From Nitrospirota bacterium (lineage in GTDB: Bacteria > Nitrospirota > Thermodesulfovibrionia > UBA6902): DNA of 38,955 nt. Each line of letters begins with the position of its first letter. Within the stretch, counting starts at the first letter, position 1. The stretch spans positions 1-38,955 of the forward strand of contig JACQZF010000061.1 in assembly GCA_016213945.1 (NCBI GenBank), read 5' to 3'. This document shows positions 1-38,955 of this stretch, piece by piece. Position numbers and translations under genes: made by a program. The notes beneath the pieces are model-generated. The model saw only the letters and a list, made by a program, of their open reading frames with translations, was not told the DNA's origin and made no database searches.

Positions 1-87
1 TCTGCAGATCATCCCTGGAGGAGGTATAAGCCTGAAATACAAAACAACAATTATCAGCAAACAGAAACAGCGTTGACTCAAACATGA
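1..87 (+). CDS. C-terminal end of a probable transposase (partial)
   Basis: The reading frame is open from the first base and ends with TGA at 85-87, giving 28 residues that include HPWRRYKP. A HPWRR-type tail is what I remember from the ends of integrase-core (rve) transposases; that is recall, not a search. The stop is followed at once by two copies of a 23-bp sequence that look like an insertion-sequence end. Only the tail is in the window, so the family cannot be fixed. It could also be the end of an unrelated gene. Confidence 0.4.
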   Translation, partial: SADHPWRRYKPEIQNNNYQQTETALTQT

Positions 88-134
88 AAACCGGACATTT
101 CTATTTTGGTAAAAACCGGACATTCTTATTTTGG
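87..134. repeat. Two tandem 23-bp repeats, probable insertion-sequence end
   Basis: Copies at 87-109 and 112-134 both read AAAACCGGACATT, then a short variable part, then ATTTTGG, differing at two positions with a 25-bp period. They lie directly after the partial transposase-like frame and about 85 bp before rplU. Multiple end repeats that bind transposase are typical of insertion-sequence termini. The other end is outside the window. Confidence 0.5.
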
Positions 135-218
135 CTTGACAAGCTTATCCACATGAATTGACTTTACGTCAGGTTATATGTTAAAAAATATATCTATTTT
201 TTCAGTTGGAGGAATTTC

Positions 219-527
219 ATGTACGCTATAATAGAAACAGGCGGAAAACAATACAGGGTCTCCGAGGGAGATGTCCTGAAGATAGAAAAGGTTGAAGAAA
301 CCGGCGCTGTCACCTTTGATAAGGTCTTAGCAGTCTCTGACGGAGACAAGCTTTCTGTCGGCAACCCGTTTATTTCATCTGCAACAGTAACTGCCGATGT
401 TGTCAGTGCCGGCAAGGGGAAAAAGGTCCTCGTGTTTAAAATGAGACCGAGAAAAAATTACAGGAAAACAAGAGGGCACAGGCAGCCTTATACGGAAGTT
501 AAGATTAAAGAGATCAAAGTTTCATAA
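219..527 (+). CDS. rplU: 50S ribosomal protein L21
   Basis: L21 binds 23S rRNA in the large ribosomal subunit. The 102-residue protein is normal length and shows the family start [14 protein letters not shown] and the C-terminal basic stretch with [14 protein letters not shown]. The start ATG follows a good ribosome-binding site (TTGGAGGA, 206-213). It is the first gene of the common rplU-rpmA-obg order, and rpmA starts 21 bp after its stop. No convincing -10/-35 pair was found upstream: TTGACA is present at 136-141 but has no -10 at a proper distance. The insertion-element end lies only about 85 bp upstream, so it may have replaced or moved the original promoter. Confidence 0.97.
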
Positions 528-548
528 ATATATTTTGGAGGAAGTAAC

Positions 549-818
549 ATGGCCCATAAAAAAGGCGTAGGAAGCTCACGGAACGGTCGCGATAGTCACT
601 CACAACGCCTCGGTGTAAAAAGATACGGCGGCGAACTTGTGAAAGCCGGCAATGTCCTCGTGAGGCAGAGAGGCACAAAATTTCATCCCGGCTTTAATGT
701 AGGCAAGGGAAGCGATGACACACTTTTTGCCATGGTCGGCGGGATTGTGAAGTTCGAGCGCAAGGACAAAGACAGGCAGCAGATAAGCGTTTATCCGGCA
801 GCAGAGCAAAGCGCGTAG
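549..818 (+). CDS. rpmA: 50S ribosomal protein L27
   Basis: L27 reaches towards the peptidyl-transferase centre of the large subunit. The 89-residue product starts [16 protein letters not shown] and continues with the conserved LGVKRYGGE and GTKFHPG segments. There is no N-terminal extension of the kind cleaved in Firmicutes, so the protein is ready as made. The ribosome-binding site is GGAGGAAG just before the ATG. A strong terminator follows 26 bp after the stop, so rplU and rpmA form a unit and obg is probably transcribed at least partly on its own. Confidence 0.97.
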
Positions 819-844
819 CTGCATAAAACATATTGGTAATTCTG

Positions 845-871
845 AAAGGCGGATGTTTGTCCGCCTTTTTT
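845..871 (+). terminator. Rho-independent terminator after rpmA
   Basis: A 9-bp perfect stem (AAAGGCGGA at 845-853 with TCCGCCTTT at 860-868), a 6-base loop and a following run of T make a textbook intrinsic terminator on the plus strand, 26 bp after the rpmA stop. Confidence 0.92.
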
Positions 872-896
872 ATTTTTCAATCAAGAATGCTTATTT

Positions 897-951
897 GTCA
901 TCACGCTGTCGGGAATCTTTCAAAGAAGGATTGCGGACAAGCCGCAATGAC
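897..951. repeat. Dispersed GTCAT...ATGAC repeat, copy 1
   Basis: It begins GTCATCACGCTGTCGGGAATC and ends ACAAGCCGCAATGAC. The ends are inverted and the core matches five other intergenic copies in this window (near 7.9, 19.8, 27.1, 35.6 and 37.5 kb). No gene is seen within it. It lies between the rpmA terminator and obg. Confidence 0.75.
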
Positions 952-1007
952 CGGGTCCAGCATTACATTTTATCTTGTATCATACATCTACAATCATGTA
1001 TCTTTAA

Positions 1008-1865
<858 letters not shown>

Positions 1866-1866
1866 C

Positions 1867-2961
1867 ATGAAACGCCTCGTCATAAAAATAGGCAGTAACA
1901 TCCTCGCCTCGCCGGAGCGTGGGTTGAATATTGAACGGCTTCATGCGCTGGCGAAAGATATCGCGGAAGTAGTGGACGCCGGGCATAAAGTTGTGATTGT
2001 CTCTTCCGGTGCAGTTGCGGCGGGACTTAAGAAACTCGGGCTGAAGGAAAAACCCAAAGACATCAAACTCAAGCAGGCCGCGGCGGCAATCGGGCAGTCC
2101 AGCCTGATGTGGGCGTACGAGCAGAACTTCGCCGGATTTCAGAAAAAGGTTGCGCAGGTGCTTTTGACGAGGGACGATATCGAAAACCGCCAGAGGTATA
2201 TCAACGCGAAAAACACATTATTCACCCTGCTGAGTTACGATGTAATTCCCGTGATTAACGAAAATGATCCCATAGCAGTTGATGAGATAAAGTTCGGTGA
2301 CAATGACATGCTTGCCGCGCTTGTTGCAAGCCTTATAGAAGCGGACATGCTGATCATCCTGTCGGATGTTGAAGGGCTTTATTCAAAAAACCCCGCGCAC
2401 AAAGACGCCGAGCTCATCAGGTGTGTTGATGAGATCACATCCGGCATTGAAAAAATCGCAGGCAGCGCTGGAAGCGCCGTCGGTACCGGAGGGATGTATT
2501 CTAAGATATTAGCCGCGAAACAGGCGAACAGCCACGGCATTCCCGTAGTGATAATGAACGGGAAAAAAGGCGGGCTTATCACTCGTCTTACTCGCGGTGA
2601 AAAGATCGGGACATCCTTTCAGCCGAAGGCGCAGCGCCTTTCTTCTAAGAAGGGCTGGATCATATACGGGGTGAAATCAAAGGGTGTTATACATCTTGAT
2701 GACGGAGCGGTGAACGCGTTAACAACGCAGGGTAAAAGCCTTCTGCCTTCTGGCATTCTAAAAATAGAAGGCGAATTTGAAGTCGGGGATTACGTGAGAT
2801 GCGTTAATAAAGAGGGCAAGAAAGTTGCCAAAGGGCTGACCAACTATTCCTCAAAAGACCTCGAACGGATCAAAGGTAAAAAAACCTCTGAGATCGAGAA
2901 AGTTCTGGGATACAAATATTCCGACGAGGTTGTGCATAGAAACAACCTCGTCTTAGTTTAA
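1867..2961 (+). CDS. proB: Glutamate 5-kinase
   Basis: ProB phosphorylates glutamate to gamma-glutamyl phosphate, the first step of proline synthesis. The 364 residues show an amino-acid kinase domain (start RLVIKIGSNIL, then VSSGAVAAG, NENDPIAVDEIKFGDND and GTGGMYSK) and a C-terminal PUA domain from about residue 275. Its ATG is one base after the obg stop, so translation is probably coupled to obg. The partner proA is not downstream; the next gene converges from the other strand 8 bp away. Length and motifs are complete, so the enzyme should be active. Confidence 0.96.
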   Translation: MKRLVIKIGSNILASPERGLNIERLHALAKDIAEVVDAGHKVVIVSSGAVAAGLKKLGLKEKPKDIKLKQAAAAIGQSSLMWAYEQNFAGFQKKVAQVLLTRDDIENRQRYINAKNTLFTLLSYDVIPVINENDPIAVDEIKFGDNDMLAALVASLIEADMLIILSDVEGLYSKNPAHKDAELIRCVDEITSGIEKIAGSAGSAVGTGGMYSKILAAKQANSHGIPVVIMNGKKGGLITRLTRGEKIGTSFQPKAQRLSSKKGWIIYGVKSKGVIHLDDGAVNALTTQGKSLLPSGILKIEGEFEVGDYVRCVNKEGKKVAKGLTNYSSKDLERIKGKKTSEIEKVLGYKYSDEVVHRNNLVLV

Positions 2962-2969
2962 CGATAAAG

Positions 2970-3191
2970 CTACTCTGAAGCGGCCCCGTTAATGCAGTAG
3001 TAAGTATTCCGGTTAAAGTATTTTTTCTGCACATCACAGACGCCGCAGTTACATCCCTGCTTTTCCGGCTTTGCAACGCTCTTTCCCCTTGCGCAGAACA
3101 GCGCCTCCCCGCCTCCGGGATAAGTCAGGCACGGGCCGCAATATTTCATGCAGATATCTGCGTTCTCCTGGTTATCTTCTACTTTTGGCAT
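2970..3191 (-). CDS. Small cysteine-rich protein, DUF2769 family
   Basis: The 73-residue protein has nine cysteines in the pattern CxxxCGPC, then FC, CNCGVC and a terminal YYC, as in the DUF2769 family, whose function is unknown to me; metal binding is a fair inference. A strong ribosome-binding site (AAGGAGG) precedes the ATG. It lies 10 bp after pgl and is probably the last gene of a zwf-pgl transcript, though nothing in the sequence ties it to sugar metabolism. It converges with proB. Confidence 0.75.
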   Translation of the reverse strand: MPKVEDNQENADICMKYCGPCLTYPGGGEALFCARGKSVAKPEKQGCNCGVCDVQKKYFNRNTYYCINGAASE

Positions 3192-3201
3192 GATATCCTC
3201 C

Positions 3202-3942
3202 TTAATTTTGTTCTCTCGTTAAAAGCGATGCTACGCCTTTATCAAGAACGAATATAAGTTTCCCGCTTTTCGGTTTCACCATTGCAGCGGGCAACGAGCT
3301 GTTCTCATCTTTAATTACCTCTCTCACAAATTCAGCCTTGTCTGCGCCGTTTACGAAAAACATTACATTCTCAGCATTATTGAGTAGAGGGAATGTCATT
3401 GTAACTCTTTCATATCTCATTGCCGCGCCTGTTAATGGTACCGGCACAACGAGCCGCTTTTTCTCGCTGACAGCAGAAGTCCCCTGAAACAGAGACGCAG
3501 TATGTCCGTCCATGCCTATTCCGAGGACAATCAGGTCAAAGCGCGGCAGCGTGGTGAAGAACGAAATTAAATCCTCCTCATATTTTTCTGCGGAAGCCTG
3601 CATGGAGACTTCTTCCGTCAATATCGGATGCAGGTTTACTTCAGGAATGTTAACGCGCCTGAGCAGCGTCTCAGTTATCATGCGATAGTTATTCCAGTCG
3701 CTTTCATACGGGACAAACCGTTCGTCAACCATAAAGATGTGCGTCTGGTCCCATTTCAATTCTTTTGCGGCAGATAGCTTTTCATATAAAAGCACGGGAG
3801 ACCTGCCGCCTGAAAGCGCAACAGTAAAATACCCTCTTTCATCAATTGCCCCTTGAGAGATCTCTTCCCACTTTTCAATGGCGAATTCAGCCATCGCTTC
3901 ATTGTCCTTGAAAACAAGGACCTCCCTTACCATATCCGCCAT
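3202..3942 (-). CDS. pgl: 6-phosphogluconolactonase
   Basis: This enzyme hydrolyses 6-phosphogluconolactone to 6-phosphogluconate, the step after glucose-6-phosphate dehydrogenase. The 246-residue protein (the family is usually 230-260) has the DevB/SOL motifs GGRSPVLLYEKL, MVDERFVP and LGIGMDGHTASLF. The start overlaps the end of zwf by 16 bp, so the two are translationally coupled; a second possible start is the Met at residue 4. The gene for 6-phosphogluconate dehydrogenase is not in the window. Confidence 0.94.
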   Translation of the reverse strand: MADMVREVLVFKDNEAMAEFAIEKWEEISQGAIDERGYFTVALSGGRSPVLLYEKLSAAKELKWDQTHIFMVDERFVPYESDWNNYRMITETLLRRVNIPEVNLHPILTEEVSMQASAEKYEEDLISFFTTLPRFDLIVLGIGMDGHTASLFQGTSAVSEKKRLVVPVPLTGAAMRYERVTMTFPLLNNAENVMFFVNGADKAEFVREVIKDENSSLPAAMVKPKSGKLIFVLDKGVASLLTREQN

Positions 3943-5465
3943 TGCCTGCCTTCGCTTCTGAGCAGGTCATCGGCCTTTTCAGGCCCCCATGACCCTGCGG
4001 AATAGTTGGGAAACTCAGGCGCAGGGGTTTCTTCCCATCTCCTTATTATCGGGTCCACTACGGCCCACATCGCCTCAACGCCGTCCTGACGCGCAAAAAG
4101 GGTCTGGTCTCCCTTCATACAGTCGATCAGCAGGCGTTCATAAGGCAGGGGAAAATGGACATTGCCCTGAAAATCACGTTCATAATTGAAGTCCATACTG
4201 ACCGGATAAAGCTGGTTGCCGATGCCCGGATGTTTTACACCGAAATTCAGGGTTATTTTTTCATGGGGCTGAACCCCAAGCACAAGGACATTGGGCTCGG
4301 ATATTTCACATACGGCGCTGAAAAGCTTCAGGGGCGGCTGTTTGAAATGTATGCTGATCTCAGTTATGCGTTTTTTTAAACGTTTTCCGGTCCGAAGGTA
4401 AAAAGGGACCCCCGCCCAACGCCAGTTGTCTATGTGAAACTTGCCCGCAAAGTACGTCGGGGTGTTTGAATCACGCGCAACATCTTTTTCTTCGTGGTAG
4501 GCCGGGACCTTTTGCCTGTGTATCACCCCGCCTCCGTACTGGCCGCGTACGGTGAACCTGTCGATGTATTCATTGTCCATCTGGCGTACAGTGCGGTACA
4601 CCTTTGCCTTCTCATCGCGAATATAATCCGCTTCAAAACCTATCGGAGGCTCCATCGCAACCAGCGACAGGATCTGCATCATATGGTTTTGCACGATGTC
4701 TCTGATGACGCCTGCTTTCTCGTAAAACCGCGCCCGGTTCTCAATGCCGATTGCTTCTGCTACTGTAATCTGCACGTGGTCAATATAGCGCCTGTTCCAC
4801 AGCGGCTCAAAGATGCTGTTGGCAAAGCGGAAGAACATTATGTTCTGCACGGTCTCTTTGCCGAGATAATGGTCAATGCGGTAGATCTGGTTTTCGTCAA
4901 AGGCCCTGCCGATGAGTCTGTTCAACTCGATGGCGGAGGCCCTGTCACTGCCGAAAGGCTTCTCAACAATAAGCCGCGTGCTGAACACGCCTTTGCAGAG
5001 CTTGCAGATTGACAGCCTGTCAATTATCCCCGGCATGGACTGCTGGGGCACGGCCATATAATAAATAATTTCTCTTGTGCCTTTGTCCGTAGTCTTTGTT
5101 ATTTCTTCAAGCCGCAGGGAAAGTCTCCTGTAACTGTCTTCATCCTCAAAGCCCCCGGAGAGGTAAAAGATATGCCTGCTGAAATTTTCCCAGCATCCCC
5201 AGTCGATGGCTTCTTCGCTGTTTTCTTCGATGGCCCTTTTGACGAATTCGCGGTATTCATCGTCTGAGCGGGGGCTGGACGCGAACCCGATTATCGAGAA
5301 CTCTTCCGGCAGGTGCTGGTCTTTACAAAGGTGATACAGTGTCGGCAGAAGCTTTCTCCTGCTTAAATCCCCTGTGCCGCCGAATATCACCATCGTAAAC
5401 GGCTGGATTTTGGCCTTCTCAGTTAATATCTCACAGAACTGTATGTTGTAAAAATCTGTTCCCAT
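3927..5465 (-). CDS. zwf: Glucose-6-phosphate 1-dehydrogenase
   Basis: Zwf oxidises glucose 6-phosphate to 6-phosphogluconolactone with NADP (or NAD) reduction. The 512-residue protein is normal length. The dinucleotide-binding motif GGTGDLSRRKLLP lies near residues 29-41, the substrate-binding motif RIDHYLGKE in the middle, and FYEKAGVIRDIVQNH after it. The ribosome-binding site is weak (GAGAG). It is the first gene of zwf-pgl. The 112 bp upstream hold no clear promoter. Reading frames on the plus strand within this gene are antisense shadows. Confidence 0.96.
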   Translation of the reverse strand: MGTDFYNIQFCEILTEKAKIQPFTMVIFGGTGDLSRRKLLPTLYHLCKDQHLPEEFSIIGFASSPRSDDEYREFVKRAIEENSEEAIDWGCWENFSRHIFYLSGGFEDEDSYRRLSLRLEEITKTTDKGTREIIYYMAVPQQSMPGIIDRLSICKLCKGVFSTRLIVEKPFGSDRASAIELNRLIGRAFDENQIYRIDHYLGKETVQNIMFFRFANSIFEPLWNRRYIDHVQITVAEAIGIENRARFYEKAGVIRDIVQNHMMQILSLVAMEPPIGFEADYIRDEKAKVYRTVRQMDNEYIDRFTVRGQYGGGVIHRQKVPAYHEEKDVARDSNTPTYFAGKFHIDNWRWAGVPFYLRTGKRLKKRITEISIHFKQPPLKLFSAVCEISEPNVLVLGVQPHEKITLNFGVKHPGIGNQLYPVSMDFNYERDFQGNVHFPLPYERLLIDCMKGDQTLFARQDGVEAMWAVVDPIIRRWEETPAPEFPNYSAGSWGPEKADDLLRSEGRQWRIW

Positions 5466-5577
5466 TTAGCACTCTCAGCTATCAAGACCTGTTCACATTG
5501 AAGAGTTGATATTGTATATCAAATTTATAACATATATTTTGCCGCTTGCAAATTAAAACTTGATTAATGCACGCAAT

Positions 5578-7380
5578 TCAGCGTGGCAGATAAACTGTAA
5601 CGACCGGATTGAAGCTGAATATCTCCATTGTAGTGTCAAACACCTTTGCCTTTTTATGGCCCTTTATTTTTTCCTCTATGTTCTCCGGTAGCGTCTGCAC
5701 AATCCCGTTTGAAATAATAACCACCGGTGAATGCAACCCCTCTTTAATTCCCCCCTTGCCAAGGGGGGACACAGGGGGTTCTTCATAATACCTCGGATTC
5801 CCGTACTCCCACGTAAACCTTAGCGCGGATTCTCTTATCTGTTCAAAGGGCAAAGTAAAACTCGCGTCATGATGATATGTAATTTCTTTGTCCGTAAACA
5901 TATCAAGAATGGGGACTGAGACCGCGATATTGACGATTGTATCTGGCGCGGGGATCGTAAAGACCTCTATCCTGTCAGCATCAATTGAGTTTAAAAACTC
6001 TCCCGCTTCATTTATGTTCACCAGGTTCATCTTTTGCAGAAACGGCAGGTAAGCCGTGATTGCAACAGTAAGAGAAGCAGCCACTATGCAAAAGACGGCG
6101 AACCTTCTGATCTGGATGGTTTTGATCTTCTGTAAACCATATGAAGCCATCAGCGTCAACATCGGAAAGGCCACCATGATATAGCGCGCCCTCCTTATTT
6201 GCAGAAGGACAATCAAAAACAGCAGCCAGCAAACAATGACAAACTTTAAATCCCTTTTCCGCAGGGCCTCATAGATGGAATACACTGCCGCAAGTGTAAT
6301 GAACGGATGGACCTGAAATAAAAAGGTCGAGACAAAGCTCTCCCCCCATCTTCTTAATCCCGGTGTCTGATATTCCCGGAGGAATTTTATCTGTTCAAAT
6401 ATGACATCGTATTTGATCCAGACCATAATGGCAATGAGTAACCCAGCAATGAAGACAACTGTTATCCCGCGATAAATACCCCCCCCAACCCTCCCCTTAT
6501 CTAAGGGGATGAGCAAGGAGGGGCGAGCCAAACAAACCACAAATATTACCGGCAATACCGAAAGCATCACCCACGTCGAATACTTGGAGAAAACGGCGCA
6601 GAATATGGCAATGGATGAAGCCGTGACCCATATCCCGCCTTTGCTCAGGGCGTTAATGAACGTAAAGATCGAGAGCATTAGAAAAAACATCGTAGGCACA
6701 TCAACGAGCATAAGAGGTATCTGAGGAAAGAAATACGGGACCCCAAGGAGCAATAGTCCGGCAAGGGACCCCGTCTCCTCATCCCAGAGTTTTTTCCCGG
6801 TGAGATACGTGAGCACAACGGTCATTGAGAACAAAAAAGTTGTGAAGGCCTGAATGTATATCCTTGTTTCCCCGAAGGACCTGAAGATCAGCCCGTAGAA
6901 AAATGACATGAGCGGCAGGTCCGTCCATGCGTTGATCCCCCTGCCCCATTCACTGAAGAAATATTTTATTCCGTACAGTTCGAGATGCTTGGCCTGGGTG
7001 AAATACCTCGAAGCATCCACCAAAAGCTCCGGCTCGCCCCAAAAGACCGCGCTCACTGCAAACGAAAGAAGAAAGAGGAGTCCCACTTTGTAAAAGGGGG
7101 ATGCAGGGGGATTCTCAGATGATAACCGTGACAGGAAATACGTAACTGTAATCCCGCAGATCAGGACAACAACAAACCGGACCAAATCCACATCTGCAAA
7201 AGCCCACTGCCAGCTTGTCAGCCTGTTGTCGTCAAAGGCGCGGTATGCGTATTGAACAAAAAATATTGATAATGTCAGGAGCGCTATGAGGATGGAGGCG
7301 AATAGATCTTTGCGCGGGTTAACTCCACCCAACCTCCCCTTATCTAAGGGGAGGAGCAAGGAGGGGTTATCTTTTGGCAT
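5578..7380 (-). CDS. GT-C family membrane glycosyltransferase with in-frame repeat insertions
   Basis: The 600-residue protein has about ten to twelve hydrophobic segments and an acidic first-loop region (PELLVDASRYFTQA, then LYG), which fits the PMT/ArnT-like GT-C superfamily that moves sugars from polyprenyl-phosphate carriers on the outer side of the inner membrane. A soluble C-terminal part follows from about residue 450. The acceptor is unknown. Four stretches (residues 5-20, 90-100, 286-301 and 533-549) are translated copies of a palindromic repeat and probably form loops between helices. The first lies at the very N-terminus, so the ancestral start may have been elsewhere. It is not in an evident operon. 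Confidence 0.85.
   Translation of the reverse strand: MPKDNPSLLLPLDKGRLGGVNPRKDLFASILIALLTLSIFFVQYAYRAFDDNRLTSWQWAFADVDLVRFVVVLICGITVTYFLSRLSSENPPASPFYKVGLLFLLSFAVSAVFWGEPELLVDASRYFTQAKHLELYGIKYFFSEWGRGINAWTDLPLMSFFYGLIFRSFGETRIYIQAFTTFLFSMTVVLTYLTGKKLWDEETGSLAGLLLLGVPYFFPQIPLMLVDVPTMFFLMLSIFTFINALSKGGIWVTASSIAIFCAVFSKYSTWVMLSVLPVIFVVCLARPSLLIPLDKGRVGGGIYRGITVVFIAGLLIAIMVWIKYDVIFEQIKFLREYQTPGLRRWGESFVSTFLFQVHPFITLAAVYSIYEALRKRDLKFVIVCWLLFLIVLLQIRRARYIMVAFPMLTLMASYGLQKIKTIQIRRFAVFCIVAASLTVAITAYLPFLQKMNLVNINEAGEFLNSIDADRIEVFTIPAPDTIVNIAVSVPILDMFTDKEITYHHDASFTLPFEQIRESALRFTWEYGNPRYYEEPPVSPLGKGGIKEGLHSPVVIISNGIVQTLPENIEEKIKGHKKAKVFDTTMEIFSFNPVVTVYLPR
5734..5784 (-). repeat. Palindromic coding repeat in glycosyltransferase, copy 4
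   Basis: The coding strand reads CCCCCTTGGCAAGGGGGG around a central palindrome, translated PPVSPLGKGGIKEG at residues 535-548. It has the same reading frame and orientation as the other copies. Confidence 0.8.
6478..6525 (-). repeat. Palindromic coding repeat in glycosyltransferase, copy 3
   Basis: It is translated RPSLLIPLDKGRVGGG at residues 286-301, between two hydrophobic segments. The core is CCCCTTAGATAAGGGG on the coding strand. It is nearly identical to the N-terminal copy. Confidence 0.85.
7081..7113 (-). repeat. Palindromic coding repeat in glycosyltransferase, degenerate copy 2
   Basis: It is translated NPPASPFYKVG at residues 90-100. The coding strand has CCCCCTTTTACAAAGTGGG, a decayed form of the palindrome. 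It lies in a loop between hydrophobic segments. Confidence 0.6.
7321..7368 (-). repeat. Palindromic coding repeat in glycosyltransferase, copy 1
   Basis: It is translated NPSLLLPLDKGRLGGV at residues 5-20, directly after the start codon. The coding-strand core is CCCCTTAGATAAGGGG. A GCAAAGGGCA-type repeat abuts the start codon on the other side. Confidence 0.85.
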
Positions 7381-7431
7381 CTGCCCTTTGCTCTGTCATT
7401 CAATGCTTGACTCTGAATAGTTATTGGACCG

Positions 7432-7602
7432 CTACCACGAGATCACTTTGTCATGAGAGAATATCTCATCAACAATTTTTTCATAGGAGACTGTCTTTTT
7501 GGAAAGCTCGATAACTTTCACTTCATGCGCCTTTGACTGGGTATCTATGATTTTCTTTGATAACTCTGTCGGCTTATCGTTTATGATGTGGAGGACCTTC
7601 AT
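7432..7602 (-). CDS. Small TusB/DsrH-like protein
   Basis: This 56-residue frame starts MKVLHIINDKPTELSKK and ends DKVISW. Its ATG overlaps the stop of the upstream DsrE-like gene by four bases (ATGA), a strong sign of real, coupled translation. The short length, the start MKVLHIIND and the coupling to a DsrE-family gene suggest a DsrH/TusB-like partner or a degenerate relative; similarity is weak and the product is shorter than TusB (about 95 residues). There is no cysteine, so it could not carry sulfur itself. Confidence 0.6.
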   Translation of the reverse strand: MKVLHIINDKPTELSKKIIDTQSKAHEVKVIELSKKTVSYEKIVDEIFSHDKVISW

Positions 7603-7901
7603 AGCACGATCACCCTGTCGGCTTCGTGGTTCATCATGGCATTGTTATACTGGCTTCCGCAGACCATCTCCCCGCAGACCCCGTTTTTCTGCACATCAAG
7701 CTTCTGTGTGGAGTAATCGCAATAGCTTATGCTGACTCCAGGCAGCTTGCACAGCGCGGCTATTTCCTTCTTTGAAAGAAGCTTAACGCCGTCATCCATA
7801 AAAAAGACAATGACCTCATGCCCTTTTGATTGCGACGCCTTTGTTAAGCCGATCAAATCCTTTGCGTGTCTGTCTGTATTAACGAAAATGCCGAGTTTCA
7901 T
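7599..7901 (-). CDS. DsrE-family protein
   Basis: The 100-residue protein starts MKLGIFVNTDRHAKDL and has the alternating strand-helix pattern of the DsrE/TusD fold with VIVFFMDDGV in the middle. Cysteines occur in KNGVCGEMVCGS, a likely place for sulfur carriage. The frame is open 50 codons further up, but that part is encoded by a dispersed repeat (7920-7992), so I place the start at 7901 even though the ribosome-binding site is weak. Its stop overlaps the next small gene, and the terminator of a periplasmic rhodanese lies upstream. A role in intracellular sulfur transfer is inferred from family and context. Confidence 0.75.
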   Translation of the reverse strand: MKLGIFVNTDRHAKDLIGLTKASQSKGHEVIVFFMDDGVKLLSKKEIAALCKLPGVSISYCDYSTQKLDVQKNGVCGEMVCGSQYNNAMMNHEADRVIVL

Positions 7902-7919
7902 GGCTTTTTGTATAAGTCC

Positions 7920-7992
7920 GTCATTCCGCACTTGATTATGCAGACCACAATTCATTTGCCTGGATTCCCGCTCAACAGACTGCGGGAATGAC
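7920..7992. repeat. Dispersed GTCAT...ATGAC repeat, copy 2
   Basis: It begins GTCATTCCGC and ends TGCGGGAATGAC. It lies between the rhodanese terminator and the DsrE-like gene and is the source of that gene's false N-terminal extension. Confidence 0.75.
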
Positions 7993-8021
7993 AATGATAA
8001 TTGAGTAAATATATTATACAC

Positions 8022-8059
8022 GAAAAAAAGCCCGGATGATCTGTCAACCATCCGGGCTT
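8022..8059 (-). terminator. Rho-independent terminator after the rhodanese gene
   Basis: On the minus strand AAGCCCGGATG (8059-8049) pairs with CATCCGGGCTT (8038-8028), an 11-bp stem with a 10-base loop, followed by a run of T. It lies 13 bp after the rhodanese stop. Confidence 0.93.
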
Positions 8060-8071
8060 CATAGGGAATTT

Positions 8072-8977
8072 CTATTTCTCTACAGGATACTTCTCGTTAT
8101 TGCCCCATTCCATCCAGGAGCCTATGTAAATTTTGACATCCGGATAACGTAAGACCTCTTTGAGGACAATATATGTGTCAGCCGCGCGCGGCCCGCCTTC
8201 GCAGTATGTGATCACTTCTTTATCAGGTGTGACCCCCGCTGCCTCATAAGCGGCCTTAAGGTCAGCAGCTGATTGATAAACTCCGCCTTCACCGCGGTTT
8301 GTCGGATAAAAATTCAGGTTAACTGCCCCGGGAATGTGGCCTTTCCCTTTTATATATGGAATGTCCTTTTCCCCTGTAAATTCATCTTCAGCGCGGGTGT
8401 CTACAACGACTACTTTGGGGTTCTTGAGATTTGCCAGTATATAATCCGCATTCGCCATCATGGACTTGTCGCCCTCACCTGCCGCGTAGGGGGCCGGGGT
8501 AATTTTTACCGGGCCTGAAGATATCTTGCGGCCTTCTTTCTCCCATTTGTCAAGGGAACCGTTCAGTATGGTTACATATTTATGGCCGAAATATTTCATC
8601 AGCCAATATGCGCCCGAAATAAAAGGGTTCGCGGCTGGTGTGCCGTATAAAACCACATGCGTGTCATTTCTGCTTATGCCGAGCTTGCCCATCAAGGCCT
8701 CGAATTTTGCCTTGTCAGGGACGCCGTTATTACTCATGGCAGCCATAAGGTCGCCCATCGGGAGATAAGCGGAGTCTGCGATGTGCTTGCCTTCATAGTT
8801 CTTCATATCATCAGCGCTGACAAACCCTACGTACACCAATTTGGCTTTATCAAGATTGTCCCCCAGCCACTGGGTTGAACCAAGCGGGTCTGCGAACGCA
8901 TTCTGATGTCCGCTGAAAAGCGCCATCAGGAGCAGCAGTGATACAAAACCGAAAACGATTTTTTTGCGTAAAAGCAT
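8072..8977 (-). CDS. Periplasmic thiosulfate sulfurtransferase (tandem rhodanese)
   Basis: Rhodaneses move sulfane sulfur from donors such as thiosulfate to thiophilic acceptors. The 301-residue protein has a signal peptide (hydrophobic core at about 8-20, cleavage near AFA-DP), so it should act in the periplasm. Two rhodanese domains follow: the first (about 35-150) lacks the active cysteine at the expected place (LYGTPAANP), and the second carries C259 in YCEGGPRAAD. This is the usual inactive/active pairing. A strong ribosome-binding site (AGGAGGAAG), its own promoter upstream and a terminator downstream make it a single-gene unit. Confidence 0.92.
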   Translation of the reverse strand: MLLRKKIVFGFVSLLLLMALFSGHQNAFADPLGSTQWLGDNLDKAKLVYVGFVSADDMKNYEGKHIADSAYLPMGDLMAAMSNNGVPDKAKFEALMGKLGISRNDTHVVLYGTPAANPFISGAYWLMKYFGHKYVTILNGSLDKWEKEGRKISSGPVKITPAPYAAGEGDKSMMANADYILANLKNPKVVVVDTRAEDEFTGEKDIPYIKGKGHIPGAVNLNFYPTNRGEGGVYQSAADLKAAYEAAGVTPDKEVITYCEGGPRAADTYIVLKEVLRYPDVKIYIGSWMEWGNNEKYPVEK

Positions 8978-9033
8978 ACTTCCTCCTTTTGAATGAAAAT
9001 TATTTTTGATAATAGCGGAAAATAATCTTCCAT

Positions 9034-9063
9034 ATTAAATAATACGCACTTGTTTTATGTCAA
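9034..9063 (-). promoter_or_regulatory. Sigma70-type promoter of the rhodanese gene, with dyad
   Basis: On the minus strand TTGACA (9063-9058), an 18-base spacer and TTTAAT (9039-9034) form a near-consensus promoter about 57 bp before the rhodanese ATG. A perfect dyad CACTTG...CAAGTG (9047-9052 and 9061-9066, 8 bases apart) overlaps the -35 box and could be an operator. Confidence 0.7.
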
Positions 9064-9207
9064 GTGTTCTAATAACTATTTAAAAAGAAATTATGATTCA
9101 TAGCGGACTGTGGAAGGATTTCTATTTAAAAAGCAAAGGGCAGAGAGCTTAGAGTTAACAGAATGAATACTATCCGGGAAAGAATAACAAACCGCGGCAG
9201 CGCCACT

Positions 9208-9942
9208 TTAAACAATCACTACAGAGTCCTTGGAGCCTTCATTATTGCGGACAAACCTGTCTGCATGCCAGTCATTCTCCCAGCGCTGACCGTCGATAAG
9301 ATATTTGAATCTGTATCTTCTTTTGCAAAACAGTTCCATTGTTATGACAAAGTCTCCGTTTTCAAGCCTGGTCATGGGGGACATTGAAGCATCCCAGTTA
9401 TTAAACTCACCTACAAGCGCGACATTCTGTGAATTCTTTGCCATCTCCTTCAGAAGCCTGAATGTGACCTTACACTTTTTGCCGTCCTCGTTATACTGTT
9501 TTATAAAGCCCAATTTATTCGGCAGCAGTAAAGTTTTCCTGCTTTTCTTTTCGGTGTCCTTATGGATTTTATATTCCCAGTCAAAGTTGTACATATCGAT
9601 CTCCGGGACATTCGAGGCGGAGAATATCTTTGCCAGCGCTGCTTCCTGAACAGCCTTATCTTTCATCCTGAATTTAACTCCCGCCGAACATTTTTTCCCG
9701 TCCTGGTTCTTCCATAAAACATCGCCGGACAGGGAAACGGAGTTTCCTTTGCCCGGAAGGCCGACGAGCAGCTCCAGGTTTTCGTACATGATGAACTTGA
9801 AATCATCCGCATCCAGGCCGAGGCCTTCGCATGAAATATTTGTCGTTACCCCGGTGGCATAATCCGTGGCGCCGTATGTGGGCCTGAATATTACCCCGAG
9901 CTGCATGTCAAATCTCCTGAACTTTCTTTTGGTCTCTGGCAT
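9208..9942 (-). CDS. PilZ domain fused to an AMPK-type glycogen-binding domain
   Basis: Residues 1-115 are a PilZ domain with both c-di-GMP signature elements: RxxxR (R6-R10 in RKFRR) and NxSxxG (N35, S37, G40 in NISCEG). About residues 155-244 match the AMPK/CBM48 early-set carbohydrate-binding fold, with VGEFNNWD and YRFKYLIDGQRW. There is no catalytic domain and no signal peptide, so it is a cytoplasmic protein that may bind c-di-GMP at one end and a glucan at the other. The ribosome-binding site is GAGGAAAG. It stands alone, with no glycogen genes nearby. Confidence 0.85.
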   Translation of the reverse strand: MPETKRKFRRFDMQLGVIFRPTYGATDYATGVTTNISCEGLGLDADDFKFIMYENLELLVGLPGKGNSVSLSGDVLWKNQDGKKCSAGVKFRMKDKAVQEAALAKIFSASNVPEIDMYNFDWEYKIHKDTEKKSRKTLLLPNKLGFIKQYNEDGKKCKVTFRLLKEMAKNSQNVALVGEFNNWDASMSPMTRLENGDFVITMELFCKRRYRFKYLIDGQRWENDWHADRFVRNNEGSKDSVVIV

Positions 9943-10017
9943 CTTTCCTCGTGCGTACTATTTTATGTATTTGGCGTGGTGAAATAAAGAGGGAAATGAC
10001 GTTCAGAAGAAAAATTT

Positions 10018-10461
10018 TCAGATCGTCTGTATATATTCGTTGACCTCTGATTTGACCCGTGCCGCTACGTCTTTTGTTGCGTCGGACAGCGCCTTCATGT
10101 TTTCCCATTTAATAGTGAAGACGTAGTTGTAAATAAAATAATTTCTAAAGGACAGATAGCCGGTCAATATCTGGAAAAGATCCGGCGGCAGGATGCCGAT
10201 CTCGCTGGATTTCCTTAGCACCTTTTCATGCCATTCAGGGGAATCCTGCACGTCAAGTTTGTCAAAAAGCAGCATCTGCTTTAAGATCTTTTCAATGCCG
10301 CTGTATATATTTACTATAAAGGTCGCTATTGCCGCCTGCTCTGAAAACGTATACTCGGCTTTTTCCGGTGAGTAAACAGAAAAAAGTTCGCCGACAACCC
10401 TGTCTATGTTTGCGAATTCCTGCTCAAGGTATTTCTGAAGTTCCTCTATTGTCATGCTCAT
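10018..10461 (-). CDS. HepT-like alpha-helical protein
   Basis: This 147-residue protein is predicted to be all helical and contains LTGYLSFRNYFIYNYVF, which resembles the region of HepT-like RNases that carries the R-x4-6-H active site (here RNYFIYNY, with no histidine). No MNT/HepB nucleotidyltransferase antitoxin gene is next to it. The replaced histidine argues against the usual RNase activity. The ribosome-binding site (GGGAGGTAA) is good. Assignment is by pattern only. Confidence 0.5.
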   Translation of the reverse strand: MSMTIEELQKYLEQEFANIDRVVGELFSVYSPEKAEYTFSEQAAIATFIVNIYSGIEKILKQMLLFDKLDVQDSPEWHEKVLRKSSEIGILPPDLFQILTGYLSFRNYFIYNYVFTIKWENMKALSDATKDVAARVKSEVNEYIQTI

Positions 10462-10486
10462 TACCTCCCTGTCTTGAGAATTATAC

Positions 10487-10515
10487 CCTATGCTCTTTGC
10501 CCTCTGCTTCTCACA
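10487..10515. repeat. GCAAAGGGCA-type degenerate repeat
   Basis: The plus strand reads CCTATGCTCTTTGCCCTCTGC. Related stretches occur at about 7381-7394, 9135-9156, 17073-17102 and 22122-22155, always at gene edges. This one runs into the aarF stop. Confidence 0.6.
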
Positions 10516-12223
10516 GCCTCCCTGATTTTATAATAGATATCAGCAGCCTTATTCCAAGCAGAAAGGCCACTAAAAATCCTATGGCCCCGATTGTCGGCAG
10601 GCCGAAGATCCTGCCGCCGATATCCATATTGGATTGTATCAGCATTGACGAACCTACTATGATGGCTGCGACAATTATGCTGAATGCAAGACGGTTGCTT
10701 GAGCGGTCAATGTCACGTATCAATTTATCCATCCCTACAGGGTTGATATTAATGCTTACCTCATCCCGGAGAGATTTCCTCAACAGCCTGTTTATCTGTT
10801 TAGGCGTATCAAACAGCAGCCGCCAAACGTCCGACAAATTATCTTTTGCCTTCTCAAAGATGCTCTCGGGGCTCAGGCGTTTTTTTATCAGCTTTGCCGC
10901 GTAAGGGGCCGCGTAAGTAATGGCATTGAAACCGGGATCAAGCTGCCTGCCTATATTATCGAGGACCATTATGGTTTTGTTTATCAGCATCAATTCCGAA
11001 GGCACCCTGAGTCCATGTTTTATGACGAGGTGAGTAAACAGCTCCAGATATTCCGGGAAATTCACTTCAGAGATCGTGAGGTCATAAAGGGGCTCAACGA
11101 TATCAACGAGGTCTCTCTTCAGCGCCCTCTTGAATTCATCGAGGTCCACATCACCTGCCACCAGCCCCATGTCAATATATATATCAATGAGGTCGTCAAA
11201 CTTCCTGTTATAAAGCGCAAGGAACGCTCCGGCGATATTCTCCATCATGTCCGGTGTAAGCCGCCCGACTATTCCAAAATCCATAAGCCCTATCTTGCTG
11301 TCCTGCATTACAAAGATGTTACCGGGATGCGGGTCTGCGTGAAAAAACCCGTCTTCAAATATCATCTTGAAGTAGGCTGCAACACCTTTGCGGGCCAGTT
11401 CCAGCCTGTCAATACCGAGCGCGTCAATCCCCGGCAGATCGTCTATCCTCACGCCTTCAAACCTTTCCATTACGATCACTTTCTCGGATGACAGATGGGA
11501 GTAAATCGTGGGGATGCAAATATCCGTGTCTTCCGCAAAGTTTCTTTTGAATCTCTGCGCGTTTTTCGCCTCGGCAAAAAAATCCAGCTCCTTTTTAACT
11601 GTCTTTGAAAACTCGTTCACTATCCCCTCGGGATCAAAAAGCCTGCTTTCAGGGATATATTTGATCATGAGGCGCGCAATGGCATTCAGGATTGTCACGT
11701 CATTATCTATGATCTCGCTGATGTCAGGCCTCTGCACCTTGATGATCACTTTCTCGCCGGTCTTAAGGACTGCGTAATGGACCTGCGCGATGGAGGCGGC
11801 TGCAATCGGGGTCTCTTCAAAGTCCAGAAACACGTCATTGAGAGAAATATTGAGTTCAGACTCTATGATCTGGATCGCCTTTTCCGGGGCAAACGGGGGG
11901 ACCTTGTCCTGGAGCTTTTTAAATTCATCCGCGTATTCTGTTGTTATGAGGTCCGGCCTGGAGGAAAGGATCTGCGCCAGTTTTATAAATGAAGGGCCTA
12001 ATTCGCTGAAGGCCATCCTCAGTCTTTCAGGGATGGTGTGCTTCTCAAGTTTTTCCCATCGCCTCAGGATCTTTAATTTTATGCTCAGGGGGAAAAACCG
12101 CTGGAGATTTACCTGCTCAATAAACTGCCCGAACCCGTGCCTGAGGAAAACATTGACTATATGCCTTATGCGTTTTATATTTTTATACGTCTGCCAGTAT
12201 CTGAGAAGTTTTGTTATTGGCAT
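10511..12223 (-). CDS. ABC1/AarF/UbiB-type protein kinase-like protein
   Basis: Members of this family are atypical kinases or ATPases linked to isoprenoid quinone synthesis. The 570-residue protein has the family motifs: KLAQ at 81-84 (usually KxGQ, so Gly is replaced by Ala), the alanine-rich loop AAASIAQVH at 141-149, the lysine of IKVQRP at 162, HADPHPGN at 295-302 and DFG at 315-317. Two hydrophobic segments end the protein, so it is membrane anchored. Menaquinone genes mqnE and mqnC are 21 kb away in this window, and UbiB's ubiquinone role may not apply. Start is an ATG with a weak ribosome-binding site. Confidence 0.92.
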   Translation of the reverse strand: MPITKLLRYWQTYKNIKRIRHIVNVFLRHGFGQFIEQVNLQRFFPLSIKLKILRRWEKLEKHTIPERLRMAFSELGPSFIKLAQILSSRPDLITTEYADEFKKLQDKVPPFAPEKAIQIIESELNISLNDVFLDFEETPIAAASIAQVHYAVLKTGEKVIIKVQRPDISEIIDNDVTILNAIARLMIKYIPESRLFDPEGIVNEFSKTVKKELDFFAEAKNAQRFKRNFAEDTDICIPTIYSHLSSEKVIVMERFEGVRIDDLPGIDALGIDRLELARKGVAAYFKMIFEDGFFHADPHPGNIFVMQDSKIGLMDFGIVGRLTPDMMENIAGAFLALYNRKFDDLIDIYIDMGLVAGDVDLDEFKRALKRDLVDIVEPLYDLTISEVNFPEYLELFTHLVIKHGLRVPSELMLINKTIMVLDNIGRQLDPGFNAITYAAPYAAKLIKKRLSPESIFEKAKDNLSDVWRLLFDTPKQINRLLRKSLRDEVSININPVGMDKLIRDIDRSSNRLAFSIIVAAIIVGSSMLIQSNMDIGGRIFGLPTIGAIGFLVAFLLGIRLLISIIKSGRL

Positions 12224-12285
12224 TTAATATTTTAAGATGAAAATTAAGTTAACAGCTTTCTTTATGTTGTTGAGAATCAGCAAAA

Positions 12286-12381
12286 TTATAACGCCTTTCT
12301 TTTTTTAATTATACCCTCAATATCAGCCTTTGTCGCTATCATGAACTTGTACTTCTCATCCAGTCCGCCCCGTTTGTTCAA
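12286..12381 (-). CDS. Possible 31-residue ORF overlapping the restriction-enzyme stop
   Basis: A TTG codon at 12381-12379 overlaps the stop of the upstream restriction gene and opens 31 residues (starting NKRGGLDEKYKF after the TTG, ending IIKKRKAL). GAAGGAAG lies just upstream as a possible ribosome-binding site. The overlap and protein-like composition are the only support. It may be a small partner, the remnant of a larger gene, or chance. Confidence 0.25.
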   Translation of the reverse strand: MNKRGGLDEKYKFMIATKADIEGIIKKRKAL

Positions 12382-15300
12382 ACAACTTCCTTCTCAACTT
12401 CCGGGTAAATCTTATCGATTGCCTGCTGTATCTCAATCGTTTTTTGCAAAACTGTTACAACCCTGCAGTAATGTTTTATGTCTTCAAGAGATAATGTTTT
12501 CCCTTTCCTGTCTTTCAGCCATTTTTCACAAACCTGATAACCGCCGATATGGTATTCCCATACTTCGGGCTTAACATTCTCAAAATACTTATCATTGTTT
12601 ATAAATATTTTTCCATCCTCATATCTCGGTTTTTCGACCTTATTATTTCCCTCGCCCTGAAATTTTGCAATTGGTTTATCAAACTCTGGTGATTTGAGCA
12701 AGTGCAAAGCTACAAGCTTCTCACCATGCACTCCCATTTTCTTGAACAGCTTGTAATCTTTTGTAAAAGGTATTCGCGGAAAATCAATCTTTAAAAACTC
12801 AGCATACTTTGTGCGGTAAATATTAGAGTAGAGTACAGCATAAATGTAATAGAAGACCTCTTCTGGAAATGGCTCCTTCTTGTAGATTGACGATAGACTT
12901 TTCAAAAGAGATTCAGAAATATTTGGTCTTCTAATCTTATAAGGCGTCTCCGGCTCAAATAGCATCAAAACACTACTTAAGGACTTACTCCTTTTAGGTT
13001 TATTTTTGTCGATATAAAGATAAAGGGGGAAAAGATATGAACGCTCTCTGGTCTCTAAAGATACTGTACAGTCATTCGTGATTTTATCAGAACAAAGCGC
13101 ATGTCTGAACTCTCCATTCACCTGACGATTAGCAATTAATCCCAAATTATCTTGAAGCATATTCTGCATTACTTCTTTTCGCGAACGTTCAATGACTGAA
13201 TCATGATAGAAAATCCACTGCTCATCAAAAGGGCGATACAGGATTTTTGTTATTGTCTGTTCCCATTCATCATCATTCGTTACACTTTCTCTGGCGTCTT
13301 TAAGTTTCCAATTGGACTTATCTTTCAAGCCATAAGTCTGCTGGATTATTTCGTCAGGCAGTTTTTTGTCTCGGAACTGCAATATCCTTCTTCTCAATGT
13401 ACTTTTATCAGAGTCAAGTACAAAATTGTCTCTTGATGTGACTATTCCCACGCTGTTTACCGGGAAAATATCGGTAATTTTAGGATAGGTTTGATATTGC
13501 GACAAAAGTCTTTCATCTCTTGGAATAAAAAGATAGAATTCGGATTTTGGGGTTATCTTTTTCCATTTGGTTGTTATTAAATCGTTTATATTGAGCCAGG
13601 CGTATTTATCTTCTCTGGTCCCCCATAATTCAGAATGCGAGATTGTTTTCTTCAGCCCCTTCTTCTTAATGAATAATGCAATTGCCACTCCCTGCTGAAT
13701 GTCAAAAACATTCTCATCTTTTGAGCCGTCAGGACATTTTTCTTTTTTAAGGCTGTTACCGTGAAGATCAAGCAGGTAAATCTCGTCAAAACTCTGCATA
13801 AGCGACTGCCGCATTCCCCTGAACGTCGGGTTATCAAGATAGCTGTGGTTAGTAATAAAGCCCAGAACACCTTCCCCCACCTGATCAATTTTCCATTGTG
13901 CAAAACGTATGAACTTCACATAGTCATCCTGAAGCCACTTTGGATTTTTCTCACCGAGCGGTTTACCGTCTACTTGAAAGTATGCCTTTATTTCTTTGGT
14001 TATCCAGTCTCCGATATTGGTTGAATGCCCTGAATACGGCGGATTGCCGAGGATGGCGAGAATAGGTTTTTCCTTTTTCACTTTGCCTGCCAGATGTGAT
14101 TCTTCTGAAAGAGACGCCATACCGGGCAGAGACGTTTGCTCAAGTTCATCCATCTCAAGGGTGTTTGTGAGATAAAGTTTAAATCTGTCATCCTTCTGTA
14201 ACTTGTATCCGAGTTCTTCAAGAAGAAAAGACATTTTTAAATGTCCGACTGCATACGGCGCCATCATCAATTCAAATGCGTAAAAGTTTTTGAGGATGTG
14301 GGTCTTAATAAAGTCTTTTTTGCCGCCATCTCCATACCTGGAGATAAATTCTTCCACTGCAAGATTGCTTGTCTCAGCAAGAAAAGTGAGCGTCCCTGCC
14401 GCTGGGTCTAATACAGTAACAGAATCTGATGCAAAGCCGTCCTTCTTCCCGAAATATTCTTTCAGGATTATATTTAAAGAACGAACGATATAAGAGACTA
14501 CTGGCTCAGGCGTATAATAGACTCCGCGTTTCTCCCTTTCCTTCGGGTCGTATTCCGTGAGGAATGTCTCATAGAAATGAATGATCGGGTCGCTGCCTCT
14601 GCCTTCATGATAAAACTTATGGAGCGTCTGTTTTACATCAGCCACTGAGAGGACTTCGGATATGTCGTCAACGATCCACTCCATCTGAGGAGGCAGATCT
14701 TCAAGGGATATGAACTTGAAGACATCTCTTAATATCCCGATCGTCCTCGGTATGTAGTCAAATGCAAGCTTCCTGTTAAAACCGTTTTCAGCGCGTGTCC
14801 TTGCCGCAAAAAGACCATAGGTTATTGTCTGGCTGTACAGGTCAGCAAAATCTTCTTTTGAAAGTCCGTGAATGAGATACTTTTGAAACGCCTCATAAAA
14901 TCCGAGGATAAATCCTTTTCCTTTTCTCTCTTCTTCCTTCAGCTCCTCAATGATGACCTGCTCTTTTAAAAACCTGGTCCTCTTTGCAAGCTCAACTGCG
15001 AGAGTCTTTGCCGTATATGTTTTCGGCAGAGAGAAAGAAAAATATTGTTCAAGGAGATCAAAAAATTCCTGCTCTTTTTCAACAGGCGGGATTGTGCCGA
15101 GTTTTTGTATTAAAAACGGTCTGGCGATCTGAACACTGTCAATCATTCGACCATCCCGGTACAGTCTGAATTCGAAGAAGTTGGTCAATATTAAATTAGG
15201 GAAGGTATGCAGATAGCGCTTTAACTGGTCAGTGTCTTCTATCTGATCCAAGTGTTTGACCCCCCTCAATCCCCCCTTATCAAGGGGGGAAGTAAAGGGG

Positions 15301-15530
15301 GGTGTCTTGGCCTCGATGTATCCGACTATATGCTGTTTACCGTCCCATATCCTGAAATCCGGGTTCCCGGCATCAGTCTTTTGAGGGATGGTCGTAACAT
15401 GCACTTTCTTCTTGTTTATTGATTCAGCGTAATTCTGAAAAAGCCCTACGATGCAGGAGTAGTAACTTGATTCTGTTGCGTCCCCCCGCTTGCTGACCTC
15501 AAAGATATTTTTTAAATACGCTTTTAGCAT
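12378..15530 (-). CDS. Single-polypeptide restriction-modification enzyme (N6-adenine methylase plus nuclease)
   Basis: One 1050-residue chain combines DNA cleavage and adenine methylation, as in type IIG/ISP-like enzymes. A PD-(D/E)xK nuclease lies at the N-terminus (NPDF at 56-59 and EAK at 73-75). The methylase has the SAM motif DPAAGTLTF (375-383; usually DPACGTGTF) and the catalytic NPPY (496-499). The C-terminal half should be target recognition (YRPFDEQWIFYH, then LGLIANRQV). There is no helicase domain, unlike long type ISP enzymes. A palindromic repeat adds about 17 residues right after the nuclease EAK (76-92), which may affect cleavage. There is no separate specificity or methylase gene. 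The start lacks a good ribosome-binding site. Confidence 0.88.
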   Translation of the reverse strand: MLKAYLKNIFEVSKRGDATESSYYSCIVGLFQNYAESINKKKVHVTTIPQKTDAGNPDFRIWDGKQHIVGYIEAKTPPFTSPLDKGGLRGVKHLDQIEDTDQLKRYLHTFPNLILTNFFEFRLYRDGRMIDSVQIARPFLIQKLGTIPPVEKEQEFFDLLEQYFSFSLPKTYTAKTLAVELAKRTRFLKEQVIIEELKEEERKGKGFILGFYEAFQKYLIHGLSKEDFADLYSQTITYGLFAARTRAENGFNRKLAFDYIPRTIGILRDVFKFISLEDLPPQMEWIVDDISEVLSVADVKQTLHKFYHEGRGSDPIIHFYETFLTEYDPKEREKRGVYYTPEPVVSYIVRSLNIILKEYFGKKDGFASDSVTVLDPAAGTLTFLAETSNLAVEEFISRYGDGGKKDFIKTHILKNFYAFELMMAPYAVGHLKMSFLLEELGYKLQKDDRFKLYLTNTLEMDELEQTSLPGMASLSEESHLAGKVKKEKPILAILGNPPYSGHSTNIGDWITKEIKAYFQVDGKPLGEKNPKWLQDDYVKFIRFAQWKIDQVGEGVLGFITNHSYLDNPTFRGMRQSLMQSFDEIYLLDLHGNSLKKEKCPDGSKDENVFDIQQGVAIALFIKKKGLKKTISHSELWGTREDKYAWLNINDLITTKWKKITPKSEFYLFIPRDERLLSQYQTYPKITDIFPVNSVGIVTSRDNFVLDSDKSTLRRRILQFRDKKLPDEIIQQTYGLKDKSNWKLKDARESVTNDDEWEQTITKILYRPFDEQWIFYHDSVIERSRKEVMQNMLQDNLGLIANRQVNGEFRHALCSDKITNDCTVSLETRERSYLFPLYLYIDKNKPKRSKSLSSVLMLFEPETPYKIRRPNISESLLKSLSSIYKKEPFPEEVFYYIYAVLYSNIYRTKYAEFLKIDFPRIPFTKDYKLFKKMGVHGEKLVALHLLKSPEFDKPIAKFQGEGNNKVEKPRYEDGKIFINNDKYFENVKPEVWEYHIGGYQVCEKWLKDRKGKTLSLEDIKHYCRVVTVLQKTIEIQQAIDKIYPEVEKEVV
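15255..15305 (-). repeat. Palindromic coding repeat in the restriction enzyme
   Basis: It is translated TPPFTSPLDKGGLRGV, residues 76-91. The coding-strand core is CCCCCCTTGATAAGGGGGG. It has the same frame and orientation as the copies in the glycosyltransferase. Confidence 0.88.
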
Positions 15531-15765
15531 AATTATATTTTTGTCTCATCACTCCTCTAATTTCACCCGAACAAATATTAATCAAACTCTCTAAACAGCA
15601 AGAAGGTGAAAAGAGATATGCAATCTGATAAAGGTTCTTCCCTGTCTTGATTTATAACCTGCTTTTTTCCTGCCAAGCCGAGTACGGGCACAGGAATAGA
15701 TTAAGATATTGCACAAACTTTATCAATGAGAAGTGATGAGAAAAATTCGGAAGGATTTTTGCCAT

Positions 15766-15995
15766 CTAAACAAAATCAAAGACGTCCATGCTGATGGTCT
15801 TTTCAGGCTTTGCTTCTCCGTGGACCATACGTCGAATTTTTTCGGTCGTCTCCCTGCTAAAACAGGCTCGCCGCATCTTGAACAGATTGTCGCAGGGATA
15901 TGCTCAACCAAAACAGGTTTACCATCAATCTGAAAAACCTCATTTACAAATCCTTCTTTGGCTTCTGCAAAGCCACATGCATGGCAGTGAAACAG
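15766..15995 (-). pseudogene. YgiT-type zinc-finger (MqsA-like) antitoxin, frameshifted
   Basis: Joined across one frameshift the product begins FHCHACGFAEAKEGF, contains CSRCGEPV, and ends KTISMDVFDFV. That is a short zinc-finger antitoxin-type protein with CxxC pairs in both halves and no helix-turn-helix. The first frame runs to about 15859; the second resumes as SRETTEKIRRMV. The break is in a run of four T (15859-15862 as A on the plus strand), where one more T would restore Phe and the frame. No ATG starts the gene: a good AGGAGG is followed at normal spacing by CTG (15993-15995). The usual toxin gene upstream (DUF4258 or RelE-like) is missing. Confidence 0.75.
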
Positions 15996-16025
15996 CTTTA
16001 CCTCCTTTCTTTTGCCTGTAAAAGT

Positions 16026-16361
16026 TTAATAACATTCCAGGTGGGTTCGTGCAGCGTGTGTTGGTATTCCTTCGGCATCCACATATATGGCAACTTTCTC
16101 GACCCCTTCTTCATAACTATTGCTATTACAAAGAGAGTATCCAAGAGTTTCATACGCCTTTATGAAAACTTCCAGGGTTTCTTCTTGGGGAATATCGGGC
16201 GGCCAGAAACAATCTTTATTGGGCCACCACCATGTTTCACTTTCACCTGCGGCCCAGGCAATGCAATTATACTCTTTAGTGGCCGGGCTGGTAATCTCAT
16301 ATCCGCTTAACTGCAAACCCGGAAAAATTTCTTCGATCAGCTTTTTGTCCCCCCTCAGAAC
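16026..16361 (-). pseudogene. DUF7689-like protein, truncated
   Basis: The frame includes FPGLQLSGYEITSPAT, EYNCIAWAAGE, WWWPNKD and EKVAIYVDAEG, ending PTHAARTHLECY. These match what I recall as the DUF7689 family (function unknown), whose members go on after HAAR with a WTSKLG-type segment that is absent here. The open frame extends upstream to 16361 without an ATG; the first usual start codon is TTG at 16316-16314, which would cut off the conserved FPG part. Both ends therefore look damaged. It follows a small conserved partner (16362-16658). Confidence 0.6.
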
Positions 16362-16658
16362 TTATGCAATGTAGCCTTTTTCTCTGCCTCACTTAAGCCA
16401 GTCTTCGGACATCTGTCTTAATCTGCCCCTATGCTCAGGCAAGACGGGGTCTTCGCCCGTTATAGACCTTAAAGCCCAAAACCAATGATCCGGCTTCCTT
16501 TTCATCTCTGAAAGGATAAAAGGAACGGCAACATGTCCCATTCCAATTATCTGTTGGTAGGCAGGATGCTTTGAGATTTCTGTAATGGATGACAAATACG
16601 CAGTCTCAGATTCCCATTCAAGTTTCAACATCTGAAACCGTACAAAAGAATCTTTCAA
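16362..16658 (-). pseudogene. Small conserved protein with in-frame stop (Trp to TGA)
   Basis: From a TTG start at 16658 with GGGGAGG before it, the frame gives 89 residues ending SEDWLK and a TGA at 16391-16389. Reading through that codon continues GREKGYIA and a TAA at 16364-16362. Relatives I recall end WLKWGREKGY, so the TGA sits exactly where TGG (Trp) is expected. Conserved parts are HPAYQQIIGMG and HWFWALRSITGEDPV. The function is unknown. Such genes are often next to a DUF7689-like gene, as here. Only about nine residues are lost, so the product could still fold. Confidence 0.65.
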
Positions 16659-16698
16659 TTCCTCCCCCCGGATTTACAGAAATACTTCAATCAGATAT

Positions 16699-17010
16699 TC
16701 ACTCTTGCGACGAGCCTTCAAGCTTCTTGACCCTTGCTGAAAGGGCGGTCAACTTCTTTTCGAGTTTTTCAACTTCCTCTCTCGTCGGGATGTTCATCTT
16801 CTCAAGGGTCTTATTCACGAGCTCGGTCAGACTTTTTGATAGAGTCTCCCCGCTCTTCCCTGCCTTGTCCGACCACTCTTTTACAAGCTTTGATCCCTGC
16901 GATTCGCTGAGCTCTCCCTTTTTGACAAGCTCGTCGATCAACTCTTTCACCTTTTCAGGCACGCCCAGTCCTGCCATCAATGCCTTGTGCAAAACATCAT
17001 TAATTGTCAT
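16699..17010 (-). CDS. Phasin-like coiled-coil protein
   Basis: The 103-residue protein starts MTINDVLHKALMAGLG and is highly charged, helical and coiled-coil at the C-terminus (EEVEKLEKKLTALSARVKKLEG). It resembles small proteins annotated as polyhydroxyalkanoate granule-associated or phasin-like; no PHA genes are nearby, so the role is open. The frame is open 13 codons further, but AGGAGG lies right before the ATG at 17010, which decides the start. It is flanked on both sides by GCAAAGGGCA-type repeats and lies downstream of alaS. Confidence 0.75.
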   Translation of the reverse strand: MTINDVLHKALMAGLGVPEKVKELIDELVKKGELSESQGSKLVKEWSDKAGKSGETLSKSLTELVNKTLEKMNIPTREEVEKLEKKLTALSARVKKLEGSSQE

Positions 17011-17072
17011 CGTTCCCTCCTCCTTTTTTTGCATGGAGCAAAGAGCCAAGGGTAACAGTTTAAGATCTTTCC

Positions 17073-17102
17073 CCTATGCCCTTTGCGCTATGCACTTTGC
17101 TT
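17073..17102. repeat. GCAAAGGGCA-type repeat containing the alaS stop
   Basis: The plus strand reads CCTATGCCCTTTGCGCTATG and continues CACTTTGC: degenerate tandem heptamers. The alaS stop codon (17088-17090) and the last codons (KQSA) lie within it, so the repeat has supplied the end of alaS. Confidence 0.65.
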
Positions 17103-19712
17103 TTTAATTATCTCAACCACCGCTCCAACTGCTTTATCAATTGCATCTACATCTTTTGTTCCGCCCTGAGCCATGTCAGCCCTTCCGCCGCCCTTTCCGC
17201 CGGTGACTGCTTTTAAAATTTCACCTGCGTTAAAACGCTGGGTCAGGTCTTTCGTGACTGAAGAAACGTAATATGCCTGCCCGTCAAGCGCGGATGCAAG
17301 CAGGATTATGCCTGAACCGATCTTGTTCTTTAATCCATCGGCGAGGTCGCGTAAACCTTTCATATCAAGCCCGTCAAGCCTGTGAGAGAGCACCTTCATA
17401 TTGTCTATTGAAACTGCTCTTTCAAGAATACCTTCAACTTTGCCCTTGACCGATTTCTGCTTGAATTTATCAAGCTCTTTTTCATTCTGCTTTAAGTCGC
17501 TGATGATCTTCTCCACTCTTTCCGAGACCTTCTGTTCGGGGACTTTGAGCAGGGCAGCAGCCTTTCTTAATTCTTTTTCTCTCACCTTGTAAAACTCTAT
17601 TGACTGTAAACCCGTCACAGCCTCTATCCTGCGGATTCCCGCGGCAACGCTTCCCTCGGAGATTATCTTGAAGGGGCCTATCTCTCCCGTAGAGTCACAG
17701 TGAGTGCCCCCGCAAAGCTCCGCTGAAAAATCACCGGCCTTAATGACCCTCACTCTCTCGCCGTATTTTTCGCCGAAGAGCGCGGTGACGCCTTTTGAGA
17801 TAGCGTCATCAAGGGTCGTAGTTGATTTTTCGACCGTCAGGTTTTCAAGTATCTTTTCATTTATGATCTCCTCCACCTCTTCGCGCTCTCTTTCCTCCAT
17901 AGCATAAAAGTGGGTGAAGTCGAACCTGAGCCTGTCCGGCGCAACGAGCGAACCGGCCTGTTTGATGTGGTCTCCGAGGACGGCCCTGAGCGCGGATTGA
18001 AGGAGATGCGTTGCGGTGTGGTTGCGCATGATGGCCCTTCTTCTGTCTGCATCAACTGCCGCTGAGACCGTCATTCCCTTCCTGATGATTCCCTTTCTCA
18101 CTACCGTAGTATGAATAAGTATATCACTGAATTTTTTTGTGTCCAGCACGTCAATCTTCAGTCCGTCTGCTTTTATAATTCCCTTATCTCCGACCTGTCC
18201 GCCTGATTCCCCGTAGAATGGGGTTTTATCAAAGACGATCTCCGCCTCTTCACCTTCACGCGCCTCATCCGTAAGCGCGCCGTTTTTTATGATGGCGGTG
18301 ACCACGCTGTCTGACTTCAATGTTTCATAGCCGAGAAATTGTGTAGCGCCCGACTGTTTTTTGATCTCGCGGTAGACGCCCGTTACTTCTTCCTCCCCGA
18401 CCCATGAAGCGCGCGCGCGCGTCTTCTGTATCTCCATTTCATCATTAAATGCCTTCAGGTCTATCTTGAGTTTATTGTCCTCGGCGATGTCCTGAGCAAG
18501 GTCAAGGGGGAATCCGAAAGTGTCATACAATTTAAAAAGCTCAGCACCGGGGACCGTGTCTTTGCCGGATGACTTAAGATCACCCATCAGTTTATTCAAT
18601 ATGTCCATGCCGGAAGAAAGCGTGTGCGCAAACCTCTCCTCTTCCAGCTTCAAAATCTTTTTGCTCCGCTCGGTGTTCTCAAGGATCTCAGGGTAAGCTT
18701 CTGACATGATTTCATAGACTGTATCGAGTAAATTGCAGAGGAACGGTTCCTGGATGCCAAGCATGAAGCCGTGCCTCGCAGCCCTCCTGATTATCCTTCT
18801 CAGCACATATCCCCTGCCTTCGTTTGAGGGGAACAGGCTTTCTGAAATAACAAAGGCCGCTGACCGGATATGGTCCGCGATCACCCGCATTGAAACATTG
18901 GTCACAGGATCGATGCCGTATTTCTTGCCGGAGATCTTTTCAACGGTCTTAATAATAGGCATGAAGAGGTCGCTGTCGAAATTATTGTGCTTGCCCTGAA
19001 GCACTGCCGATAACCTCTCCAGTCCCATCCCGGTATCAATGCTCGGCTTGGGCAGCGGTGTCAGTTTCCCGGATGAATCCCTGTTGTACTGCATGAAGAC
19101 GAGGTTCCATATCTCAAGATACCTGTCGCAGTCGCATCCGACCGTGCAGGTGGATTTACCGCAGCCCATCTCAGGCCCCTGGTCGATCAATATCTCGGAG
19201 CACGGCCCGCACGGCCCGGTGTCCCCCATCTGCCAGAAATTGTCCTTTTCGCCAAGCCTGTAGATCATCTTTGCCGGAATGCCCACATGGTCCTTCCAAA
19301 TCTCAGCGGCTTCAGCGTCTTTTTCATAGACAGTAATGTAGAGCTTGTCCGCAGGCAGTTTGAACCTTTCAGTCAATAATTCCCAGGCCCACGCTGCCGC
19401 TTCTTTCTTGAAATAGTCGCCGAAGGAAAAATTTCCAAGCATCTCAAAGAACGTATGATGCCGCGCGGTCCTTCCGACGTTTTCAAGGTCATTGTGCTTG
19501 CCGCCTGCGCGGAGACATTTCTGCACAGTTACCGCCTTCTTGTACGGCCTGCTCTCTTCGCCGAGGAATACGGACTTGAACTGCACCATCCCTGCGTTAG
19601 TGAACAGGAGGGTCGGGTCATCCTTGGGTAAAAGGGCGGAACTGGAAACAATCTCATGCCCCTTTTCCTTGAAGAAATCCAGAAACAGTTGTCTTATCTT
19701 TTTGCTTTCCAT
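17088..19712 (-). CDS. alaS: Alanine--tRNA ligase
   Basis: AlaRS charges tRNA-Ala and clears mischarged Ser and Gly. The 874-residue protein is normal length. It has the class II core (LFTNAGMVQFK, VGRTARHHTFFEMLGNFSFGDYFK), the editing domain (HTATHLLQ and CGGTHC zinc-type sites) and the C-Ala domain (GGGKGGGRADMAQGG). The last few residues come from a dispersed repeat. It has no good Shine-Dalgarno sequence directly before its ATG. No recA or recX gene is next to it, unlike in many genomes. Confidence 0.97.
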   Translation of the reverse strand: MESKKIRQLFLDFFKEKGHEIVSSSALLPKDDPTLLFTNAGMVQFKSVFLGEESRPYKKAVTVQKCLRAGGKHNDLENVGRTARHHTFFEMLGNFSFGDYFKKEAAAWAWELLTERFKLPADKLYITVYEKDAEAAEIWKDHVGIPAKMIYRLGEKDNFWQMGDTGPCGPCSEILIDQGPEMGCGKSTCTVGCDCDRYLEIWNLVFMQYNRDSSGKLTPLPKPSIDTGMGLERLSAVLQGKHNNFDSDLFMPIIKTVEKISGKKYGIDPVTNVSMRVIADHIRSAAFVISESLFPSNEGRGYVLRRIIRRAARHGFMLGIQEPFLCNLLDTVYEIMSEAYPEILENTERSKKILKLEEERFAHTLSSGMDILNKLMGDLKSSGKDTVPGAELFKLYDTFGFPLDLAQDIAEDNKLKIDLKAFNDEMEIQKTRARASWVGEEEVTGVYREIKKQSGATQFLGYETLKSDSVVTAIIKNGALTDEAREGEEAEIVFDKTPFYGESGGQVGDKGIIKADGLKIDVLDTKKFSDILIHTTVVRKGIIRKGMTVSAAVDADRRRAIMRNHTATHLLQSALRAVLGDHIKQAGSLVAPDRLRFDFTHFYAMEEREREEVEEIINEKILENLTVEKSTTTLDDAISKGVTALFGEKYGERVRVIKAGDFSAELCGGTHCDSTGEIGPFKIISEGSVAAGIRRIEAVTGLQSIEFYKVREKELRKAAALLKVPEQKVSERVEKIISDLKQNEKELDKFKQKSVKGKVEGILERAVSIDNMKVLSHRLDGLDMKGLRDLADGLKNKIGSGIILLASALDGQAYYVSSVTKDLTQRFNAGEILKAVTGGKGGGRADMAQGGTKDVDAIDKAVGAVVEIIKKQSA

Positions 19713-19754
19713 AATATTGATGCCGTTATTTGTAAAGCTTCATAACACTAATCC

Positions 19755-19829
19755 GTCATGCCCGAAGTTCTTAATCGGGCATCCAGAAAAATCAAGACTG
19801 GATTCCGGCTTAAGGACTGCCGGAATGAC
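19755..19829. repeat. Dispersed GTCAT...ATGAC repeat, copy 3
   Basis: It begins GTCATGCCCGAAG and ends CTGCCGGAATGAC, with inverted ends. It fills part of the 269-bp space between alaS and the divergent radical SAM gene; the rest of that space shows no gene. Confidence 0.75.
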
Positions 19830-19981
19830 AGACAAACAGAGTTTATGGACAAAACGAACTCTGTGTCTAAGAAACTTCGCTATATGATACTGTATTATAT
19901 CAATTAATGTATAGATTTCGAGGCGCTCTCATCCCTCTTGGCAAAGAGGGGTAAGGGAAATTTAAAGGTCAGTTAAAACTC

Positions 19982-21514
19982 ATGATACTCATTCACCCAC
20001 CGGTTGCAAAACCCTGTGAGCCTCCTGCCGGACTTGCAGGGCTTTCAGGCGCTTTAAAGCAGAATAACGTTAAGCATGAAGTTCTTGATGCTAATCTTGA
20101 AACCCTTCTTTACGTGATGGACCGCTCGCAATCGCAGACTTTCATCCCGCCTGACAAATGGACGGCGCGCGCACTGCGCAACATTTCCAAAAACCATGCC
20201 TCAATGAAAGATTGGCGGATATATCATTCTATCGACCGTTACAAGCGCGCTGTCATTGACCTCAACCACGCCGTTGAGATGTCGGTGGATAACGGTTTCA
20301 CTCTCAGTCTTGCGGACCTTCATCATCATGAGCTTTCACCCTTACGAAGTAATGACCTCATCATGGCGGCTGAGCACCCGTTGCAGAATCCATTTTATCC
20401 GTATTTCAGGGAAAGACTTTTGGAGCTTGTTCAGAAAAGAGGTTCCACCGTGGTCGGATTTTCCCTGAATTTTCTGAGCCAGGCGCTCTGCACGTTTGCG
20501 ATGGCTGGTTTGTTGAGAAAAGAATTTCCACATCTGACAATCATACTTGGTGGAGGGCTTGTGACCTCATGGATGAGAAATCTAAACTGGAAAAATCCGT
20601 TCAGCGGATTGGTGGACCACCTTGTTGCAGGGCCGGGGGAAAATCAGTTGCTCTCGATCTTAGGGATCAATAATGTTCAGGAAGAAAATTTCACGCCGGA
20701 TTATTCTTCCCTGCCTTTGAACGATTACCTGTCTCCGGGTTTTATTTTGCCGTACAGCGCTTCAAGCGGATGCTACTGGAACAAGTGTTCATTCTGTCCT
20801 GAAAGGGCGGAGGACAATCCTTATATTCCTTTGCCGGTTGAAAAAGTGGCGAATGAACTCAATGCGCTGATTGCAAAGACAAGCCCTGTCATGGTCCACC
20901 TGCTGGATAATTCCGTGAACGAGAAACTTTTAAAAAGACTCGCAGGCAATCCGCTAAATGTTCCATGGTACGGCTTCGCGCGGATAAGTGAACTTTTGAT
21001 GGACATAGATTTTTGCATGGCTTTGAGAAAATCCGGATGCGTAATGCTTAAGCTCGGACTCGAATCAGGCGACCAGCGAGTGCTTGACCAGATGCAGAAG
21101 GGAATTAATATTGAGACAGCTTCCCTCGCGTTAAAGACGCTGAGACGGGCGGGGATCGCCGCTTATGTCTATCTCCTCTTCGGCACCCCGGCAGAGACAT
21201 TGAGAGAGGCGCGAAAGACACTTGAGTTTGTCATCGATCATAAAGACGAGATAAGTTTTCTGAACCTCGCGGTGTTCAATATGCCGGTCTGCGGGCCTGA
21301 AGCAGGAAAATTTGAGACCGGCAGTTTTTACGAAGGCGACCTTTCACTCTACACGGACTTTTCACATCCCAATGGCTGGGACAGAAAGAACGTGAGGCGG
21401 TTCCTTGATAACGAATTCAAAAGGAACAAAGCGGTTTCAGAAATACTGAAAAACGACCCTCCGATATTTACCTCCAATCACGCCCCTTTTTTCGCGGTGA
21501 ACCATCGTTCATAA
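19982..21514 (+). CDS. B12-binding-type radical SAM protein with a CX4CX2C cluster site
   Basis: Residues 1-240 resemble a B12-binding-like Rossmann domain (start ILIHPPVAKPCEPP, then LTIILGGG and AGPGE). The radical SAM core follows with C264, C269 and C272 in SGCYWNKCSFC: the first spacing is four residues instead of the usual three. Later parts include LKLGLESGDQRVLDQMQKG and the TIM-barrel element YVYLLFGTPAET. The substrate is unknown. A 90-residue segment within the N-terminal part (about 55-145) is unlike standard B12 domains. The gene stands alone, with a poor ribosome-binding site. Confidence 0.85.
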   Translation: MILIHPPVAKPCEPPAGLAGLSGALKQNNVKHEVLDANLETLLYVMDRSQSQTFIPPDKWTARALRNISKNHASMKDWRIYHSIDRYKRAVIDLNHAVEMSVDNGFTLSLADLHHHELSPLRSNDLIMAAEHPLQNPFYPYFRERLLELVQKRGSTVVGFSLNFLSQALCTFAMAGLLRKEFPHLTIILGGGLVTSWMRNLNWKNPFSGLVDHLVAGPGENQLLSILGINNVQEENFTPDYSSLPLNDYLSPGFILPYSASSGCYWNKCSFCPERAEDNPYIPLPVEKVANELNALIAKTSPVMVHLLDNSVNEKLLKRLAGNPLNVPWYGFARISELLMDIDFCMALRKSGCVMLKLGLESGDQRVLDQMQKGINIETASLALKTLRRAGIAAYVYLLFGTPAETLREARKTLEFVIDHKDEISFLNLAVFNMPVCGPEAGKFETGSFYEGDLSLYTDFSHPNGWDRKNVRRFLDNEFKRNKAVSEILKNDPPIFTSNHAPFFAVNHRS

Positions 21515-21586
21515 TTTCTTCAAATGTTTTATTTATTCTTTAGTCAAAGAACATAAACAAAATTAAAACAGCGAAAAGGAGGTCAC

Positions 21587-22042
21587 ATGAAAAGAACAGG
21601 ACTCGTTGCACTATTTGCCGGGATCGTCTCACTTGGATTCAGCGCAGCCCCTGCCGTAAGCAATGCAGGAGTAAATGTTAACATCGGATTCTATCCTCCG
21701 CCATTTGTAATCCCCGCGCCTCCCCCAATGTTCATGCCGCCCGCGCCGCCGGCTGTAGTAGTGATACCGGGGACGGAAGTCTATTACGCCCCGAACGTTG
21801 AGGAGGACATCTACTTTTACCGTGGCAGCTGGTACCGCCCCTATGCCGGACGCTGGTACAGGGCGAGAGGATACAACGGACCGTGGGTGTATTTAGTCCC
21901 GGGACGAGTGCCCCGTATGCTTGTATCCATGCCGGAGTATTACTACGCAGCGCCTATGCATTACAAGCATCCTAAAAAACATTTTAATAAACACAGGCGG
22001 GATTGGAGAAGGGGGCATGACGATGATGACTGGGACGATTAG
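21587..22042 (+). CDS. Secreted Pro/Tyr-rich protein
   Basis: The 151-residue protein has a signal peptide (cleavage near SNA-GV at about 27), a proline-rich stretch (PPPFVIPAPPPMFMPP), a Tyr/Trp-rich part (IYFYRGSWYRPYAGRWYRA) and an extreme tail of basic then acidic residues (HRRDWRRGHDDDDWDD). The middle is like short exported proteins with a YFYRGSWY...GPW pattern. The function is unknown; a surface or periplasmic role is likely. A strong AAAAGGAGG precedes the ATG. Confidence 0.8.
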   Translation: MKRTGLVALFAGIVSLGFSAAPAVSNAGVNVNIGFYPPPFVIPAPPPMFMPPAPPAVVVIPGTEVYYAPNVEEDIYFYRGSWYRPYAGRWYRARGYNGPWVYLVPGRVPRMLVSMPEYYYAAPMHYKHPKKHFNKHRRDWRRGHDDDDWDD

Positions 22043-22155
22043 TCCACAAAATTCATAATGCACTCTGTTCCAATGGTTACTGAAATGAAAGGCTGCGGAA
22101 GAATTTCTATACGACACCTTTTAAAAGCAGAGGGCAAAGAGCGGAGAGCATAGAG

Positions 22156-22183
22156 TTCAGGGCAAGAATACTTTTGCCCTGAA
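22156..22183. other. 10-bp perfect inverted repeat
   Basis: TTCAGGGCAA (22156-22165) and TTGCCCTGAA (22174-22183) form a hairpin between two convergent genes. There is no T-run on either strand, so a classical terminator is doubtful. A GCAAAGGGCA-type repeat (22122-22155) abuts it. Confidence 0.5.
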
Positions 22184-22234
22184 ACAAAAATGTAATAATT
22201 CGTTTGTCGATTATAGAAATTCTGTAGCAGGCTT

Positions 22235-23749
22235 TCATTTCGAATTGTACATATATCGAATCTGCATGTACTGCAAGAGCATATTGAGCACCACGAGCGC
22301 AAGCTTGGGTTTCTGGGAAAGCGCGGCCCGAACCTGGCTCCACATTGCCGCCTCTTCCGGGCCCAGGCGCTTGAGATCAGACATAAGTCTCATGGTGTCT
22401 ATCTCAACTGAACGCCCCCTGAGTTGACCGAGCGTCCCGGATTCTTTCATTGAATCGGGGACCGCGGCTTTCTCAATGAAGCGCATCAGTCTGTCTGTGA
22501 ACGCGCCGGGATCATAGAGCCTTGCGCAGAGGGCCTTAATCCCGCTGAGCAATTCTTCACGTTTCATCCTGTTCGGAACAATATTTGTGTCCCAGGGAGC
22601 CATAGTCGCAATGCCTGCCTCTCCCGGAAGTATCCTGCTGTCTGCCGCCAGCCTTTCATATAGCTGCGTCCCTGCAGGCGCAACAAGAGCGCCAAGGCTA
22701 AAAATAGGGATCGGGACTGATTGGGCAAATTCATATTGCCTGGCAAATATATCCTGGCCGTCCGAGTCAAACCCGACGATCATGCCTGCCATGACCCCTA
22801 TCCCGTTGTGCAGGAAGCGCTCGATCTGTCCTGTCAGGCTGTCTCTGAGATTTTGGTTCTTGCCTGATTGCCTGAGACTGTCCTCGTTCGGTGTTTCAAT
22901 GCCGATGAAGACATAGATCATACCTGCCTCAGCGCACATTCGCAGCAGCTCTTCGTCCGCTGCGGAATCAATCGAAACCTGTGTTACAAAACTCACAGGC
23001 CCGTCTTTCTGCCGCAAATTCCAGTTGCGCAATTCCCTCAGCAGTTCCTTGGCATGTTGCCGGTTGGCAGTGAAGTTATCATCCGCAAAAAAGACCATGC
23101 GGTATCCATATTTGTAAAGGTCATCAAGCTCGTTTAAGATCTGCTGAACGGGTTTGTGCCTCTGCTGACGGCCGACATACTGAATGGTGTCGCAGAACTC
23201 GCACTGGAATGGACATCCGCGCGACGTCTGGACTATTCCAAGCAAGGCCCTGTCATTTGGATAGAGGTCCCATCTGGGCATAACGGGTGAAGAGAACTGG
23301 GACCTTTGCCCGGCGTATTCTTTCTTCCAGTTGCCGGAACGCAGATTGGTAAACAACGTGTCAGACACTTCTTCAATTTCGCCTTTCACAAGAATGTCGC
23401 AATACGGACGGACAACATCCGGAGAGAGTGAAGCAAATGGGCCTCCCATAATTACAGTTTTTCCGCGTCTCCTGAATTCCCTCGCAATCTCTGCCATCCG
23501 CCGCCATTGATTGACCTTCCCTGTTATCCCCACGAAGTCAGCGGATATATCAAAATCCACGGGAGAGATGTTTTCGTCAACGAGGGCCACATTAAAATCA
23601 GAAGGCGCCATTCCCGCGATCGTGACTACGGCAAGGTCTGCCACAAGCGCAGCGGGGCTGTAACCGCCTGCTCTCAGCGCCTCAACACTATAATAAGTGG
23701 GAAATGTCGAAGCAGGATTTACCAGATAAAGAGACGGCTTATTTGTCAC
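22235..23749 (-). CDS. B12-binding radical SAM protein (DUF4070-like)
   Basis: The 504-residue protein has an N-terminal cobalamin-binding-type domain (VNPASTFPTYY, VIMGGPFASL) and a radical SAM core with C179, C183 and C186 in SRGCPFQCEFC, followed by FFADDNFTANR and IYVFIGIETPNEDSLRQSGK. The C-terminal part fits DUF4070. Relatives include methylases of hopanoids and other lipids, but the substrate cannot be told from sequence. The start is GTG at 23749 with no strong ribosome-binding site. It is convergent with the secreted protein gene. Confidence 0.87.
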   Translation of the reverse strand: MTNKPSLYLVNPASTFPTYYSVEALRAGGYSPAALVADLAVVTIAGMAPSDFNVALVDENISPVDFDISADFVGITGKVNQWRRMAEIAREFRRRGKTVIMGGPFASLSPDVVRPYCDILVKGEIEEVSDTLFTNLRSGNWKKEYAGQRSQFSSPVMPRWDLYPNDRALLGIVQTSRGCPFQCEFCDTIQYVGRQQRHKPVQQILNELDDLYKYGYRMVFFADDNFTANRQHAKELLRELRNWNLRQKDGPVSFVTQVSIDSAADEELLRMCAEAGMIYVFIGIETPNEDSLRQSGKNQNLRDSLTGQIERFLHNGIGVMAGMIVGFDSDGQDIFARQYEFAQSVPIPIFSLGALVAPAGTQLYERLAADSRILPGEAGIATMAPWDTNIVPNRMKREELLSGIKALCARLYDPGAFTDRLMRFIEKAAVPDSMKESGTLGQLRGRSVEIDTMRLMSDLKRLGPEEAAMWSQVRAALSQKPKLALVVLNMLLQYMQIRYMYNSK

Positions 23750-23867
23750 AGTTAAATTGCAAGAAGTGGTATTGTGCCTGGATTTATTTTTTCGTACTTG
23801 AAAAAAAGATTAACACAACACTTTGGACATATGCAATCCGGTCTTGATTTTGGTCCGGACAATAAAG

Positions 23868-24959
23868 TTACTTTTTCTCAAACAGCTTCCTGTATTCTCC
23901 GTAGCCTTCCTTGTCCAAATCTTCTTTGGGGATAAAGCGGAAGGCTGCGGAATTCAGGCAATAGCGAAGTCCTGTCGGTTTCGGCCCGTCGTCAAAGACA
24001 TGCCCCAGGTGCGAATCGCCGTGCCTGCTCTTTACTTCAGTTCTCCGCATGAGGAAGCCCCTGTCCTCGCGCTCGACAACATTGCCGGGCTCAAGAGGCC
24101 TTGTAAAGCTCGGCCAGCCAGTGCCTGAATCGAACTTGTCATTGGAGCTGAAGAGCGGCTCGCCGCTGGCAATATCCACATATATGCCTTCGCGGTGATT
24201 GTCCCAGTACTCATTGTCGAAGGCCCGTTCAGTTCCTCCTTCCTGCGTAACATTATATTGAAGCGGGGTCAGCTTTTTTTTCAACTCTTCTTTAGGCGGC
24301 TTTGTATATTTCTTTGTTCCTGCGGGCTTGCCGCTGTCTCCCCATAACTTTTTAATAAACGCCTCTCTGCCCGATCCGGTCTTGTAGAGATTGTAGCTTG
24401 TCGAATTTTTCACATAGTATTTTTGGTGGTAGTCTTCAGCCGGGTAAAATTCTGAGGCGGGAACAATTTCGGTAACAATGGGTTTTGAAAATTTTCCCGA
24501 TTTCTCAAGCGCTTCTTTTGAGGTAAGCGCGAGACGCCTCTGTTCTTCGTTATAGTAAAAGACCGCTGTCCTGTATTGCGTCCCGCTGTCGGCAAACTGC
24601 CGGTTGAGTGTGGTAGGGTCTATGCTCTGCCAGAAGATGTCAAGCAGTTCCCCGTAACCTGTCAGTGCCGGATCATACAGTATCTCCACTGCCTCGGCAT
24701 GTCCGGTCGTGCCTGAGCTGACCTCTTCATAAGTGGGGGCCTTCGTATGTCCTCCGGTGTAACCGACCCTTGTGGAGACAACCCCTTTGAGTTTATCGTA
24801 AGGCGGCTGCATGCACCAGAAACACCCTCCTGCAAAGGTGGCCCTTTCAAGTCCTGCGGAAGGGGTCTGCGCGCCTTCCTTTTCTTTATTCCCGATGATC
24901 GCCATAGTTATCACTCCTGTTAATATTATAAGTGAAAAAACAATGAGGGCTTTTTTCAT
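23868..24959 (-). CDS. msrAB: Membrane-anchored methionine sulfoxide reductase A/B fusion
   Basis: MsrA reduces the S and MsrB the R form of methionine sulfoxide. The 363-residue protein has an N-terminal hydrophobic anchor (about 4-22), an MsrA domain with C46 in [12 protein letters not shown], and an MsrB domain (from about 225) with [18 protein letters not shown] and the catalytic C334 in RYCLNSAAF. The CxxC pairs that bind zinc in many MsrB proteins are missing. Location outside the inner membrane suggests repair of periplasmic proteins, but a thioredoxin-like reductant domain is absent. Confidence 0.94.
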
Positions 24960-25013
24960 ATCTTTATTTTACACCCTGTCCTTGAAGAAATTGTGAAGCA
25001 GCTTCAAAACAAC

Positions 25014-25085
25014 CGTTATGCGTAATGCGTTATGAGTTATTCTTTCACCCATTACGCTTTACGCATTACACATTACGATTTGCGA
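25014..25085. repeat. Tandem ATTACGC-type repeat
   Basis: Units such as GCGTAATGCGTTATG and ATTACGCTTTACGCATTAC run in both orientations. They lie between the divergent msrAB and protease genes and create a false N-terminal extension of the protease frame (an ATG at 25032). Confidence 0.65.
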
Positions 25086-25103
25086 TACTGTTATAATCCG
25101 TGG

Positions 25104-26417
25104 ATGAAAAAGATCATATTCCTGCTTGCATTATTGTTACTCCCATCTGTCATTTCCGCTTCTGACGCCGACAGGGTATTCAGGGAAAACCAAAAGTCAA
25201 TTGTAGTTGTTACTGCGTATAACAAAAATGGCCAGCAGCTTACCGAGGGGACGGGATTTATCGCAAGCGCGGACGGCCTGATAATTACAAACTACCATGT
25301 GATAGGCATTGCAAAGGATTTAAAGGTAAAGGCCGGCAGCAGGGCGTTGAATGTTGAGGGCGTGACTTACGCCGACAAAGATAATGACTTTGTGATACTC
25401 AAAGTAAAAGGAAAAGATCTGCCGGCCGTGAAACTCGGAGATGCCGGGAAGATAGATCCAGGCGCGAAGATCTATATCATAAGCAGCTCGGAAGATTCCG
25501 GCAACGTGATCTCTGAAGGGGTATTCAGAAAGATGAGAACAATCTCCCCCGGGAGAAAGGTTGTCGAGATCACCGCCCCTGTCTCGCACGGAAGCAGCGG
25601 CAGCCCTTTATTCAACAGTAACGGCGAGGTTGTCGGCATCACAACATTCCTGATAAAGAGGAGCGAGAACATAATCCTTGCGATGCCCTCGGACCTATTG
25701 AGAGACAAATTGAGGGCCGGGGGAAAGACCACCCCGATAAGCAGCATAATAAAAAATTACCGGAATTCGGCGGAGTACTGGTTCTATCTTGGCTATTACC
25801 TCTCAGAGGCAGGCGCGGACAGGGAGGCGGTAGATGTGTTCAAAGAGGCGATACGGCTTAAGCGCGATTTTGCCGAGGCATACTATTACCGGGGCGCAGC
25901 ACTTGAAAAACTGGGCAGGCATAAAGAGGCGGCACGGGATTTTAAGGAGGCAATAAGATCAAAGGCTGATCTTACGGACGCGCATCTGAGTCTCGGTGTT
26001 ACATACGGAAAGCTCGGCATGTTCAAGGAGGCAGTGGAAGTTTTAAAGCAGGCAGTAAGGCTTGAGCCTGATTTTGCGGACGTGTATTACAATCTTGGCG
26101 TCGCTTACAGCAAGCTCGGCCTGTACGGGGAAGGAATCGAGGCTGGCAGAAAGGCCATCAGACTGAAACCCGATTTTGCGGACGCGCATTACAACCTCGG
26201 CATTGCCTATGAGAAATCAGGCGGCTACAAAGAAGCTGAGGCTGCCTTTAAAAATGTCTTAAAATTCAAACCTGATTACGCTGAGGCCCATTACAACCTC
26301 GGGATTGTGTACTTACTATTGGACGATAAAGGCTCTGCCCTTGAAAGATATAAGGCGCTGAAGCCCCTTAACACCGGACTGGCGGATAAATTATTCAGCC
26401 TGATCAATAAGAGTTGA
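25104..26417 (+). CDS. Secreted trypsin-like serine protease with TPR repeats
   Basis: With the ATG at 25104 the protein has 437 residues and a proper signal peptide (MKKIIFLLALLLLPSVISAS). The protease domain has the full triad: H65 in TNYHVIG, D95 in DKDNDFVIL and S165 in GSSGSP. About five TPR repeats fill residues 215-430 and would bind partners. There is no PDZ domain, unlike DegP. The upstream extension to 25032 is translated repeat DNA and is rejected. A perfect TATAAT (25092-25097) ends six bases before the ATG, so transcripts may be leaderless; there is no Shine-Dalgarno sequence. Confidence 0.88.
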   Translation: MKKIIFLLALLLLPSVISASDADRVFRENQKSIVVVTAYNKNGQQLTEGTGFIASADGLIITNYHVIGIAKDLKVKAGSRALNVEGVTYADKDNDFVILKVKGKDLPAVKLGDAGKIDPGAKIYIISSSEDSGNVISEGVFRKMRTISPGRKVVEITAPVSHGSSGSPLFNSNGEVVGITTFLIKRSENIILAMPSDLLRDKLRAGGKTTPISSIIKNYRNSAEYWFYLGYYLSEAGADREAVDVFKEAIRLKRDFAEAYYYRGAALEKLGRHKEAARDFKEAIRSKADLTDAHLSLGVTYGKLGMFKEAVEVLKQAVRLEPDFADVYYNLGVAYSKLGLYGEGIEAGRKAIRLKPDFADAHYNLGIAYEKSGGYKEAEAAFKNVLKFKPDYAEAHYNLGIVYLLLDDKGSALERYKALKPLNTGLADKLFSLINKS

Positions 26418-26497
26418 TCTAAATCCCAAGTGCGGAAGCTATAACCTGCCCTGAATTAACCGGATATTGCCTGAAACCCGTTATGGTAAAATGAACC

Positions 26498-27100
26498 ATG
26501 CTGGTTTTGCCTTTTACCAAAAAAAGTTCCAGGGACATTTTCAAGAGGGCGTTAGAGACCCTTAACAGCGGCGGCATTATCGCATATCCTACAGAAAGCT
26601 TTTACGCGCTCGGGGTCCTGGCCGCGGATGAAACTGCGGTCAAGAAATTGTTTGAGCTGAAAAAAAGGCCTGTGGGTAAACCGCTGCCGGTAATCGTTGG
26701 CGATATGGACACGCTCAGATCTGTCGTGGAAAATGTCCCTGTCAATGCTGAAAATTTGATAAGGAAATTCTGGCCCGGGCCGCTGACCATGATATTTAAG
26801 GCAAAGGACAACGTCCCCTTTTTGCTGACCGGCGGAAGCGGGAAGGTCGCAGTGAGGATCCCGGGCGAGAGCGTTGCCCTTCATCTGACAAGTGCGCTGA
26901 AGCTCCCGGTCACCTCCACAAGCGCAAATCCATCCGGGGAGCTGCCGGCGGAAGATACAGGCGCAGTCGTAAAATATTTCGGGGAAAAAATAGATCTGAT
27001 CATTGACGGGGGAAAAGCGCCGGGCGGAAAACCTTCCACGATTGTCGACGTTACTGTTGTGCCTCCAGTGGTTTTAAGAGAGGGGCGTATAGCTTTGTAG
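26498..27100 (+). CDS. tsaC: L-threonylcarbamoyladenylate synthase
   Basis: TsaC/Sua5 makes threonylcarbamoyl-AMP for the t6A modification of tRNA. The 200-residue protein is the short form without the Sua5 C-terminal domain. Motifs include IAYPTESFYALG, LKKRPVGKPLPVIV, FWPGPLTMIF, VAVRIPGE and TSTSANPSG. It follows the protease gene by 80 bp. It has no clear ribosome-binding site. Confidence 0.95.
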   Translation: MLVLPFTKKSSRDIFKRALETLNSGGIIAYPTESFYALGVLAADETAVKKLFELKKRPVGKPLPVIVGDMDTLRSVVENVPVNAENLIRKFWPGPLTMIFKAKDNVPFLLTGGSGKVAVRIPGESVALHLTSALKLPVTSTSANPSGELPAEDTGAVVKYFGEKIDLIIDGGKAPGGKPSTIVDVTVVPPVVLREGRIAL

Positions 27101-27110
27101 TTATTTTGCC

Positions 27111-27204
27111 GTCATTCCCGTGCCTAAAGCACCTACTGTTGGCTTGCCGGGAATCTTTCTGATTTTTTGAGAACAAAAGAAGATTCCGGACAAGCCGGAA
27201 TGAC
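27111..27204. repeat. Dispersed GTCAT...ATGAC repeat, copy 4
   Basis: It begins GTCATTCCCG and ends CAAGCCGGAATGAC, 94 bp, the longest copy here. It lies between tsaC and the YdbH-like gene. Confidence 0.8.
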
Positions 27205-27258
27205 TGAATGAGGAACCAGTATCAAGAAAACAGAGTTGCAAGCTAACTCATTTCATGC

Positions 27259-30200
27259 ATGAAAAAATTACTTCTCATCATACTTTTAGCGCTTGTCATT
27301 CTCTCGATCTCTCTCATTGCCTTCATAAAGAGTCCCGCGTTCATTAAAACAGTTACAGGCTTTATCAATAGCCATACAAGCCTGCACGTGGAGATAGGCG
27401 CTCTGTCTTTTGTGCAAGGGCATCGCATGGTGATTGACGGCCTTCTGATAGAAGAGAAAAACAAGGACGGTTTCCGCCTTATCCTGCCGCACTCGGAAAT
27501 CAGCGCAAGCCTTAAAGGCATCCTCAGAAAAAACATTGAAGATATCGTTCTGGTGAAGCCCAAAATCTCTGTCCCGTATAGAAAAGAAGGTAAAGGCAAA
27601 GTATCGCTGCCTTTTACATTCAACAGGATATCCGTCAGTGATGCTGATGTGCAGATCCAGGTTGAAAAGGAGGGGGCGTTCCATATCAGCGCAATAACAA
27701 TTTCACTGAATAAAACAGCAAGTGAAAAAATATCGCTACTATCCGGCAGCGCTTTTGTCGACGAACTTAACTCGAAGATATCTTTAACAGCGGAGATTGA
27801 TACGGAAAAATTCAGCCTCAACAAGGCGCGGATAGACGTCTCGTCAATAGACCTGCAAAATCTTTCCGCTAAACACCCTCTGCCGTTTTTCAAAGACAAA
27901 GAGTTAAAGGGTTCCGGCAGGGTTACAGTTGACATGGAGAGAGACGATCATGACGGAGAGGAGAAAATTAAATACCGGGCATCAGCGTTTATTCAAAATC
28001 TCCTGTTCCATTCAAAGGACCTGCGCATAGATTTGAAAGACAGACCTCTCGAATTTGTATCTCTTGGCGCTTACAGCTCTGAAAAAGATAACATTGAAAT
28101 ATCGTCCCTGACAGCGGGGCTTTCACAGTTAAAGTTACTGAACCTTCACGGGACAGTAAAACATATCTCTTCCGATGACCCGGCCATAGATATTATTGCT
28201 GAATCTAAAGGCATCAGCCTCAATGAGATAAAAAACATAATCTCCGGCCCGGCGGTTGCGAAGCTTATTGAAATAGATACTGACGGTTCAGCGGATGCGG
28301 GTGTCGTCATCTACGGCAACCTTAAATCTCCGGCGGTCAAAGGTGAAGTTTTCGCACATGGAGAGAAACTTGACTGGAAGAATATAAGGCTTCGGTCTTT
28401 TGTAATGAGATGCCCTTTTGAATATGAAAAGGGGTCTCTTGCCGTAAAGAGCGCGTCTATAAGGGCGGCGGAATCCGCTTATCTCAGCCTGCCTGACAAA
28501 AAATATATTGGAAGTTTGCAAAACATAAAATTTTTCATCCCTTCCTTTACGTATAACAAATCGAGTCTTACGGCGAAAAATGTTCAGCTGCGCGCTGACA
28601 GGGCGGTTTTTTATAATGGCAAAGGATATGAGGAGAAGGGGATTTCAGTTGACGGGTCCGTCGAAGGGGACCTCGCCAATCATCAGTTTAAGGCCAAAAA
28701 CTTGCTGCTTGAAGCAGGTTTTTTTAAACGTGTGACTGCTGATCTTAATTTTGTAACCGGCAAACCGGATATTGTTGACGCGGTCATAAATTATGACAAC
28801 ATGGATATTGAGCAATTATCAAAAAGATATTTTGATGACTTTCTCAAAAAGAAAGGCCTCCGCGTAAAAGGGAGCGGCGCTTTGCAGGCTTCATTTAAGG
28901 TGACCATCCCTGAAAATGCAGCGCCGGGCATATCGGGCACGGCCCGTTTAAATCTCACTCATGCCGGGTTTTCATCAGAAGATGAAACCCTTGTCTGCGA
29001 GGGATTGGAAATGAAGATTTCAAATGCCTTTGAATTCACATTCCCCATTAAGCAGGTAAATTTCAGGCTTGATTCTGAAGCCGCGGATTTTGAACTCTTA
29101 TACGGCAAGTTTTATGGCAGCTTCAAGGACAAGGCGCTGGGCCTTTCTGCTTCGGTGAAATATACGAAGGAGGATGATTCTATCCACATTACTGAATCTA
29201 AAATGGGTCTGACCGGCATAGGGAACATACTTCTGTCCGGCACAATATCAGGTATTACGAAGTCTCCGTTATTCAACGCGGACGTTCAGATCGCGGGGCT
29301 TTCAAATAAAGAGACGTACAATTTCTTTATCCGTGAAACCTTTCAGGACCAGCTCCCGCTTCTTTCTCAACTTGATGTAACCGGTGAAAGTTCAGCAAGA
29401 CTGAATATACAGGGCGGGCCGGACCACTTTATTACAAGCGGCGATATTCAGGTTGCCGACATGGACATTGCAGGTAAAAGTCCGGACAAGTCCGTGAAGG
29501 GGATAGATATTTTTCTCCCTCTGGATCTGTCTTATCCTAAGCCTCTTCATTCCCGGAACGAAATACGTTTCGGCTCGATGCGGATCAATGACCTTTCATG
29601 GTCAACGCTGAAATTAAAAAACCTGGAAATCTTCCCATCTGTCTGGTACAACAACGTTGTCTTTAAACAGGACATTGACATTCCAATTATGGGAGGAGAT
29701 ATCGTGCTGAAAGATATCTTTTACGGCGGCATCTTTTCACCTGACAAGCAGCTGCGCCTGTCAATCGACATAAAAGGTATTGACCTTGATAAGGCGAGCG
29801 CAGCTTTTGGATTGCCCGAATTCAGCGGAACACTTTCGGGCTCTATCCCGCGCGTTACCCTCGTCCAGGACAATCTCCGTACCGAGGGCGGGATCAGGCT
29901 TGAACTCTTCGGCGGTAAGATGAGGATCGGCAATCTCTCCGTTGACAATGTCTTCAGTCCCGCCACGTCGTTTAAATCAGACATAGAATTTGAGGACATT
30001 GACCTCGGCAGGCTGACAAATACATTTGATTTCGGACATATCTCAGGGGTGGTCCGCGGAAGCATCAGCGACCTTGTTATTGCAGACGGACAGGCCGGGC
30101 ATTTTAAGGCAACTTTAGAGAGCTATAGGAAGAAAGGCGTTGATCAGAGAATAAGCGTGAACGCCCTGAAAAAGATCTCCATTCTCGGTTCGGGTTCCTC

Positions 30201-30450
30201 AACCTCGATTTTGGACAAGGGGATATACCAACTTTTCAAGGAATACAGGTATGAAAAAATCGGGTTCAGGGCATATTTGAAAAACGACAACCTCCTGCTC
30301 TCCGGCATCGAAACCGAAGGTGACAGGAGTTATCTTGTAAAGGGCGGGCTTCTCCCGCCGAAAGTAGATGTCATCAATTACACCCAGAACATCTCTTTTC
30401 AGGAAATGGTCAGCAGGCTGGAGAGGCTGAAACAGGCAGGAGATGAATGA
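27259..30450 (+). CDS. AsmA-like envelope protein, YdbH-type
   Basis: The 1063-residue protein has one N-terminal membrane helix (about 4-24) and a very long periplasmic part rich in beta-strands, as in AsmA-like proteins (YhdP, TamB, YdbH) that bridge the two membranes and help move phospholipids. The C-terminal part (GFRAYLKNDNLLLSGIETEG, then YLVKGG) fits the YdbH/dicarboxylate-transport-like end. The next gene encodes a YdbL-like DUF1318 lipoprotein, which supports the YdbH assignment. The ATG lacks a clear ribosome-binding site; another ATG is 4 bases upstream in another frame. Confidence 0.78.
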   Translation: MKKLLLIILLALVILSISLIAFIKSPAFIKTVTGFINSHTSLHVEIGALSFVQGHRMVIDGLLIEEKNKDGFRLILPHSEISASLKGILRKNIEDIVLVKPKISVPYRKEGKGKVSLPFTFNRISVSDADVQIQVEKEGAFHISAITISLNKTASEKISLLSGSAFVDELNSKISLTAEIDTEKFSLNKARIDVSSIDLQNLSAKHPLPFFKDKELKGSGRVTVDMERDDHDGEEKIKYRASAFIQNLLFHSKDLRIDLKDRPLEFVSLGAYSSEKDNIEISSLTAGLSQLKLLNLHGTVKHISSDDPAIDIIAESKGISLNEIKNIISGPAVAKLIEIDTDGSADAGVVIYGNLKSPAVKGEVFAHGEKLDWKNIRLRSFVMRCPFEYEKGSLAVKSASIRAAESAYLSLPDKKYIGSLQNIKFFIPSFTYNKSSLTAKNVQLRADRAVFYNGKGYEEKGISVDGSVEGDLANHQFKAKNLLLEAGFFKRVTADLNFVTGKPDIVDAVINYDNMDIEQLSKRYFDDFLKKKGLRVKGSGALQASFKVTIPENAAPGISGTARLNLTHAGFSSEDETLVCEGLEMKISNAFEFTFPIKQVNFRLDSEAADFELLYGKFYGSFKDKALGLSASVKYTKEDDSIHITESKMGLTGIGNILLSGTISGITKSPLFNADVQIAGLSNKETYNFFIRETFQDQLPLLSQLDVTGESSARLNIQGGPDHFITSGDIQVADMDIAGKSPDKSVKGIDIFLPLDLSYPKPLHSRNEIRFGSMRINDLSWSTLKLKNLEIFPSVWYNNVVFKQDIDIPIMGGDIVLKDIFYGGIFSPDKQLRLSIDIKGIDLDKASAAFGLPEFSGTLSGSIPRVTLVQDNLRTEGGIRLELFGGKMRIGNLSVDNVFSPATSFKSDIEFEDIDLGRLTNTFDFGHISGVVRGSISDLVIADGQAGHFKATLESYRKKGVDQRISVNALKKISILGSGSSTSILDKGIYQLFKEYRYEKIGFRAYLKNDNLLLSGIETEGDRSYLVKGGLLPPKVDVINYTQNISFQEMVSRLERLKQAGDE

Positions 30451-30511
30451 GATAGCGGTTGACCTGAAAATGTTTTATAATTGTGTCATAAACTTTCATC
30501 AGGAGGCAGCA

Positions 30512-31156
30512 ATGAAAAAAAGAGTCAATAAATCATTTTTGTATTCGCTGATATTTTTTATAACTTCTTGCGTAACCATAAACGTATATTTCCCGGCGGC
30601 TGCGGTTGAAAAAGCGGCTGACAAGATCGTTGAAGATGTTTGGGGCGAACAGGGGAAAAAGCCGGGGCAGGATGAACAGAAAAAGGAAGAACCAATAAAT
30701 AAGGAAGAACAGAAGAAACAGAACGGGCACCAGAGCATGATTGATAATCCGGTAAGCTTTACATTTTCACTACTCGGCGCAAGACAGGCATATGCACAGG
30801 AAGCGGACATCAATGTGACAACCCCTGCCATCAGGGCCTTGAAAGACTCCATACAGAAAAGGGCTGACTCGATCAAGCCGTACATGGACAGCGGAAACGC
30901 GGGCCTTTCCAACGACGGGCTTCTTGTCACCCGAAGCGCCGAGGGACTGAATTTAAAAGACAAGGCAAATCTCTCAAGGCTTGTTGAGGCGGAAAACAAA
31001 GACAGGGAAGCCCTCTATGCGGAGATTGCAAAGGCGAATAACTTTCAGCCGGACAGAATTCCTTCCATAAAAAAGATTTTTGCCGGAAGCTGGATCAAGA
31101 ACGCAAGACAAGGCTGGTGGATTCAGGACAGCGGCGGGAACTGGAAACAGAAATAG
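30512..31156 (+). CDS. DUF1318 (YdbL-like) lipoprotein
   Basis: Starting at 30512 (AGGAGG seven bases upstream) the 214-residue protein has a lipoprotein signal with cysteine in FITSC-VTINVYFPAA. A charged Lys/Glu/Gln linker follows, then the DUF1318/YdbL domain (LKDKANLSRLVEAENKDR, LYAEIAKANN, WWIQDSGGNW). In E. coli ydbH is followed by a short lipoprotein gene (ynbE) and then ydbL; here lipoprotein and DUF1318 are one chain. The frame is open 23 codons upstream and overlaps the YdbH-like stop, but the ribosome-binding site and signal peptide set the start. A TATAAT at 30476-30481 has a TTGACC only 11 bases upstream, so a promoter there is doubtful. Confidence 0.8.
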   Translation: MKKRVNKSFLYSLIFFITSCVTINVYFPAAAVEKAADKIVEDVWGEQGKKPGQDEQKKEEPINKEEQKKQNGHQSMIDNPVSFTFSLLGARQAYAQEADINVTTPAIRALKDSIQKRADSIKPYMDSGNAGLSNDGLLVTRSAEGLNLKDKANLSRLVEAENKDREALYAEIAKANNFQPDRIPSIKKIFAGSWIKNARQGWWIQDSGGNWKQK

Positions 31157-31157
31157 T

Positions 31158-32150
31158 CTATACGACTAATATCAGGGCCTTATAAATCAGCCACGCCATG
31201 ATCGCGCACACCGGAAGCGTGAGTATCCATGCCATTACTATACTTCTTGCTACACCCCATCTGACTGCCGAGGCCCTTTTAGTAGCGCCGACTCCCATGA
31301 TGGTCGATGAGATTATGTGGGTTGTTGAAAGCGGCAGGCCTATCCTTGAAGCTATCTCTATTATTGTGCCGGCGGATGCCTCTGCCGCAAAGCCGTGAAT
31401 GGGCTGAAGGTGGACGAGACGCACTCCAAGTGTTTTTATTATCCTCCAGCCGCCTATTGCAGTGCCGAGCGCCATTGCAGTAGCGCACAGCAGCATTGCC
31501 CATAACGGCACCTCGAAGACCTGAAGTTTATAATAGCTCACAAGGGCCATGGTTATAATGCCCATTGTTTTTTGAGCGTCGTTATTGCCGTGGCTGAAGG
31601 CCATGTAGGCTGCCGACACTATTTGGAGCCTGTTGAAGAATGTGTTTACAAATGCAATCGGGGACCTGCCGAAAAGCCACATGAGGAACAGCATCAAAAG
31701 AAAGCCGAGGCCAAAACCAATAAGGGGTGAAACAATCAACCCTATTAAAACCTTGTATACGCCTTTCTCCATGATAACTGCTGTCCCCGCGGTTGCGACT
31801 GCCGCCCCGAGTATACTCGCAAGCAGGGCATGGCTTGAAGATGTGGGAAGTCCGAAGTACCATGTGATCAAGTCCCACAGTATTGCGGACAGAAGTGCGG
31901 CGACAACAGTGGCTTGCGTGATATATGCCGCCTCCACAAGTCCTGCCCCGACCGTCTTGGCAACTGCGGTGCCAGTCAGTGCGCCGAATAAATTCAATAC
32001 CGCCGCCATGGAAACGGCCACTCTTGGGGACAAAACTCTTGTTGATACTGAAGTGGCGATGGCGTTTGCCGTATCGTGAAAACCGTTTATGAAATCAAAG
32101 ATTGTGGCAAGGACTATTACGCATACAAGGAGGAAATAGGTGTCATGCAT
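31158..32150 (-). CDS. pit: Inorganic phosphate transporter, PiT family
   Basis: PiT proteins move metal-phosphate with cations across the inner membrane. The 330-residue protein has about ten hydrophobic helices and the two family repeats: DFINGFHDTANAIATS near the N-terminus and LPLSTTHIISSTIMGVG near the C-terminus. Its start overlaps the upstream DUF47 gene by 8 bp. It converges with the YdbL-like gene with one base between the two stops, and no terminator is visible there. Confidence 0.95.
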   Translation of the reverse strand: MHDTYFLLVCVIVLATIFDFINGFHDTANAIATSVSTRVLSPRVAVSMAAVLNLFGALTGTAVAKTVGAGLVEAAYITQATVVAALLSAILWDLITWYFGLPTSSSHALLASILGAAVATAGTAVIMEKGVYKVLIGLIVSPLIGFGLGFLLMLFLMWLFGRSPIAFVNTFFNRLQIVSAAYMAFSHGNNDAQKTMGIITMALVSYYKLQVFEVPLWAMLLCATAMALGTAIGGWRIIKTLGVRLVHLQPIHGFAAEASAGTIIEIASRIGLPLSTTHIISSTIMGVGATKRASAVRWGVARSIVMAWILTLPVCAIMAWLIYKALILVV

Positions 32151-32766
32151 GTTTAAGGACTATGCTTTCAAGAATATTTGCTACGTCTTCGCAAGTGTCG
32201 CTGGCGTCTTCAAGGTGCTCATAGACCTCTTTCCATTTGATAACGGTGATGGGATCTTTTATGTTATCGAATAATTTTACAAGCCCCTCTCTGAAGATCC
32301 TGTCTCCCCTGTTTTCGAGCCTGTTGATCTCGATGCAGTATTCCTGGATATAAGTATATTTTTTGCCTTTCAGGCAGCTGATGGCCTTTGTGATTATCTC
32401 GGTAGTTTCATGCAGGGTCTTTGCGAGCTCGACTGCCTCCGGCAGCGGGTTGTTCAGCTTGAATAAGACCGCCCTGTCCGCGGAAGCCCATATTAAATCA
32501 AGCACATCATCCAGGCGGCTGATGAGGGAGTGAATATCTTCTCTGTCGAGAGGAGTAATGAAGGTCTTGTTGAGTTTTCTCATTACTTCATGAGTGAGCA
32601 TATCCCCTTCCTGCTCTGCTTCATGTATCTCTTTTGCCTTTTCAGCGGCAAGAGCGAAATTTCCCATCATCTCGACAAGCGAGGTAGCGCCTCTGTTTAC
32701 ATTAAGGGCCGCTTTTTCGAACATATCGAAGAAATCAATTTCTTTAGGAAAGAACTTTTTCATCAT
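32143..32766 (-). CDS. DUF47 / PhoU-like regulator of Pit
   Basis: This 207-residue helical protein of the TIGR00153/DUF47 family (PhoU-like) is the usual partner of PiT transporters. It has EIHEAEQEGD, FITPLDREDIHSLISRLDDVLD and a second helix bundle. It is encoded first in the operon and its end overlaps pit by 8 bp. A clear promoter lies 32 bp upstream. Confidence 0.92.
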   Translation of the reverse strand: MMKKFFPKEIDFFDMFEKAALNVNRGATSLVEMMGNFALAAEKAKEIHEAEQEGDMLTHEVMRKLNKTFITPLDREDIHSLISRLDDVLDLIWASADRAVLFKLNNPLPEAVELAKTLHETTEIITKAISCLKGKKYTYIQEYCIEINRLENRGDRIFREGLVKLFDNIKDPITVIKWKEVYEHLEDASDTCEDVANILESIVLKHA

Positions 32767-32797
32767 TGCGTGTTTGATACCTAAATAGTTGGTCTAA

Positions 32798-32826
32798 AGA
32801 ATACTAAAATATCATACTAATGTCAA
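32798..32826 (-). promoter_or_regulatory. Sigma70-type promoter of the DUF47-pit operon
   Basis: On the minus strand TTGACA (32826-32821), a 17-base spacer and TATTCT (32803-32798) lie 32 bp before the DUF47 start. No Pho box was recognised. Confidence 0.75.
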
Positions 32827-32945
32827 CCGCGATGCACGCATAAAACACTGCCGTCTGCCGTCTGAAAAGATAATCGTTAACAGACAAAAGGCATTGCAAA
32901 TTTATTTAGAGTATTTCAAAAACTCTCTATTGCAAAATAAGGGGT

Positions 32946-33032
32946 GAAGGGGAGGTTGACAGCGTTGCCGTTCCTCCCCTTCCTGGGTGATGAAGGGGAC
33001 TGAAGGGAACTCTGTAGCATCACTCTACAGAG
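32946..33032. ncRNA. Candidate structured RNA: two adjacent perfect hairpins
   Basis: Hairpin A pairs GAAGGGGAGG (32946-32955) with CCTCCCCTTC (32973-32982), 10 bp with a 17-base loop. Hairpin B pairs CTCTGTAG (33010-33017) with CTACAGAG (33025-33032), 8 bp with a 7-base loop. No protein frame explains them. The strand is not known. It may be a small RNA, a leader element or a mobile repeat; I do not recognise a known family. Confidence 0.35.
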
Positions 33033-33082
33033 GACTTATTTCATTTAAGTTACTAATCTTTTAAAACAAAAAAAAATCCTGC

Positions 33083-33102
33083 AATATGATTTACATCATA
33101 TT
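33083..33102. promoter_or_regulatory. CRP/FNR-type palindrome
   Basis: AATATGAT-TTAC-ATCATATT is a perfect 8+8 dyad with a 4-base centre. The inner TGAT-N4-ATCA matches the half-site spacing of FNR-family boxes (TTGAT-N4-ATCAA). It lies about 317 bp before the DUF47 start and 120 bp after the mqnC stop, so its target is unclear. Confidence 0.4.
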
Positions 33103-33222
33103 AGTATCATTTATTTTCAATAAAATATTTGTCCCAATTTTCAATAATCTTTAATTATTTGCTTATTTACCAAAGAATGGACTACGGATGGGGGGAAATC
33201 ACAAAATATAAATACCAGTTAC

Positions 33223-34332
33223 TTACAAATCACTCTTAATAATATTGTAGCACATGTCTCTCTGGGCCGGTTGAAATCCTGCCGCTTTTATCGCGTTGAT
33301 AATATCCTGTATTGAGACCCTGTACTTCACTCCGGCGGATGCGACAACGTTTTCTTCAATCATGGTTGAGCCGAAATCATTCGCTCCGAATCTTAAAGCC
33401 ACCTGCGCCATCTTCAATCCCTGCGTCACCCATGACGCCTGAAGGTTAGGGACATTGTCAAGATAAACTCTTGACAGTGCCAGCACCCGGAGATAGTCCA
33501 CCGCTGTCGCAGGCAGCAGTGACGGGTGACGGGGGACGAGTGATGAATTTGCTTCTGAATCCTGGGTTTTGGATTTTGAGTTTTTCTCTGACTTCTGACT
33601 TAATTCCGTGTTCCCCGGCTGAAAGCTCCACGGGATGAACGCCGTGAAACCATTTGTCCTGTCCTGCAGCCTCCGAATTGCGTCAAGGTGTTCAATAATG
33701 TCTTCCGGCCCTTCAACGCTGCCGAACATCATTGTAGCAGTCGTCTTCATCCCAATGCGGTGCGCCTGCTCCATCACTTCAAGCCATCTGTCCTTGCCGA
33801 TCTTATTAGGGCTTATCTTTTCCCTTATCCTGTCAGAGAGGATTTCAGCTCCTCCGCCGGGGATTGAGTCAAGCCCGGCTTCATTTAAAATTTGCAATGT
33901 CTTTTTTATGGAAAGCTTCGCCTTGTCCGCCATGTAGCAAACCTCCGGCGGCGAGAAACCGTGGATGTGAATCGGGAATTTATCCTTGATGGTCTTTAAA
34001 AGTTCAACGTAATAATTTATATCAAGCTCTGGATGAAGCCCGCCCTGAATAAGTATCTGCGTGCCGCCGAGGGCGATAGTTTCCTTTATCTTGTTGAAAA
34101 GTTTTCTCTTTCCTAAGACATAAGCATCGGGGTCATCCTTGTCCCTGTAAAATGCGCAGAACTTGCATTTGTTGATGCACACATTCGTGTAATTGATATT
34201 GCGGTCAATGATAAACGTGACTGTTCCGTCAGGGTGAAGTTTCTTCCTCGAATTGTCAGCCATCTGGCCGAGCCCGAGAAGGTCAGCGGATTTGAGAAGG
34301 GTCAATGCCTGTTTTTTGGTTATCCTGTTCAT
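33223..34332 (-). CDS. mqnC: Cyclic dehypoxanthinyl futalosine synthase
   Basis: MqnC is a radical SAM enzyme that cyclises dehypoxanthine futalosine in the futalosine route to menaquinone. The 369-residue protein has C52, C56 and C59 in VCINKCKFC, then QGGLHPEL, SIPGGGAEIL, TATMMFG, GFTAFIPWSFQP and ASWVTQGLKMAQ, all typical of MqnC. Residues about 245-274 (SQKSEKNSKSKTQDSE and on) are a low-complexity insertion encoded by short tandem repeats. It starts 5 bp after the mqnE stop. Confidence 0.93.
   Translation of the reverse strand: MNRITKKQALTLLKSADLLGLGQMADNSRKKLHPDGTVTFIIDRNINYTNVCINKCKFCAFYRDKDDPDAYVLGKRKLFNKIKETIALGGTQILIQGGLHPELDINYYVELLKTIKDKFPIHIHGFSPPEVCYMADKAKLSIKKTLQILNEAGLDSIPGGGAEILSDRIREKISPNKIGKDRWLEVMEQAHRIGMKTTATMMFGSVEGPEDIIEHLDAIRRLQDRTNGFTAFIPWSFQPGNTELSQKSEKNSKSKTQDSEANSSLVPRHPSLLPATAVDYLRVLALSRVYLDNVPNLQASWVTQGLKMAQVALRFGANDFGSTMIEENVVASAGVKYRVSIQDIINAIKAAGFQPAQRDMCYNIIKSDL
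33511..33600 (-). repeat. Heptamer-type tandem repeat insertion in mqnC
   Basis: The plus strand carries CTGACTTCTGACTT near 33590 and GTGACGGGTGACGGG near 33520. They add about 30 residues after NTEL in the loop before AVDYLRV. The repeat types match those inserted in mqnE. Confidence 0.75.
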
Positions 34333-34337
34333 TTTTA

Positions 34338-35537
34338 TTAATATCTTACCGGCCTGTAAAATGAGTCCCTCTCCACAGGGACCTTTCCTGCCTTTTCGAT
34401 CAGATTTGTTAACTGGGCTTTCGTCAAAGCATTCCCTGAAAGCGCGCCTGCGGAGTGTGTGATCTTTTCCTCTATTATTGTGCCGTCCATGTCATCAGCC
34501 CCGAACTTGAGCGCAAGCTGTGCGATCTTTTCGCCAAGCATTATCCAGTAGGCTTTTATGTGCTGGAAGTTATCAAGGAAGAGTCTTGAGATCGCGATGG
34601 TCTTCAGATCATCAATGCCCGAAGTGTATCCGCAAGGGTTGAGAGTTGAAGGTTTTGACTTCTGACTTCTGACTTCTGACTTCTGACTTAATTTTGTATT
34701 CATGGGATGAAATGCAAGAGGAATGAACGCCTGAAAGCCGCCTGTCCTGTCCTGAAGCTCCCGGAGTTTCAGCATGTGTTCCACCCTGTGTTTAAGTGAC
34801 TCAAGATGGCCGTACAGCATAGTGGCGTTTGTTTTGATCCCTGCTTTATGAGCTGCCTCCATTACCTCAAGCCATTTTTTGCCGGAGACCTTTTCAGGAC
34901 AAATCCTGTTTCTCACGCGAGAATCAAATATCTCCGCCCCTCCGCCGGGCATGGAATCAAGACCTGCGTTCTTCAGTTCACGAAGAGTTTCAGAGGGCGG
35001 CAGTCCGCTTATCTTTGAAAAATAATCGACCTCAACCGCGGTGAAGGCTTTTATATGAATGTGTGGAAGCGCCTTCCTGATCCGCTTAAGCATCTCTATG
35101 TAGAAATCAAATCGCCTGTCAGGATGAAGCCCGCCGACAATGTGGACCTCTCTGAAAGGCAGTGACAAGTGACGGGTGACGGGTGACGGGTAAACCTCCC
35201 CTCTGCTAAGGGGGGGCTGGGGGGGTGTCTGTTTTCTGTTTTCTGTTTTCTGACTTCTCAGTTTCTTAATTATCTCCCGAATGCTCAGTTCATACGCGCC
35301 CTTATCGCCCCTGGAGCGGCTGAAGGCGCAGAATTTACAGCGGTTCACACAGATGTTTGTCGGATTGATGTGATGGTTCTGGATGAAGTAAGCGTTCTTC
35401 CCGTTCTTCCTTTCGGCAATAATATTCGCAAGCCTGCCGATGGTAAAGATGTCCTCGCTCTCAAAGAGCGCAAGGGCGTCTTCAGTGGTCAGGCGTTTTT
35501 CAGACAGAACTTTATTTTCAATTTTCTTTAAGGACAT
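34338..35537 (-). CDS. mqnE: Aminodeoxyfutalosine synthase
   Basis: MqnE is the radical SAM enzyme that builds aminofutalosine from a chorismate-derived precursor and SAM. The 399-residue protein has HHINPTNIC with C63, C67 and C70, then VGGLHPD, SMPGGGAEIF, TNATMLYGH and FGADDMDGTIIEEKI. Two insertions are unlike the family: residues about 94-128 and 284-303, both made of repeat DNA. It is the first gene of mqnE-mqnC. The ribosome-binding site is weak. The other pathway genes (mqnA, mqnB, mqnD) are not in this window. Confidence 0.93.
   Translation of the reverse strand: MSLKKIENKVLSEKRLTTEDALALFESEDIFTIGRLANIIAERKNGKNAYFIQNHHINPTNICVNRCKFCAFSRSRGDKGAYELSIREIIKKLRSQKTENRKQTPPQPPLSRGEVYPSPVTRHLSLPFREVHIVGGLHPDRRFDFYIEMLKRIRKALPHIHIKAFTAVEVDYFSKISGLPPSETLRELKNAGLDSMPGGGAEIFDSRVRNRICPEKVSGKKWLEVMEAAHKAGIKTNATMLYGHLESLKHRVEHMLKLRELQDRTGGFQAFIPLAFHPMNTKLSQKSEVRSQKSKPSTLNPCGYTSGIDDLKTIAISRLFLDNFQHIKAYWIMLGEKIAQLALKFGADDMDGTIIEEKITHSAGALSGNALTKAQLTNLIEKAGKVPVERDSFYRPVRY
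34629..34688 (-). repeat. Heptamer tandem repeat insertion in mqnE (second site)
   Basis: The plus strand has GACTTCT repeated four times with period seven (about 34659-34687). It is translated SQKSEVRSQKSKPSTLN after NTKL, the same loop that is expanded in MqnC. Confidence 0.82.
35154..35258 (-). repeat. Composite repeat insertion in mqnE (first site)
   Basis: Three repeat types sit side by side: GTGACGGGTGACGGGTGACGGG, the GC-rich palindrome (translated TPPQPPLSRGEV) and GTTTTCTGTTTTCTG heptamers. They add about 35 residues between KKL and the EVHIVGGLHPD motif. Confidence 0.82.
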
Positions 35538-35635
35538 TTTTCGCCGTATAGCAGTCGGTGGTCAGGAAATTATAACCTAAAAAGAGAGCTTAGGCATAGT
35601 CGGAATAAAAAGCTTCGGTAAAAGCGCCCGTAGTC

Positions 35636-35695
35636 GTCATTCCCGCTTGTCGGGAATCTTTCTTAGAGGAAGGGTTCCGAACAAGCCGGAATGAC
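35636..35695. repeat. Dispersed GTCAT...ATGAC repeat, copy 5
   Basis: It begins GTCATTCCCGCTTGTCGGGAA and ends ACAAGCCGGAATGAC. It lies between the mqnE start and the htpX terminator. Confidence 0.82.
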
Positions 35696-35706
35696 TGATT
35701 GAAAAC

Positions 35707-35748
35707 AAAAAAACAGGACCCAGAATCTGTTTCGTATCCTGAATCCTG
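35707..35748 (-). terminator. Rho-independent terminator after htpX
   Basis: On the minus strand CAGGATTCAG (35748-35739) pairs with CTGGGTCCTG (35723-35714), ten pairs including two G-U, followed by seven T. It lies 16 bp after the htpX stop. Confidence 0.85.
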
Positions 35749-35764
35749 CTTCATTCATCAAGCG

Positions 35765-36607
35765 TTATCTTGCCATTGCTTCGAGCCTTGCGATCCTCTC
35801 TTCAATCGGCGGATGTGTGCTGAACAGTTTTATAATTCCTCCGCCTGAAAGGGGGCTGACAATAAACATGTGCGATGTGGCGGGGTTGGCCTCAAGCGGG
35901 ATCCTTTGCGACGCCATGTGAAGCTTCTTCAAAGCGCCTGCGAGATGTCTCGGGTTGCCTGCAATCCTTGAGCCGCCCTCATCCGCTAAGTATTCTCTCG
36001 AACGTGATATGGCCATCTGTATGAGCATCGCCGCAATCGGGCCGACAATCATCATTACAATCGCAGCAATCGGGCTTCCGCCCTCATCATCATCGTGTCT
36101 GCTGCCGCCAAATATCATGGCCCACTGAGCCATCTGGGCAAGATAGCTTATGGCGCCTGCAATTGTAGCTGCAATCGTGCTGATGAGAATATCTCTGTGT
36201 TTCACATGAGCAAGCTCATGCCCGATAACTCCTTCAAGCTCTTCCCTGCTCAGGATGTTCATTATGCCTGTCGTCACAGCAACTGCTGCATGTTCAGGAT
36301 TTCTTCCAGTGGCAAAGGCATTGGGTTGGTCCTGCTCCATTATATAAACCTTCGGCATAGGGAGCTCCGCTTTCTGCGAGAGCCTTCTTACTATTGAATA
36401 AAGTTCAGGCGCGTCATTTTCACTGACCTCCTTGGCCCTGTACATCTTCAACACTATCTTGTCGCTGAACCAATAGGAGAAAATGTTCATCACCAGGGCG
36501 AACATCAGCGCCATTGTCATGCCTGATCTGCCTCCCAGTGCAGCCCCGGCCCATACAAGCACGAGCGTAAGACCGACCATGAAAGTCATTGTTTTAATCG
36601 TGTTCAT
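35765..36607 (-). CDS. htpX: Zinc metalloprotease HtpX
   Basis: HtpX is an M48 membrane protease that clears damaged membrane proteins. The 280-residue protein has two N-terminal helices, the zinc motif HELAH at 130-134, two further helices (about 140-195) and the third ligand in [10 protein letters not shown]. The ribosome-binding site GGAGG is clear. Upstream, TTGTTA-N16-TATTAT on the minus strand (within 36675-36702) is a fair promoter and overlaps a direct repeat. Confidence 0.95.
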
Positions 36608-36678
36608 TTATTTGTTACCTCCGGAAATCTCGAAATTTGATTCTATTCTAACTCAAAATTTATGCCAAAGCAATAATA

Positions 36679-36705
36679 TAACAAGTTCATAATGTAACAA
36701 GTTCA
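36679..36705. promoter_or_regulatory. Direct repeat TAACAAGTTCA in the htpX-rluB divergent region
   Basis: Two exact 11-bp copies at 36679-36689 and 36695-36705, period 16. On the minus strand they overlap the -35 and -10 region of the proposed htpX promoter, so they may bind a regulator. Confidence 0.45.
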
Positions 36706-36769
36706 CGCATTTTAGCTTATGAAAAAACCGGAGGGGTTGTGCTAATATAATCTCTTTATTAAGGAGATC

Positions 36770-37492
36770 ATGGAAGAGCGGCTTCAGAAAATATTGGCAA
36801 AATGCGGCATTGCCTCGCGCAGAATGGCTGAGGAGATTATCCTTGAAGGGCTGGTGACAGTTAACGGAGCTACGGCTACACTTGGAATGAAGGCGGACCT
36901 TGAAAGGGACCATATCAAGGTAAGGGGCAAGCTCATCCGTAATGCTGAATCAAAGGTTTATCTGGTTTTAAATAAGCCGGAAAAATGTCTTACGACCATG
37001 TCCGATTCCGAGGGGAGGCCGACGGTCAAGGATTTGATAAAGGGTGTGAGGGAAAAGGTTTTCCCGGTTGGAAGGCTTGACTATAATTCGGAAGGCCTCC
37101 TGATCATAACGAATGACGGAGAACTGGCGAACGCGATACTTCACCCCGCTAAGAAGATCCCGAAGACGTATCTCGTGAAGGTCAACGGATTCATTGAAGA
37201 TAAGGACCTGGCAAAACTTGAAAAAGGGATTAAGCTTGACGACGGCATGACCGCTCCGGCAAAGGTGAAGAAGATTAAAAAGACGGAAGCTAATTCGTGG
37301 ATTGAGATAACAATTTATGAAGGCAGGAAAAGGCAGGTCAGGAGGATGATGGACCGGGTAGGACATCCGGTCATAAAGCTCAGGAGGATCAAAATTAACG
37401 GCATCTCCCTCGGCAAGCTGGAGACGGGGGCGTTACGCTTTCTTACACCTGGAGAATTGAAGAAACTGAAAAAAGAAGTCGGAGTTAATTAG
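36770..37492 (+). CDS. rluB: 23S rRNA pseudouridine synthase, RsuA/RluB family
   Basis: The enzyme converts a specific rRNA uridine to pseudouridine. The 240-residue protein has an S4 RNA-binding domain (about 3-60, QKILAKCGIASRR) and the catalytic domain with D104 in GRLDYNSEGLL, then GRKRQVRRMMD. RluB is the best guess; RluE, RluF and RsuA share these motifs. AAGGAG is close to the ATG, and a TATAAT at 36746-36751 may be its -10 box. Confidence 0.9.
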   Translation: MEERLQKILAKCGIASRRMAEEIILEGLVTVNGATATLGMKADLERDHIKVRGKLIRNAESKVYLVLNKPEKCLTTMSDSEGRPTVKDLIKGVREKVFPVGRLDYNSEGLLIITNDGELANAILHPAKKIPKTYLVKVNGFIEDKDLAKLEKGIKLDDGMTAPAKVKKIKKTEANSWIEITIYEGRKRQVRRMMDRVGHPVIKLRRIKINGISLGKLETGALRFLTPGELKKLKKEVGVN

Positions 37493-37519
37493 TAATGTTT
37501 ATGGCATTAGCCTGAAAAA

Positions 37520-37585
37520 GTCATTCCGGCTTGTCCGGAATCTTTCCGGTAGAAAAGGAAGGATTTCCGACGTGGCGGGAATGAC
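37520..37585. repeat. Dispersed GTCAT...ATGAC repeat, copy 6
   Basis: It begins GTCATTCCGGCTTGTCCGGAA and ends GGCGGGAATGAC. It lies between rluB and aspS and separates the two same-strand genes. Confidence 0.82.
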
Positions 37586-37615
37586 AACGTAACAGGAATA
37601 GAAAAAGGTACGACA

Positions 37616-38955
37616 ATGTTTAGAGATAGAAATTGCGGAGAAGTTAACGAGACGGATATCGGTTCAACAATCAATATTGCCGGATGGGCCAACAAATGGC
37701 GCGATCACGGAGGGGTGATATTTATTGATGTCCGCGACAGAAGCGGAATGGTGCAGGTGGTGTTCAACCCTGAGATCAATCAGGACATACATGCCCTTGC
37801 CCACAAGATCAGGAATGAATACGTCATTCAGGTTGCCGGCGAAGTGAGAAAGAGGCCGGATGGCACTATAAACACTTCAATCCCAACCGGACAGATTGAG
37901 ATTATCGCAAAAGAGCTGAAGGTGCTCAATGACTGCAAGCCGCTTCCCTTCATGGTTGAAGATGAAACAGACGCCTCGGAAAATCTCAGGTACAAGCATA
38001 GGTACCTTGACCTTAGAAGACCGCGAATTCAGAAAAACCTCATAATCAGGCACAAGGCCACAAGGAGCATGCGTGAATATCTCGATGCGCTTGGCTTCCT
38101 CGATATAGAAACGCCCGTGCTTACAAAGAGCACTCCTGAAGGCGCGCGTGATTATCTTGTGCCGAGCAGGACAAACCCCGGACACTTTTATGCGCTGCCG
38201 CAGTCGCCCCAGATATTCAAACAGATACTCATGGTGTCGGGACTTGAGAAATATTATCAGATCGTCAGATGCTTCCGGGACGAAGACCTCCGGGCCGACA
38301 GGCAGCCTGAATTTACACAGGTTGATATGGAGATGTCTTTTCTGAACAGAGACGATATTATCTCGATTGTTGAGGGGATGATTAAAAAAGTATTCACCGA
38401 GACGATCGGCGTGCAGCTTGAAATCCCTTTTCAGAGGCTGACGTACCACGAGGCAATGGAAAGGTTCGGCTGCGACAAGCCGGACTTGAGGTTTTCACTT
38501 GAACTCAAAAACGTAAGCGACATTGTTAAGGAATCATCTTTCAAGGTGTTCCTCGACACAATTTCAAAAGGCGGCATTGTAAAAGGCATCAACGCGAAAG
38601 GTCTGGCAGGATACTCGCGAAAAGAGCTTGACGATCTGACGAAAGAAGTCCAGGGCTATGGCGCGAAGGGCCTTGCATGGATAAAGATAAAGAACGGTTT
38701 TGAATCTCCGATAGCAAAGTTTTTCCCCGAACAATCTCTTAAGGCTCTTGCTGAAAGATTTGAGGCGGAGGATGGAGACCTGCTTCTTTTTGTCGCGGAC
38801 AGCGAGAAGCTCGCCAATGACTGTTTGTCGCGATTAAGGAATGAACTCGGTAGAAGGCTCGGCCTTATTAAAGAGGGCGTTTACAAATTAGTCTGGATAA
38901 CTGATTTCCCGCTTTTTGAATGGAATGATGAGGAAAAGAGGTTTGAAGCCATGCA
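37616..38955 (+). CDS. aspS: Aspartate--tRNA ligase (partial, runs off the window)
   Basis: The first 446 codons of a protein of about 590 residues. It starts MFRDRNCGEV, with the OB-fold anticodon-binding domain (WANKWRDHGGVIFIDVRDRSG) and the class II core (YLDLRRP, TPEGARDYLVPSR, LPQSPQIFKQILM, RCFRDEDLRADRQPEFTQ). The inserted bacterial GAD-type domain follows from about residue 290. The ribosome-binding site AAAAAGGT is seven bases before the ATG. Whether it also charges tRNA-Asn cannot be told here. Confidence 0.96.
   Translation, partial: MFRDRNCGEVNETDIGSTINIAGWANKWRDHGGVIFIDVRDRSGMVQVVFNPEINQDIHALAHKIRNEYVIQVAGEVRKRPDGTINTSIPTGQIEIIAKELKVLNDCKPLPFMVEDETDASENLRYKHRYLDLRRPRIQKNLIIRHKATRSMREYLDALGFLDIETPVLTKSTPEGARDYLVPSRTNPGHFYALPQSPQIFKQILMVSGLEKYYQIVRCFRDEDLRADRQPEFTQVDMEMSFLNRDDIISIVEGMIKKVFTETIGVQLEIPFQRLTYHEAMERFGCDKPDLRFSLELKNVSDIVKESSFKVFLDTISKGGIVKGINAKGLAGYSRKELDDLTKEVQGYGAKGLAWIKIKNGFESPIAKFFPEQSLKALAERFEAEDGDLLLFVADSEKLANDCLSRLRNELGRRLGLIKEGVYKLVWITDFPLFEWNDEEKRFEAM

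Follow-up and report, generated by a model that had tools for sequence, protein, structure and literature searches.

A conserved PilZ-CBM48 fusion protein in an uncultured Nitrospirota lineage and its possible role in linking c-di-GMP to glycogen

The PilZ proteins YcgR, MotI (DgrA) and VCA0042 carry a second domain that is YcgR_N/PilZN-like and lies N-terminal to PilZ. One direct link from c-di-GMP to glycogen is described in the literature that was searched. The GlgX glycogen debranching enzyme of Streptomyces venezuelae is a CBM_48 protein that is activated by c-di-GMP, and its c-di-GMP pocket is formed by its own residues between two subunits at the dimer interface, without PilZ (PMC9530166). 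The glycogen-binding domain of AMPK beta binds glycogen markedly less when W100, K126 or W133 is mutated (PMC2642990). The plant protein PTST (PROTEIN TARGETING TO STARCH) loses starch binding when the two corresponding tryptophans are mutated together (PMC4339375).

The window, which is the whole stretch of 38,955 nucleotides that was analysed, is contig C48 of the draft genome G000 (3.5 Mb, 98% complete). It carries a complete open reading frame on the minus strand with ATG at 9942 and stop at 9208-9210, and the plus-strand reading of the same interval contains internal stops. The gene and its features are as follows.

9208..9942, minus strand: PilZ-CBM48 fusion gene of 244 aa plus stop (open reading frame, Pfam, conserved fusion)
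9943..9950, minus strand: Shine-Dalgarno-like GAGGA(AAG), found by inspection, where GAGGA ends three bases before the fusion ATG
9637..9930, minus strand: predicted PilZ domain, residues 5-102 (Pfam PF07238, fold match to 5vx6, 4i86 and 2rde)
9913..9927, minus strand: RxxxR motif, R6-K-F-R-R10 (R6 and R10 invariant in all fused proteins)
9823..9840, minus strand: [D/N]xSxxG motif, N35-I-S-C-E-G40 (conservation among 33 homologues)
9517..9555, minus strand: predicted flexible inter-domain linker, residues 130-142 (pLDDT below 50, variable length and sequence)
9211..9510, minus strand: predicted CBM48/AMPK1_CBM-type E-set domain, residues 145-244 (Pfam PF02922 and PF16561, fold match to GlgB, SEX4 and SNF1 beta)
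9391..9405, minus strand: FNNWD, residues 180-184 (GEFNNWD is 178-184), with W183 aligned to AMPK-beta W100
9280..9306, minus strand: K213-YLI-DGQR-W221, with K213 aligned to AMPK-beta K126 and W221 to W133

The curated Pfam cut-offs were passed by PilZ (PF07238; 32.7 bits against 22.5, E 9.8e-8), CBM_48 (PF02922; residues 165-220, 31.9 bits against 22.4, E 1.7e-7), and AMPK1_CBM (PF16561; residues 169-236, 29.3 bits against 26.8, E 9.8e-7). No other Pfam match was found in the 244 residues. The NCBIfam matches of the fusion protein were all below threshold and came chiefly from the PilZ paralog domain (TIGR02266, 24.3 bits against a cut-off of 68.7, which places the protein outside that family) and the N-terminal part of GlgB. 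Neither a signal peptide nor a membrane segment was evident by eye, which fits the cytoplasmic location proposed in the preliminary description.

The AlphaFold2 model of the fusion protein, built from a 30-sequence alignment, has a mean pLDDT of 85.6, and most blocks of both domains are near or over 90. The pTM of 0.50 leaves the relative orientation of the PilZ and CBM48 domains undefined. The protein is thus modelled as two folded domains with a flexible tether between them. Foldseek against the PDB matched the PilZ half to MotI/DgrA (5vx6), the PilZ domain of BcsA (4i86), and VCA0042 with c-di-GMP (2rde), with E values from 4e-5 to 3e-4. The CBM half was matched to CBM48 structures, namely GlgB, the starch phosphatase SEX4 (4pyh), and SNF1 beta (2qlv). 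A profile search of PDB sequences with the fusion protein returned the same PilZ and CBM48 classes. The preliminary description had placed a PilZ and a glycogen-binding domain in one protein with intact motifs. Both points agree with the Pfam and AlphaFold2/Foldseek results and with the presence of RKFRR (6-10), NISCEG (35-40), FNNWD, and DGQRW (217-221), the last with a spacing one residue longer than the DG-W of AMPK.

The fused protein was found in many genomes of f1, the family to which G000 belongs, and in two genomes of the sister family f5 among 101 genomes searched, and 34 distinct fused genes were collected. The fused homologues are 40-93% identical, are free of internal stops, and in some cases lie in single-contig genomes. 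A genome carries up to three fused paralogues (two or three in G015, G034, and G013). A phylum-wide sample of 296 genomes contained no full-length match outside the f1/f5 group; there the halves match separately only, and most often it is the CBM half that matches as a stand-alone protein. A genome scan with the PilZ pattern of the close subset gave 18 loci, 16 of which are labelled as Nitrospirota-type bins and one as Deferribacteres. Those relatives that have names are uncultured bins of groundwater or the subsurface, and almost every one is labelled Nitrospirota/Thermodesulfovibrionia (UBA6902, BMS3Abin06, DeMMO bins, and others). The plasmid search returned CBM-like matches only, covering 36-40% of the fusion protein.

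Both halves of the fusion are under purifying selection. Over six pairs (Nei-Gojobori), the whole gene has dN/dS values of 0.08-0.22. The PilZ half alone gives 0.07-0.23 and the CBM half 0.02-0.18, where the lowest value (0.02) belongs to one close pair with few changes. A fusion by chance or by an assembly join was considered and is ruled out because 34 stop-free fused genes exist, some of them in single-contig genomes, and dN/dS is well below 1. The fusion is real and conserved, and it is probably functional. The CBM-half tree was built from a short alignment of 104 columns, and most of its forks are open. It grouped 32 of the 34 fused sequences, weakly supported, and left the f5 genes L021 and L022 unplaced in the free search. 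Constraining all fused rows together gave a higher likelihood than the free tree and was not rejected (p-AU 0.81). Multiple independent fusions are not needed to explain this tree.

The residues expected to contact c-di-GMP are kept. The preliminary description had singled out loss of the RxxxR or NxSxxG residues in close homologues as the finding that would speak against it. A comparison of 33 homologues with the window protein did not bear this out: R6, R10, and G40 never vary, position 35 carries N or D throughout, and position 37 is S in 30 of the 33. These residues bear on the alternative that the PilZ half is a structural domain only that does not bind c-di-GMP. Not every PilZ domain does so, and PilZ itself, which is without key DxSxxG residues, does not bind it (PMC12564702). 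However, the conservation of both motifs argues against this alternative, as do the GGDEF genes that adjoin four fused genes, and we regard it as very improbable.

Of the 34 fused genes, 4 have such a GGDEF gene no more than 600 bp away, against a background of about 9-37 GGDEF matches per f1-family genome. The GGDEF genes of L021, L022, and L032, which have three different sensor architectures, lie immediately upstream in the same orientation, whereas that of L108 is downstream on the opposite strand. The neighbours at L033 and L047 had been taken for cyclases by clustering; they were rejected as histidine kinases and so left out of the count. Separate CBM and PilZ genes also lie together in some genomes. 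In G012, G010, and G030, PilZ genes follow a neighbouring CBM gene in the same orientation, and in G040 the two genes adjoin convergently. The PilZ genes after the CBM gene in G012, G010, and G030 are the equivalent of a tandem pair in the window genome, the first member of which is the closest non-fused relative there of the fused PilZ half. In the window genome this pair follows an HDOD-like gene (L101, G000:C49:9000-18000, 3398-5524). The GGDEF and CBM/PilZ adjacencies were noticed during the work and had not been predicted, hence they are suggestive only.

The glucan-contact positions of AMPK beta were placed on the fusion protein by profile alignment (W183 for W100, K213 for K126, and W221 for W133). 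W183 is invariant in fused and stand-alone proteins, K or R is found at 213 in 29 of 33 homologues, and W at 221 in 30 of 33. The stand-alone CBM proteins keep all three equivalents in 38 of 38 cases. Three orthologues from the genus g2 have S37C, K/R213S, and W221R all together. Such a joint loss would be expected if the PilZ and CBM sites serve a single function, but since the three orthologues form one lineage, the data show no more than a single event. With G236 as a guide, the equivalents of AMPK-beta L146 and T148 were assigned by eye to E235 and S237. The L146 position is aromatic in most homologues, and the glutamate there in the window protein would be a small mark against full equivalence with AMPK beta.

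E-set domains are often protein-binding modules. The CBM48-like half could accordingly be a protein-interaction domain that no longer needs glucan, and the whole protein an ordinary PilZ effector whose protein partner might be, for example, a YcgR/MotI-like target or part of the redox cluster that houses the stand-alone CBM. MotI/DgrA is among the best structure matches of the PilZ half, and no glycogen gene lies beside any of the fused genes examined. The stand-alone CBM subfamily, which is about 50% identical to the fused CBM half and has a paralogue in G000, points in the same direction. This paralogue, the closest among the stand-alone ones (L031, G000:C71:9000-22000, 6564-6965, about 133 aa) sits in a cluster with two rubrerythrin-like proteins, a small DsrE/TusE-like protein, a cytochrome c, a DUF255/DsbH thioredoxin-like protein, and a 2-oxoacid:acceptor oxidoreductase, where the names other than DUF255 were assigned by reading the sequences. 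The cluster recurs in L102, L103, L113, L114, L116, and L150-L152 and is conserved in the genus of the window. No glycogen gene was found in this cluster, so the CBM subfamily may not concern glycogen. On the other side, the conserved positions are the known glucan-contact tryptophan and lysine residues, in every stand-alone protein and in nearly all fused ones. A domain without a glucan role is expected to lose these contacts, thus their conservation counts against a purely protein-binding domain. We consider that explanation unlikely, but it deserves serious weight.

Other CBM proteins were also observed in G000. An apparent ECF sigma factor gene is followed by an anti-sigma-like protein with CBM_48/AMPK1_CBM (L100, G000:C18:28000-39000, 4929-6545), and a lipoprotein-like CBM protein precedes this pair. 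The f29 family of the phylum again has paired CBM proteins, of about 230 and 135 aa, that resemble those of L100. For the stand-alone CBM subfamily, the public name "isoamylase early set domain-containing protein" was found on a weaker plasmid match.

The genome G000 encodes two GlgB proteins, whose best scores are 990 and 978 bits, together with a full-length GlgP at 1128 bits. A GlgC-like protein narrowly misses its cut-off (415 bits against 425). It also contains 23 GGDEF matches and 21 PilZ matches. The machinery for a glucan store and that for c-di-GMP signalling are thus both encoded. A divergent 577-aa GT5 glycosyltransferase in the same genome is GlgA-like and scores far below the GlgA cut-offs (L097, G000:C34:33000-43000, 4126-5859). 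The canonical GlgA is apparently absent from the g1 genomes, which keep GlgB, GlgP, and the GlgC-like gene. A link from c-di-GMP to alpha-glucan is plausible from the encoded proteins, given that the glucan-contact residues are kept and that GlgB, GlgP, GlgC-like, and GlgA-like genes are present.

The presence of the glycogen pathway beside extensive c-di-GMP machinery would also suit a glucan sensor that is not a regulator of glycogen. Soluble maltodextrin or glycogen on the CBM would then tune the answer of PilZ to c-di-GMP, with outputs such as the flagellar motor or pili. AMPK beta is a precedent for an allosteric glycogen sensor (PMC2642990), since glycogen inhibits AMPK through this subunit. 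However, no motility or pilus gene was recognised beside the window fusion, and Pfam found no YcgR_N/PilZN domain before PilZ, which begins at residue 5. We judge such a sensor to be quite improbable.

The preliminary description had proposed a search for the architecture and its neighbours in other genomes. The architecture recurs in the 34 fused genes, but no conserved operon surrounds them and their neighbours differ between relatives. A HepT-like protein and an ABC1/UbiB-like atypical kinase lie directly upstream of the window fusion on the same strand (10018-12223), an arrangement common only to the closest relative (L041). Also on the minus strand, a 1050-aa protein with N6_Mtase and a Type ISP C-terminal specificity domain (12378-15530) is a Type ISP restriction-modification enzyme, apparently shorter than the described ones.

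The reading that we favour, while placing it somewhat below an even chance, is that the fusion protein acts as a soluble, non-enzymatic adaptor that binds alpha-glucan in response to c-di-GMP. The PilZ domain would bind c-di-GMP through RxxxR and NxSxxG, and the CBM48 domain would use W183, K213, and W221 to bind alpha-1,4/1,6-glucan, most probably glycogen of the cell itself. When c-di-GMP binds, the RxxxR segment may become ordered against the beta-barrel, which would alter the surface that the protein exposes. Either glucan binding would then be gated by c-di-GMP, or the glycogen-bound adaptor would recruit a partner or let it go, be it a glycogen enzyme or some other PilZ target. The two domains would be coupled through the tether or through the partner, and stored carbohydrate would thereby be tied to the sessile or motile state controlled by c-di-GMP. 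The analysis establishes the two domains, their fold class, the conserved motifs, purifying selection, and the spread of the fusion with its paralogues across the family; the two ligands, the way they are coupled, the partner, and whether control is positive or negative are inferred.

No description of a PilZ and CBM48/glycogen-binding pair was found in the open-licence full-text literature, preprints excluded. The preliminary description had known of no described system that pairs c-di-GMP with glycogen or another glucan. In the literature searched, this holds for the PilZ-CBM48 form but not for c-di-GMP control of glycogen, which is known from GlgX (PMC9530166). The proteins may represent a new effector class, tentatively a two-ligand non-enzymatic PilZ-CBM48 adaptor that couples c-di-GMP physically to glycogen and occurs as paralogues in one uncultured Nitrospirota lineage. 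If so, a receptor with a glycogen-binding output would be a second, enzyme-free route from c-di-GMP to glycogen, and it would give a function to a widespread and unexplained bacterial family of stand-alone CBM48 proteins. Such a receptor would further suggest a way in which Nitrospirota of groundwater and the subsurface, represented here by metagenome bins only, connect their carbon stores with attachment or motility. A single soluble protein of 244 aa would permit a two-ligand test.

By profile, motifs, and fold, the protein is assigned to PilZ and CBM48, and it is neither GlgX nor YcgR. It shares with GlgX a CBM_48 domain and the predicted pairing of c-di-GMP with glycogen. However, GlgX is a GH13 enzyme, whereas the fusion protein has PilZ and, according to Pfam over its 244 aa, no GH13 catalytic domain. 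YcgR, MotI (DgrA), and VCA0042 are similar in having PilZ with RxxxR and [D/N]xSxxG together with a second domain, and the fold matches 5vx6 and 2rde belong to this group. Unlike in those proteins, the second domain of the fusion is a CBM48 E-set domain that comes after PilZ. The glycogen-binding domain of AMPK beta and SNF1 beta has the same CBM48-type fold and the W100, K126, and W133 that have equivalents here (PMC2642990), but it belongs to a eukaryotic kinase regulatory subunit without PilZ. The stand-alone family named "isoamylase early set domain-containing protein" represents the same CBM subfamily as the fused half, also without PilZ. The effector module of PTST is a coiled coil that delivers GBSS and is not a second-messenger receptor, yet PTST resembles the fusion in being a non-enzymatic protein whose C-terminal CBM48 anchors an effector module to alpha-glucan (PMC4339375).
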